This document shows, in pieces, positions 1 through 51,438 of a DNA stretch of 51,438 nt. Within the stretch, counting starts at the first letter, position 1, and the number at the start of each line of letters is the position of its first letter. The position numbers and the translations under genes are program-made. The notes beneath the pieces are model-generated. The model made no database searches, was not told where the DNA came from, and saw only the letters and a program-made list of their open reading frames with translations. The stretch lies in assembly GCA_027008645.1 (NCBI GenBank), contig JALVEE010000004.1, positions 1 to 51,438 on the forward strand, given 5' to 3'. The stretch is from Saprospiraceae bacterium (lineage in GTDB: Bacteria > Bacteroidota > Bacteroidia > Chitinophagales > Saprospiraceae).

Positions 1-264
1 TCTTGAATCTTCAAGAGCAAAAGCATAGTCTCGTCTTCTTTTCAATCCGGCAATGGATTGTTCGCCAAAGATTTCATTTTGGTAAAAAATAAATTTAGTT
101 ATTTCTCGTCCTTTTTCATTATAACAACCTATTTTTACGCTTCCCTCTTTTATGCAATATATTTCATTAACTTTTGTACCCGGTGTATATACTTTTTCCC
201 CTTTTTGGAAAGTAATTATTTCAGAGTTTTTTTCAAAAATTGATTTGATTTTCGCTAATGTCAT
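1..264 (-). CDS. Crp/Fnr family transcriptional regulator, N-terminal fragment (runs off the left edge)
   Basis: The minus-strand frame is open from the ATG at 264 to the window edge (88 codons, no stop). The translation begins MTLAKIKSIFEKNSEIITF and continues with a cyclic-nucleotide-binding beta-roll pattern: FQKGEKVYTPGT, then IYCIKEGSVKIGCYNEKGRE, then FGEQSIAGLKRR, where a Crp/Fnr protein has its G-E binding-loop region. The DNA-binding helix-turn-helix would lie beyond the edge, so ligand and targets cannot be judged. It starts 10 bp after the dnaX stop on the same strand and could be cotranscribed with it. The family call is by motif only. Confidence 0.75.
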   Translation of the reverse strand, partial: MTLAKIKSIFEKNSEIITFQKGEKVYTPGTKVNEIYCIKEGSVKIGCYNEKGREITKFIFYQNEIFGEQSIAGLKRRRDYAFALEDSR

Positions 265-274
265 TTTGAAATAT

Positions 275-2059
275 TTATGAATCAATATGTAGATCAAACT
301 GTTTTATGAAATCCAGTATTAGTGGATTCTTATTAACTAACAATTCATATTTCTCTTTTGTTGATAATATTTTCTTAGTTTTTATCTCTTGGTGCTCCGG
401 AAATTTATTCAAATCCACTGCTATATCAATATCCAAAACCGGATTATGATGTACTTCCCTGATTTTTTTTAATAATTGCTTTTCTTCTAATAGTACATCT
501 TTAGCGAGATTGGTGGGTACATATATTTTCAAATTGCCATTAACATCTTCAAAATCCAATTCTTTTAGTACATTGATTGTAATCTGAGATGTATGTTTAT
601 CAATCAATTCAAAAACAATATTTTTGATCAAATTTATATCAATTTCAATCGCTTCTTTTTTATTAGCGTCCTCTTTTTTGATTTCATCGAGCAAAGCATT
701 TAATTTGGGAACTTTGAATGATGAATTAGAGACAAACTTCGCTTCTTTTTTTATGGGTTTGTCTTCTGTTTCAATTTTTGTTTGTTCTGAGTCGGATTTT
801 GGATTTCCTGTAATGCCATCAGACTTTTCCGGATTTTTAGATTCGGATGTATTTGTCTCTGTTTCTTTTGATATAGAATTGGTTGAGTTATCTTCAGGTT
901 TTAGGGTATTATATTGTCTATTCTTTTTTTTTTCAACAATGATATTTTCTCCTTTAATCATATCTTTGATATGGCATAATTTGCTGAGAGCGATTTCTAC
1001 ATGAAGTCTTTTATTTTGGGCTAAAGGAAACTGATAATCGCATTGGTTCAATATATTAAGGGCAGAAAGTACAAAACTCTTATCGACGAGACCGGATTGA
1101 TTGATATACCTGCTTTTTAATTCATCACCAACTTCCATTAGAATATGAGTTCTAGGGTCTTTGCTAATCAGCAATTGTCTTAAATGACCGGATAAGCCTG
1201 ATACAAAAAGATTGGCGTCAAAACCCTCTCTTAAAACTTTATTAAAAAGTAACAAAACACCTGAAATATCGCTTTTGAGAACAAAGTCTGTTATTTTAAA
1301 AAAATAATCATAGTCAAGCAAATTGAGATTTTGAAGTACCTGTTTATATGTAATGGTATTGTCTTCGGAAGAGCTGACTATTCTGTCAAATATTGACAGA
1401 GCGTCCCTCATAGCCCCATCTGCTTTGTTAGCGATTATATGGAGAGCCTCCCGTTCGGCAGTAATATTCTCTTTCTCACAGATCGATTCCAATTGTTTCA
1501 CGATATCACTAACTTGGATAGCTCTAAAATCATAAATCTGACAACGGGATAATATTGTGGGAATTATCTTGTGTTTTTCAGTAGTAGCGAGAATAAATAT
1601 CACGTGTTTTGGAGGTTCCTCTAATGTTTTCAAAAAAGCATTGAACGCAGATTTGGATAGCATATGTACCTCATCAATGATAAATACCTTATAAGTTCCT
1701 TTTTGTGGTAAATAACGGACTTGTTCATCTACCAACATCCTTATGTGTTCGACACTATTATTGGAGGCAGCATCGAGTTCAAATATATTAAATGATGCAT
1801 TACTGTCAAAGGCTTTACAAGATTCACATTCATTGCAAGCGGTATTTTTGTCTATTGGATTCTCACAATTTACCACTTTAGCGAGTATTCTAGCACAGGT
1901 AGTTTTACCGATACCTCTCGGTCCTGTAAACAGATAAGCTTGAGCCAATTGGTCTTTGTTTAACGCGGATTTTAGCGTAGATGTGACATGTTCTTGTCCT
2001 ACTACCTCATCAAATGACCCCGGTCGGTATTTTCGTGCTGATACAATATATTCTCCCAT
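275..2059 (-). CDS. dnaX: DNA polymerase III subunit gamma/tau
   Basis: Clamp-loader ATPase that loads the sliding clamp and organises the replicative polymerase. The N-terminal part shows VSARKYRPGSFDEVVGQEHV, Walker A GPRGIGKTT, a four-cysteine zinc module (CENPIDKNTACNECESC), Walker B DEVHML and the SRC sensor (TILSRCQIYDF). A low-complexity Lys/Glu/Ser/Thr linker from about residue 380 leads to a tau-like C-terminal domain. Length (594 aa) is normal for Bacteroidota. An upstream ATG at 2071 exists, but the ATG at 2059 is preferred: the family starts close to the VSARKYRP motif, and a TATCTTTG promoter box at 2069-2076 overlaps the upstream ATG. The gene precedes the Crp/Fnr fragment by 10 bp. 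Confidence 0.96.
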   Translation of the reverse strand: MGEYIVSARKYRPGSFDEVVGQEHVTSTLKSALNKDQLAQAYLFTGPRGIGKTTCARILAKVVNCENPIDKNTACNECESCKAFDSNASFNIFELDAASNNSVEHIRMLVDEQVRYLPQKGTYKVFIIDEVHMLSKSAFNAFLKTLEEPPKHVIFILATTEKHKIIPTILSRCQIYDFRAIQVSDIVKQLESICEKENITAEREALHIIANKADGAMRDALSIFDRIVSSSEDNTITYKQVLQNLNLLDYDYFFKITDFVLKSDISGVLLLFNKVLREGFDANLFVSGLSGHLRQLLISKDPRTHILMEVGDELKSRYINQSGLVDKSFVLSALNILNQCDYQFPLAQNKRLHVEIALSKLCHIKDMIKGENIIVEKKKNRQYNTLKPEDNSTNSISKETETNTSESKNPEKSDGITGNPKSDSEQTKIETEDKPIKKEAKFVSNSSFKVPKLNALLDEIKKEDANKKEAIEIDINLIKNIVFELIDKHTSQITINVLKELDFEDVNGNLKIYVPTNLAKDVLLEEKQLLKKIREVHHNPVLDIDIAVDLNKFPEHQEIKTKKILSTKEKYELLVNKNPLILDFIKQFDLHIDS

Positions 2060-2068
2060 ATTCAATAA

Positions 2069-2098
2069 CAAAGATAACTCATTAATTCAAAATGCAAA
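2069..2098 (-). promoter_or_regulatory. Predicted dnaX promoter (Bacteroidota type)
   Basis: On the minus strand, TTTG (2095-2098) is followed after 18 nt by TATCTTTG (2069-2076), matching the Bacteroidota housekeeping pattern TTTG / TAnnTTTG. The start codon at 2059 lies only 9 nt past the box, so the 5' leader would be a few nucleotides at most. Confidence 0.6.
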
Positions 2099-2168
2099 AA
2101 AAATGTATTGAGATTTATTATTTTTAGGCAGCCTCATCAGTTTTAGCGTGCTTCCAAATTATAAACAA

Positions 2169-3707
2169 CTAAATCTTTTCCCACTCATACCCGATAATAT
2201 TTCTTTTTTCACGGCTAAACTCTATGCCGATGAGGTAAATGTCTTCAAAATCTTGGTATTTTTCCCAATATTGTTTTTCCTTGATTTGTTTCAGTGCTTC
2301 GCCGGTAGTTTTTTCAGACAATTTAAATTCAAAAATAAACACCTTGTCTTCAAGTTTTGCCGACAAATCCATTCTACCGAGATTGGTGATATCTTCAGGA
2401 ATAATATCCAGACCTATACTTGCAAGGTAGGCATATACTACACTTCCATAATATCCTTCGTATTCATATAGCTTACTATTGGTAAAATTGGTATAAGAAA
2501 TGGAAGCAAACAAAGTAAAAAGAGCTTCTTTGAAGCCGTCCAAGTCCGGTTTATCAAGCATATTATAAAGTTTATCTTGATATTTTAATTTATCTTTAGT
2601 TTGGTTTGTCAAATAAGTTATAAAAAGACTATTAAGCGAGGTTTGAACCTCCTTATTCGGTGTTCTTAATTTATATTTGATACTAAATCCGGAAGGAATT
2701 TCTTCCACAATAGTCAAATAACCGGTTTGCCATAACAAAGCAACCAATTCTATTTTATCAACATCAAAAGTGTTTAAAATTTCTTCATTTGCAGTGAAAT
2801 TCTCCAATTCGGGAATATAATAATCTTGGGTTTTTAATAGCTCTATTAAAAAAGATGGATTTCCTGTACTCCACCAATAATTTTTAAACTTAAATTTATT
2901 GGATATAAAAAGTAAAATATCAAACGGATTATACACTTTATCGCCAAAATAATTGTAGCCATTGTACCATAGTTTTACTTTTTCCATATCTGCACTCTGC
3001 AAATGTTCGCTAAATACCGTTAATAGGTCATTGTGTGTATAACCGCAAATATTGCCGTAATCAGGATGCAAAGTAATATCTTCAAGATTGTTCAATCCGC
3101 TAAACAAATTCATTTTAGAAAATTTGCTAACTCCCGTGATAAATACGAATTGGACATAAGCATCATTATCTTTTATTACACCGTAAAAATCTTTCATAGC
3201 ATCACGCATTTCACGGGCAATTTCCTTGTCTGTGATATTATCAAGAATAGGTTTATCGTATTCGTCAATTAATATTACTACTTTTTGATTATATTTTTTA
3301 TATGATTCTTTTATCATATATTTAAAACAATCTTTAACATTTAAAGATTTTTTACAATTAATATTCAAATCTTCTTCTACATCTTCTAAAATACCCCTTA
3401 AATTATGTTGTAAATTTTCAATAGACTTAATTACCCCCGATCCCATACTTATTCTCAACACCGGATATTTTACTTCCCAATCCCATTTGTCATAAATATA
3501 CAATCCTTTAAACAGCTCTTTATTGCCTCCAAAAATCTCTTTAAGTGTATCCAAAAACAAACTCTTTCCAAAGCGACGTGGGCGGGAAAGGAAATAATAG
3601 CCGGCTTTTTGAATCAAATTATAAGCAATTTCGGTTTTGTCAACATAGACAAAGTTTCCTTCTATTATTTTGCTTAATGTTTGTATTCCTATTGGTAGAT
3701 ATTTCAT
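2169..3707 (-). CDS. AAA-ATPase-like / PD-(D/E)XK nuclease-fold protein, copy 1
   Basis: Belongs to the multicopy family with an N-terminal AAA-ATPase-like domain (PF09820 type) and a C-terminal PD-(D/E)XK nuclease-fold domain (PF08011 type). Visible motifs are the Walker A-like RPRRFGKSLFLDTL near residue 40, Walker B VVILIDEYDKP, and a C-terminal nuclease-like pair GRMDLSAKLED...FIFEFKL supplying the D and ExK. The cellular role of the family is not established. The ATG at 3707 (MKYLPIGIQTL) fits the usual family start; an in-frame ATG 14 codons upstream exists. A second, very similar copy lies at 30597-32132 and shares about 69 nt of upstream leader. Nothing in the flanking genes points to a partner. 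Confidence 0.88.
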   Translation of the reverse strand: MKYLPIGIQTLSKIIEGNFVYVDKTEIAYNLIQKAGYYFLSRPRRFGKSLFLDTLKEIFGGNKELFKGLYIYDKWDWEVKYPVLRISMGSGVIKSIENLQHNLRGILEDVEEDLNINCKKSLNVKDCFKYMIKESYKKYNQKVVILIDEYDKPILDNITDKEIAREMRDAMKDFYGVIKDNDAYVQFVFITGVSKFSKMNLFSGLNNLEDITLHPDYGNICGYTHNDLLTVFSEHLQSADMEKVKLWYNGYNYFGDKVYNPFDILLFISNKFKFKNYWWSTGNPSFLIELLKTQDYYIPELENFTANEEILNTFDVDKIELVALLWQTGYLTIVEEIPSGFSIKYKLRTPNKEVQTSLNSLFITYLTNQTKDKLKYQDKLYNMLDKPDLDGFKEALFTLFASISYTNFTNSKLYEYEGYYGSVVYAYLASIGLDIIPEDITNLGRMDLSAKLEDKVFIFEFKLSEKTTGEALKQIKEKQYWEKYQDFEDIYLIGIEFSREKRNIIGYEWEKI

Positions 3708-3776
3708 AAAAATGACTTTTGAAATGCTAATATACGAAAAATTATTCATAATGAGGTCGGATGTATTTCGTTTTTT
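3708..3776 (-). promoter_or_regulatory. Conserved upstream leader of AAA-ATPase copy 1
   Basis: These 69 nt match 30528-30596, upstream of copy 2, at about 61 positions by eye, with no gap; homology stops sharply further upstream. The block begins AAAAAACGAAATACATCC, a variant of the dispersed GCGAAAAAATGAAATGCATCC motif, and contains TTTTTCGTATATTAGC, where TATATTAG could serve as a -7 box. It is probably the promoter and leader carried along with the gene when it duplicated. Confidence 0.6.
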
Positions 3777-3837
3777 GGGGTTTTTCCCCGAATATTTTAG
3801 AAAAAGAAGAGAAAAAATTGCGCTTCAACTTAATTAC

Positions 3838-3945
3838 AAATTAACCTGAATTATTTAGTACCTGCCCAAAAACAGACAATTTTTGAAAATTAGATTTTTT
3901 TTGTTCTTGCTTTTGTAACAGAAATCAATTAACCCGAATCATTCA
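3838..3945. repeat. Degenerate intergenic repeats in the 3777-4036 spacer
   Basis: AATTAACCTGAATTATT (about 3839) and AATTAACCCGAATCATT (about 3928) are imperfect direct repeats related to TAACCCGTATTATTCAT at 26363 and 43323. Between them, 3861-3880 reads on the minus strand as TTGTCTGTTTTTGGGCAG, a degenerate member of the TAGTGTCTG palindrome family. I see no gene in the spacer. Confidence 0.45.
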
Positions 3946-4036
3946 CCACTTTAATCTATATATTTCATTAGCAGTAAACAATTACAAGAGGACAGCCATT
4001 TGACTCCATCTGTACCAATAATACAATCATCATCCG

Positions 4037-5362
4037 TCAAACAATTTCTTTGTCATGGGTCATTGGTACATCGCATACCGCTATCACATTAAATTCATCA
4101 TCAATTTTGTTCAATTTGACCCAAACAAGTTCATTTTCAATATTCTTATCGGAATCAAAGAATACCTTTATATAATTGTCGGTAAAACCCGTATATTTTC
4201 CTTTTTTTGAGCTCTTTTCTACCAATACTTGTCTGGTTTCTCCCAGAAAAGATGAATTAAATGCACGTTTCTTCTTCAATGACAGATTTGTCAATTGGGT
4301 ATTTCTTTCTCTTCTTATATTTACCGGTACTATTCCGGGCATTCCGGCAGCTTCTGTATTTGAACGTTCAGAATAAGTAAACACATGCAAATATGAAATG
4401 TCCAAGCTGTTAATAAAATTGTATGTATCTTTAAAATCTTGATCTGTTTCTCCCGGAAAACCCACAATCACATCCACACCAATACAGGCATGTGGAATTA
4501 ATTCCTTGACTCTTTTTACTCTTTGTTCATACAAGTCCCTTAGATATCTCCTTTTCATCAATCGAAGCATTTTATCCGATCCCGATTGAAGAGGAATATG
4601 AAAGTGGGGAACCACTGCTCTTGATTCAGCGGTAAATTTTATTATTTCATCAGTAAGGAGATTAGGTTCAATAGAGGATATTCTTATCCTTTCTATTCCA
4701 TCAACATTATCCAATTCTTTAAGCAAATCGAGAAAATTGATATCTTCTTTTAATCCTTGTCCATAATCTCCTATATTGACTCCTGTCAATACTATTTCCT
4801 TTATCCCTTTTGCAGCGATTTCCTCTGCATTTTTTATGATTAAATCAGGGTTGCCACTCCTGCTTTTTCCTCTGGCTTTTGGTATGGTACAATAAGTACA
4901 TATATAGTCACAACCGGTTTGTATCTTTAAAAAAGAACGGGTTCTATCTCCATATGAAAAAGATGATTTAAAGTCTGCAACATCCTCAATTTCACATGAA
5001 ATAATCTTTGAATCAATTTCTTCATTAAGGTATTTACCAATGTTAAATTTTTCGCTAGCTCCCAGTACCAAATCCACACCATCTATTCCGGATATTTCCG
5101 CAGGTTTCAGTTGAGCGTAACACCCTATCACAATAATCTGGGAATCGGGATTAATTTTTTTGGCTTTTCTGATTATTTTTCTGTTTTTTCTATCGGCAAA
5201 ATCAGTAACAGAACAAGTATTTATAACGAAAATATCAGGTCTGTCCTCAAAATCAACAGATTCATAACCCAACTTTACCAAATCCCTACCAATTGTTGAA
5301 CTTTCTGCATAATTCAACTTGCACCCTAAGGTATAGAATGCAAATTTTCTCTTTTTCGACAT
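4037..5362 (-). CDS. mtaB: tRNA (N6-threonylcarbamoyladenosine(37)-C2)-methylthiotransferase MtaB
   Basis: Radical-SAM methylthiotransferase converting t6A37 to ms2t6A37 in tRNAs. Three parts are visible: the N-terminal UPF0004 domain (YTLGCKLNYAE at residues 11-21, NTCSVTDFADRK, VIGCYAQ) holding three cluster cysteines; the radical-SAM motif C-x3-C-x2-C in GCDYICTYCTIPKARGKSRS; and a C-terminal TRAM-like segment (VLVEKSSKKGKYTGFTDNYIKV). TLGCKLNYAE and CTIPKARGKSRS are typical of MtaB rather than MiaB or RimO. Length (441 aa) is normal. It starts 3 bp after cvpA on the same strand, so the two are likely cotranscribed. Confidence 0.93.
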   Translation of the reverse strand: MSKKRKFAFYTLGCKLNYAESSTIGRDLVKLGYESVDFEDRPDIFVINTCSVTDFADRKNRKIIRKAKKINPDSQIIVIGCYAQLKPAEISGIDGVDLVLGASEKFNIGKYLNEEIDSKIISCEIEDVADFKSSFSYGDRTRSFLKIQTGCDYICTYCTIPKARGKSRSGNPDLIIKNAEEIAAKGIKEIVLTGVNIGDYGQGLKEDINFLDLLKELDNVDGIERIRISSIEPNLLTDEIIKFTAESRAVVPHFHIPLQSGSDKMLRLMKRRYLRDLYEQRVKRVKELIPHACIGVDVIVGFPGETDQDFKDTYNFINSLDISYLHVFTYSERSNTEAAGMPGIVPVNIRRERNTQLTNLSLKKKRAFNSSFLGETRQVLVEKSSKKGKYTGFTDNYIKVFFDSDKNIENELVWVKLNKIDDEFNVIAVCDVPMTHDKEIV

Positions 5363-5365
5363 AGA

Positions 5366-5920
5366 TTAATTACCCTCTTTTACCTTTTTTTCATACTCTT
5401 TGATATTGTCAAAGGTATCGACCAATTTATTCCAAAAATTATCAAAAAACGGTTTAAATTTAGCTACGGTATCCTGTGTTTTTGAAGGCAAAGTCTCCAG
5501 ATAATCATAGGACATAGATGTGTTTTTACTATTTTGTGATAATAAACTCAAGCTATCTATTCCCCAAAGTGTGTAGCTATAAAAAACTAAAAATAGAATT
5601 GCCATCACAGCGCCACCAAGTACTTTGTTAATAAAGTTGATTTGTGCAAATTTCAACAAATCCTCCAATTTCTTACCCACAAACCTAATCACTATCAACA
5701 CCAAAATAAAAGTCAAGGCAAAACCCAATATGAATGTCAAGCCAGGATGAAACTTAAAAATACCTTGTAATAAATCTATCATGTAAGGTGAAAGCTTCAA
5801 TGCAGCCAATATCCCTATCATAATAGAAACCAAGGCAAATATTGTCTTTATAATACCACGGTTATATCCTATGTAAAATCCATAAAGAATAAGCAGTGTA
5901 GCGACTAAATCTATAAACAT
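5366..5920 (-). CDS. CvpA family inner-membrane protein
   Basis: A 184-aa membrane protein of the CvpA (colicin V production) family. The start MFIDLVATLLILYGFYIGYNRG matches the family N-terminus, including the conserved GYxRG after the first membrane segment. Four hydrophobic segments fall at about residues 4-20, 27-45, 60-82 and 100-120, followed by a soluble, charged C-terminal tail. The molecular function of CvpA proteins is unclear; some affect envelope integrity. It lies 3 bp upstream of mtaB and is probably the first gene of that pair. Confidence 0.85.
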   Translation of the reverse strand: MFIDLVATLLILYGFYIGYNRGIIKTIFALVSIMIGILAALKLSPYMIDLLQGIFKFHPGLTFILGFALTFILVLIVIRFVGKKLEDLLKFAQINFINKVLGGAVMAILFLVFYSYTLWGIDSLSLLSQNSKNTSMSYDYLETLPSKTQDTVAKFKPFFDNFWNKLVDTFDNIKEYEKKVKEGN

Positions 5921-6059
5921 ATTTCAATTTTTGTATTAATACTAAAAATAATGTGAGGGCAAAATAAATAAATATATTTTGTTATTCTCTTAAAAGAACA
6001 ATAAAACCTAAGTTTTTAAGCAAAAAAAATGCAAATTAACAATTTTAACCGTGTTGAGG

Positions 6060-6190
6060 AAGGTGCATTTCATTTTTTCGCGTTATTACAATAAATTTTG
6101 TTGATGTAGGCAACATTGCGTACCTACGGCACGCATTTTAGTTGGATAAAAGCCCTTTTTTACCCATGTTTTGTGCCTAACGGCACATTG
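6060..6190 (-). repeat. Dispersed ~130-bp repeat, copy A
   Basis: Read on the minus strand, this block matches 27493-27621 almost base for base, with scattered substitutions and a 2-nt length difference. It starts with the hairpin TGTGCCGTTAGGCACA, has a second hairpin GCGTGCCGTAGGTACGC in the middle, and ends with the motif GCGAAAAAATGAAATGCACC. No ORF is carried. Size and hairpins resemble a non-autonomous mobile or REP-like intergenic element. No flanking target duplication could be recognised with confidence. Confidence 0.75.
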
Positions 6191-6199
6191 ATATAGTAT

Positions 6200-6227
6200 A
6201 TAGTGTCTGTTTTCGGGCAGACACTAT
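6200..6227. repeat. TAGTGTCTG palindrome (REP-like)
   Basis: ATAGTGTCTG (6200-6209) and CAGACACTAT (6218-6227) form a perfect 10-bp stem with an 8-nt loop. The same palindrome recurs at 22413-22440 with G.U replacements and as degenerate halves at 20290, 20476, about 3861 and about 51297. Confidence 0.7.
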
Positions 6228-6465
6228 TTAGAAGTAAAACGGATTAATTTCATAAGTGAGGCGGTCTGTGCATATAGAAAAATTAACCTTGTTCGGTGTT
6301 CGATATTCTGTATTGCTATGTTTCAGCCCTCCCTGCAAAAGTCTGCCCTGTGAAATAGGCTTTGCCTAAATTGAAAATTTATTTCACAAACCCTATAATA
6401 TCAATAGACTTATTTTTGAAAATTGGAACTTGGTCTTTAAATATAAAAAAAAATAGAAAAAAAAC

Positions 6466-6496
6466 TTGACTATTTCAAATATTTGTACTTCCTTTG
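6466..6496 (+). promoter_or_regulatory. Predicted promoter of the TetR/efflux operon
   Basis: TTG (6466-6468) and TTCCTTTG (6489-6496) are spaced by 20 nt, close to the Bacteroidota pattern (one mismatch to TAnnTTTG). Transcription would begin inside the palindrome at 6499-6514, consistent with repression by the adjacent TetR protein. Confidence 0.5.
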
Positions 6497-6498
6497 CG

Positions 6499-6514
6499 TT
6501 ACCCAAGTGGGTAA
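6499..6514. promoter_or_regulatory. Putative TetR operator O1
   Basis: TTACCCA-AG-TGGGTAA is a perfect 7-bp inverted repeat with a 2-bp centre, lying between the predicted promoter box and the TetR start codon at 6525. A near-identical palindrome (one mismatch, same spacing) occurs at 7133-7148 at the start of the next gene. The position is typical of an autoregulatory operator. Binding is inferred. Confidence 0.65.
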
Positions 6515-6524
6515 ATCGTAAATT

Positions 6525-7127
6525 ATGAGTGTTAGTACAAAGGAAAAAATATTAAATTCGGCTATAAAAATATTTATAGAAAAGGGGTTCTCAGATACCA
6601 AAATGAGGGATATTGCCGATAAAGCAGGTATAAACAAGGGCTTGCTTCACTATTATTTCAAAAGCAAAAAGGCTCTCTTTACCGAGGTCATAAAAACCAG
6701 CGCTCAAGATTTTTTTCCAAAATTGGACAGGATTTTGCGCTCGGATAAAAATTTCTTTGAAAAAATAGAATTGGTCGTTGATGAATATATCGAAATGCTT
6801 TTAAAAAATCCGCATTTTCCACCATTTATAATCAATGAATTAAACCATAATGCAGATATTTTTATCGATACTTTATTAGATGCCGTCAGTATTCCTGATA
6901 GAGCTTTTGTTTTTTCAATGATTCTGGATGAGATATCAAAAGGGACTATAAAACCTGTGAATCCGCTTCACTTAATACTTGATACTTTATCTCTCATCAT
7001 ATTCCCCTTTCTTGCCAGACCTGCTCTTAACAAGATTTCGGAAATGAATGATGAACAGTTTTATGACATTATGAGATTACGAAAAAGAACAATTGTTGAT
7101 ACATTGATAAATAATATAAAATTATAA
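6525..7127 (+). CDS. TetR/AcrR family transcriptional regulator
   Basis: A 200-aa one-domain-plus-ligand-pocket repressor. The N-terminal helix-turn-helix is clear: KILNSAIKIFIEKGFSDTK, then MRDIADKAGINKGLLHYYFKS (about residues 9-50), followed by a helical C-terminal domain of about 140 residues that would bind an inducer. It is the first gene of an export operon, 2 bp before the TolC gene, and a perfect palindrome sits between its promoter and start codon. It therefore probably represses itself and the transporter, as CecR does for ybhGFSR in E. coli. The inducer cannot be predicted. Confidence 0.93.
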   Translation: MSVSTKEKILNSAIKIFIEKGFSDTKMRDIADKAGINKGLLHYYFKSKKALFTEVIKTSAQDFFPKLDRILRSDKNFFEKIELVVDEYIEMLLKNPHFPPFIINELNHNADIFIDTLLDAVSIPDRAFVFSMILDEISKGTIKPVNPLHLILDTLSLIIFPFLARPALNKISEMNDEQFYDIMRLRKRTIVDTLINNIKL

Positions 7128-7129
7128 TT

Positions 7130-8410
7130 ATGTTACCCAAATGGATAAAATATAAGTTAATGATTTTTTTACTTGTAATATCTTATAGTTTGATGAGGGC
7201 ACAAGTAAAACAAATCAATATAGACGAAGCGATAGAATCTGCCGTTAAATCACATCCTTTAAACGGACATAAAAGTCTCTTAACAGACCAATCAAGGCTG
7301 AATATTAAATATCTGGAAAAGAAAAATCTTCCAAATATTGATTTCAATGCTCAAGCTTCTTTGCAAAGCGAAAGTATAAACTTGGAATTTCCTCTACCAA
7401 AATTTGAACCCATAAGTTTACCGCTTTACAGAGCACAAGCTGATATAGAGTCAAATTATTTATTATACGATGGGGGTATCAAAAAAGCACTTATAAATAA
7501 CGAGAAATTGAAATCAAAAATCGAACAACAGGATATCGAGACCAAACTCTATCAGCTGAAAGATAATGTAGTAGATATTTACTATTCAATTATGCTTTTG
7601 GAAAAACAGAAAGACATTCTGGATAGTTCGATGCTTGTACTTATAACTCAAGAAAAAATTGTTAATACAGCCATTAATAACGGAGTAGCACTGAGAAGTG
7701 ATTTGGATAAATTGGAAATGGAGAAAATCAAACTCAACCAAAGAAAAGCAACAATCCAAAATAAAATAATTACTCTTAAAGTAGTACTTGGAGACCTTAC
7801 GGGATTAGATCTTTCAAAAGCTCAATTCACATTACCCCATAGTTTTGTCAAAAGCAATATCGATTGGTCGAATAGACCGGAATTCCTGCTTTTAAGAGAC
7901 AAAAAAGAACTTTTAGAACAAAGTAAAAGTATAATCAAATCCAAGAAAAAACCAAAAGTGGTGCTGTTTGCAAAAACCGGGGTAGGATACCCTAATCCAT
8001 TCAATTTTTTCGATGATAATATCGCTCCTTTTGCTATTGGAGGCGTAAAATTTATGTGGAATATTTGGGATTGGAAAAAATCATCAATTGAAGAACAAAA
8101 ACTGGAGATTAAAAAGTCATTAATAGATAATCAAAAGTCGATTTTAGATAAAAATATCAAAAAGCAGATCAATAAATTGGTATCAGAAATAGAAGGAATC
8201 GAATCAAATAAGCATTTTGACAAAGAATTAATCAAAAAACAGGAAATAATTATTGAAACAATTAAAAATCAATACCAAAATGGCATTGCAAATATCAGTG
8301 ATTATACAAAAGAATTGAATACTAAAACCATAATGGAAATTCAAAGTGCAATTCACGATTTGGAAGAACAAAAATTGAAATACAAATTAAAGATATTATT
8401 GAATAAATAA
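7130..8410 (+). CDS. TolC-family outer membrane efflux protein
   Basis: Outer-membrane channel for a tripartite exporter. There is a hydrophobic signal (FLLVISYSLMRA) and a mature start near VKQINIDEAIESAVKSHPL, the standard TolC-family opening helix. Two long amphipathic coiled-coil blocks follow (about residues 150-215 and 340-420), with beta-rich segments between. Length is 426 aa. It begins 2 bp after the TetR stop and precedes an HlyD-type adaptor, so it most likely supplies the exit duct for the ABC pump encoded downstream. An operator-like palindrome overlaps its first codons. Confidence 0.9.
   Translation: MLPKWIKYKLMIFLLVISYSLMRAQVKQINIDEAIESAVKSHPLNGHKSLLTDQSRLNIKYLEKKNLPNIDFNAQASLQSESINLEFPLPKFEPISLPLYRAQADIESNYLLYDGGIKKALINNEKLKSKIEQQDIETKLYQLKDNVVDIYYSIMLLEKQKDILDSSMLVLITQEKIVNTAINNGVALRSDLDKLEMEKIKLNQRKATIQNKIITLKVVLGDLTGLDLSKAQFTLPHSFVKSNIDWSNRPEFLLLRDKKELLEQSKSIIKSKKKPKVVLFAKTGVGYPNPFNFFDDNIAPFAIGGVKFMWNIWDWKKSSIEEQKLEIKKSLIDNQKSILDKNIKKQINKLVSEIEGIESNKHFDKELIKKQEIIIETIKNQYQNGIANISDYTKELNTKTIMEIQSAIHDLEEQKLKYKLKILLNK
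7133..7148. promoter_or_regulatory. Putative second TetR operator O2, inside the tolC start
   Basis: TTACCCA-AA-TGGATAA differs from O1 by one base in the right arm and one in the spacer. It covers codons 2-7 of the TolC-family gene. As an isolated hit this would be weak; its near identity to O1 in the same operon makes it noteworthy. Confidence 0.45.
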
Positions 8411-8411
8411 G

Positions 8412-8458
8412 TATAGCAATACGTATTGCAGGATTGATAATCCTTATAGCAATGCGTA
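8412..8458. repeat. Direct repeats and palindrome in the tolC-hlyD gap
   Basis: TATAGCAATACGTA (8412-8425) recurs as TATAGCAATGCGTA (8445-8458), 33 bp start to start. The first copy overlaps the perfect 14-bp palindrome GCAATACGTATTGC (8416-8429), which is followed by a small hairpin AGGATT-gat-AATCCT. It could be an RNA processing or attenuation site, a second control element, or a decayed dispersed repeat. Confidence 0.5.
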
Positions 8459-8521
8459 GGTATGATAATATATTCTAAAAATCAAATCTTGCTATTAGCA
8501 GGAAAACAACAATAAGAGACT

Positions 8522-9451
8522 ATGAAAAAAATAAATTATTTATTAGTTGCGATTTTAGCCTTAGGCTTAATATCCTGTGAAACTACAGAGAAAAAATCAG
8601 ATGCTTATGGAAATTTTGAAGCTACAACAGTGAATGTTTCTTCAGAAATGCCGGGGAAAATACTCTTTTTTGATATTGAAGAAGGAGACATCTTGAAAAA
8701 AGCTCAGGTGGTAGCTATAATCGATACGACCTTATTACACAAGCAAAAAGAAGTGCTTTATGCATCAATTAAAGCCATAAGAGCTAAAAGGCAACATTCT
8801 GGAGCAGAGGTTGATGTATTGCTTGAGCAAAAAAAGCACTTACTCAGTGAGCAAATCAGATTGAAAAAACTATTGGCAGGAAACGCTGCTACACAAAAAC
8901 AAATCGATGATTTGAATGCCCAAATCAGAATCCTTGATAAGAAAATTGTTGCAGTAAAACAAAAAGTTAGAGATGCAAATACCGGCATTTCGTCTCAATC
9001 AGAACCGCTAAAAGCACAGATTGAGCAAATAAATGAGCAAATAAAAAAATCGATTATAACCAATCCGATAGACGGACAGGTATTGTCGGTTTATAAACAA
9101 CCAAGTGAAATAACTGCATCGGGAATGCCTTTGTATAAAATAGCAGATTTGAGCAAAATGGAATTGAAAGCGTATATTTCAGGTGCACAATTACCGCATA
9201 TAAAGCTAAATCAAGAGGTGACTGTATTGATTGACGAAGGTAAAAAATCAAATAAATCAATGAGAGGAAAAGTTACTTGGATCTCTTCAAAAGCCGAATT
9301 TACTCCTAAAACAATACAGACAAAAGAAGAAAGAGTCAATCAGGTATATGCCATAAAGATTGAAGTCGAAAATTACGGTAGTATCAAGATTGGTATGCCG
9401 GGAGAAGTTGTATTCAACAATACAAATAAGGAAGAAAATAACAAAAATTGA
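8522..9451 (+). CDS. HlyD/YbhG-type periplasmic adaptor lipoprotein
   Basis: Membrane-fusion subunit linking the ABC pump to the TolC channel. The signal peptide ends in a lipobox (LGLISCE, Cys19), so it is probably lipid-anchored. The domain order is a biotinyl-lipoyl half (GKILFFDIEEGDILKKAQVVA), an alpha-helical hairpin (about residues 75-165), the second lipoyl half (SIITNPIDGQVLSV) and a beta-barrel domain (MELKAYISGAQLPHIKLNQEV). Length is 309 aa. Its TGA overlaps the ATG of the next gene by one base, implying translational coupling with the ATPase. Confidence 0.92.
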   Translation: MKKINYLLVAILALGLISCETTEKKSDAYGNFEATTVNVSSEMPGKILFFDIEEGDILKKAQVVAIIDTTLLHKQKEVLYASIKAIRAKRQHSGAEVDVLLEQKKHLLSEQIRLKKLLAGNAATQKQIDDLNAQIRILDKKIVAVKQKVRDANTGISSQSEPLKAQIEQINEQIKKSIITNPIDGQVLSVYKQPSEITASGMPLYKIADLSKMELKAYISGAQLPHIKLNQEVTVLIDEGKKSNKSMRGKVTWISSKAEFTPKTIQTKEERVNQVYAIKIEVENYGSIKIGMPGEVVFNNTNKEENNKN

Positions 9452-10368
9452 TGAGTAATATTTTTGTAAATATAGATAATATTTCAAAATCCTATGGAGA
9501 CATTCAAGCCCTCAAGGATATAAGTTTTTCTGTAGATGAGGGTGAATTATTTGGACTTATAGGACCCGATGGTGCGGGAAAAACCACATTGATTAGAATA
9601 CTCATCACAATGCTTTTGCCTACCACCGGTAGTGCTACAATCAATGGATTGGATGTAGTCAAAGATTTTAAAAAACTCAGACATTTGATAGGCTATATGC
9701 CGGGTACATTTTCCTTGTATGAGGATTTGACAGTGGAAGAAAACCTTAAATTTTTTGCAACCATATTCAATGCCAAAATAAAAGACAATTATCATCTTAT
9801 TAAGGATATTTATCAGCAAATAGAACCATTTAAGGATAGAAGAGCCGGTAATCTTTCGGGGGGAATGAAACAAAAGTTGGCTTTGTCCTGTGCTCTAATA
9901 CACAAACCCGATATACTGTTTCTCGACGAACCAACAACGGGAATTGATGCCGTATCGAGAGTTGAACTATGGGATATGCTAAAAAAACTAAAGGAACAAA
10001 ATCTCACAATAATCGTTTCAACCCCCTATATGGATGAAGCAGAATTGTGTGACAAGGTCGCATTTATGCAAAAGGGGGAAGTAATGGAAATAAATACTCC
10101 GCAGCAAATTGTAGAAGATTATGATATTCCGATTTATGCTGTAAAAGGAGATAATTTTTACAATTTACTATTATCACTTAGAAGGATGAAGATAACAAGA
10201 ACAGCCTTTCCATTTGGGGAGTCTATCCATTTGACAACATACGAGGAATTAAATGAAAATGAATTAAACAAAATAATAAGCGAATTTAGCAATCAAAGGA
10301 CAGAAACAAAAAGAATCAAAGCTAATATCGAAGATTGCTTTATGGCAAAGATGCTAAAGAATAAATAA
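9451..10368 (+). CDS. ABC transporter ATP-binding protein (equivalent to YbhF N-terminal half)
   Basis: ATPase of an ABC-2 drug/ion exporter. Walker A is GPDGAGKTT, the signature LSGGMKQKLALS, and Walker B ILFLDEPTTGID. About 80 residues after the core resemble the C-terminal region of drug-type ABC ATPases. The ATG at 9451 overlaps the adaptor stop by one base; a TTG one codon earlier is less likely. In E. coli YbhF two such domains are fused; here the second is a separate gene starting 38 bp downstream. This domain carries the canonical signature and the next does not, as in the two halves of YbhF/RbbA-type proteins. Confidence 0.92.
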   Translation: MSNIFVNIDNISKSYGDIQALKDISFSVDEGELFGLIGPDGAGKTTLIRILITMLLPTTGSATINGLDVVKDFKKLRHLIGYMPGTFSLYEDLTVEENLKFFATIFNAKIKDNYHLIKDIYQQIEPFKDRRAGNLSGGMKQKLALSCALIHKPDILFLDEPTTGIDAVSRVELWDMLKKLKEQNLTIIVSTPYMDEAELCDKVAFMQKGEVMEINTPQQIVEDYDIPIYAVKGDNFYNLLLSLRRMKITRTAFPFGESIHLTTYEELNENELNKIISEFSNQRTETKRIKANIEDCFMAKMLKNK

Positions 10369-10406
10369 AAATGATTGTTGAGTAGAATCCAATTTGGGAC
10401 AATATT

Positions 10407-11150
10407 ATGGCCAAGAAAACAAATGATAACAAATATGTGGTTAGCGTGAAAGATTTAACCAAAAAATTCGGTTCTTTTACTGCTGTAAATAGTATCTCTT
10501 TTGATGTGACAAAGGGAGAGATTTTTGGCTTTTTAGGTGCGAATGGTGCCGGCAAAACAACTGCAATAAAAATGTTGACCGGACTTTCCAAACCAAGTTC
10601 CGGAACTGCTATTGTTGCAGGATATGATGTGATTAAAAATCCCGAAAAAGTCAAATACAAAATAGGCTATATGAGCCAGAAATTTTCATTGTATGACGAT
10701 TTGAAAGTATTTGAAAACATTAGACTTTATGCCGGAATATACGGAATCCCCTCAAAAGAAATCAAGTCCAAAATCAATAATCTGATTGATGAATTGGGAA
10801 TGGAGAATATGAGAAACAAGCTTGTAGGAGATTTGCCTTTGGGTTGGAAACAAAAACTCGCTTTTGCAGTGGCGATGGTTCACGACCCACCAGTTGTTTT
10901 TCTGGATGAGCCCACCAGTGGTGTCGATCCTATTACAAGGAGACAATTTTGGGAAATGATATACAAAGCCTCCGAAAAAGGAATCACCGTATTTATTACA
11001 ACCCATTATTTGGATGAAGCAGAGTATTGCACAAGGGCTTCGATAATGGTCGATGGAGTTATCAAAGCCTTGGATACTCCCACAAAATTAAAAGAAAATC
11101 TTGGGGTAAAAAGTATGCAAGAAGTATTTGTGAAGTTAGCAAGAGGATAA
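10407..11150 (+). CDS. ABC transporter ATP-binding protein (equivalent to YbhF C-terminal half)
   Basis: Second ATPase of the exporter (247 aa). It has Walker A GANGAGKTT, Q-loop region IGYMSQKFSLYDDL, Walker B VVFLDEPTSGVDP and the H-loop TTHYLDEAEYC. The signature is LPLGWKQKLAFA instead of LSGGQ. This LPLGW form is known from the second nucleotide-binding domain of YbhF-like proteins, so it is not decay. It probably pairs with the preceding ATPase as an asymmetric heterodimer. The permease gene starts 11 bp downstream. Confidence 0.92.
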   Translation: MAKKTNDNKYVVSVKDLTKKFGSFTAVNSISFDVTKGEIFGFLGANGAGKTTAIKMLTGLSKPSSGTAIVAGYDVIKNPEKVKYKIGYMSQKFSLYDDLKVFENIRLYAGIYGIPSKEIKSKINNLIDELGMENMRNKLVGDLPLGWKQKLAFAVAMVHDPPVVFLDEPTSGVDPITRRQFWEMIYKASEKGITVFITTHYLDEAEYCTRASIMVDGVIKALDTPTKLKENLGVKSMQEVFVKLARG

Positions 11151-11161
11151 AAAATAGTATA

Positions 11162-12268
11162 ATGAAAGCATTTTGGGCATTTATTAAAAAGGAATATTAT
11201 CATATAATCAGAGACCCGAGGTCACTATTAATCCTCATTGGTATGCCTATAATTCAGGTTATACTATTTGGATTTGCGATAACGAATGAGATAGTAGATG
11301 CTAAAATTTCTATTTTGGATAAATCAAAGGATCAAATTACACAGGAAATCAGCAATAAAATACTTTCTTCGAAATATTTTTTATTGTCAGAATACTTAGA
11401 GAGTGCTGAACAAATTGAAGGTTCTTTTAGAAAAGGAAAAATAAAACTCGCCTTGGTTTTTGAGGAAAAATTTGCTGAGAAGTTTAACAGAAAAGAGAGA
11501 CCCTCTATCCAAATAATCACAGATGCTACTGACCCGAATACCGCCGCAACATTGACCAATTATATCAATAAAATACTATTGGATTATCAAAATGAAATCA
11601 GTATATCTACGATTGCTCCAAAAGGAATTGAAGTGATAACAAGAATGGAGTACAATCCACAACTTAAGGGAGTTTACCTGTTTGTTCCGGGAACAATCGT
11701 GATAATATTGATGCTGATATCAGCTATGATGACTTCAATTTCCATAGCGAGGGAAAAAGAAAAAGGTACAATGGAAGTATTATTGGTTTCACCTCTAAAA
11801 CCTTTTATGATAATTGCCGGCAAAGTGATTCCATATATTGCATTGTCTTTGATAAATGCGCTTACCATTTTATTGTTAGGGGTTTTTGTATTTGGATTAC
11901 CGATCAGGGGAGATTATTTTTTGCTGCTTTTTGAAATCACCCTGTTTATAATTACATCTTTGAGCCTTGGAATTTTCATTTCAACTTTGGTTAAAACACA
12001 ACAAGAAGCACTTTTGATTTCATTAATGGGCTTAATGCTACCAACAATTATTCTATCAGGATTTATTTATCCGATAGAGAGTATGCCCCGGATATTGCAG
12101 TATATAAGTCACGTGATTCCTGCAAAGTGGTTTTTGATTATGATTAGAAATATTATGATAAAAGGCGTTGAAATAAGCTATATTTTGAAAGAAACATTGA
12201 TATTGCTGGGTATGACTTTGGTATTAATGATATTGAGTATCAAAAAATTTAAAATAAGACTTGAATAA
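11162..12268 (+). CDS. ABC-2 type permease (YbhS-like)
   Basis: Membrane subunit of the exporter (368 aa from the ATG at 11162; an open frame extends upstream to 11027 but would overlap the ATPase gene and does not look like a permease). It has one N-terminal membrane segment (LLILIGMPIIQVILFGFAI), a large extracytoplasmic domain of about 140 residues, and a C-terminal block of five or so membrane segments beginning FVPGTIVIILMLISAM. The conserved REKEKGTMEVLLVSPL loop is present, as in YbhS. It pairs with the similar permease that follows 9 bp later. Confidence 0.9.
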   Translation: MKAFWAFIKKEYYHIIRDPRSLLILIGMPIIQVILFGFAITNEIVDAKISILDKSKDQITQEISNKILSSKYFLLSEYLESAEQIEGSFRKGKIKLALVFEEKFAEKFNRKERPSIQIITDATDPNTAATLTNYINKILLDYQNEISISTIAPKGIEVITRMEYNPQLKGVYLFVPGTIVIILMLISAMMTSISIAREKEKGTMEVLLVSPLKPFMIIAGKVIPYIALSLINALTILLLGVFVFGLPIRGDYFLLLFEITLFIITSLSLGIFISTLVKTQQEALLISLMGLMLPTIILSGFIYPIESMPRILQYISHVIPAKWFLIMIRNIMIKGVEISYILKETLILLGMTLVLMILSIKKFKIRLE

Positions 12269-12277
12269 ACTATAATA

Positions 12278-13390
12278 ATGCGTTCTATACTAATAATATT
12301 GAGAAAAGAGTTTTTGCAAATCATCAGGAACAAAACCGTTCTTCCTATGCTTTTTATAATGCCGTTTATCCAGTTGATTCTGCTTGGATTTGCTGCTGAT
12401 TTTGAGGTAAAAAATCTAAATCTACACGTTATAGACAATGATCAAAGCACTTATTCAAGAGGTTTGATATCCAAATTTTCAGGCTCTCCTTATTTCAATA
12501 TCGTTAATTTTTCATTTAGAGATGAGGATGGGATGCAAGATTTGAAAAAAGGAGATGCGGATTTGATTATAGAGATTCCTACTGATTTTGAGAAGAAATT
12601 AGTCAATCGTGAATCCTCTCCGGTTCATCTTAACATTGATGCTGTCAACGGGGTAAAAGCCGGTCTAGCCAATGCTTATTCCAATATGATAATAAGGGAT
12701 TTTAATCTCGAACTTTTGCAAAAAGCGACAGGTAAAGTATTAGTATCACCAATTGGCATTAGTTCCGTGAATTGGTTTAATCCGAGTATGAATTATTCTA
12801 CATTTATGGTTCCGGGAATTTTGGTATTGCTGATGACGATGGTGGGTATTTTCTTGACAGCAATGATAGTAGTCAGGGAAAAGGAAATCGGAACTATCGA
12901 ACAATTAAATGTAACTCCAATAAAAAAACATCAATTTATCATCGGTAAATTACTGCCGTTTCTAATAATTGCTATTATAGAATTGACAATTGGATTAATA
13001 GTTGCAAAATTGATTTTTCATATAGAATTTCAAGGGAGTTTATTACTCGTTTACGCTTTTGCCTTAGTATATATGCCTGTAGTTTTAGGAATCGGCTTAT
13101 TCATTTCCACATTTTCCGACACCCAACAGCAAGCGATGTTTATTTCTTGGTTTTTTATTGTGATATTTATTTTGATGAGCGGTTTGTTTACACCAATCGA
13201 GAGTATGCCGGATTGGGCACAAAAGATTACCTGGTTTAATCCCATCAAATACTTTATCGAATTTATGCGAATGGTACTACTCAAAGGCAGTACATTCAAG
13301 GATGTCACACCGCATTTTGTAATAATGGCAATTTATGGTGTTGTAATAAATGCCCTAGCCGTATGGAATTATAAAAAAGTGAGTGCTTAA
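12278..13390 (+). CDS. ABC-2 type permease (YbhR-like)
   Basis: Second membrane subunit (370 aa), built like the preceding gene: N-terminal membrane helix (VLPMLFIMPFIQLILLGFAA), periplasmic domain, then the block opening MVPGILVLLMTMVGIFLTAM with REKEIGTIEQLNVTPI and the closing GLFTPIESMPDWAQ loop. The two permeases probably form a heterodimer. It is the last gene of the operon and is followed by a strong bidirectional terminator. Relatives export drugs or cations; the substrate here is unknown. Confidence 0.9.
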   Translation: MRSILIILRKEFLQIIRNKTVLPMLFIMPFIQLILLGFAADFEVKNLNLHVIDNDQSTYSRGLISKFSGSPYFNIVNFSFRDEDGMQDLKKGDADLIIEIPTDFEKKLVNRESSPVHLNIDAVNGVKAGLANAYSNMIIRDFNLELLQKATGKVLVSPIGISSVNWFNPSMNYSTFMVPGILVLLMTMVGIFLTAMIVVREKEIGTIEQLNVTPIKKHQFIIGKLLPFLIIAIIELTIGLIVAKLIFHIEFQGSLLLVYAFALVYMPVVLGIGLFISTFSDTQQQAMFISWFFIVIFILMSGLFTPIESMPDWAQKITWFNPIKYFIEFMRMVLLKGSTFKDVTPHFVIMAIYGVVINALAVWNYKKVSA

Positions 13391-13414
13391 CCCTCATGCT
13401 CCCCTTCTCCTTTT

Positions 13415-13446
13415 GAAATGCGCCTTTTTGAAATGCACCTATTCGT
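13415..13446 (+). repeat. GAAATGCACC-type motif, doubled
   Basis: TTGAAATGCGCCTTTTTG is followed at once by GAAATGCACCTATTCG. The two half-units belong to the GAAATGCACC motif scattered through the intergenic regions of this window. Confidence 0.45.
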
Positions 13447-13458
13447 TATTACATAAAG

Positions 13459-13491
13459 AAAAAGAGGCTGTTTTTTGGACAGCCTCTTTTT
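13459..13491. terminator. Bidirectional terminator between the efflux operon and clpB
   Basis: A 12-bp perfect stem (13459-13470 with 13480-13491, core AAGAGGCTG/CAGCCTCTT) with a 9-nt loop. The arm ends are A-rich on one side and T-rich on the other, so it can terminate both convergent operons. Confidence 0.85.
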
Positions 13492-13538
13492 GAAATTAAC
13501 TTTATCTTAATTAGTAAATTTACAGGTTTTTACTACCA

Positions 13539-16163
13539 CTATTCATTTACAGTTCCGGGTTTTTCATCAAAAACAAAACTCCCATTGATAGCATCTATTA
13601 AGATAGTCTCTCCCGGTGTATATTCTCCGGAAAGAATTTTCTTTGAAATTTCATTTATTATTTCACGTTGTACTACCCGTTTCAATGGTCTTGCTCCAAA
13701 GGCAGGTTCGTATCCCAAATCTGCGATTAAACCAAGAGCATTGTCTGTTACTTCAATTGTCAAATCTTGTTTTTTCAGCATTTCCTCAAGTTCTTTTATC
13801 TGTAGCAATGCTATTTTTTTGATTTGTTCTTTATCCAATGGTAAAAACATCAATTTATCATCAATCCTGTTCAGAAATTCCGGAAGCATATAGTCTTTGA
13901 GCATTCCGAATATTTCCTCCTTGGTATCTTTTAATAACAATCTTCTTTCCTCATCGGTCTTGAGCATTTTTAATTCGGAAAAATTGTCAAGAATTATCTC
14001 AGAACCGATATTTGAAGTCATGATAATAATGGTGTTTTTGAAATTCACTACTCTACCTTTATTATCTGTAAGTCTTCCGTCGTCTAATACCTGGAGAAGT
14101 ATATTGTAAACATCTTTATGCGCTTTCTCTATCTCATCCAGTAGTACTATAGAATAAGGCTTTCTTCTGACAGCTTCAGTCAATTGACCTCCTTCATCAT
14201 ATCCAACGTATCCCGGAGGAGCTCCAACCAATCTTGACACTGTATGTCTCTCTTGATATTCACTCATATCAATACGTATCATATTTTTTGAACTGTCAAA
14301 CAAAAGCTCTGCCAATTGTTTTGCCAAATATGTTTTACCGACTCCTGTAGGTCCTAAGAATAAAAATGAACCTATCGGTTTCTTTTCATCTTGTAAGCCT
14401 GCTCTACTCCTTCTGATAGCATCGGAAACCGCTATTATTGCTTCTTTCTGTCCTATTATTTTCTTTGATAAATCTTCTTCAAGATGCAGCAATCTATCTT
14501 TCTCGCCTTTCATCATTTTGCTAACGGGAATTCCCGTCCATTTAGCTACTACCTCAGCTATATCATTTGCTGTGACAATTTCCCTGACGAATCTTTCTTC
14601 TTCGGGGATTGCATGTAGCTTTTCTTCTGCCGCTTTGAGCATTGCCTCTTTCTTTGGAAGTTCTTCATATCTGATTTTAGCTACTTTCTCGTATTCTCCG
14701 TTTCTTTCCGCTTTTTCAGCAATCAATTCTATTTCATCAATTTCTTTCTTGATTTTCTGAATAGTTTCCACTATTTCTTTTTCAAACTTCCACTTTGAAA
14801 CAATAGAATTAGTTTTCTCTTTTAGCTCTGCTATTTTTTCTTCTATGACCTTGAGTTTTGATTTGTTCTTCTCTCTTTTGATCATCTCTCTCTCTATCTC
14901 AAGTTGTCGAAGTTTCCTGTTGAGTTCATCAATTTCTTCAGGTACTGAATCCAATTCAAGTCTTAACTTGGCTGCTGATTCGTCTATCAAATCGATAGCT
15001 TTATCAGGAAGTCTCCTTTCTGTAATATATCTATGTGAGAGTTCTGCGGCAGAAATCAATGCTTCATCCAAAATCTTTACTTTGTGATAAACCTCATATT
15101 TCTCTTTAATTCCCCTCAGTATTGAAATCGTATCTTCCACACTTGGTTCATCGATATAAACAGTTTGGAATCTTCTCACCAAAGCTTTATCTTTTTCAAA
15201 ATACTTTTGATACTCATCAGAAGTGGTTGCTCCGATAGTATGCAATTCTCCACGTGCCAAAGCAGGTTTTAGTATATTGGCGGCATCTATTGCACCACCA
15301 CCACCACCGGCTCCGATTAATGTGTGAATCTCATCTATAAATAATACTACTTGCCCATCGGACTCTTTCACTTCTGTGATTACCGCCTTAAGTCTTTCTT
15401 CAAATTCACCTTTGTATTTTGCTCCGGCAATCAAAGAGGCCATATCCAATGAAAATATCTTCTTGTTCTTTAGGTTTTCAGGTACATCACCTTTGACTAT
15501 TCTCCAAGCAATCCCTTCTATTATGGCTGTTTTACCCACTCCGGCTTCACCCAATAAGATCGGATTGTTTTTCTTTCTTCTGGATAATATATGCAATATT
15601 CTCCTGATTTCTTCATCTCTTCCGATTATTGGGTCGAGTTTGCCACTTTCTGCCTTTTCATTGAGATTAATAGCGTATTTACCCAAGGCGTTATATTGAT
15701 TATCCGCACTTTGGTCTTTTACTGTTCGTCCTTTTCTCAGTTCTGCTATTGCAGCTTTTAGTCCGTCCTCTGTAACCCCGAGATCTTTTAATATTTTAGC
15801 CCCTTTGCTTTTACCCTTTAATATTGCCAAAAGCATTAACTCAAGAGAAATATATTCATCCTTGAACTCTTTTAGTAATTTTTTAGCCGTAGCAAGGGCT
15901 TTATTGGCATCGTCGGACAGATATTGTTTATCCGATCCTTGTACTTTCGGGTAATTTTTTATTTCAGTATCAATTTGATTTTTCAGAAGTGCAAAATTCA
16001 CTCCCATTTTTTGAAATAAAAATTTACTCAAATCCTCATCTGTCTCAAATATACCTTTGAGCAAATGCGGTGTGTCAACTGTCTGCTGTTCATTACCGGC
16101 GGCAATATTCTGCGCTTTGACAATTGCATCCTGTGCTTTTATAGTAAATATATCGTATGTCAT
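13539..16163 (-). CDS. clpB: ATP-dependent disaggregase ClpB
   Basis: Hexameric AAA+ chaperone that pulls proteins out of aggregates together with DnaK. The order is complete: Clp N-domain (residues 1-145), first AAA+ domain with [10 protein letters not shown] and [10 protein letters not shown], the long coiled-coil middle domain (about 400-525) that separates ClpB from other Clp proteins, and second AAA+ domain with [19 protein letters not shown] and the GYVGYDEGG pore loop. Length (874 aa) is normal. It has its own terminator and faces the efflux operon. No heat-shock promoter could be identified with confidence. Confidence 0.97.
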
Positions 16164-16291
16164 TGTTTATAATATTTTTAATTAATTGTTAAATTTACGA
16201 TATATATACTCAAAAACCAAACCAATACAAAATACCTGATTTAATCGGTCAAAACGACACAAACAACTTGTGACAAATGCCAAAATGGCTT

Positions 16292-16320
16292 AAAAAACTA
16301 ATAAGACTGCGACTTATTAG
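16292..16320 (-). terminator. Rho-independent terminator after the OsmC-like gene
   Basis: On the minus strand, CTAATAAG-tcgcagt-CTTATTAG is an 8-bp perfect stem followed directly by TTTTTT, starting 9 bp past the stop codon of the OsmC-like gene. Confidence 0.75.
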
Positions 16321-16328
16321 CGGTAAAA

Positions 16329-16754
16329 CTAATCTTCGTGATAAATAATCTCAAAGGATACCTTAGAGAATTTTCTAAACATTTCAGTTACTCCACAGTA
16401 TCTATCTAATGATAAGTTAACTGATTTTTCTAGTTTTTTCTTCTTTAAGTCTTTACCCCAAAAGTGATATTCTATATGTGCGGTATGATAATATTTGGGA
16501 TGTTCATCGGTTAATTCTCCTGTAACATCAACTTTAAAATCTTCGGGTTCTGCTTTCATTTTGGTAAAAAGCGAAGCTACATCCATAGCTGTACATCCGG
16601 CTAATGCCACCAATACAAGTGGTTTTGGTCTTACTCCTCTTCCTTCTCCTCCAACCGCATCACCTGCGTCCAACATAATTTTTCCTCCCGGCAAATCAGC
16701 TTCAAAAGCCATTTTCCCTTGCCAATCACATGATATTTTATTTACTACTCCCAT
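16329..16754 (-). CDS. OsmC-like family protein
   Basis: A 141-aa OsmC/Ohr-fold protein. Such proteins often act as thiol-dependent peroxidases, though the subgroup of uncharacterised YhfA-like members may do something else. The pattern GEGRGVRPKPLVLVALAGCTAMDVASLF carries the conserved first cysteine on the central helix. The second family position appears in YCGVTEMFRKFSKVSFEI (YCGV in place of the CPV or CPI seen in Ohr), so both cysteines are present. The gene is monocistronic with its own terminator. Peroxidase activity is inferred only. Confidence 0.85.
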   Translation of the reverse strand: MGVVNKISCDWQGKMAFEADLPGGKIMLDAGDAVGGEGRGVRPKPLVLVALAGCTAMDVASLFTKMKAEPEDFKVDVTGELTDEHPKYYHTAHIEYHFWGKDLKKKKLEKSVNLSLDRYCGVTEMFRKFSKVSFEIIYHED

Positions 16755-16850
16755 ATTTTTTTGTTATTATTTTAGAATTATGTTATTAACAAGCAATACA
16801 TATATAAGTTCAATATCTGCTATAAAAATTATCTATTTTTGTTGCAGGTA

Positions 16851-19574
16851 TTATTTAACTATTTTCCCTGATAAATATCCTGATTTTGTCTCTATTTTAT
16901 AATAATACATTCCGCTTTTCAGAGGTCTATTGATGCTTATGGTATTAGTTCCTTGATCATAATATCTTTTTGTACTGAAAACCTTGTTTCCTCTCATATC
17001 ATAAAGGAGTATTTTTACCATTTGTGCTTTATTCAGATACAATTGCATATTTATTTTGTTCTGTACCGGATTGGGAAAAATCTCAACATGATTTTTAGAA
17101 TTAGCTATATAATCATTATTAGATACTAGATATTTATCAAATAGTGATTGTGCTCTATCCGCATTTGTTTTGATACCGGATTCACTTGTTCCACCAACAA
17201 GTGCAAAGTTAATAGTGAGAGTATCACCGGCATTAAGAGAATATGGTCCTACAGACAACATTGTACTCCAATCGCCTTTTTGATTTTGTTTGAAGTCGTT
17301 CAATTCTCCTTTAAGATATTTGTATTTTTTTGATTCACTGAGATAATCTACCGCACTGGCTACAGATACATAATTAAGTTTATCAGAATTATCCAAAAGT
17401 TTAATGCCGCAATAGATTCCATTTTCATGTTGATAGAGCAATCTTTTGCTTTCGTCTTTTTCAATATAATTTTCTGCAAAATCCGAAATATCAAAATCCA
17501 TAAACTGAGATAAATAAAAATCATCCAAATCTTCGGAGCCTTGATTGATAATATTGTACTTAAAAAGGATTAATTCCCTGTATGGATCGAGGTTCCACGA
17601 ATAGCTGGTTTGATCTACTACGATATTTTTGCTGTCCGGATGACCCGCATCCGAATATTTTATATTTATATCAAGATTGGAAATTGTACCGGCATTTATC
17701 TCAAATTTAGTCCCCTCTAAATGTTGAAAATCTTTTTGACTCCCTTTTTCCGAAACATCCACTATATAATCATCGCTATTTCCAAACATTAAACTACCGA
17801 AATAAAGTATATTCTTACCATCTTTGGGATAAATCAGACCATTTCCAACACCATCAGGAACATAAGTCCCAAAAGTTCCAATATTGGAAATAGACAATGT
17901 CATTTCGTTATTATCCTGATTAACCATAAATATACCTTTTCTTGCTTCTTTGAGTATCCAATCATCCTTATCCAAAGTTACTTCAATGGGCTTACTATCC
18001 AGATCAAATGAGTATTCTTGGAGTTTTTTATAATTATCAATAACAAAATTTTCCTCTCCGTCTTCGGTTTTTATACTGATATCAACCGGCATAGAAAATA
18101 AATTTTGTGTTTGAAATTGTTCGATGTCCAGTGTCAATTTGTATTTTCCTTCGTTTTCTACAGCACTCCAATCATATAAGTAAATAGGATGATAGTCTCC
18201 GTAAATCCACTGATCAAAAAATACATCTAAATCCTTTCCGGAAATATTTTCACATATAAATTCGAAATCTTCAGTTGTTGCTGTACCATATCTTTTTGCA
18301 CTTCTACCATATGACTTCAGGATTTTAAAAAACCTGTCATCTCCTACAAAATGCCTGAGCATATGCAGAACCCATGCACCCTTTCTGTACGATAGATTCC
18401 CATCAAAAATTTCATCAGGGTTGGTAGTGATATCTTCTACGTAAATAGTTCCCTCTCCCAGATATCGCTTATCCATCATCTTGTCGTGATAAGCTTGCTT
18501 ACCATATTTGTACTCTGTCCATAAGGCTTCAGAGTATGTCGCAAAACCCTCATTCAACCAGATATGATGAAAATCTTTGCAAGTTATCATATCACCCCAC
18601 CATTGGTGTGCAAGTTCATGAGCCAATAAATACAGATGAGGACCAAGGAGGCTTGTCAGAGTTTGATGCTCCATTCCACCTGACCATGGAAATTGCGCAT
18701 TTCCATATTTCTCATTGATAAACGGATATTCACCAAAATAGTCTGAATAGGCTTGAAGCATTTCTGTAACAACTGCATATTTTTCATTATCGGCATCAAA
18801 ATCATCAGGAACTATATAATTGACTACGGGCATAGAATCGGTATCACTGTATTTAAAATAATCAGTCCTTATCTTATATGGGTGTATTGCCAGCGATATT
18901 AGATATGAAGCAATAGGATAACTTTCGTGCCATGAATATCTTATTTTGTTGTCATCAAGAGTATCTGTTGCTGTCAACAATCCATTTGAAGCAACTATAA
19001 GAGATGAGGGTACTGTTACAATCATATCTATGGAGTCAGCTTTGTCCTTTGGAAGATTTTTGCAAGGAAACCAATCAAGTGATCCATATGGTTCTGTTTT
19101 AGTCCATATTAATGCATTGTTTTTTATTACATCAAAATGAAATGACCCGCCGGGTTCACCGGAGTATTTTACACTTATTTCTATTTCTTCATCTTTTGAA
19201 TATATTTTATTTAAAAATACTTTCAATACTTTTGTATCAAAATCATGCTCAAAAAGCAAATCACTACCATTTGATTTTATGCTTTCTACAGTGAGTGAAG
19301 GTGTAAAATCCAGATCTAAGCGTTTAAGTCCGGATTTTTTACATGTACTTCTAATATCCACAATCCCTTTTATCTTTTTTGCCCCGGGAAAAATCTCCAG
19401 ATTAAATCTATAATAGTTAATATCAAAATCATCTTGATTTCCGGTATCTCTAAATTGTAAATAATTCTTGAAATAATTAGTCTTAGACTTACTACACAGT
19501 TCTACAGCATTGTCTTGAGAATAAGAAGAGATTGATAGTAAAACAAAGCTAAGTAAAAATATTTTTTTTATCAT
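16851..19574 (-). CDS. Secreted M1-family aminopeptidase with T9SS C-terminal sorting domain
   Basis: Zinc metallopeptidase of the M1 family (907 aa). Signal peptide MIKKIFLLSFVLLSISSYSQ; N-terminal beta domain; substrate-binding GGMEHQT at about residues 299-305; zinc site HELAHQWW (H319, H323) with the third ligand E342 in WLNEGFATYSE. An additional beta-rich region (about 540-820) is followed by a type IX sorting domain opening VEIFPNPVQNKINMQLYL and closing GMYYYKIETKSGYLSGKIVK. It is therefore probably exported through the outer membrane to digest peptides at or outside the cell surface. No operon partner is evident. Confidence 0.93.
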   Translation of the reverse strand: MIKKIFLLSFVLLSISSYSQDNAVELCSKSKTNYFKNYLQFRDTGNQDDFDINYYRFNLEIFPGAKKIKGIVDIRSTCKKSGLKRLDLDFTPSLTVESIKSNGSDLLFEHDFDTKVLKVFLNKIYSKDEEIEISVKYSGEPGGSFHFDVIKNNALIWTKTEPYGSLDWFPCKNLPKDKADSIDMIVTVPSSLIVASNGLLTATDTLDDNKIRYSWHESYPIASYLISLAIHPYKIRTDYFKYSDTDSMPVVNYIVPDDFDADNEKYAVVTEMLQAYSDYFGEYPFINEKYGNAQFPWSGGMEHQTLTSLLGPHLYLLAHELAHQWWGDMITCKDFHHIWLNEGFATYSEALWTEYKYGKQAYHDKMMDKRYLGEGTIYVEDITTNPDEIFDGNLSYRKGAWVLHMLRHFVGDDRFFKILKSYGRSAKRYGTATTEDFEFICENISGKDLDVFFDQWIYGDYHPIYLYDWSAVENEGKYKLTLDIEQFQTQNLFSMPVDISIKTEDGEENFVIDNYKKLQEYSFDLDSKPIEVTLDKDDWILKEARKGIFMVNQDNNEMTLSISNIGTFGTYVPDGVGNGLIYPKDGKNILYFGSLMFGNSDDYIVDVSEKGSQKDFQHLEGTKFEINAGTISNLDINIKYSDAGHPDSKNIVVDQTSYSWNLDPYRELILFKYNIINQGSEDLDDFYLSQFMDFDISDFAENYIEKDESKRLLYQHENGIYCGIKLLDNSDKLNYVSVASAVDYLSESKKYKYLKGELNDFKQNQKGDWSTMLSVGPYSLNAGDTLTINFALVGGTSESGIKTNADRAQSLFDKYLVSNNDYIANSKNHVEIFPNPVQNKINMQLYLNKAQMVKILLYDMRGNKVFSTKRYYDQGTNTISINRPLKSGMYYYKIETKSGYLSGKIVK

Positions 19575-19759
19575 TATTATTTATTTTACAGGTAACTAAA
19601 CTGATTGTTGTTTCCAATACCATGATGATTAAATCAATACAAACCACTAAATAAATTATTATAATAATAAATAAACTCTAAAACTTATTTGTTATTAATC
19701 AAGTAAAAGTATTAAATATATTTGAACTTCCCTCCAAAAAAACCACGAGGTTTAAGGGG

Positions 19760-19799
19760 GGTGCATTTATTTCAATTTAAAGAGAATGCACCTATTTCA
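19760..19799. repeat. Inverted GGTGCATT repeat and 26-nt dispersed repeat at a gene 3' end
   Basis: GGTGCATT (19760-19767) and AATGCACC (19785-19792) form an inverted repeat. Positions 19774-19799 match 43235-43260 at 25 of 26 bases. The repeat supplies the last codons of the small gene read on the minus strand. Confidence 0.7.
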
Positions 19800-20068
19800 T
19801 GAACTACTTCGTAATGATGCATAAAATAGTATTCGTATGAAAGCTCATAACCAACAGGAATTGAATTAATAGTTTTGATTACTTCTTCTTCTGTTTCAGC
19901 TTTAATCACAATCCACATTAGGGCATCATCAATACTCATTGCGATCGAAACCAATTTTCCACTATTGCGCAAGTGAGTAAGAATAATATTTTCTATCTCT
20001 TCAAAATTATTTTCTTTATATACTATGGGATTAAAATAATCCAATTCAACCATAAAATGCTGTTCCAT
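19772..20068 (-). CDS. Small muconolactone-isomerase/YciI-like alpha-beta barrel protein
   Basis: A 98-aa protein starting at the ATG at 20068 (MEQHFMVELDYF); a TTG two codons earlier is less likely. The pattern of a beta strand (HFMVELDY), a helix (EIENIILTHLRNSGKLVSIAM), strand (ALMWIVIKAETEEEVIKTI) and a closing strand (YELSYEYYFMHH) is that of short Bacteroidota proteins resembling muconolactone delta-isomerase, a dimeric ferredoxin-like fold. The function is unknown. The last residues (EIGAFSLN) are encoded by a dispersed repeat, so the native C-terminus may have been replaced. Confidence 0.6.
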   Translation of the reverse strand: MEQHFMVELDYFNPIVYKENNFEEIENIILTHLRNSGKLVSIAMSIDDALMWIVIKAETEEEVIKTINSIPVGYELSYEYYFMHHYEVVHEIGAFSLN

Positions 20069-20502
20069 ATTCAAATATTTTTAACATTTAGCTTTGTCTA
20101 TACACGAATTTTCAGCCAAGTAGAACAATCATTTCGGCCAAAATCAGTACAAACAATATTAAAGAATCTTTAATGGTCTCGGGTAATATTACCCAAAAGT
20201 AAATTTTATTTATTAATTTACTATGATTAATGTTATTATTTTTTGCATTTTGTTTTAAATAATGTTTAAAAAGATAGAATAACAGTAAATAGTGTCTGCA
20301 CAAAAACACATCAAATTTTAAATCAAAAACAAAATCCGGTCAAAAAGGCGTATTTCATTTTTTCGCTTTACCCATTGCTTTGCCTCTGACTCCTAAAGGA
20401 GAATCAACCCGCAACGCGAAAAAATGAAATGCATCCGGTCAAACTCAAGTATGGTTATATCTGGGAAAAATTGATTGTTTTTTTGCAGACACTAAAAGAA
20501 AT
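20069..20502. other. Gene-free spacer of 434 bp holding a nested repeat element
   Basis: The region between the small protein gene and the OstA-like gene has no credible ORF. It is dominated by the inverted-repeat structure at 20290-20494; the rest is AT-rich sequence with no recognisable signal. Confidence 0.55.
20290..20494. repeat. MITE-like 205-bp element with nested inverted repeats
   Basis: The outer ends are TAGTGTCTGCACAAAAACA (20290-20308) and TGTTTTTTTGCAGACACTA (20476-20494), complementary at 18 of 19 positions. Nested inside are GGCGTATTTCATTTTTTCGC (20347-20366) and, in opposite orientation, 20416-20436, which starts GCGAAAAAATGAAATG and ends CATCC. No ORF lies inside. It may be a miniature element, or simply two REP-like units in opposite orientation. 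Confidence 0.6.
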
Positions 20503-22401
20503 TTATTTTTTCTCTTTTGTATCCGGTTTTATTTCGGAATCTTGTTTTTCTTGAACATCTTCTTTTATTTGAACACCGTCTTTTTCTTGAATTTCTTGTT
20601 TTTCTTGAACATCTTCTTTTGTTTTGGGTCTATATTTTTCCATCCATTTGAATCCGTCAAGAAAATGCGGATTTAATATTTCTTGCTTTATCGGAATGAG
20701 ATTGGATTTAGGTGTGCCAAAAAATTTGATGATTTTTATTTTATTGTTTTTGAAGTCAAATTTTATTTTACTGCATACGGTTTTTACTGTTCCGGTGAGT
20801 TCTTGTTTATCATTTTCCATATGGTAAATTGTTTCGGCATTGCCATCGACATCCATTCTATTCAAGCTATCGTGTTTAAAATAGCTCAATACGGTTTTAC
20901 CTTTAATTTGATTGTACAGATTTTCTGCTATCATATTTGTTATAAAGCCATTATTTCTGGCAAATATTTTATCAATCCCTCCGTTTTTTGAATAAATACT
21001 GATAGTATCTCCGGTTATTTGAGTGCTATCGGACCACAAGACAGGTGTTTTGTAAAGGATATACAGAGAATCGTCGGGAAAATAACTCAATGAATCAGAT
21101 ATTGATTGATAATCTTTGTTGTAGATTCTGACATTATAAAATGCTTTTAGTACTTTCGTTGTATCTTCATTAATGATATAATCCATAGAAATCAAGGTAT
21201 CGGCAGATAGATATGTTGTATCTTCATTGTCCATAAAAAACATAAGTAATCTCTTAGTAGAATCCCCATAAGCAAGCATATAATTGCTTTGTTTCTCTAT
21301 AAACATCTTGGAGCTATTAATCACAATATTGGATATTGTATCGATAAAAATCACATCGCCTGATGCAAACCCCTTTCCTGTTTTTTTAGAATAATCGGTA
21401 TTATCAGCTGTTATTGTAATTTCTTTATCATTGATTGTGGATCTTCCTTTGGCTATAAAGCTTTCCGTATCGTGATTATACAATATTCTTTTTCCAGTAG
21501 CCGATTGAGTTTTGCTTTTGAAATTAGCATGACCGATAAGCATACTGGTGTTTTTCTTTGTATTGTGAATTATGGTATCTGCTTTTGCAAATATGTCATT
21601 TTCTTTGTACTCTGCATTTCCCATCAATATATACTCCGAAAGGCTGTCAATATAATGAAGTTTGTCAGCTATTGCAGCAGCATCATTTTTCTTGTAAGTC
21701 ATGTTTTTTTCAAACAGGGCATTTCCTGTTTTTATGTCGTAAAAACCGTCTTCACAATAAATAATGGAGCTGTCTTGTTCGATTAAAGTTTTGGTTAGAA
21801 AATATGCAATCCTTTTATCGGTATCAAAATCTAATGAATCGGTATGCAATACAAATGAAGAGTCTTTGACCGATACATAATCACTAAATTTTATCTTATT
21901 TTGGTTAACATAGTAAACACCATTTATCGAAGTGAGTTCCGATGTTTTTTGGCTCAATACCGCACCTGTATTATATCGTCCGATTTTATTGTGTACATCA
22001 TAATACAGATGGTCGGTTTTAAGTGTCTTTTCACCATTTTCCATAACGACTCGACTTATTAATTCGGCTTTAAGCGAGTCACCGTCATATATCAAAGTAT
22101 CACTAAATATTTTGATAGTATCGTGTTGAATAATCACAATATTACCATATGCAAATAATTTTTTTCCATTTACAATAGCGGTATCTGCAAAAAAGAATGT
22201 GCTGTCATGGTAGATTTTGACATTGCCGTTCAGATGTCTAATAAATTGGTCATTATCCTTGATAATTTTTGTGTTATCAGAATTATATATCAATATTTCA
22301 TCAGTCGAACTTGTGTCGGCGTTTTCTTGTGACGACAAAAGAATAGGCATAAGAAATACCGTAATAGTAAGAATTAATATTTTAAAAATAATTTTCTTCA
22401 T
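20503..22401 (-). CDS. OstA-like (LptA/LptD N-domain) envelope protein
   Basis: A 632-aa protein with a signal peptide (ILILTITVFLMPILLSSQ) and many short beta-strand repeats of the OstA/LptA type, such as RHLNGNVKIYHDSTFFFADTA, YGNIVIIQHDTIKIFSDTL and MGNAEYKENDIFAKADTI. Proteins of this type form a beta-jellyroll that carries lipopolysaccharide across the periplasm, and OstA-like proteins of this size are standard in Bacteroidota. The last 45 residues are a low-complexity tail of repeated Lys-Glu-Asp-Val-Gln-type units (EDVQEKQ), absent from the core fold and probably free to vary. A TAGTGTCTG hairpin lies between the likely promoter and the start codon. The role in LPS export is inferred from the family. 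Confidence 0.82.
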   Translation of the reverse strand: MKKIIFKILILTITVFLMPILLSSQENADTSSTDEILIYNSDNTKIIKDNDQFIRHLNGNVKIYHDSTFFFADTAIVNGKKLFAYGNIVIIQHDTIKIFSDTLIYDGDSLKAELISRVVMENGEKTLKTDHLYYDVHNKIGRYNTGAVLSQKTSELTSINGVYYVNQNKIKFSDYVSVKDSSFVLHTDSLDFDTDKRIAYFLTKTLIEQDSSIIYCEDGFYDIKTGNALFEKNMTYKKNDAAAIADKLHYIDSLSEYILMGNAEYKENDIFAKADTIIHNTKKNTSMLIGHANFKSKTQSATGKRILYNHDTESFIAKGRSTINDKEITITADNTDYSKKTGKGFASGDVIFIDTISNIVINSSKMFIEKQSNYMLAYGDSTKRLLMFFMDNEDTTYLSADTLISMDYIINEDTTKVLKAFYNVRIYNKDYQSISDSLSYFPDDSLYILYKTPVLWSDSTQITGDTISIYSKNGGIDKIFARNNGFITNMIAENLYNQIKGKTVLSYFKHDSLNRMDVDGNAETIYHMENDKQELTGTVKTVCSKIKFDFKNNKIKIIKFFGTPKSNLIPIKQEILNPHFLDGFKWMEKYRPKTKEDVQEKQEIQEKDGVQIKEDVQEKQDSEIKPDTKEKK

Positions 22402-22412
22402 AAGGTCTATAT

Positions 22413-22440
22413 ATAGTGTCTGTTTTTGTGCGGACGCTAT
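22413..22440. repeat. TAGTGTCTG palindrome in the leader of the OstA-like gene
   Basis: ATAGTGTCTG (22413-22422) pairs with CGGACGCTAT (22431-22440) over 10 bp. Relative to the perfect copy at 6200-6227 it uses G.U pairs at positions that keep the stem. It lies 12-39 nt upstream of the ATG at 22401, so the hairpin would fall in the 5' leader. Confidence 0.65.
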
Positions 22441-22548
22441 CTAAACACAAAGAAACGAAGATTGATTATATGCTGAGTAATAATTTAGTTTTTTTATGAA
22501 ATAATTAACTACTAAGCGTATTTAGGTTAAAGTTTAATTAATAATTTC

Positions 22549-22556
22549 TATATTTG
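22549..22556 (+). promoter_or_regulatory. Predicted -7 box of the subtilase gene
   Basis: TATATTTG matches TAnnTTTG exactly and leaves a leader of about 30 nt before the ATG at 22591. No good upstream TTTG box was found at the usual distance. Confidence 0.45.
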
Positions 22557-22590
22557 CAAACTTTATTTTAAATTATTAAATCATACAAAG

Positions 22591-24231
22591 ATGAAAAATA
22601 TTATAACATTACTGATTTTTACAGTTTTTAGTTTTACTATTCAGGCACAAACAGCTTCCAAAGACTGGTTGTTATTGGATTATACTACAGATAGTGTACC
22701 CGGAATTAGTGCTAAAAAAGCTTATGCGGAATTATTGAAAGGCAGAAAAAGTGTTCCTGTTATTGTTGCTGTTATCGATGGAGGAGTTGACTATATGCAC
22801 GAAGATCTTAAAGATATTATGTGGCACAACCCGGGTGAAATACCGGGAAACAAAAAAGATGATGACAAAAATGGTTATGTTGATGATGTATATGGCTGGA
22901 ATTTTATAGGAGGAGCTGACGGTAGGAATGTAGATCACGACAATCTTGAGGTAGCCAGAATAGTAAAAGCTTATGAGTACAAATACGATAAAGCCGACCC
23001 TAAAAAACTAACTAAAAAGCAAAGAAAGGAATATGCGATTTACATGAAAGCTAAGAAAGAATTGGAAGAAAACAGGCGTAAAGCAGCTGAAAAAGTGGCG
23101 AAATATAAGGAAAGGAAAGATTTGGCTTTGCATAAATTAGAACTCGTGGAGAAACAAATGAAAGAGCAAGGTATTGGGTTTGATAAAATTGACAGTCTTG
23201 ATGTTTCGAAAGATACCTTGGTAGAACAAGGAGTAAATTTTATAAAAAGAGTGAGAAATATGCCCGATATCAAATCTATCGAAGATGTGAGAAACATGGT
23301 TATAAAAACATTTAAGAGACCAATTGATTATTTTTCAGAGCAAATACTTTACCATTATAATAAAGACTATGATGCAAGGAAAATTGTAGGTGACAATTAT
23401 TTGGACTCAAGCGAAAGATATTATGGAAATCCCGATGTGAAAGGTCCTGATGCCAGTCACGGAACACATGTGTCAGGCACTATTGCTGCCGTAAGACACA
23501 ATGGTATAGGTATGGACGGAATAGCAGACAATGTTAGAATAATGGCTGTTAGAGTAGTTCCAAATGGAGACGAAAGGGATAAAGACGTCGCAAATGGCAT
23601 CAGATATGCTGCGGATAATGGAGCCAGCATCATCAATATGAGTTTTGGTAAAAGTTATTCATGGGATAAAAAAGCTGTGGACAAAGCTGTAAGGTATGCA
23701 GAAAAGAAAGGAGTTTTGATGATTCATGCTGCCGGAAATAGCTCTGAAAACAATGACGTGGTTACCCACTATCCTACTGATAAATTTGAAAAGAGAATGT
23801 GGTTTTGCAGAAAACACGCAAAAAGTTGGATGGATATAGGAGCGAATTCATATAAAAACGATAGTTTCTTTGTAGCGCCGTTCTCTAACTACGGTAAAGA
23901 AGAAGTCGATCTCTTTGCTCCCGGTGTTGCAATTTATTCGACAACACCTGAAAACACTTATGCAAGCTATCAAGGTACAAGTATGGCTACACCTGTTGTT
24001 GCAGGAGTAGCAGCTGTGCTAAAATCATATTTCCCAGGATTGTCTGCTAAACAAATTAAGAAAATATTGATGGAATCATCAGTTAAGAAAAACTTAAAAG
24101 TGTATGTTCCCGGAACAGAGAATAAGAAAGTTGCAGATTTCAAAGATTTAAGTGTATCCGGTGGGGAAGTGAATCTGTACAATGCTATAAAAATGGCTAT
24201 TGAAAAATATGGAAATAAAGCAGCTAAATAA
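22591..24231 (+). CDS. S8-family subtilisin-like serine protease, exported
   Basis: A 546-aa subtilase with signal peptide MKNIITLLIFTVFSFTIQAQ. The catalytic triad is complete: Asp63 in AVIDGGVDYMHEDL, His290 in ASHGTHVSGTIAA, and Ser464 in GTSMATPVVAGVAA; the oxyanion Asn is in HAAGNSS. About 160 residues (roughly 120-280) between Asp and His are an inserted, highly charged, largely helical segment (KKLTKKQRKEY...), seen in Bacteroidota subtilases and possibly a regulatory or substrate-recognition insert. There is no C-terminal sorting domain, so it probably acts in the periplasm. It is monocistronic. Confidence 0.93.
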   Translation: MKNIITLLIFTVFSFTIQAQTASKDWLLLDYTTDSVPGISAKKAYAELLKGRKSVPVIVAVIDGGVDYMHEDLKDIMWHNPGEIPGNKKDDDKNGYVDDVYGWNFIGGADGRNVDHDNLEVARIVKAYEYKYDKADPKKLTKKQRKEYAIYMKAKKELEENRRKAAEKVAKYKERKDLALHKLELVEKQMKEQGIGFDKIDSLDVSKDTLVEQGVNFIKRVRNMPDIKSIEDVRNMVIKTFKRPIDYFSEQILYHYNKDYDARKIVGDNYLDSSERYYGNPDVKGPDASHGTHVSGTIAAVRHNGIGMDGIADNVRIMAVRVVPNGDERDKDVANGIRYAADNGASIINMSFGKSYSWDKKAVDKAVRYAEKKGVLMIHAAGNSSENNDVVTHYPTDKFEKRMWFCRKHAKSWMDIGANSYKNDSFFVAPFSNYGKEEVDLFAPGVAIYSTTPENTYASYQGTSMATPVVAGVAAVLKSYFPGLSAKQIKKILMESSVKKNLKVYVPGTENKKVADFKDLSVSGGEVNLYNAIKMAIEKYGNKAAK

Positions 24232-24710
24232 TAAAGGCAAATAATATTTACAAAAAAAAGAGGTGAGTGTTGAACTCACCTCCTAACTACTAACTAAAAC
24301 GTACATTGTTGAATTTTCTAAATTGTCTCTTACACGAGTTGTTAATTCAAACAAAACTAATTAGTACAAAAAACGACATAGAACTATTTTATAGATTTAC
24401 TTTCATTATCAGATAACTCAATCTAAAATCAAATAATGAAAGTTTTGTTATCATTCACAGGATTTAAAACCAAAACTCGCTATCAAGATGCAGCTGGGAT
24501 ACGATGTGCTGCAAAAAAATTAAAAAAAAATTAATTTTTTTCCAAGCCCTCACTTTCTATTTTAAAATACAGGAAAAGGAGAGGGAATATAGTTCTGATT
24601 GTTAGGGAAAAATATGGAAGATTAAGTTGGTGATTGTTCTGTAGGAATTCCTTAAAAAGCAAAAAGTGAAAGGGAAGAAATCTTCCGGTCATTATGATAA
24701 TTCGTTTTTA
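24232..24710. other. Gene-free convergent spacer, about 480 bp
   Basis: Lies between the subtilase (plus) and the ATL gene (minus). It contains the hairpin at 24251-24282, a perfect A/T palindrome at 24524-24541 and a CCCTC...GAGGG pair near 24545-24586. No ORF or RNA gene could be recognised. Confidence 0.55.
24251..24282 (-). terminator. Hairpin with minus-strand U-tract
   Basis: GAGGTGAGT (24260-24268) and ACTCACCTC (24274-24282) form a perfect 9-bp stem with a 5-nt loop. On the minus strand it is followed by eight T residues, the form of an intrinsic terminator for leftward transcripts. On the plus strand it lies 29 bp after the subtilase stop and may also define that 3' end. Confidence 0.7.
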
Positions 24711-25025
24711 TTAATTCTCCGGATACCATACTTTACTCTCAAAATCCACAATCTTATTGTCTTTTATCTCTATTCCTTCTGCTTCCAGCATTTTTTGCAT
24801 CATATCAGGAGTAGGAAAATGGTTTCTACCCGACAATTCACCTTTGCGATTGACTACCCTGTGGGCAGGAACAGACATACCTTGAGAGAAACTTTTATTC
24901 AATGCCCAACCTACCATTCTGGCTGAACCAAGTTCCAGGAAGTTGGCAATTATACCGTAAGTGCAAACCTTACCTCTCGGAATTTTTTGCGTTAACCGAT
25001 ATACCCTTTGATGATAGTTGCTCAT
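24711..25025 (-). CDS. Alkyltransferase-like (ATL) MGMT-family protein
   Basis: A 104-aa DNA-binding protein of the O6-alkylguanine transferase family (start at the ATG at 25025; the ATG at 25043 would overlap the protease gene). It keeps the helix-turn-helix and arginine-finger region (IPRGKVCTYGIIANFLELGSARMVGWAL), but the active-site PCHR is replaced by PAHR (VPAHRVVNRKG). ATL proteins lacking this cysteine cannot transfer the alkyl group; they bind lesions and recruit nucleotide-excision repair. It follows the DegQ-like gene by 4 bp and is probably cotranscribed. Confidence 0.88.
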   Translation of the reverse strand: MSNYHQRVYRLTQKIPRGKVCTYGIIANFLELGSARMVGWALNKSFSQGMSVPAHRVVNRKGELSGRNHFPTPDMMQKMLEAEGIEIKDNKIVDFESKVWYPEN

Positions 25026-25029
25026 AAAT

Positions 25030-26202
25030 TTAATTAGAAGCACCGAGAGTTAAATCAACTACAAACCGTTTGCCGTCTCGCTGAATCGTTAGTTTTATGG
25101 TCTCACCGGGTTTGTATTTTTCAAGGGACAAGACCAAATCATTGCTATCATTTATATTGTCATCGTTTAATTTCAATATAATATCACCCAGCTTGTTTTT
25201 GGTAGTACCGTGTAATCCAGATTTTTCAGAAGGTGAGTCAGGGAATACATATGATATCACCACACCGTCAGTGATACCATAAGCCTTGGCTCTATAATCC
25301 GGCATCATACCGACACCTAAGACGGGTCTTCTTACTTCTCCGTATTTGATAATGTCTGAAACAACCCATTTTACCACATCAACAGGAATGGCGAAACCAA
25401 TGCCGGCAGAAGCACCGGAAGGGCTGTAAATAGCGGCATTGACACCGATTAATCTACCGGAAGAATTGAGTAAAGGACCACCGGAATTACCGGGATTAAT
25501 AGCTGCATCTATCTGTATAATATCTCTGATAGGAATCTGGGCTTGGGATTGTATTTCTCGGCCCAAAGCACTTATCACACCGGTAGTAAGAGTATGATCC
25601 AAGCCAAAAGGATTACCTATAGCCATTACAAATTGTCCAACAATCAGATTATTAGAACTACCTTTTTTTATTGCGATAAGTTTTTCTTTTGGAGCATCAA
25701 TTTTTAATACCGCTATATCTTTTTCTTTTGCAACACCAACCAATGTGGCTTGCCATGACGTGTGATCACTCAATGTTACTTCAGCCTTATCCACCCCTTT
25801 TATAACATGATAATTGGTGATTATATGCCCTTTGTCATCCCATATAAATCCCGATCCCGATCCCACCGGTATTTCATATACATTTCTCGACCAATAATCC
25901 TGTTTATACGCAGATGTTGTGATATATACGACAGATGCAGAAGATTTTTTGAATAGCCCGATTACACCCTTTTCATATTGTTGAATGATATTAACCGGAG
26001 ATATATCAGGAGCAGAGTTGTGGACATTGAGCGAATCTTTGATATTCGATTCACTATTTGTTGCCGTATTATTTTTTGCTAATAACTTTTGATTTTCGAC
26101 TCTGTTTTCACATCTTTTCTTGGCGTCTTCATTGGCTCTCCAGGATATTCCTATAATTGCACCTGTTATGATTAACAGTATTGATAATATAACTTTCTTC
26201 AT
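25030..26202 (-). CDS. DegQ/HtrA-type periplasmic serine protease
   Basis: S1C trypsin-like protease with one PDZ domain (390 aa). One N-terminal membrane segment or uncleaved signal (ILSILLIITGAIIGIS) is followed by a linker, then the protease core with His132 in IITNYHVIKG, Asp162 in KDIAVLKID and Ser240 in NPGNSGGPLL. The PDZ domain spans about residues 285-385 (RPVLGVGM...VISYVFPDSPSEKSGL). Having one PDZ domain and an N-terminal anchor makes it closer to DegS in layout, though the catalytic domain is generic. It probably degrades misfolded envelope proteins. It is the first gene of a pair with the ATL gene. Confidence 0.92.
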   Translation of the reverse strand: MKKVILSILLIITGAIIGISWRANEDAKKRCENRVENQKLLAKNNTATNSESNIKDSLNVHNSAPDISPVNIIQQYEKGVIGLFKKSSASVVYITTSAYKQDYWSRNVYEIPVGSGSGFIWDDKGHIITNYHVIKGVDKAEVTLSDHTSWQATLVGVAKEKDIAVLKIDAPKEKLIAIKKGSSNNLIVGQFVMAIGNPFGLDHTLTTGVISALGREIQSQAQIPIRDIIQIDAAINPGNSGGPLLNSSGRLIGVNAAIYSPSGASAGIGFAIPVDVVKWVVSDIIKYGEVRRPVLGVGMMPDYRAKAYGITDGVVISYVFPDSPSEKSGLHGTTKNKLGDIILKLNDDNINDSNDLVLSLEKYKPGETIKLTIQRDGKRFVVDLTLGASN

Positions 26203-26362
26203 TTTACCGTTTTTTTTTCTTAATGACGAAATAATGACAAGAAATAGTATAAATAAGGAGTATTTTTAGTTAGAAATTATCAGATAAATAGGTAAAAGGA
26301 AGCAAAAGCGAAAAATAAATTGCCTTTGCTATTGGTATTTTGAACACTCACCACAAAAACCC

Positions 26363-26379
26363 ATGAATAATACGGGTTA
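26363..26379 (-). repeat. 17-nt intergenic repeat, copy 1
   Basis: ATGAATAATACGGGTTA is the exact reverse complement of 43323-43339. A degenerate relative occurs at 3928-3945. Confidence 0.6.
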
Positions 26380-26507
26380 AATCACAATAAAAGAAAAAAA
26401 TTTTAGTTTATTCCTGCTTTACCGGCTTTTGTGTATATGTTTTTCGGGAATTATGGATAAATCGTAAAAAAAACCTTTGAAAAACTATATATTATATATT
26501 TATTTAA

Positions 26508-26515
26508 TATTTTTG
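26508..26515 (+). promoter_or_regulatory. Predicted -7 box of the PorG-like gene
   Basis: TATTTTTG matches TAnnTTTG; the transcript would carry a leader of about 70 nt. No clear upstream box was found at the usual spacing. Confidence 0.35.
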
Positions 26516-26589
26516 CATTTCAATAACAAGTGTTAATATATTAGTGCTTGTGTTTAGGGATGAATTTTAAGAAATAAAAATGTTTTAAA

Positions 26590-27438
26590 ATGAGGAGATT
26601 ATTAATTGTTTCATTGCTTGTATTTTTTGTAGCAAATATTTACGCTCAAAAATCTGAAGTTGGTATTGGTATTGGTATAGCTACTTATGACGGTGACCTG
26701 AGTGTTAAAAATGTAAAATCGTATATTTCCCAGTCTCACCCTGCTATCCAAGTATTTTACAGCTATTATTTTAATCGTTTTCTAAATACAAAAGTTTCTC
26801 TTGGAGCAACTACATTATCAGCTAGTGATAGCAAATCGGATATTCAGTGGCAAAAGGAGAGAAATCTTAGTTTTAAGACCAATATTTATGAATTTAATGC
26901 CAAGGGAGAGTACAATATTTTCGGTATAAATCATGTAGTGAATCCGTTTATTTTTGCTGGAGTGAACGCATTTTCATTTAATCCTAAAACAAAATATAAT
27001 GGAGAATGGGTGTATCTGCAACCTCTTGGTACGGAAGGACAAGGTTCAAGATTGCATCCTGATAAAAGAAAATACAAATTATATGATATAAGTATGGTAT
27101 TTGGCATAGGTGCAAAAATAAGATTGAATAATTCAGTAACAATATCGGTTGAATTGGGCTGGAGAAGGACAAATACAGATTATATAGATGATGTCAGCGG
27201 AGATTATATCAACTACTACGAATTGGTAAGAACAAATGGTAAATTGGCAGCAGAATTAGCAGATAGAACAAATGAATATTACGGAAATAATACGGTCTTA
27301 GAACGAAGAAAAGGAGAAGTCAGGGGAGGCGCTAAAATTAAAGACTATTATGCAATTTCATTTGTTAATTTTGTTTATACATTGAATAGCGGTAATCCAT
27401 TTAGGTATAGTAGATCGGTTTCTTGTCCTAGGTTCTAG
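26590..27438 (+). CDS. DUF6089 / PorG-like outer-membrane beta-barrel protein
   Basis: A 282-aa protein with signal peptide MRRLLIVSLLVFFVANIYAQ and alternating-residue beta strands. The pattern EVGIGIGIATYDGDL near the mature N-terminus and the late motif ISVELGWRRTNTDYIDDVSGDYIN are characteristic of DUF6089 proteins, which include PorG of the type IX secretion system. T9SS cargo proteins encoded in this window show that the organism has that system, so a PorG-like role is plausible, but the family is broad. It is monocistronic; the stop codon overlaps the start of a dispersed repeat. Confidence 0.72.
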   Translation: MRRLLIVSLLVFFVANIYAQKSEVGIGIGIATYDGDLSVKNVKSYISQSHPAIQVFYSYYFNRFLNTKVSLGATTLSASDSKSDIQWQKERNLSFKTNIYEFNAKGEYNIFGINHVVNPFIFAGVNAFSFNPKTKYNGEWVYLQPLGTEGQGSRLHPDKRKYKLYDISMVFGIGAKIRLNNSVTISVELGWRRTNTDYIDDVSGDYINYYELVRTNGKLAAELADRTNEYYGNNTVLERRKGEVRGGAKIKDYYAISFVNFVYTLNSGNPFRYSRSVSCPRF

Positions 27439-27470
27439 AATCCACCTCAACCCTCCCTTACGAGGGTTGA
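27436..27470. repeat. CCTCCCTTAC repeat with perfect hairpin
   Basis: TCAACCCTC (27447-27455) and GAGGGTTGA (27462-27470) form a 9-bp perfect stem just after the PorG-like stop codon. The 29 nt starting at that stop codon (27436-27464) match 51410-51438 at the right window edge at 26 positions. It may double as a 3'-end hairpin, but no U-tract follows. Confidence 0.65.
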
Positions 27471-27492
27471 AACTGCTTCTATATACTAACAC

Positions 27493-27621
27493 CAATGTGC
27501 CGTTAGGCACAAAATATGGGTAAAAAAAGCTATTAACCAACTAAAATGCGTGCCATAGGTACGTAATGTTGCCCACATCAACAAAACTTCTTGTAAAAAG
27601 CGAAAAAATGAAATGCACCTT
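27493..27621 (+). repeat. Dispersed ~130-bp repeat, copy B
   Basis: Same element as 6060-6190 in opposite orientation: hairpin GTGCCGTTAGGCAC, a second hairpin around GCGTGCCATAGGTACG, and terminal motif GCGAAAAAATGAAATGCACC (27600-27619). The two copies differ by scattered substitutions and small indels only. Confidence 0.75.
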
Positions 27622-27668
27622 TCGGGTTTAAACGATGTTTGATATTCATTTGCCGATAGATATATTAA

Positions 27669-27676
27669 TATTTTTG
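27669..27676 (+). promoter_or_regulatory. Predicted -7 box of recQ-surE
   Basis: TATTTTTG matches TAnnTTTG and gives a leader of about 35 nt to the recQ start at 27716. Confidence 0.4.
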
Positions 27677-27715
27677 TTGAAAAGCCAAATGATATGAGTA
27701 TATTGCAGGTATATA

Positions 27716-29617
27716 ATGAAAAGGGCAATATCAATATTAAAAAAGTATTGGGGCTATGAAAGATTCCTCCCCAATCAAGAGACTGTTATCAGGGATATTC
27801 TTGGAAAAAAGGATACTGTAGCGTTGATTCCTACCGGGGGCGGCAAATCTATGTGTTATCAAATACCTGCTTTGATATTTGATGGTACTTGTATAGTTAT
27901 TTCTCCACTAATTGCTCTTATTGACGATCAAATCCAAAGACTCAAATCTCTAAATATTCCTGCAGAAGGTTTGCATTCAGGTCTTGATAAAAACCGGCGG
28001 AATATTGTTATGCGAAAATTGGAAAACGGTGAGTTAAAACTATTGTATATTTCGCCGGAAAAACTGCAAAGCGAGTCATTCAGAAATCTTCTCAGGACTA
28101 TTAAATTGAGCTATATTGCCGTGGATGAAGCGCATTGTATCTCACAATGGGGTTATGATTTCAGACCACAATATCAAAAAATAGCAAATATCAAAGAATT
28201 ATTTCCCCATATACGTATTTCCGCTTTCACGGCTACGGCAAACAAAAAGATTCTTGATGATATCATTAAGTATTTGGAATTGGATAATCCGGCAATAACA
28301 AAAGGAAGTTTTCTCAAAAGAAATATCACATTTGCAGTTATTGAGACCGAGAAAAAGCTCAAGGTATTAAGTCTTTTGCTTAAGGAGTTTTCAGGAAGTG
28401 GTATCATATATATGAGAAGCAGAAAAGGTACGGTTTTTTTGGCTGATTACTTAGCAAGAAGCGGTGAAAATGTGATGTATTATCACGCCGGCATGGATTC
28501 TTCCGAAAGGCATAAAGTACAATTGAAATGGTTGAATGACGAAATCAGAACAATAATTAGCACTACGGCATTTGGTATGGGGATAGATAAATCCAATGTC
28601 AGATTTGTACTGCATTTCGATTTACCAACGAGCATTGAAGAATACTATCAAGAAGCGGGAAGAGCCGGAAGGGATGGTAAAAAGTCAAATGCAGTTATTC
28701 TTTATACTAAAAATGACCTGAAGGTTTTAAACAAAAATAATATTGATACATTTCCCGGCTTAAAAGATATCCGTACTACTTATTACAATCTCCTGAAATA
28801 TTTGGATATTGACATTTCCAATAAATCCAGTATAAGCAAAATAATTGACCTTTATGATTTCTTTAAATACAACGGCATAGATAGATTCAAGTCTTATAAA
28901 TGTATTGGTGAATTGGAAAGATACGGTTTGATATCACTCAATATCCCTATTAGAAATATCCATAGTGAATTGAAGATAAAATTTGAATCCGGTTTTTTGG
29001 AAAAAATAAAAAATACAGATAAAACAGCATACCTGATTTTTAAAGAAATAATATTGAATTATGAAGCTGTCTTCATCACCCTGACCGGAATATCGGAAGA
29101 TAAGATATCCAAAATAACCGGTATTGACAAAGATGAGATTATTGAAGTATTAGAATATTATACAAAAAAGAAATTAATTGACTACAAAAGACAAAAATCA
29201 GATTTTAATATCAGCTTTATAAATAAAGATTTTTCTTTGATTAATGAAATAGAATTGGTTTTTAGAAAAGAAAGATTAGAAAACAATATTCACTCAATAT
29301 TTGAGTATTTAACCTATTCAAAGTGTCGCCAGAAATATATTTTGAATTATTTTGGTGAAAAATTAAAAAAATCCTGTAAAATTTGTGATATTTGTCAAGG
29401 GGTGGATGATGATAACTATTCAATAAATCAATTAGAACTATTTACACGGAAAATAAACGATTTGGTTTTTGATAATAATACCGGAATTGATGATATATTA
29501 TATATTGATACTTTCTTGAATCGAAATAAAAATGCGAGTATGTTAAAGCGTCTTTTTAAGAAAGGAAAGTTAAAGATTAAGGGAAATAAAATCACAAAAA
29601 GTCAAAACGATGAGTAA
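27716..29617 (+). CDS. recQ: ATP-dependent DNA helicase RecQ
   Basis: 3'-5' DNA helicase (633 aa). Helicase motifs in order: FLPNQETVIRDIL (motif 0), TGGGKSMCYQIPAL (I), VDEAHCISQWGYDFRPQY (II plus the RecQ aromatic loop), SAFTATAN (III), and QEAGRAGRDGK (VI). The RecQ C-terminal zinc cluster follows (KCRQKYILNYF...SCKICDIC). After it comes a divergent region with no obvious HRDC domain. Several Bacteroidota carry both long and short RecQ forms; this is of the intermediate type. Its last 8 nt overlap surE, so the two are translationally coupled. Confidence 0.93.
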   Translation: MKRAISILKKYWGYERFLPNQETVIRDILGKKDTVALIPTGGGKSMCYQIPALIFDGTCIVISPLIALIDDQIQRLKSLNIPAEGLHSGLDKNRRNIVMRKLENGELKLLYISPEKLQSESFRNLLRTIKLSYIAVDEAHCISQWGYDFRPQYQKIANIKELFPHIRISAFTATANKKILDDIIKYLELDNPAITKGSFLKRNITFAVIETEKKLKVLSLLLKEFSGSGIIYMRSRKGTVFLADYLARSGENVMYYHAGMDSSERHKVQLKWLNDEIRTIISTTAFGMGIDKSNVRFVLHFDLPTSIEEYYQEAGRAGRDGKKSNAVILYTKNDLKVLNKNNIDTFPGLKDIRTTYYNLLKYLDIDISNKSSISKIIDLYDFFKYNGIDRFKSYKCIGELERYGLISLNIPIRNIHSELKIKFESGFLEKIKNTDKTAYLIFKEIILNYEAVFITLTGISEDKISKITGIDKDEIIEVLEYYTKKKLIDYKRQKSDFNISFINKDFSLINEIELVFRKERLENNIHSIFEYLTYSKCRQKYILNYFGEKLKKSCKICDICQGVDDDNYSINQLELFTRKINDLVFDNNTGIDDILYIDTFLNRNKNASMLKRLFKKGKLKIKGNKITKSQNDE

Positions 29618-30383
29618 ACCATTAATATTTATTTCGAATGATGACGGCATCTCTGCAAAAGGTTTGAGAGCCCTTGTTGAAGTGGCAAAGACCTTGGGAG
29701 AAGTGGTTGTAGTTGCTCCTGATAAACCACAATCGGGCAAAGGCCACGCTGTCACTATCAAATTTCCGCTAAGATTGACAAAGGTAGAAGTTTTTGACGA
29801 TGTGGAATCTTGGATGTGCACGGGAACACCGGCAGATTGTGTCAAAATGGCTAAGGATATTCTGTTAAAAGACAGAACTGTAGATCTTGTTTTGTCCGGA
29901 GTAAATCACGGGGCTAATACTTCGATAAACATTTTATATTCCGGTACTATGTCAGCTGCAATGGAAGGTGCTATTGAAGGAAAAAAATCAATAGGTTTCT
30001 CATTAGACGATTTTTCGTCGGAGGCTGATTTTACTGCTTCCAAATATTATATTGAGAAAATCATCAAGAGGGTTCTTAATTTTGAAGGCAAACAGTCATT
30101 ATTATTGAATGTCAATATTCCCAATCTTCCGTTACAAGACATTAAGGGTATAAAAATATGCAGACAATCAAGAGGAAAATGGGTAGAAGAATTTTCTGAA
30201 TCGATTGACCCAAGGGGAGTACCGTATTACTGGTTAACAGGTAGGTTTGAGAGTTTGGAAAAAGATTCAACAGATACTGATTTATGGGCTATTGCCAATG
30301 GATATGTATCGGTGGTACCGTCAAATTTTGATTTAACAAGGCACAGTCAGTTGGATGATTTGGATTATTTAACATCTTGCTGA
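29610..30383 (+). CDS. surE: 5'/3'-nucleotidase SurE
   Basis: Metal-dependent nucleoside-monophosphate phosphatase (257 aa). Metal-binding motif ISNDDGISAKG at residues 8-18, then the family patterns VVVAPDKPQSGKGHAVTI, CTGTPADCVKMA and LVLSGVNHGANTSINILYSGTMSAAMEGA. All expected metal ligands are present. It overlaps the end of recQ by 8 nt; the pairing is not obviously functional beyond shared transcription. The start ATG has no strong ribosome binding site, as is usual in this phylum. Confidence 0.95.
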   Translation: MSKPLIFISNDDGISAKGLRALVEVAKTLGEVVVVAPDKPQSGKGHAVTIKFPLRLTKVEVFDDVESWMCTGTPADCVKMAKDILLKDRTVDLVLSGVNHGANTSINILYSGTMSAAMEGAIEGKKSIGFSLDDFSSEADFTASKYYIEKIIKRVLNFEGKQSLLLNVNIPNLPLQDIKGIKICRQSRGKWVEEFSESIDPRGVPYYWLTGRFESLEKDSTDTDLWAIANGYVSVVPSNFDLTRHSQLDDLDYLTSC

Positions 30384-30527
30384 TCAAAAGTATATGATAG
30401 CATAAAACCTATAAAGCCTATAAGGTTTGCGAGCACAATAAGGAATAAACTTCATTTTCTATTTATATTTAGTGCGCTCTACCGTACTTTATTTTTTCCA
30501 TTTTCTAACGCTACAGATAAAAACCAT

Positions 30528-30596
30528 AAAAAACGAAATACATCCAATCTCAATATGATTATTTTTTCGTATATTAGCATTTCAAAAGCATTTTTT
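30528..30596 (+). promoter_or_regulatory. Conserved upstream leader of AAA-ATPase copy 2
   Basis: These 69 nt align without gaps to the leader of copy 1 (3708-3776). The block begins AAAAAACGAAATACATCC and contains TATATTAG as a possible -7 box. Homology ends at its left edge, so the duplicated unit seems to start here. Confidence 0.6.
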
Positions 30597-32132
30597 ATGA
30601 AATATCTACCAATCGGAATACAAACATTAAGCAAAATAATAGAAGGAAACTTTGTCTATGTTGACAAAACCGAAATTGCATATAATTTGATTCAAAAAGC
30701 AGGTTATTATTTTCTTTCCCGCCCCCGCCGGTTTGGTAAAAGTTTGTTTTTGGATACACTCAAAGAGATTTTTGAATGCAACAAAGAGCTTTTCAAGGGA
30801 TTGTATATTTATGACAAATGGGATTGGAAAGTAAAGTATCCGGTGTTGAGAATAAGTATGGGTTCGGGAGTAATAAAAACAATTGATAAATTAAATAGAA
30901 GACTGAATAGCACTTTAAAAGATGCAGAAAAAGCTCTTGGTATCAGTTGTCAATCATCTGATCCCGAAGAGTGCTTTAAAGAACTGATTCAAAAAGCAAG
31001 TGAAAAATACAACCAAAAAGTAGTAATACTTATCGATGAATACGATAAGCCAATTCTTGATAATATCACCTACAAAGAAGTTGCCCGTCAGATGCGGGAT
31101 GCTATGAAAGATTTTTACGCTGTGATAAAAGATAATGATGCTTATATCAGGTTCGTATTTATCACCGGAGTAAGCAAATTCTCGAAAATGAATCTGTTTA
31201 GTGGACTGAACAACCTTAACGATATTACATTGGATGAAAAATATGCTACTATTTGTGGTTATACGCATGATGATTTATTAACTGTTTTTAAAAAACATTT
31301 GCGTGGAGTAGATATGGAAAAAATAAAAAAATGGTATAATGGATATTATTACCTTGGCGATAAAGTTTATAATCCATTTGATATCCTTTTATTTATTGAT
31401 AAAAATTTTGAATATAGTAACTATTGGTGGGAAACAGGAAACCCTTCATTTCTGATAGATATGCTCAAAACCCAAAATTATTATATTCCGGAATTGGAAA
31501 ATTTTGTTGCCAGTAAAGAAATTCTTAATACTTTTGATATTGAAAGAATAGAATTGGTTGCTTTGCTATGGCAATCGGGCTACTTGACAATTACTGAAAA
31601 GATTGAAGATGTTTTCGGAATAGAATACAAATTGGAGATTCCAAATAAAGAAATAAGTATATCGCTAAACAATCTCTTTATAAACTATTTGACAACTCAA
31701 ACAACAGAAAAGTTAAAACACCAAAAAAGCATACTGAAAATGTTACGAAATGCCGATTTGAATGGATTAAAAGATGTTCTTTTTTCTCTGTTTGCATCCA
31801 TACCATACAACAATTTCACCAATAGTAAGCTATACGAATATGAAGGATATTATGGAAGTGTAGTATATTCCTACCTTGCAAGTATAGGTCTGGATATTAT
31901 CCCTGAAGATATTACCAATCTCGGCAGAATGGATTTATCGGCAAAACTTGAAGATAATGTGTTTGTTTTTGAATTTAAACTTGCAGAAAAAGCTACCGGT
32001 AAAGCTTTAAAACAAATCAAAGAAAAAAAATATTGGGAGAAATATCAGGACTTTAAAAATATTTATCTTATCGGTATAGAATTCAGCCGTGAGAAAAGAA
32101 ATATTATAGGGTACGAGTGGAAGAAGGTTTAG
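30597..32132 (+). CDS. AAA-ATPase-like / PD-(D/E)XK nuclease-fold protein, copy 2
   Basis: Paralogue of 2169-3707 with the same architecture: Walker A-like RPRRFGKSLFLDTL, Walker B VVILIDEYDKP, and C-terminal GRMDLSAKLED...FVFEFKL of the PD-(D/E)XK fold. Divergence between the two copies is uneven: the first 90 or so residues differ at about three positions, the stretch around residues 92-140 differs at most positions, and the last 100 are again nearly the same. This suggests recombination or gene conversion between copies. The start at 30597 is the conserved MKYLPIGIQTL; an in-frame ATG lies at 30555. All motifs are intact. It is not obviously linked to its neighbours surE and the iron importer. 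Confidence 0.88.
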   Translation: MKYLPIGIQTLSKIIEGNFVYVDKTEIAYNLIQKAGYYFLSRPRRFGKSLFLDTLKEIFECNKELFKGLYIYDKWDWKVKYPVLRISMGSGVIKTIDKLNRRLNSTLKDAEKALGISCQSSDPEECFKELIQKASEKYNQKVVILIDEYDKPILDNITYKEVARQMRDAMKDFYAVIKDNDAYIRFVFITGVSKFSKMNLFSGLNNLNDITLDEKYATICGYTHDDLLTVFKKHLRGVDMEKIKKWYNGYYYLGDKVYNPFDILLFIDKNFEYSNYWWETGNPSFLIDMLKTQNYYIPELENFVASKEILNTFDIERIELVALLWQSGYLTITEKIEDVFGIEYKLEIPNKEISISLNNLFINYLTTQTTEKLKHQKSILKMLRNADLNGLKDVLFSLFASIPYNNFTNSKLYEYEGYYGSVVYSYLASIGLDIIPEDITNLGRMDLSAKLEDNVFVFEFKLAEKATGKALKQIKEKKYWEKYQDFKNIYLIGIEFSREKRNIIGYEWKKV

Positions 32133-32152
32133 TTAATTTGCTATTATTGCAC

Positions 32153-32160
32153 TACATTTG
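32153..32160 (+). promoter_or_regulatory. Predicted -7 box of the iron importer operon
   Basis: TACATTTG matches TAnnTTTG and lies 19 nt before the start codon at 32180. No Fur-box-like palindrome could be recognised around it. Confidence 0.45.
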
Positions 32161-32179
32161 AGTAATAAAACATGTTACA

Positions 32180-33187
32180 ATGAAACGAACATCAATTATA
32201 ATTTTATTATTTACCATAATGTTAGCAATAAGTTGTGAGCAAAACTCCAATTCCATAGTGGTTTATACGACGGTAGATCAGGTGTTTTCAGAACCGGTAT
32301 TAAAAGAATTTGAAAAGAAAACGGGGATTAAAGTTAAGGCCGTATATGATACGGAAGAGACCAAATCAACAGGTATATTGAATAGGCTTATAGCTGAAAA
32401 AGACAATCCTCAATGTGATGTGTTTTGGAGTGGTGATCCGCTTAGAACCGCTGTCTTGAAAAACAAAAACATACTATATCCTTATACCTCAAAAGCAGCG
32501 AAAGGAATCGATAATGTATTTAAGGATAAGGATAATTTCTGGACGGGTTTTTCTGCTAGAGCAAGAGTATTGATATACAACAAAAAATTACTTAAGGACA
32601 ATGACGTGCCTCAATCTGTCTTTGATTTGACAGATGAAAAATATAAAGCGAAAGTTGCTATTGCAAATCCTCTGTTTGGTACAACAACTTTTCATCTGGC
32701 AGCACTGTTTTCGGTGATTGGAGACGAAAGGGCAAAGTCGTTTTTGGAAAACTTGAAAGCCAATGACCTTGTAATAGCTTCGAGTAACGGAGATGTGAAA
32801 AGACGAGTAGTGAAAGGGGAGGTGTATTGTGGTCTTACAGATACCGATGATGCTAATGAGGCAATAAAGGAAGGTGCTAATATCGGTGTGGTTTTTTTGG
32901 ATCAAAAGGGAATAGGTTCTCTTATAATGCCCAATACCGTAAGCTTAATCAAAAAAGCTAAAATATCAGATAATGCTAAAAAATTATTTGACTATCTGCT
33001 AAGTGAAGATACTGAAATTGCTTTGGCAAAGTCCTGTGCACAAATGCCGCTACATAACGGTGTAAAACTACCTGATGGTGTACTTTCCTTAGACAATATT
33101 AAGCCGATGAATATAGATTATAATAAAACAGCCGGAAAGCTTGAAAGCATTCAAGAATATTTGAAAGCTTGGGTTGAAAGAAAATAA
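32180..33187 (+). CDS. Iron(III) ABC transporter substrate-binding lipoprotein
   Basis: A 335-aa binding protein of the FbpA/FutA class. Lipobox AISCEQ (Cys19) predicts a lipid anchor. The fold opens with SIVVYTTVDQVFSEPVLKEFEKKTGIKV, the typical start of this class, and continues with CDVFWSGDPLRTAVLK and FWTGFSARARVLIYNK. It is followed by a permease and an ATPase in one operon; its stop overlaps the permease ATG by one base (TAATG). Iron as substrate is inferred from the family; related proteins bind other metals or small anions. Confidence 0.85.
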   Translation: MKRTSIIILLFTIMLAISCEQNSNSIVVYTTVDQVFSEPVLKEFEKKTGIKVKAVYDTEETKSTGILNRLIAEKDNPQCDVFWSGDPLRTAVLKNKNILYPYTSKAAKGIDNVFKDKDNFWTGFSARARVLIYNKKLLKDNDVPQSVFDLTDEKYKAKVAIANPLFGTTTFHLAALFSVIGDERAKSFLENLKANDLVIASSNGDVKRRVVKGEVYCGLTDTDDANEAIKEGANIGVVFLDQKGIGSLIMPNTVSLIKKAKISDNAKKLFDYLLSEDTEIALAKSCAQMPLHNGVKLPDGVLSLDNIKPMNIDYNKTAGKLESIQEYLKAWVERK

Positions 33188-34770
33188 TGATAATCAGTCA
33201 CAATAAATCCATATCGTCTAATTTGCTATACACGATAGTGCTTTTACCGGTATTGCTTTTACTGGTTTTACCCGTATTGAACATTGTCGTCTTAACTTTT
33301 TTTGGCACCAATTTTCCGGAGAGTATTGCCTCAATAAATAGGGATTTGTTTCTATTGTTGCTCAAAAGTTTGGCTGTTTCCGGAATTGTTGCTTTGATTT
33401 CCACTTTTATAGGCATAGTCCTAGGGTTTTCATTGTACAAATCTGATATAAAATACAGAAATGTATTTAGATTGTTGATATTAATCCCTTTGTTTATATC
33501 TCCATATATATTGGCAGTAGCTTGGAAAGACATCTCTGTTTTGATTTTTGATTATAATACTTCAATTTTTGAAAAAACATATTCTTTTTTCGGTATGATA
33601 TTGGTACACAGTACTATTTATTCTCCATTATCAATACTTATAATCGGTTCGGCATTATCAAATATATCAAAGCAAATGGAAGAGTCCGCTCTTTTGATGG
33701 GGAGCTTTAAAGATATGTTTTTCAAAATACTATTGCCTTTGATCCGCCCTTCTATTATCACATCTTTTGTATTGATATTGATTTTTAGCATCTCTGAATT
33801 TTCAGTGCCGGCATTTCTCGGATTTAGGGTATTTACCACCGAGATTTTCACGCAATTTTCCGCATTTTACAATCACAATTTAGCAATGTTGCAATCATTG
33901 TTATTGATATTTATCTGCGTTATTCTACTTGTTTCGGAAAGAAAGCGAATATCAGACTCCGTTTTTCTTTCTATCGGCACAAGAGGTAGAGAAGTGAAGC
34001 TTTACAGTTCAAAGAAAATAGTCGTATTTAGTTATATAATATTGTCTTTTGCTGTTGTGTTTACCGTATTTATACCGGTTTCAATTCTGGTTTATCAATC
34101 TTTTAAAACCGGTACTTCAAAGTTTATGGAGGCAATATTTTTATTACTTCCCACTATTGGCAATTCTGTTTTATTAGCTGTTATTGGTTCGATTATTTCA
34201 GTATTTATAGGCTTTGTAGCAGCGTATTATTCAGAAATTCTCAATAAAAAACTAATGAATATGATGCTTTTGGTATTATTTGCTATTCCCTCGACCATAT
34301 TTGGAATCGCATTGATAAAGTTTTATAATAACAGCCTTTTGAATTTTATATATTCGAGTTTCGGAATATTGATTATTGGCTATGTGGGTAAGTATTCATT
34401 TATTTCTGCAAAATTAATTGGGAACTCAATTAAACAAATGCCAAAATCCATGGAAGAAGCAGCCGTTATTCAATGGATAGGTTTTTTCAAAAGAATACAA
34501 AAAATCGTAATTCCATTGGTTTTACCCGCTATATTTGCCTCATTTATTATCAATTTTTTGTTTTGCTTTGGTGATTTGGGAACAAGCATTATGGTTTATC
34601 CACCGGGGACAGAGATAATGCCGATAAAAGTTTTTACTATAATGGCAAATGCTACTGAATCCCTGACAAGTTCAATGGCTTTGATAGTGTTTTTGGTTAC
34701 AATTTTACTTGTTTCGTTATTGTTTTTTATATTTAAGAAAATTATTGCAAAGTATAATGTCAATTATTAA
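33187..34770 (+). CDS. Iron(III) ABC transporter permease, duplicated domain (FbpB-like)
   Basis: A 527-aa membrane protein with two permease domains in tandem, about 12 membrane segments. Each half has an EAA-type loop that contacts the ATPase: MEESALLMGSFKDMFFKILLP in the first and MEEAAVIQWIGFFKRIQKIV in the second. The two-domain form is typical of FbpB/FutB iron transporters, which need no second permease gene. It overlaps the binding-protein gene by 1 nt and the ATPase gene by 14 nt, so the three are coupled. Confidence 0.88.
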   Translation: MIISHNKSISSNLLYTIVLLPVLLLLVLPVLNIVVLTFFGTNFPESIASINRDLFLLLLKSLAVSGIVALISTFIGIVLGFSLYKSDIKYRNVFRLLILIPLFISPYILAVAWKDISVLIFDYNTSIFEKTYSFFGMILVHSTIYSPLSILIIGSALSNISKQMEESALLMGSFKDMFFKILLPLIRPSIITSFVLILIFSISEFSVPAFLGFRVFTTEIFTQFSAFYNHNLAMLQSLLLIFICVILLVSERKRISDSVFLSIGTRGREVKLYSSKKIVVFSYIILSFAVVFTVFIPVSILVYQSFKTGTSKFMEAIFLLLPTIGNSVLLAVIGSIISVFIGFVAAYYSEILNKKLMNMMLLVLFAIPSTIFGIALIKFYNNSLLNFIYSSFGILIIGYVGKYSFISAKLIGNSIKQMPKSMEEAAVIQWIGFFKRIQKIVIPLVLPAIFASFIINFLFCFGDLGTSIMVYPPGTEIMPIKVFTIMANATESLTSSMALIVFLVTILLVSLLFFIFKKIIAKYNVNY

Positions 34771-35473
34771 ACTAATAAATATCAGCCATTGGTACTCCGA
34801 AAATAGAGTGTTGGATAATCTAAACTTGGAAATAGAAAAGAATAAGATTACGTACATACTCGGGAGCTCAGGTAGCGGTAAAACCACAATATTGCGGCTA
34901 ATCGCAGGATTGGAAGTGCCTGACAAGGGAGAGATTTATATCCAAAACCTCAAAGCATCCGTAGCAAATAAAATAATTGTTGCCCCCGGTAAAAGGCAAC
35001 TGGGATATATATTTCAAGATTTGGCTCTTTGGCCGCATTTGACAGTTTATGAAAATATTGCTTTTGGATTGAAAAATATGAATAAAAGCGAAGTTGAGGG
35101 AGAAGTAAAGGGGATCTTATCTTTGTTTGGATTAAATGGTTCCTTGCAAAAATTTCCTCATCAATTGTCGGGAGGGCAACAGCAAATGGTCGCTATCGCC
35201 CGTGCTTTGGCACTAAAACCCAAAATACTTTTGATGGATGAGCCTTTGGCTAGTTTGGATGTAAAATCCAAGAGAAAGATTTTGGACTATATCGTTTCTA
35301 TAAAGGAAAAATACAATTTGACGATAGTATATGTTACTCATGATCATCTTGAAGCATTTGCAATAGCTGACAATATAGTTGTAATAAACGAAGGCAAAAT
35401 ACAAGAGTCGGGGACAGCAGTGGAAATAAAAAATTCTACTAACGATTTTGTAAAATATTTTATAGAATGGTAA
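34757..35473 (+). CDS. Iron(III) ABC transporter ATP-binding protein (FbpC-like)
   Basis: ATPase subunit (238 aa from the ATG at 34757; the frame is open upstream to 34709 but would overlap the permease further). Walker A GSSGSGKTT, Q-loop GYIFQDLALWPHLTVYENIAF, signature LSGGQQQMVAIARAL, Walker B ILLMDEPLASLD, H-loop YVTHDHLEAF. It ends after the core, with no TOBE domain, so it is shorter than the 350-aa FbpC proteins. The complex imports the substrate captured by the lipoprotein encoded at 32180. Confidence 0.88.
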   Translation: MSIIKLINISHWYSENRVLDNLNLEIEKNKITYILGSSGSGKTTILRLIAGLEVPDKGEIYIQNLKASVANKIIVAPGKRQLGYIFQDLALWPHLTVYENIAFGLKNMNKSEVEGEVKGILSLFGLNGSLQKFPHQLSGGQQQMVAIARALALKPKILLMDEPLASLDVKSKRKILDYIVSIKEKYNLTIVYVTHDHLEAFAIADNIVVINEGKIQESGTAVEIKNSTNDFVKYFIEW

Positions 35474-35524
35474 AGAGTCGATAAAAATAGCTATTTTAGC
35501 ATAAATTAAATAAAATTATCCAAA

Positions 35525-36223
35525 ATGAAAACGATATTGATTATTTTATTAAGCGCTTCTGTATTTTATAATTGCAAACCCACTAAATCTGGGGAAAAAC
35601 CGGTAATTGTGAAAAAAGACTTGACTGCAAATAGTGATACTATTTTTAATTTTGAAGGAGAAGAAACAGGGAAATTACCGGAACATTGGTCTCAGTATTT
35701 TACCGGAAGAGGTAAGATTACTGAATGGAAGATTGTAGAAGATGCCGGAAATAAAGTTTTGGCTCAATTATCTCAAGACAGACCAAATTATCATTTCAAC
35801 GATGTCGTTTTTGATGATTTAAGTGTGAAAAATGTAGAATTGGAGGTAAAAATGAAAGCAATTGATGGAGATATGGATCAAGGTGGAGGTTTTATCTGGA
35901 GATTTACCGATAAGAACAATTATTATGTAGTAAGGGCAAACCCGCTTGAAGACAATGTCGTGCTATATAAAGTTAAAAATGGCAATCGTACGGATTTACC
36001 GGTATTGGGAAAGGGTAGAACATACGGAGTTGATGTCAAGCATTTGGGAAAAGGATGGAACACATTGAAATTAACGGTAGTAAATGATTTGTTTACAGTA
36101 TCACTCAATGGTCAACAAATATTCCAAGTAAGGGATAATACCTTTAGCAAGAAGGGAAAAATTGGTTTATGGACAAAAGCCGATGCGGTAACATATTTTG
36201 ATGATTTTAGTGTGAGGTATTAA
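35525..36223 (+). CDS. Lipoprotein with a DUF1080 / concanavalin-like domain
   Basis: A 232-aa exported protein with N-terminal hydrophobic segment ILIILLSASVFYNC; Cys17 is a likely lipidation site, although the residues before it are atypical for a lipobox. The rest is a beta-sandwich of the 3-keto-disaccharide hydrolase/DUF1080 type: FNFEGEETGKLPEHWSQYF, GGGFIWRFTDKNNYYVVRANP, GWNTLKLTVVNDLFTVSLNG and KKGKIGLWTKADAVTYFDDF. It may bind or cleave a carbohydrate, but no catalytic residues can be assigned. It lies 51 bp after the iron importer and may be in the same transcript. Confidence 0.68.
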   Translation: MKTILIILLSASVFYNCKPTKSGEKPVIVKKDLTANSDTIFNFEGEETGKLPEHWSQYFTGRGKITEWKIVEDAGNKVLAQLSQDRPNYHFNDVVFDDLSVKNVELEVKMKAIDGDMDQGGGFIWRFTDKNNYYVVRANPLEDNVVLYKVKNGNRTDLPVLGKGRTYGVDVKHLGKGWNTLKLTVVNDLFTVSLNGQQIFQVRDNTFSKKGKIGLWTKADAVTYFDDFSVRY

Positions 36224-36250
36224 AGAGACAAATGAATTGGTTTATTTTCC

Positions 36251-36258
36251 TATCTTTG
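36251..36258 (+). promoter_or_regulatory. Predicted -7 box of the YejM-like gene
   Basis: TATCTTTG is a perfect TAnnTTTG match and identical to the dnaX box. It ends 4 nt before the GTG start at 36263, which would make the mRNA leaderless or nearly so. Confidence 0.5.
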
Positions 36259-36262
36259 TATT

Positions 36263-38074
36263 GTGAGCAAAAAACAAAAAGTAGTATCCATAGTATTAAA
36301 AGCATTGCTTTTGAACTTGCCATTGGTGGGGCTTGTTCTGACAAGGTATTTGTCCGGCATTTCATTTAATACGCCAAACATATTATACTTAGTGTTTTTA
36401 AGCTTTGGATATTATTTTATTGTCTTATTTGCTTTGAATTTACCGGCGATATTATTGTCGTATTTCAGAAGGATGTCATTGTTTCTGTTTTGGCTAATAA
36501 CATCTTTGTTTTTATACTATTTAGTTTTGGACGGTATAGTATATAATATTTATCGTTTTCATATAAATCTTTTCTTCATTGAATTGTTTTTTATAGATTT
36601 TGAGAACTTTGGTTTTACTACAGGTATTTTGATGTTTGGTATTGGGGTTTTAGCGTTTGTTTTCTTTGTTGAGTATTATATTATTAAGTATGCACAAAAT
36701 ATGAGTAGTAGATTCTTGTATCTATTGATTCCGGTATCTCTTATGTTTGTTTTCAGTCAGATTATACATATTTATGCTTTTGCCAATGACAGAACAGATA
36801 TCACAAGTATAAGCCCCAGATTGCCACTGTATTTTCCGATTACTTCAAGTAGTTTTGTGAAAAAGCATGGAAATATTGGGAAAAACTTAGGTCTTGGAGA
36901 CAAATTAGCTAAGGTTTCAAAGGAGAATTCTTCTATTAATTATCCTAAAAAACAAATATCATCAAAGATTGAAAAAGATAGCTTGCCCAATATCATTTAT
37001 ATCGTATTGGAGAGTTGGCGATTTGATATGATGGATAGTATTATTTCTCCAAATATCTATAAGTTTTCAAAAAAATCCATTTATGCAAAAAACCATTTAA
37101 GTACAGGAAACTCGACAACATCAGGTATATTTGGTATGTTTTACGGTATTCACCCCACTTATTGGGATGCGGTAAAGGCAAATAGTTCTATCATTGATAA
37201 CCCGGTTTTGATTGATCTTTTAAAAGAAAATGACTATTCTTTTGGTGTGTTTACACATTCCAATTTTACACGATTTAAACTTTCGGCAGCAATATTCAAT
37301 AATATAGATATGTACGAAAAATTTAAAGGTAATAAAGATTGGGAAAAAGATAAAGATATGAACAAACGGTTTATTAACTTTATTGAAAAAAATAGAACTA
37401 AACCATTCTTTGGTTTTATTTTTTATACCTCAACTCATCACGCATACTCATATCCGGAAAATAGAGAAAAATTTGGTTCTGCAGGAAAAATAAATATGGG
37501 ATTAGTAAATAATAATACCGATCCCAGACCATATATCAATGCATATAAAAATGCGATTAATTATGTGGACAGTATGGTTAATGAAATAATTATAACATTG
37601 AGAACAAACAAGATAGATACCAATACAATAGTAATTATTACTTCTGATCACGGAGAAGAATTTAATGACAACAGAGAAAACTACTGGGGACACGGCAGTA
37701 ATTTTACAAAATACCAAACCAATGTTCCTCTGATTATGTATTTGCCGGGTAAATCGCCTGAACAAATCGATAAACAAACAAGTCATATCGATATTGCGCC
37801 CAGCTTGATTCAAGAAGTGTTTAAAGTAGAGGATAATATTGATTACTATAGTAACGGACGAAATATTTTCTCTTTGTCAAATGATATACGTCCATTAGTT
37901 TCTGCAAGTTATGTGAATCACGCTTTGATAATAGGTAAAGATGTCTTTGCAGTTTATCCTTTTTCCTTGAAAAAATACAAAGTCGATGATATTAACAGTA
38001 AAGTCAAAAGCATAAACCAATCGCTTTTCAGACAAGGAGTAAATGAAATGAATTGGTTTTACAACAAAGATTAA
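36263..38074 (+). CDS. YejM/PbgA-like membrane-anchored sulfatase-fold protein
   Basis: A 603-aa protein with five N-terminal membrane segments (about residues 10-170) and a periplasmic alkaline-phosphatase/sulfatase-fold domain: LPNIIYIVLESWRFDMMD, NHLSTGNSTTSGIFGMFYG, IVIITSDHGEEFNDNRENYW, then WGHGSNFTKYQTNVPLIMYL. The arrangement matches the DUF3413-sulfatase proteins YejM/PbgA, which in enterobacteria sense LPS and control its synthesis; other members transfer phospho-groups. The Thr that serves as nucleophile in active members appears as the Thr/Ser cluster of GNSTTSG, so catalysis is possible. The start is a GTG at 36263; the next in-frame Met lies inside a membrane segment. Confidence 0.82.
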   Translation: MSKKQKVVSIVLKALLLNLPLVGLVLTRYLSGISFNTPNILYLVFLSFGYYFIVLFALNLPAILLSYFRRMSLFLFWLITSLFLYYLVLDGIVYNIYRFHINLFFIELFFIDFENFGFTTGILMFGIGVLAFVFFVEYYIIKYAQNMSSRFLYLLIPVSLMFVFSQIIHIYAFANDRTDITSISPRLPLYFPITSSSFVKKHGNIGKNLGLGDKLAKVSKENSSINYPKKQISSKIEKDSLPNIIYIVLESWRFDMMDSIISPNIYKFSKKSIYAKNHLSTGNSTTSGIFGMFYGIHPTYWDAVKANSSIIDNPVLIDLLKENDYSFGVFTHSNFTRFKLSAAIFNNIDMYEKFKGNKDWEKDKDMNKRFINFIEKNRTKPFFGFIFYTSTHHAYSYPENREKFGSAGKINMGLVNNNTDPRPYINAYKNAINYVDSMVNEIIITLRTNKIDTNTIVIITSDHGEEFNDNRENYWGHGSNFTKYQTNVPLIMYLPGKSPEQIDKQTSHIDIAPSLIQEVFKVEDNIDYYSNGRNIFSLSNDIRPLVSASYVNHALIIGKDVFAVYPFSLKKYKVDDINSKVKSINQSLFRQGVNEMNWFYNKD

Positions 38075-38206
38075 TAGAATATCATGAATTTGCAATTGCA
38101 ACATTTGTCTCTTTTCTTTGTTGTGTTAATGAGTATTTGACAACTTTTGGTTATGGAAGTGAAAAGCTGTTATTTTACTCTTTAAAAAAATCAATAATTT
38201 CAAAAC

Positions 38207-40138
38207 ATGAGTATAGATTTAGCAATATTTATTCCAATAGTGACATTTGCCGTAATAGCATTTGCATCTGAATCCATATCCAAGTTTTTTACAAAGATTC
38301 ATTTTCCTCTTATCAGTGGCTTGATTTTTACAGGTGTTTTGGTCGGTCCATATATTTTGAAAATCATATCTCATGATTCACTGCATCAACTTAGCTTTCT
38401 TCTTGATATTTCCTTGGCATTTATCGCCATGGCAGCGGGAAACGAATTGCATTTGGAGGAACTAAAAGACAGTTTGAAAAGTATAAAGTACAATACTTTT
38501 TTTCAGCTTTTGATGACTATGATTGTAAGTGCTTTTGGAATATATCTTTTGTCGGATTATATTCCTTTCATGAAAGATTTTAGTTATAGTGTCAAATTGG
38601 CTATTTCATCACTATTGGCTACGATTTTTATTGCAAGATCACCCTCATCTGCTATTGCTATAATAAAAGAAATGAGGGCAAAAGGACCATTTGTTTCTAC
38701 TGCTATTGGAGTAATTGTTTTGATTGATGTATTAGTTGTTGTATTGTTTGCCATTGTTTTTACTGTTTCCCAGAGTGTGATTGAGCAAATCCCCGTGGAT
38801 ATAAAATTACTTGTAGTAATATTGTTTGAGCTTATTGTTGCCGTTATTTTAGCATACGTGATGGCTAAGATAATGCAGATTGTCTTTTCGTTTAAACTAC
38901 CCCAATTTCTAAAGACTTTGCTTTTGCTTTTATTGGGATACTCTGCATTTATAATTTCTGAATATTTACTCGAGTGGAGTTATTATTCTTTTGGTATAGA
39001 ATTTTTTGTTGAACCGATTTTGATTGTACTTTTAGCGTCCTTTTATATCACCAATTTTACTAAGAATAAGCTTGAATTTAGCAGTATATTGCATAATAAC
39101 GGAACTTGGATTTATGTTGTATTTTTTACTTTGACGGGTGCTTCTCTTTCATTGGATTTGTTTTTGGAAGTTTGGCAAATAGCATTGGTTTTGTTTTTGA
39201 TACGAACTATCGGATTATATATCGGTAGTATTTTTGGAGGTCTTGCAGCCGGAAACCCTAAATTGCATATTAAATACGGTTGGTTTCCCTACTTGACGCA
39301 AGCAGGAATAGGAATCGGTCTTGCAACAGAAATCCATGAAAAATATCCGGAGTGGGGAAATGATGCTTTTACAATTATTATAGCTGTGATTGTATTAAGT
39401 CAAATAATCGGTCCCCCCTTGTTTAAATTGTCAATTTTGAAAGTTGGGGAAGCACATCTTCGAGCTCAAGACCACGAATTTGACGGAATTAAAAACCTTA
39501 TCATTTTTGGATATGAAACACAATCTCACGCCATAGCAAGAAATTTGGAAAACAATGGGTGGAATGTAAAAATAGCGACATTTTTACCTGAAAAAGACGT
39601 AGGCCATATAGATGACTTGGAGGTAATTAGTATTGATAGAATTGATATGGATGTTATGAATTCTCTGGATACCTATAGGGCAGAAGCTGCTTTATTGTTA
39701 TTGTCAGACGAAAAAAACTTTAGGATTGCCGAACTTCTATATGAGCACTTTGGTACGAGAGAAGTAATAGTAAGGATAAATGACAGATCAAATTATGAAA
39801 AATTCAAGGAACTTAATTGTTATGTGGTTGATCCTGCAAATGCAATGATAAATCTATTGATGCAGTATGTAAAATCTCCTCATTCAGCATCCTTGTTGTT
39901 GGGTGAACTCAAAGGTCAAAGTTCTCTGGATATCGAAGTTAGGGATATTACGATTGTCGGCACTTATTTACGTGATTTACATCTACCGGCAGATGTGATT
40001 ATTCTATCTATCGAGAGAAGAGGAGAAGTAATCATCACTCATGGATATACTAAGCTTGAATTGGGCGATATAATGACAGTAGTAGGTTCGGAAGAAAGTC
40101 TGGAAATGCTTAAACTCAAATGCAGTATCGTTGTATAG
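38207..40138 (+). CDS. Cation/proton antiporter with TrkA-type C-terminal domains
   Basis: A 643-aa CPA-type exchanger. About 12 membrane segments (residues 5-415) include the family signature LLATIFIARSPSSAIAIIKEM. A cytoplasmic nucleotide-binding (TrkA-N) domain follows (KNLIIFGYETQSHAIARNL...), then a TrkA-C domain (VVGSEESLEMLKL). The dinucleotide-binding glycines are altered: GxGxxG reads GYETQS here, so NAD(H) binding by the standard loop is doubtful. Transport of Na+ or K+ against protons is inferred from the family. It lies 72 bp before radA. Confidence 0.85.
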   Translation: MSIDLAIFIPIVTFAVIAFASESISKFFTKIHFPLISGLIFTGVLVGPYILKIISHDSLHQLSFLLDISLAFIAMAAGNELHLEELKDSLKSIKYNTFFQLLMTMIVSAFGIYLLSDYIPFMKDFSYSVKLAISSLLATIFIARSPSSAIAIIKEMRAKGPFVSTAIGVIVLIDVLVVVLFAIVFTVSQSVIEQIPVDIKLLVVILFELIVAVILAYVMAKIMQIVFSFKLPQFLKTLLLLLLGYSAFIISEYLLEWSYYSFGIEFFVEPILIVLLASFYITNFTKNKLEFSSILHNNGTWIYVVFFTLTGASLSLDLFLEVWQIALVLFLIRTIGLYIGSIFGGLAAGNPKLHIKYGWFPYLTQAGIGIGLATEIHEKYPEWGNDAFTIIIAVIVLSQIIGPPLFKLSILKVGEAHLRAQDHEFDGIKNLIIFGYETQSHAIARNLENNGWNVKIATFLPEKDVGHIDDLEVISIDRIDMDVMNSLDTYRAEAALLLLSDEKNFRIAELLYEHFGTREVIVRINDRSNYEKFKELNCYVVDPANAMINLLMQYVKSPHSASLLLGELKGQSSLDIEVRDITIVGTYLRDLHLPADVIILSIERRGEVIITHGYTKLELGDIMTVVGSEESLEMLKLKCSIVV

Positions 40139-40193
40139 TAATTATTTATTTCAAAAAAGCAAAAACTAATTATTCTAACCGGCAAAATATTAT

Positions 40194-40201
40194 CATCTTT
40201 G
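40194..40201 (+). promoter_or_regulatory. Weak candidate -7 box of radA
   Basis: CATCTTTG differs from TAnnTTTG by one base and ends 8 nt before the ATG at 40210. No upstream box was found, so support is weak. Confidence 0.25.
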
Positions 40202-40209
40202 TGTAATAT

Positions 40210-41583
40210 ATGGCAAAAGCAAAAAAAATATTCGTTTGTACTAATTGTGGCAGTACTTCTACAAGGTGGGAGGGTAAGTGCAATAGTTGCGGTGAGTGGA
40301 ATACTTACCAAGAAAAAGAAATTATAGCAGAAACTGAACGTGATAAACGCAATAAAGTATGGAAAAAAGATGAAAATACCTTTCATCAAGAAGCAAAGCC
40401 GATATCTGAAATCAATATCGGTAAAACGGTAAGGATATCATCCGGAGATAATGAGATGAATAGAGTTTTGGGAGGAGGAATCGTTCCGGGGTCTTTGATA
40501 TTAATCGGAGGACAACCCGGCATAGGTAAATCAACACTTCTATTGCAAACAGCTTTGAGAATAGACAAAACAGTATTATATGTAACCGGAGAAGAAAGTG
40601 AGGAGCAGATAAAAATGCGGGCAAATCGCGTGTCAAATGAACAAAACAATACATATATTCTAGCAGAGAATAATCTTTCAACAATATTAAAACAGGCAAA
40701 AAAATTAGTTCCTGATTTGATGATAATCGACTCTATCCAAACTACATTTTCTCCTTTTATCGAGTCAACTCCCGGAAGCATTTCACAGATACGGGAATGT
40801 ACTACGGATATACTTAGATTTGCCAAAGAAACCGGAATCCCTGTGTTTATCGTAGGTCACATCACCAAGGACGGTGCTATCGCAGGACCTAAACTATTGG
40901 AACATATAGTTGATGTTGTAATACAATTTGAGGGAGATAGAAACTACAACTATAGGATACTTCGTACCCAAAAAAACAGATATGGTTCAACGGAAGAGTT
41001 GGGTATTTACGAAATGCTATCTAATGGACTAAGACCGGTAGAAAATCCATCAGAGCTTTTGCTTTCCCAAAATAGTGAAGATTTTTCAGGAAGTACAGTT
41101 GCGGCAACGATAGAAGGACTAAGACCGATGCTTATAGAAACTCAGGCATTGGTTAGTACGGCAATTTATGGAACTCCTCAGCGTTCAGCTACCGGTTTTG
41201 ACCTTAGAAGACTCAATATGATATTGGCAATTCTAGAAAAAAGAGCGGGTTTGTTTTTTGGACAAAAAGATGTCTTTTTAAATATTGCAGGAGGACTTAA
41301 AATAGCTGACCCTGCCATAGATCTCGCTATTATTGCTGCATTGGTATCATCACTTGAAGATATACCTATACCTAAAAATGTATGTTTTGCCGGAGAAATA
41401 AGTTTATCCGGAGAAATACGCTCTGTGAAGAATATCGAATCAAGAATAAAAGAAGCGAATCGTTTAGGTTTCGAAAAAATATTTATTTCTGCAAATAATA
41501 TCAAGGGATTGGACAAAAAGCGATTTAATATTGAGATAATAGGGCTAAAGAAAGTAGAGGAGCTTATTATGTTGACAATGTAG
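40210..41583 (+). CDS. radA: DNA repair protein RadA
   Basis: Branch-migration helicase related to RecA and used in recombinational repair (457 aa). N-terminal zinc finger CTNCGSTSTRWEGKCNSCGEW (Cys10, Cys13, Cys25, Cys28); RecA-like core with Walker A GGQPGIGKSTLL; the RadA hallmark KNRYG motif (TQKNRYGSTEELGIYEM); and a C-terminal Lon-like domain (SLSGEIRSVKNIESRIKEA). All parts are present at normal length. It is the last plus-strand gene before a spacer with tandem repeats. Confidence 0.96.
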   Translation: MAKAKKIFVCTNCGSTSTRWEGKCNSCGEWNTYQEKEIIAETERDKRNKVWKKDENTFHQEAKPISEINIGKTVRISSGDNEMNRVLGGGIVPGSLILIGGQPGIGKSTLLLQTALRIDKTVLYVTGEESEEQIKMRANRVSNEQNNTYILAENNLSTILKQAKKLVPDLMIIDSIQTTFSPFIESTPGSISQIRECTTDILRFAKETGIPVFIVGHITKDGAIAGPKLLEHIVDVVIQFEGDRNYNYRILRTQKNRYGSTEELGIYEMLSNGLRPVENPSELLLSQNSEDFSGSTVAATIEGLRPMLIETQALVSTAIYGTPQRSATGFDLRRLNMILAILEKRAGLFFGQKDVFLNIAGGLKIADPAIDLAIIAALVSSLEDIPIPKNVCFAGEISLSGEIRSVKNIESRIKEANRLGFEKIFISANNIKGLDKKRFNIEIIGLKKVEELIMLTM

Positions 41584-41620
41584 TCAAAGTTTAATTTCTG
41601 CTTACCCGAAAGATTAAATT

Positions 41621-41712
41621 AAATTTTCGAGTCAACCAGAAAAATAGCGTGAAATCTTCGAGTTAACCAGAAATATTTGCGTAAATTTTCGAGTCTGTCT
41701 GAAGTATTTAGA
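41621..41712. repeat. Three tandem 31-bp repeats after radA
   Basis: Units at 41621-41651, 41652-41682 and 41683-41712 share AAATTTTCGAGTCAACCAGA followed by an A/T-rich stretch and GCGT; the third is more diverged. They are contiguous, so this is not a CRISPR array. They lie 38 bp past the radA stop codon. Confidence 0.7.
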
Positions 41713-41838
41713 AAAAGGAATATTCCCAAAATTGGATAAATATGAGTAGCCATCTATGAAATCGTCAGTAAAATAATAGAAAATAATCATTTTCAAACAC
41801 ATCTATCAGTAAAAATCGTTATTATTATTGAGATTTTA

Positions 41839-43236
41839 ATGATTGACTGTTTTGCGTATTGCACTAAGAAAATTCTTCACGTTGTGATTAAAAGAATCTA
41901 TATTTTATATCTATTTATATTGAGTTTATCTCAATCAATTTATTCTCAGACGATACAAGTGAGAGGGATTATAAGTTCCGAGAAAGGACAGGTAATAAAT
42001 GGGGCAACAATACTGGCTAATGATAAAATAGTTGCAATATCCGATTTCAATGGATATTTTTCGTTTCAAACCGGTTACCAAGATACAATACTATTAAATA
42101 TACGGCATATTGGATACGCTGCTTTTGATTATACAGTAATTCCACAAAAGGGAAAGAGTTTTTACAATTTAAAAATCACATTAAAAGATGTAACTGTTGA
42201 GTTAAGTGAAATAATGATAGAAAGTAAAGCTGTTTATGTTTTTGACAAAAAGGATTGGATTATTTTAGATTATCTCGTATATGATAGCACCATAGTTGTT
42301 TTGTCGAAAGAGTTTAAAGATATATTTTTATATACATTTGAGTATTCAGGCAAATTGATTTCAAAAGAAAAACTGTCTTATCCTTATAAATCGTTGTATA
42401 TTTCTTGTTTGGGAGGATTGCATTTAATTGGTAAGGAACAATGCCAAGAATTTGAAATAGAAGATGGCGATATTTATTTTAATGATATTTATCAAACAGA
42501 TAAATTTTACAACTTTATAAAACCTTGTTGTTTAGTATATAAAAACACTCCTGTTTTTAAAGATTTCCTGAATCATAATCAAAAAGCTGTTTATTATTAT
42601 TTTGATGATTCTAAAACAAACCAGCACAAGATATTTATAGTATTTAATGAATTGAATTCCCGTTCGGTAAACAAGGTCTATAATAGAATCATTAGCCTAT
42701 ACTACTATAGTATTTCACATCCTCAAATGTCAGATATTTCTTATGATTTTGATAAAGAAAATATAATTGAAGCAGGTGATTGGGATGGTGATTTAATGAA
42801 ATTAGCAATTTCTGATTCCTTGTTTGATATGATTAGCAATTTCATAAATATCGAATCCAAACCGGTAAATACTCACCTTGACATAATCGAGGATAAACTT
42901 TTTTTATTTGATTTTTCAAATAATAGAATACTAAATTTGGGTTTAGATGGAAAAATTATCTCCAATGTTAAAATCAATAATAATAAATGCAAAAGACAAA
43001 ATATAGTTAAGGATGTAAGCAATGATAAAGTATATTTAGTCTGCAACGAGCAAAGTATTTTTAAACTTAACTATCAGACCGGGGAAACCGATTTAGTATT
43101 TTCCATACCGGAAGAGTATTTATTTCCAAAGAGGATTAAGATAAATAGCGGCGATCTGTTTTTTATTAATTACGACTACGCCAAGTACTCTTATAATCAA
43201 TTGGTAAAAACAAAACTAATAAAAACGGAACATTAA
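41839..43236 (+). CDS. Exported protein with carboxypeptidase-regulatory-like domain
   Basis: A 465-aa protein with a hydrophobic signal (IYILYLFILSLSQSIYSQ) after a long N-region; a GTG at 41884 would give a more usual signal length. Next comes a carboxypeptidase-D regulatory-like beta-sandwich: IQVRGIISSEKGQVINGATI, then ISDFNGYFSFQTGY, then LLNIRHIGYAAFDY. The remaining 330 residues are beta-rich with short repeated strands (LFLFDFSNNRILNLGLDG, KVYLVCNEQSIFKLNYQTGE), possibly a propeller. There is no TonB-dependent barrel, so it is not a receptor. The function is unknown. The first bases of a dispersed 26-nt repeat fall in its stop codon. Confidence 0.65.
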   Translation: MIDCFAYCTKKILHVVIKRIYILYLFILSLSQSIYSQTIQVRGIISSEKGQVINGATILANDKIVAISDFNGYFSFQTGYQDTILLNIRHIGYAAFDYTVIPQKGKSFYNLKITLKDVTVELSEIMIESKAVYVFDKKDWIILDYLVYDSTIVVLSKEFKDIFLYTFEYSGKLISKEKLSYPYKSLYISCLGGLHLIGKEQCQEFEIEDGDIYFNDIYQTDKFYNFIKPCCLVYKNTPVFKDFLNHNQKAVYYYFDDSKTNQHKIFIVFNELNSRSVNKVYNRIISLYYYSISHPQMSDISYDFDKENIIEAGDWDGDLMKLAISDSLFDMISNFINIESKPVNTHLDIIEDKLFLFDFSNNRILNLGLDGKIISNVKINNNKCKRQNIVKDVSNDKVYLVCNEQSIFKLNYQTGETDLVFSIPEEYLFPKRIKINSGDLFFINYDYAKYSYNQLVKTKLIKTEH

Positions 43237-43260
43237 TTTAAAGAAAATGCACCTATTTCA
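43235..43260 (+). repeat. 26-nt dispersed repeat at a stop codon
   Basis: Matches 19774-19799 at 25 of 26 positions, and starts with the AA of the TAA stop of the preceding gene. Confidence 0.65.
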
Positions 43261-43322
43261 AATCCTCGGTTTTTGCCGTGAAATTGTCCAATCCTGACCA
43301 AGAGAAGGTATAATTTTCAGCA

Positions 43323-43370
43323 TAACCCGTATTATTCATTTAGCTCTCAACGAAAAAATGAAATGCAACT
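43323..43370. repeat. Composite of two repeat families
   Basis: TAACCCGTATTATTCAT (43323-43339) is the exact reverse complement of 26363-26379. It is followed 11 nt later by CGAAAAAATGAAATGCAAC (43351-43369), a member of the GCGAAAAAATGAAATGCACC family. Confidence 0.6.
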
Positions 43371-43411
43371 AAAGAATAGGTACTTGGTATGAAATAGAAA
43401 ACTTGACTGCT

Positions 43412-43984
43412 CTAAGGTAGTTCGTGATACCTTTTAATAATCCTCCAATTTTTTATAAAGAATAAAACCCCGGATTTTATAGTGAAATACAGGGTAATTG
43501 TAAGAGCGAGATATAGTATATACTGATAATTATCAGAGAAATACTCTTTAAAATGCTTGCTGGTTATTAGCAAAAGATAAGCGATTCCAAGTGTGACCAT
43601 TTGCATTGCCGTCTTTATTTTTCCGCTTTTAGCAGCAGCAACAACTATTTTTTTGCTAAGGAAAATAAATCTGTAAATAGTAACTAATATCTCTCTAATA
43701 AAGATAGGGATAATCCACCAAATAGATAATACATCCAAATATACAAAAACGGAAAATGTAATTAAAACCAGTGCTTTGTCTGCAATTGGATCCAATATTT
43801 TACCCAAATTTGTAACTTTATTGTATTTCCTAGCATACCAACCATCAAGGAAGTCTGTCAAAATAGCTATAAATATCGCTATACCGGCTATGATTCTAAC
43901 CCACAGGCTACCATTTATTAAAAAAAATGGAGCAACGATTGATATAACAATTCGCAATGAAGTTAAAAAATTAGGTATATTCAT
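43412..43984 (-). CDS. pgsA: CDP-diacylglycerol--glycerol-3-phosphate 3-phosphatidyltransferase
   Basis: Inner-membrane enzyme making phosphatidylglycerol phosphate, the first committed step to acidic phospholipids (190 aa). The CDP-alcohol phosphotransferase motif D-G-x2-A-R-x8-G-x3-D-x3-D is complete in DGWYARKYNKVTNLGKILDP plus IAD. The N-terminus MNIPNFLTSLRIV is the usual one for PgsA, which fixes the start at 43984. There are four to six membrane segments. The gene stands alone, opposite to its neighbours. A TAAATTTG box ends 4 nt before the ATG. Confidence 0.92.
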   Translation of the reverse strand: MNIPNFLTSLRIVISIVAPFFLINGSLWVRIIAGIAIFIAILTDFLDGWYARKYNKVTNLGKILDPIADKALVLITFSVFVYLDVLSIWWIIPIFIREILVTIYRFIFLSKKIVVAAAKSGKIKTAMQMVTLGIAYLLLITSKHFKEYFSDNYQYILYLALTITLYFTIKSGVLFFIKNWRIIKRYHELP

Positions 43985-43988
43985 GCTA

Positions 43989-43996
43989 CAAATTTA
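43989..43996 (-). promoter_or_regulatory. Predicted -7 box of pgsA
   Basis: TAAATTTG on the minus strand matches TAnnTTTG exactly and leaves 4 nt before the pgsA ATG, whose position is fixed by the conserved N-terminus. The transcript would be leaderless. Confidence 0.5.
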
Positions 43997-44264
43997 AAAT
44001 TAAATTTTCATTATAAGTTACAAAAACACAAATATTAACATAGAAAGCCGATAGAATTCATATTTTCACTATCTAATAAACGTTTATTTTTTTTAATAGT
44101 TCAAATTTTTGATTTCTCACTCCTAAAACCTATAATTAATGTAAGATATTCCACAATATTATAAAAAATAATCACCAAATCAATAAGCTGATATTATAAA
44201 TAATGGTTAAAATCATGATTTTGTTTTGGAATTTACCAAAAATTGCATAATTTAACCTCCGTAA

Positions 44265-45281
44265 ATGGAAAATTATCATTATAAACTTGCGGAGAAATTA
44301 AAACTGTATCTTGGAAATCATAAGGATACTGTAAGTAAATTATCTCAAATCCTGCATTTGAGCCATTCGTCTGTTTATAAAAAACTAAGTGGAGATAGCG
44401 GCTATTCCATCGATGAATTGGCGATTATCATGAAAGAGTTTGATATTAGTTTTGATGAAATGGTTTTTGAGAAAAGAAAAAAAATAGGGTTTCAATTCCC
44501 TTTTAAAAGCAGAAAGATAAATACTTTTCATGACTATATCATTCCTTTGAAGATGTTTATGGCAGTAGCGGCTCCAATACCGGATTTGAAGATACAATAT
44601 GCAACAAACGAGTTACCTTTTTTCTTTTATTTTTTAGATAAAGACCTTACATATTTCAAATTTTTTATCTATGCTGTCACTGTGTGGGATATGGATAATT
44701 ACAGGGACAAAAAATTTGATTTGAATGATTTTAGTGAGTGGTATATTATCAAAGATGATATAGATTTTATCATGGATAAGTATTATTCAATCCCAAATGT
44801 TGAGCTGTGGAATGAGGGAGTACTTACCAATACATTGAATCAAATAAAATATTTCCTTTCATCCGGAGCTTTTAAAGACCCAAATGATGCGTTGATGCTA
44901 TGTGATAAACTTTTGATGATGATAAATCATGTATATAAAATGGCAAAAACCGGAAAAAAAATCAAATTAAACCAAGACCCTGAGCTTATAGATACAAAAT
45001 TTGAAATGTATCACAATGAAATATCACATACCAATAATATATTGTTGATAGAGTCAGATACATTAAAACAAATATACTTTGCATATGATAATCCCAATTA
45101 TATCGTGACTGATAATGATGAATTAATTGATTATACAAGGGATTGGTTTAGAAAAATACGTAAAAGTGCATTGCCTATTTCATTGCACGCCGAAAAAAAT
45201 CGAAGGGCTTTTTTCAATATTATCAGAAAACAAATTGAGGTTACTCGAGGTGAAATTGAACATATTATTTCCAAATTTTAA
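44265..45281 (+). CDS. Helix-turn-helix regulator of unknown target
   Basis: A 338-aa protein. Residues 8-65 form an HTH of the Xre/BetR-like kind (KLAEKLKLYLGNHKDTVSKL, then SQILHLSHSSVYKKLSGDSG, then YSIDELAIIMKEFDISFDEM). The remaining 270 residues are alpha-helical, rich in aromatic and charged residues, with no known domain visible. Proteins of this layout occur in several copies in some Saprospiria-like genomes (from memory), and their ligands are unknown. Five bp separate it from the propeller gene that follows, so the two are probably one operon. I infer a sensor-regulator role only. Confidence 0.7.
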   Translation: MENYHYKLAEKLKLYLGNHKDTVSKLSQILHLSHSSVYKKLSGDSGYSIDELAIIMKEFDISFDEMVFEKRKKIGFQFPFKSRKINTFHDYIIPLKMFMAVAAPIPDLKIQYATNELPFFFYFLDKDLTYFKFFIYAVTVWDMDNYRDKKFDLNDFSEWYIIKDDIDFIMDKYYSIPNVELWNEGVLTNTLNQIKYFLSSGAFKDPNDALMLCDKLLMMINHVYKMAKTGKKIKLNQDPELIDTKFEMYHNEISHTNNILLIESDTLKQIYFAYDNPNYIVTDNDELIDYTRDWFRKIRKSALPISLHAEKNRRAFFNIIRKQIEVTRGEIEHIISKF

Positions 45282-45286
45282 ATAAA

Positions 45287-46741
45287 ATGATATTTAGGGT
45301 TTTAGTAATCTTGATACTGTTTGTAAATGCTTTAAAATCGCAAAATTTTTCTCAAAAGATTTTTCCCGGTGACCCAAAACAAGGAGCATATTTTGGTCGT
45401 TTTGTTGCACAAAATGATGACTATATGGTCATTAGTGCTTATAAAGATTTCGGAAAAGCTAGTTCTTCCGGTTCTCTATATTTCTTTCAAAACAAAAACG
45501 GACAATATACCCAAACTCAAAAGATTTTCCCCGAAGATGGAACAGTAGAACAGTTTTTTGGTTATTCAATCGGTATAAATAACGATTGGATAATAACCGG
45601 TGCTCACCACGATAGCAGTAAAGGAGCAAGTAGTGGAGCGGCATATATTCTGAAAAATGTAAATACAAATGAGTGGCGTATTAGCCAAAAATTAGTTCCT
45701 GATGACCTCTCTGAAGCTGATGAATTTGGTAAAAAAGTTGATTTATACGGACAATTTGCGGTTTCTTCTAGCTATCTTGATGATGATTTTGGAATTAATA
45801 GCGGCTCTGTTTATATTTTTAAATTAGATAGTAGCGGATATTGGCATAAATTTTCTAAAATATATGCATCTACACCAGCAAAATATTCACAATTTGGTTT
45901 GTCTGTAGATTTATTCAAAGATAAATTGATAGCCGGAGCACCTTTTGAAGGCGATAAGGAATTTGGCTCAGCTTATATTTTTGAATTTATCAATAATAAA
46001 TGGATAGAGACAGCCAAATTGATGCCTGAGGGTTTGAATGAGTTTGATCAATTTGGAATTACTGTCAAAATCAATGAGGATTTTGCATTTGTTTCAAGTA
46101 TAAAAGACGACGATTTAGGTGAAAATAGCGGAGCTGTATATGTATTCAAAAAGAGACAAACAGGATGGAAATATTCTCAAAAGCTTAAAGCACCGGATGG
46201 AGCAAAAGGAGATGGCTTTGGTATAGATATTGAACTTTCGGACTCTATAGCTATCATTGGTTCTTATTTCGATGATGATAAGGGACAAAATAGCGGCTCT
46301 ATTTATTTTTTTCAATTAAAGAATAACAAATGGAGTTTTCAAAAAAAAATAACAGCTGATGATGGAGAAGAAAGCGACGCATTTGGTTCCAGCATTTCTT
46401 TGAAAGGAGATAATCTATTGGTAGGTGCGTATTCAGATAGTGACGAAGGATTTTTAGCCGGTTCTGCATATGTATTCTCACTAAAAAAAACATTGAATAC
46501 AAAAATAATAACCGGAAGAACAAGAGTTTTTCCAAGTATAGTATATAATCTACTAACTATAGAAAGCAATTACAGTAAGTACCAAATAAAGATTTACGAT
46601 ATTAAGGGAAGAATTTATAAAAATATATTTTCAAACAAAAACAATATCATTTTTTCGGTAGAAGAGCTGCCAAAAGGTCTTTATTTTATCTCGTTAGAAT
46701 CAAAAAAACACCATGAAACCTTTAAAATAGTAAAATTTTAA
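45287..46741 (+). CDS. Secreted seven-repeat FG-GAP-like propeller protein with T9SS sorting domain
   Basis: A 484-aa protein. The N-terminus MIFRVLVILILFVNALKSQ is a signal peptide. Seven repeats of about 55 residues then follow, each with an FG strand and a loop of the form DDxGxxSGSVYIF (for example DDDFGINSGSVYIF, DDDLGENSGAVYVF and DDDKGQNSGSIYFF). Seven repeats are what a seven-bladed beta-propeller needs, and the acidic loops resemble FG-GAP calcium sites. A type IX sorting domain closes the protein (KIYDIKGRIYKNI...GLYFISLESKKHHETFKIV). It is probably exposed on the surface or released. It is coupled to the HTH gene upstream. The ligand is unknown. Confidence 0.82.
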   Translation: MIFRVLVILILFVNALKSQNFSQKIFPGDPKQGAYFGRFVAQNDDYMVISAYKDFGKASSSGSLYFFQNKNGQYTQTQKIFPEDGTVEQFFGYSIGINNDWIITGAHHDSSKGASSGAAYILKNVNTNEWRISQKLVPDDLSEADEFGKKVDLYGQFAVSSSYLDDDFGINSGSVYIFKLDSSGYWHKFSKIYASTPAKYSQFGLSVDLFKDKLIAGAPFEGDKEFGSAYIFEFINNKWIETAKLMPEGLNEFDQFGITVKINEDFAFVSSIKDDDLGENSGAVYVFKKRQTGWKYSQKLKAPDGAKGDGFGIDIELSDSIAIIGSYFDDDKGQNSGSIYFFQLKNNKWSFQKKITADDGEESDAFGSSISLKGDNLLVGAYSDSDEGFLAGSAYVFSLKKTLNTKIITGRTRVFPSIVYNLLTIESNYSKYQIKIYDIKGRIYKNIFSNKNNIIFSVEELPKGLYFISLESKKHHETFKIVKF

Positions 46742-46920
46742 GGAAAGGGCGGGCTGGGGAGTGTGGTCGAGCTAGGAGCTTTGGTTGTCTAGCAGGATGG
46801 TTCAGGGGTATGTGAGAGTAGTTGAGCCAAGAGGTCGGAGACACTTTGGCTCAGGATAGGAGTGTCTTTTTCTGGACGGTGTTGCCTACTTTGAGTTGAT
46901 GCCATTGTAGGATTAACGGG
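46742..46920. other. GC-rich, G-skewed island with competing hairpins; possible ncRNA
   Basis: About 52 percent G+C by my count over 46741-46920 (about 60 percent in the first 60 bases), against an AT-rich background, with far more G than C on the plus strand. TGAGCCAA (46823-46830) pairs with TTGGCTCA (46846-46853). GACACT (46840-46845) can instead pair with AGTGTC (46861-46866), which runs into TTTTT: a terminator-like stem excluding the first one. A 38-codon minus-strand ORF (46905 down to 46789) has no known relatives that I can name. No known RNA family was recognised. Confidence 0.45.
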
Positions 46921-46973
46921 TATAATATTTTTGCAATATCCAAAATTATTCCAACCAAATGCAATAGTTTTTC

Positions 46974-48389
46974 TCAGTATTTTACTACAAAATTCAATAT
47001 ACCCCCACCGGAATAATTGGTAGTTGGTTCAGCACAATAACTTAATGGGCTATTTCCATAAAGAAAAATTGATGTTGCAATCACAGGTTTAGGAAAAATT
47101 ATTCTATCAATAGAAGTAAATACATTAACCAAATCCTCTTGTTTCAATTCCATTATTGACAAATTGTATCTCGAATCTCCTTGCCATCCTTTCTCAATCA
47201 AGTGATTCAATACAATTTCCATACCTTTAAATTTATTGGAATTATAATCAATATTATTTATTGTCATAAGATTGACTTCTCCAATATCTTCATAGTCATT
47301 TTTTTCCAGTTTATATTTTATATCGAGGTTTCTATTAACAAATTCAACCTTTCTAAATCCTGCAAGGCTATATTCATCAACTATTTTAACCGGAATACCG
47401 GCATTATTTGGAATAGAGATAAAATAAAGCAATGAATAATTTTCTTCAAATAATATTGAGCCCTTTTGATCACTATCAATAATTATAGGTGTCATTAATT
47501 TGATTTTTTCCAATACATTATTTATGCTGTCTTTGGGGAGGCAATCTCTTTTGCAAATTTCGTTGCAGTTTGAAAAATCTCCAAATTGAAATGATGACGG
47601 TTCATAAGTCGTTTTATAAGCATCGAAAATATCTCTTTTTTTAATAAATACAAACTTATTATCCATACTATATGATACTCCTGATTGAATAATATGAGCT
47701 TCTAAATCAGTCCACACTTTTTCAACTTGATTAATAATATTGCCTATCTGAATATTTTTTTCATTTTGTTTAGTCAATTTATTGTATAAAATATAATCCT
47801 CACTATATTTTATAACAAGACTAAAATATTTAGGAATTTTATGCTGGGAAAACACCGCTTGATACCCTGAAAAGTGATAAGCGTAAAAAGCTTTAAAATT
47901 GTTTTCATCTTGTAAATCAACCGGTGTTTTTGCCAAAACCATTGGTGCGTACTTCTGTGTTTCCCAATTAAAATCATAGAAAATATCAGGAATTTTAATC
48001 GCCACCAGAGGATCTTCTACCAATACTTTTCCGATAAATTCAGAACCATACAGATCCTTTATTTCTTTATCTGCCGCTTCCTCAACAACAGTTTCCAAAG
48101 TTTTATTTCCTACCGCTTTTTCATCTTTATGAATAGCAAATAATATTTCATTAAAATATTTACCGGAATTTTTGCGTGAAACCCTATTGATATAATCTCT
48201 GAATTCAACATCTTCCAAAGCATTAGCTACAGCTTTTGCAAACGCCAGTCTCAATTGGGTTTTTTCTTTTATTTCTTCCGGAACATCTGAAGTAAGATCT
48301 GAAATTGATTTGGATTGAAAGGGAATAGGATCTTTATGACACGAAATCAATGTTAGAATAAGTAATAAATATAAATATTTCATTTTCAT
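46974..48389 (-). CDS. Hypothetical lipoprotein
   Basis: A 471-aa protein not recognised. The N-terminus MKMKYLYLLLILTLISCHKD is a lipoprotein signal with Cys17 (ISC). A second ATG two codons in is equally usable. The sequence is mixed alpha/beta. One segment has a cysteine cluster (FSNCNEICKRDCLPKD) that could form disulfides or bind metal. A late region (EVNLMTINNIDYNSNKFKGM) is beta-rich. It is the last gene of a four-gene minus-strand group, 80 bp after the Kazal protein gene, and convergent with the propeller gene. The function is unknown. Confidence 0.65.
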   Translation of the reverse strand: MKMKYLYLLLILTLISCHKDPIPFQSKSISDLTSDVPEEIKEKTQLRLAFAKAVANALEDVEFRDYINRVSRKNSGKYFNEILFAIHKDEKAVGNKTLETVVEEAADKEIKDLYGSEFIGKVLVEDPLVAIKIPDIFYDFNWETQKYAPMVLAKTPVDLQDENNFKAFYAYHFSGYQAVFSQHKIPKYFSLVIKYSEDYILYNKLTKQNEKNIQIGNIINQVEKVWTDLEAHIIQSGVSYSMDNKFVFIKKRDIFDAYKTTYEPSSFQFGDFSNCNEICKRDCLPKDSINNVLEKIKLMTPIIIDSDQKGSILFEENYSLLYFISIPNNAGIPVKIVDEYSLAGFRKVEFVNRNLDIKYKLEKNDYEDIGEVNLMTINNIDYNSNKFKGMEIVLNHLIEKGWQGDSRYNLSIMELKQEDLVNVFTSIDRIIFPKPVIATSIFLYGNSPLSYCAEPTTNYSGGGILNFVVKY

Positions 48390-48469
48390 TTCATTTATAA
48401 AGATTAAATACAGTATAAAAATTATTAAAATTATTCTTAATTATATCTTACCATTTTCTGCGCAGAGCA

Positions 48470-49600
48470 CTAGTCAACAATAATTTTTTTAGTGATTGTT
48501 GTTTTTTCTGTATTAACTGTAATAAAATATATTCCGGAAGGTATTTTATCCGCTACTTTCACGGTATTATTATTGTATTTTCCATTGAATAACTCTTTGC
48601 CAAAGGTATTTTTAATGCTTATATTTTTGATTTTATTATCCGAATAAATAAAAAAGTCTGAATAAATTGGATTGGGGTAAATGGTAATTTTGGCAGGTTT
48701 TGTCAAATCTTTATTTGAACTTACATCACAAATATCGATTGAGCCACCGTAATTGTCACTATCTGCTATTATATAATAAGTACCAGAAGGTAAATTATCA
48801 ATTTGAAGTTCGGAATTATTGCTAATTTCAATACAATCCAAATCACCACCATCAATATCTATTAAAAATAGTCTTATGTCCGAATCAGAAGCGTCAAATT
48901 CTATTAAAAGTGAATCCCCGGAATGCTCATATTCCAAATACAATTCATCCCCGTCAAAATCACTATTTGAGCAATCATAAGTGACAAAAGTATTGTCTAT
49001 ATCAAGGTCAAAATGCCCGCATTTGAATTTAACACTATTCTCTTCTACATAATCTCCACAAGTAAAATGATAATACAAACCATGTTCTTCTTCAAAATAA
49101 GCTTCACATTCATTATCATAGGTTTTGCCGTTGCAAGCACATACTTCTTCACCTGACCAAGGGCAAAAACCGCTAATGGAAGGAACAAAACTAGCATCAC
49201 AGTCATCGTCTTCCGGTGGATCAACAGATATATAATCAAGATTCACTTCTTCATCTAGTGAACTTTCGAAAGCAACATCACATATAATAGTTACATCATA
49301 TTGCCCTTCAAGCAAAGGCATTATACTGATATTTTCAGATTCATAATCATCCGCTTTATCACCATCTTCATCATAACTATAGTCCACGGTAATAGTGATC
49401 TCCATAAAATCATAATCTATGTCAAAATCTACAGAATATGAATCATCATCAGTAAGATAATTTACATTAAACTCAATTTCCACTTCATCTCCGAGTGCAA
49501 TATCGTCATCCCAGATCGATGCACCACTAATAATATCCTGCGCTGAGGTATTTAATCCTAATAGCAAAAGTGTAAAAACGGTGATAAGTGTTTTTCTCAT
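48470..49600 (-). CDS. Secreted Kazal-domain protein with T9SS sorting domain
   Basis: A 376-aa protein with signal peptide MRKTLITVFTLLLLGLNTSAQ. Residues about 22-130 are a strongly acidic beta region (many Asp/Glu/Tyr), perhaps calcium binding. A Kazal-like module follows (FCPWSGEEVCACNGKTYDNE, then CEAYFEEEHGLYYHFTCG), with the C-x-C-N-G-x-T-Y-x-N-x-C core of serine-protease inhibitors. Next is a PPC-like beta domain (LLIEFDASDSDIRLFLIDID...LPSGTYYIIADS) and a C-terminal type IX sorting domain (KITIYPNPIYSDFFIYSDNK...IPSGIYFITVN). Inhibition of a protease is possible but not shown; the module is also common in non-inhibitory proteins. It starts 13 bp after a small barrel gene in one operon. 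Confidence 0.8.
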   Translation of the reverse strand: MRKTLITVFTLLLLGLNTSAQDIISGASIWDDDIALGDEVEIEFNVNYLTDDDSYSVDFDIDYDFMEITITVDYSYDEDGDKADDYESENISIMPLLEGQYDVTIICDVAFESSLDEEVNLDYISVDPPEDDDCDASFVPSISGFCPWSGEEVCACNGKTYDNECEAYFEEEHGLYYHFTCGDYVEENSVKFKCGHFDLDIDNTFVTYDCSNSDFDGDELYLEYEHSGDSLLIEFDASDSDIRLFLIDIDGGDLDCIEISNNSELQIDNLPSGTYYIIADSDNYGGSIDICDVSSNKDLTKPAKITIYPNPIYSDFFIYSDNKIKNISIKNTFGKELFNGKYNNNTVKVADKIPSGIYFITVNTEKTTITKKIIVD

Positions 49601-49613
49601 TTGTAAATAATTG

Positions 49614-50285
49614 TTAAAAATAAAATCCTATTCCAATGCTATTTTTATATATCAATTTACCGGATTTAAAGTAATAATTTATGGATGGACTTATCCTAAA
49701 TACCATATATTCTTTAAATAAATATTCATATTGTCCGGCAATATTTAGTCCTATATCATAAAACCTATCATATCTGGGAATCATCAAAAGTCTATCTTCT
49801 TCTGATGTGCTATTATGATAAAATTTTGTATCAAAAATATAATCAATATTTTCTAAGTCAAAATACACCAAGCTGACCCCACCTCCAAAACTAATACTTT
49901 TTGATAGTGATATATTCTTATTGTACAAAACATCAAAATCTGTAGTGTACACATAATATTTATTAAAAGTTGATGGATAATATACCAAGAAATTATCAAA
50001 ATAACCAGATTCCTTGCTATAGGTTTCAAAATCCCTAATGGGGATACTTTTTAGACTATTGTCAGGAACTATTCCGCGACTCTCTCCGAAGATACTTGAC
50101 ATAGAGAGAGATAAAATCATATTGGATTTTGCTTTATAATTGATTTTAGATCCTATGCCAAAACCATGAATATTATCTACTTGATGATATCCATAATATA
50201 AATCTCCCGATAATGATAATTTTGATTGAGAATTGCCAATATATATAAAAAACATCAATATAATTATATGAGTTATCTTTTTCAT
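49614..50285 (-). CDS. Small outer-membrane beta-barrel protein, hypothetical (1)
   Basis: A 223-aa protein with signal peptide MKKITHIIILMFFIYIGNSQ and about eight alternating-hydrophobic strands (LSLSGDLYYGYHQVD, NMILSLSMSSIFGE, ISFGGGVSLVYFDL, YMVFRISPSINYYF), ending in Phe (IGIGFYF) as outer-membrane barrels usually do. No known family is identified. Its genomic partner 11 bp upstream is another small barrel, and the Kazal protein follows 13 bp later, so the three are probably coexpressed. Confidence 0.65.
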   Translation of the reverse strand: MKKITHIIILMFFIYIGNSQSKLSLSGDLYYGYHQVDNIHGFGIGSKINYKAKSNMILSLSMSSIFGESRGIVPDNSLKSIPIRDFETYSKESGYFDNFLVYYPSTFNKYYVYTTDFDVLYNKNISLSKSISFGGGVSLVYFDLENIDYIFDTKFYHNSTSEEDRLLMIPRYDRFYDIGLNIAGQYEYLFKEYMVFRISPSINYYFKSGKLIYKNSIGIGFYF

Positions 50286-50296
50286 TTTTAAAAAAT

Positions 50297-51049
50297 TTAA
50301 AATTTAGATCCTGAAACTAATCCAAGTCCTAAATAGCCCGGAATTAAAGAATCATTGATTAATGTTATAAATAATCCATTGTGTAAATTCAACTCAATAC
50401 CCAAAAAAGATCTTTCATTGAAATAATATTTATAATTGACACCTACTCCAAAACATAAATCTATATTTCTGTAATGTTCATAATATTCATACAATGGTGC
50501 AGATAATTCTTCGTCTTTATCTATGAAATAAAGATTAAGAATATTTCTTACATTACCCGGATCTTTCATTGATAAATATGTAAGATTTACACCCGCTTGA
50601 AATCCCAACTGATGATGATTAAACAATATATCCGTAGTTATAGATAATCCTACTTCAAAAATATACAGTTGTTGTCTTAATTCTTTTGGTGTAAGAGGTA
50701 AAACTCCTGTATTTTTAAGGTTTTCACGGTCTTTTTCAGAGATGAAAGGATATTTTTCAGTATCATGCCGTGATATTGAAAAAGGACTTTTATGTACTAT
50801 AGTATCTCCATTATAAACAATAGTGAAATAATTATCAACCCTATCCGATTTGAAATAATTAGAAAGAGATGCATACATTCCAATATTATCGGTAAAACTT
50901 CTTATATATTTTAGTTCCATCGTTCTATAGGACACACCCCAGTTTTCTTGCCAAGCTCTATACCATCCTATCTGAAGGGAATTGGATTTTTGTCCAAAAG
51001 AAGAAAAAGCAATAAATAAGAATACAAATAGCAAGATTTTCTTTATCAT
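50297..51049 (-). CDS. Small outer-membrane beta-barrel protein, hypothetical (2)
   Basis: A 250-aa protein from the ATG at 51049 (MIKKILLFVFLFIAFSSFGQ is a typical signal peptide); a GTG at 51118 opens a longer frame but lies upstream of the predicted promoter box. Beta strands alternate (NSLQIGWYRAW, HQLGFQAGVNLTYL, DLCFGVGVNYKYYF, FLGIELNLHNGLFIT), and it ends in KF, a barrel-type C-terminus. It resembles the next gene in size and layout but not clearly in sequence. It is the first gene of the minus-strand operon running to 46974. Confidence 0.65.
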   Translation of the reverse strand: MIKKILLFVFLFIAFSSFGQKSNSLQIGWYRAWQENWGVSYRTMELKYIRSFTDNIGMYASLSNYFKSDRVDNYFTIVYNGDTIVHKSPFSISRHDTEKYPFISEKDRENLKNTGVLPLTPKELRQQLYIFEVGLSITTDILFNHHQLGFQAGVNLTYLSMKDPGNVRNILNLYFIDKDEELSAPLYEYYEHYRNIDLCFGVGVNYKYYFNERSFLGIELNLHNGLFITLINDSLIPGYLGLGLVSGSKF

Positions 51050-51094
51050 AATGCAGAGATTTCTATTATAAAAGTAGCTTAAAGTTTTATAATA

Positions 51095-51102
51095 CAAAGT
51101 TA
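51095..51102 (-). promoter_or_regulatory. Predicted -7 box of the barrel/Kazal operon
   Basis: On the minus strand TAACTTTG matches TAnnTTTG and gives a leader of about 40 nt before the ATG at 51049, supporting that start over the GTG at 51118. No upstream TTTG was found at the right distance. Confidence 0.45.
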
Positions 51103-51409
51103 ATAAATTAAAACACACATCATTATATTCTAGCTGTATATTTTATTAGATATTGATTATTGATAATAGCCCTACATGATATAATGATTCTCAGCAAAAC
51201 ACTCCTTGGCAAAGATGCTTTCGTTATGACACATCTTAAAGCAAAAAAAATTAAGATTTATCATAACGGAAGCTATATTTATATTTTGGTCAAAAGTTGT
51301 CTGTTTTTGTACATATATAGCAACTACACAAGTTAGATATTTGGTACAAATAAAGTGAAATACGTTAAAACTCCATATTTGTGTAATAATATTTACATGA
51401 TTTTTTATT

Positions 51410-51438
51410 TAGAACCCACCTCAATCCTCCCTTACAAG
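51410..51438. repeat. CCTCCCTTAC repeat, truncated by the window end
   Basis: Matches 27436-27464 at 26 of 29 positions. The hairpin arm that follows in the other copy lies beyond the edge. Confidence 0.6.

Follow-up and report, generated by a model that had tools for sequence, protein, structure and literature searches.

A GC-rich hairpin island in an AT-rich Saprospiraceae genome is very probably a cluster of untagged REP repeats, probably spread by a RAYT

Introduction

Why does an AT-rich Saprospiraceae genome carry, directly behind a protein-coding gene, a short island that is rich in G+C, skewed toward G on one strand and equipped with two hairpins that share bases? The island lies at positions 46742-46920 of the window, i.e. 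the whole stretch of 51,438 nt analysed here. A sequence-only reading had proposed three explanations, namely a small RNA, an attenuator-like 3′ UTR of the upstream propeller gene, or a foreign insert, and had named a covariance search (Rfam), an alignment of homologues and a comparison with an empty locus as suitable checks. We argue below that the island is very probably a BIME-like REP cluster of the mobile type, probably spread by a REP-associated tyrosine transposase (RAYT). This reading rests on a dispersed repeat family, on inverted pairs of its units between genes, on a covarying stem, and on a RAYT gene with arrays of the same repeats in a closely related genome, designated G002.

Results

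The approximately 180 bp at about 52% G+C described by the sequence-only reading were borne out by measurement: G+C amounts to 0.525 for 46742-46920 against a mean of 0.323 for the window, in which no other 179-nt stretch attains this value. The G-C skew is +0.489 (70 G, 24 C), and 0.5% of windows have an absolute skew as high. Both stems that had been pointed out, with bases 46840-46845 in common, exist as well. The first is exact, with TGAGCCAA (46823-46830) pairing with TTGGCTCA (46846-46853), and the 34-nt piece that contains it folds with z between -4.5 and -5.0 on both strands, as DNA and as RNA (equalled by 0/200 dinucleotide shuffles). The second stem pairs GACACT (46840-46845) with AGTGTC (46861-46866) and is followed by TTTTT, but only the first stem is exceptional when compared to shuffled sequence, the second-stem fold having a z of -1.6 with 13/200 shuffles equally good. 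Over the full 179 nt, folding of the plus strand is no better than that of shuffles (z -0.67, 46/200 equal) and that of the minus strand somewhat above them (z -2.06, 6/200). The parts of the island and its two flanking genes are as follows.

45287..46741, plus strand: FG-GAP_2 repeat protein of 484 aa with a T9SS sorting tail; its stop codon adjoins the island (family search)
46742..46920, no strand: the island, a probable REP cluster with a single intact unit and degenerate ones of the same family (G+C maximum, skew, blast copies in the own genome, orthologous island in G002)
46769..46806, plus strand: degenerate long-form unit GAGCTAG...CTAGCAGGATGGTTCAGG, oriented as the intact unit (by-eye assignment, less firm than that of the intact unit)
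46822..46855, plus strand: intact REP unit TTGAGCCAAGAGGTCGGAGACACTTTGGCTCAGG with outer stem, bulges, inner stem GTC/GAC and loop GGA (match to covariance model R1; DNA hairpin z -4.65)
46840..46871, plus strand: alternative stem GACACT/AGTGTC with T5, i.e. the second hairpin, private to the window copy (1/47 distinct copies)
46893..46919, minus strand: degenerate inverted unit GAGTTGATGCCATTGTAGGATTAACGG, counterpart of GAGTTGATCTCGCTACAGCGGGATTAACATCTCAACGA in the G002 island (assigned by eye)
46974..48389, minus strand: convergent gene of 471 aa, without a Pfam or NCBIfam match at E 0.01 (family search)

The degenerate long-form unit is also found in the G002 orthologue of the island, resembles the long form CACCAAGAGGTC..CAGGATGGCTCAG of locus L149, and lies with its 3′ end inside a blast match to a copy on contig C219 (query 57-125, corresponding to 46791-46859; 83%). 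From the end of the island to the 3′ end of the convergent gene there are 53 bp.

The island recurs as a dispersed repeat. Used as a blastn query against its own genome (4.09 Mb in 366 contigs), it matched 23 places at E<0.1 beyond the window copy, nearly all across the same core. Among them, contig C43 carries four tandem copies with a 48-bp period and contig C100 a cluster of five copies, one of them partial. The C43 copies lack the unique spacers of a CRISPR array, the sequences separating the four copies being almost identical. We then scanned 60 genomes, the own genome included, with a covariance model (R1) built from 19 copies, applying Infernal's stricter filters to the relatives. R1 matched 37 times in the own genome, 76 times in G002, eight times in the congener G004 and once in G013, with no match in the remaining 56 of the 60 genomes. 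The window copy (46824-46857) obtained 59.2 bits, the top score of the own genome, being itself among the 19 rows from which the model was built. Six of the eight G004 matches score about 21-22 bits; five of these (L064, L066, L068, L070, L072) belong to a related family with AAGC/CGCT arms, and L062 has another arm pair. The single match in G013 is weak and spans 25 nt, and an exact-match search of viral contigs for the core pattern returned none. The repeat is thus a short palindrome, within the 20-40 bp typical of REPs, in many dispersed copies, and the family appears limited to one Saprospiraceae genus as far as searched. Two further palindrome families with a similar core occur in the own genome, represented by AAGCGAGGTCAGAGACACTCGCTTATCAGG and CTCGCCAAGAGGTCGGGAGACCTTTGGCTTGG (L138, L139, L143-L147 and L140-L142, respectively).

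The repeat unit is a palindrome of ~32 nt, composed of a core, (G)AGGTY-RRA-RAC(R)CT, with a bulged G and a 4-bp outer stem. We characterized this stem in 113 distinct copies chosen on the core alone, with no requirement for stem or foot, a sample that leans to the studied family because the loci were mostly fetched for matching R1. All four outer-stem positions are Watson-Crick pairs in 77/113 copies even though the arms differ, the pairs including CCAA/TTGG, ATAA/TTAT, CTAA/TTAG, TTGA/TCAA and ACCA/TGGT. Across the 21 distinct arm pairs, 52/84 positions are Watson-Crick, whereas 10,000 shuffles gave 32.9 on average and never more than 47. The count of 52 is lowered by the inclusion of the AAGC/CGCT copies, which form a sister family with the stem in a different register. 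By this comparison of copies, the outer stem covaries, with at least five arm pairs. In the narrow 19-row alignment, covariation is little above chance (one pair changed on both sides; 41/500 shuffles as high), which says little since the stem hardly varies there. The 5′ foot is TTCG in 47/113 copies and TGAG in 13/113, the window copy among the latter, where TGAG extends the stem; the 3′ foot is CTCA in 72/113. These feet, counted over the 113 copies, hold no unpaired GTAG or CGTC end tag. A second subtype (e.g. TGAGATAAAGGTTTCTAACCTCTTATCGAA) stands inverted behind the first at many places, and inverted pairs of the BIME/REPIN type accordingly characterize many clusters, though not all.

With the family in hand, the second hairpin can be judged by its conservation. 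Its arm AGTGTC occurs in 1/47 distinct copies having 60 nt of downstream sequence, namely in the window copy, and is missing from the G002 orthologue; a conserved alternative stem followed by a T run, by which an attenuator or intrinsic terminator would be recognized, is therefore lacking among these copies. Given this count, the second hairpin with its T5 is probably a chance product rather than a conserved switch. That the locus encodes an attenuator or small RNA operating by a switch between mutually exclusive hairpins, both of which can indeed form and which have six bases in common, strikes us as extremely improbable: besides the solitary second arm and a fold within the range of shuffles, the covariance search of the island against Rfam 15 yielded nothing at gathering scores, and the element recurs at other genes. 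The attenuator proposal for the propeller gene fares no better, as the hairpin stands beside many other genes. The alignment of homologues divides the two stems, the first hairpin being identical in G002, with a covarying outer stem, and the second arm unconserved.

We determined where the copies sit relative to genes, defined here as ORFs of at least 100 aa rather than curated genes, in 29 clusters. These stem from loci fetched from the own genome and from G002, taken together, and include the window cluster as well as the orthologous one of G002; clusters less than 700 nt from the end of a locus were set aside before counting, as were L001, a duplicate locus, and contexts that recurred. Fourteen clusters occupy convergent gaps, 12 lie between co-directional genes, one is in a divergent gap and two lie over short ORFs (frames about 105 and 119 aa long). 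Thus, 27/29 are outside such ORFs, with the extragenic, convergent or unidirectional placement expected of REPs. In the 12 co-directional clusters, units run with the gene direction in six and against it in four, and two clusters have no unit that fits the pattern. With units in either orientation and an empty Rfam search, the small RNA suggested by the sequence-only reading finds no support.

Placement of this sort raises the question of whether it is chiefly as bidirectional terminators or as protectors of mRNA 3′ ends that the repeats persist, mobility being incidental. The preference of the copies for gene 3′ ends and for convergent gaps is in line with such a role, as is an RNA hairpin that is stable on both strands (about -15 kcal/mol), and the role would be compatible with REP identity rather than exclusive of it. 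However, T5 follows within 35 nt in just 10/47 copies, a terminator scan of 46600-47050 returned zero sites (with a loop limit of 8, which confines it to short loops and leaves out the second stem), the island is lacking beside the same gene in three congeners, and avoidance of 5′ regions would yield an equal bias. We therefore consider it unlikely that termination or mRNA protection is what chiefly maintains the repeats.

The history of the locus was traced by means of the FG-GAP_2 protein, which is 91% identical in G002 and 60, 53 and 51% identical in the other three congeners; as judged by this flanking protein, G002 is the closest. It has an orthologous island 3′ of the same gene, in which the 34-nt intact unit is identical to that of the window and its surroundings differ by indels. 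An inverted unit of the G002 island survives in the window as no more than a T-rich remnant, in our reading the source of the T5. In G001, G003 and G004, R1 finds no copy beside the same gene. In G003 and G004, its stop codon and the end of a convergent gene overlap; the next gene downstream in G001 is GroEL-like (named by eye). Because the downstream genes are others, we regard these sites as neighbourhoods free of the element, not as empty sites in the strict sense. The empty-locus comparison thus came out as an island common to the window and G002 and absent from the three other congeners. The gene for the 471-aa protein is missing from the orthologous locus in G002; the protein has no relative in the genome_contigs search, and among the six genomes searched its relatives are confined to one other G002 contig (best identity 35%). 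A second locus differs between the two genomes, in that the own genome has a unit on contig C251 that directly adjoins the stop codon of a gene resembling helicases (named by eye), where G002 has none. At this position in G002, a short Y1 transposase gene (L083:1387-1764, contig C107) follows the helicase-like gene, its match covering positions 4-87 of the 121-position Y1 profile. Among the original proposals, the foreign insert came nearest, in so far as the island is a mobile-type repeat cluster that three of four congeners lack next to this gene, so that the sequence-only interpretation as a whole is partly supported.

A candidate for the enzyme was identified in G002 with the model NF047646 (REP-associated tyrosine transposase), and a RAYT adjoining the studied family came to light only with this more specific model. 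It matches C637:2-241 (E 1.6e-6), where the start of the contig encodes the last 80 aa of a RAYT including the motif YIHNNP; this fragment has no Pfam Y1_Tnp match, and in the five genomes searched no gene reaches the curated RAYT cut-off of 80 bits. The stop codon precedes by 25 nt an array of the studied family (five R1 matches), which is followed by creD. The start of another contig, C487, carries on the other strand an HTH_34 gene, an array with four strong copies and inverted partners, and a 42-residue ORF that runs off the contig and likely represents the N-terminus of the same RAYT. Alone, the 42-aa piece has no family match, but relatives have single ORFs to which the two pieces align in the expected order (e.g. 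L188, 31-64 and 139-200; L186, 7-41 and 103-156). The N-terminal matches are weak: the best has E 2e-4 and three are under E 0.05, values obtained from a small database without composition correction. From synteny, the two contig ends probably adjoin in G002: in the own genome, 285 bp separate the HTH_34 (94%) and CreD (90%) genes, and a small array occupies this interval. Hence, on contigs joined by synteny, G002 would harbour a RAYT flanked by the same repeats, the arrangement known as a REPtron, with its middle part, including the HUH motif, in the contig gap. Seven of the eight homologous ORFs of relatives listed have the motif NH[IV]H, and matches to the RAYT fragment occur in 28/60 genomes of the relatives search, G002 included.

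The own genome has no match to the G002 RAYT, whether between HTH_34 and creD or elsewhere. Judging from the neighbourhood, the G002 RAYT probably mobilises the studied repeats, and we infer that the gene was lost from the own genome rather than never there. The copies in the own genome are now probably immobile, because the array remains there without a RAYT gene.

Other transposases were considered as movers and set aside. The three Y1 transposases of the own genome are not flanked by the studied family, two of them having repeats of their own, and the Y1_Tnp and L011-like genes of four congeners (in one search also of G013) have other repeats, or none that we noticed. No convincing copy was found in the fetched flanks of other Y1/RAYT loci (1.5 kb at most, and shorter where a contig ended): in three locus sets that partly share genes, 14/15 loci were without a match, 0/8 matched, and outside the window only L087 did so in the third set, at chance level (E 0.97, 11 nt). 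These scans bear on the idea that the repeats are miniature inverted-repeat elements (MITE-like) of another transposase, next to a RAYT by coincidence. A palindromic, dispersed and genus-specific element would suit this idea, yet the RAYT has arrays on either side, the closest of them at the 25-nt distance given above, the other Y1/RAYT loci lack convincing copies, and several RAYT relatives are adjoined by repeated palindromes of their own. An origin from a different transposase is thus very unlikely, and spread by the RAYT remains our preferred reading.

Repeated palindromes beside other transposase genes were noted in their own right. In the own genome, the RAYT-like gene L011 (C101:792-1445; NHFH and YIHHNP) has on its flanks a repeat of its own, 36 nt long and of the TTCGGAATCTCTTCGAGCTTCCGAGTCTTGG type, in 14 copies that are at least 60% alike. 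IS200-like TnpA genes adjoined by repeated palindromes are L009 (own genome, C102), L082 and L077 (both G001) and L081 (G004); the L082 palindrome is AAGTCCCATTAGGGACGACATTATGGTAG, and the spacing is tandem with a 50-56 bp period in L081 and L082 and irregular in L077. The L009 TnpA has a motif of subclass 1.2 (YIKKQEEHH type), for which Table 1 of PMC6006769 lists no REP.

Loop sequences beside RAYT-type genes raise a tentative further possibility, namely that the RAYTs of this clade might rely on an apical purine-A loop (RRA/RRRA, closed by GTC/GAC, GTG/CAC etc.) instead of a GTAG foot to recognise their REPs. Repeated hairpins are present in 17/31 stretches beside such genes, and purine-A loops make up the majority of them in 9/17 stretches, the studied family being one, with 8/17 not fitting. 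Within the same stretches, RRA/RRRA loops are found in 39/67 repeated versus 24/137 unrepeated hairpins. For these counts, the motif was selected with the hairpins already in view, copies in one stretch are not independent of each other, and a G+C filter removed L199. Near RAYT relatives of the family and order (L175-L201), purine-A loops are exemplified by GGTTCGTGAGACACGAACC and GGCGAGGACGCC.

Discussion

Taken at the strength given above, mobile repeats rather than a regulatory RNA account for an odd GC-rich, G-skewed hairpin island in an AT-rich genome. When single-stranded, for instance on the lagging-strand template, a unit would fold; the RAYT, an HUH/Y1 nuclease, would recognise the folded unit, cut it and rejoin it via its tyrosine. 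This mode of recognition and of cutting and joining is that established for RAYTs and IS200/IS605 enzymes. Single units or inverted pairs would be carried to intergenic sites, and selection would leave copies mostly at gene 3′ ends. The pair of genomes, one with array and transposase and the other with the array alone, offers a system for studying RAYT loss and the fate of orphaned repeats.

In REPINs, an inverted pair of units is the mobile unit, and inverted unit pairs are likewise seen here. The REPINs of PMC3116915 are those of Pseudomonas, and the present family differs in that it also comes in tandem copies. GTAG- and CGTC-tagged REPs, as portrayed in the portions of PMC3733652 consulted, are dispersed intergenic palindromes of 20-40 bp that prefer convergent and unidirectional gaps, form inverted dimers and sometimes abut a stop codon; the repeats described here share their size, dispersal, intergenic position, preferred types of gap, inverted dimers and occasional contact with a stop codon, and differ in the missing tag, their commonest feet being TTCG or TGAG and CTCA.

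Untagged REPs of Bacteroidetes are mentioned and hardly described in the excerpts of PMC6006769, which name no family from the present genus and also mention the nuclease activity of the E. coli TnpA-REP. According to these, the TnpA-REP proteins of subclass 2.6 (RAYT group 5), from Bacteroidetes, are flanked by atypical structures without a GT[AG]G tag and carry the HUH motif NH[LIV]H and the tyrosine motif YIH[QN]NP. The G002 RAYT resembles them in its YIHNNP and in its untagged flanking palindromes with copies elsewhere in the genome; it differs in that its own HUH motif falls in the contig gap, NH[IV]H being known from the ORFs of relatives. As YIHNNP also suits subclass 2.4 (YIxNNP; same excerpts), the assignment to subclass 2.6 appears to fit best, with subclass 2.4 possible too because the HUH region lies in that gap. 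In the literature searched, a limited collection, no paper on REPs from Saprospiraceae came to light, as judged by titles and the openings of abstracts. With short palindromes in many dispersed copies, extragenic placement, inverted pairs and, in G002, a neighbouring RAYT, the family described here is an untagged REP family of the known REP/BIME kind.
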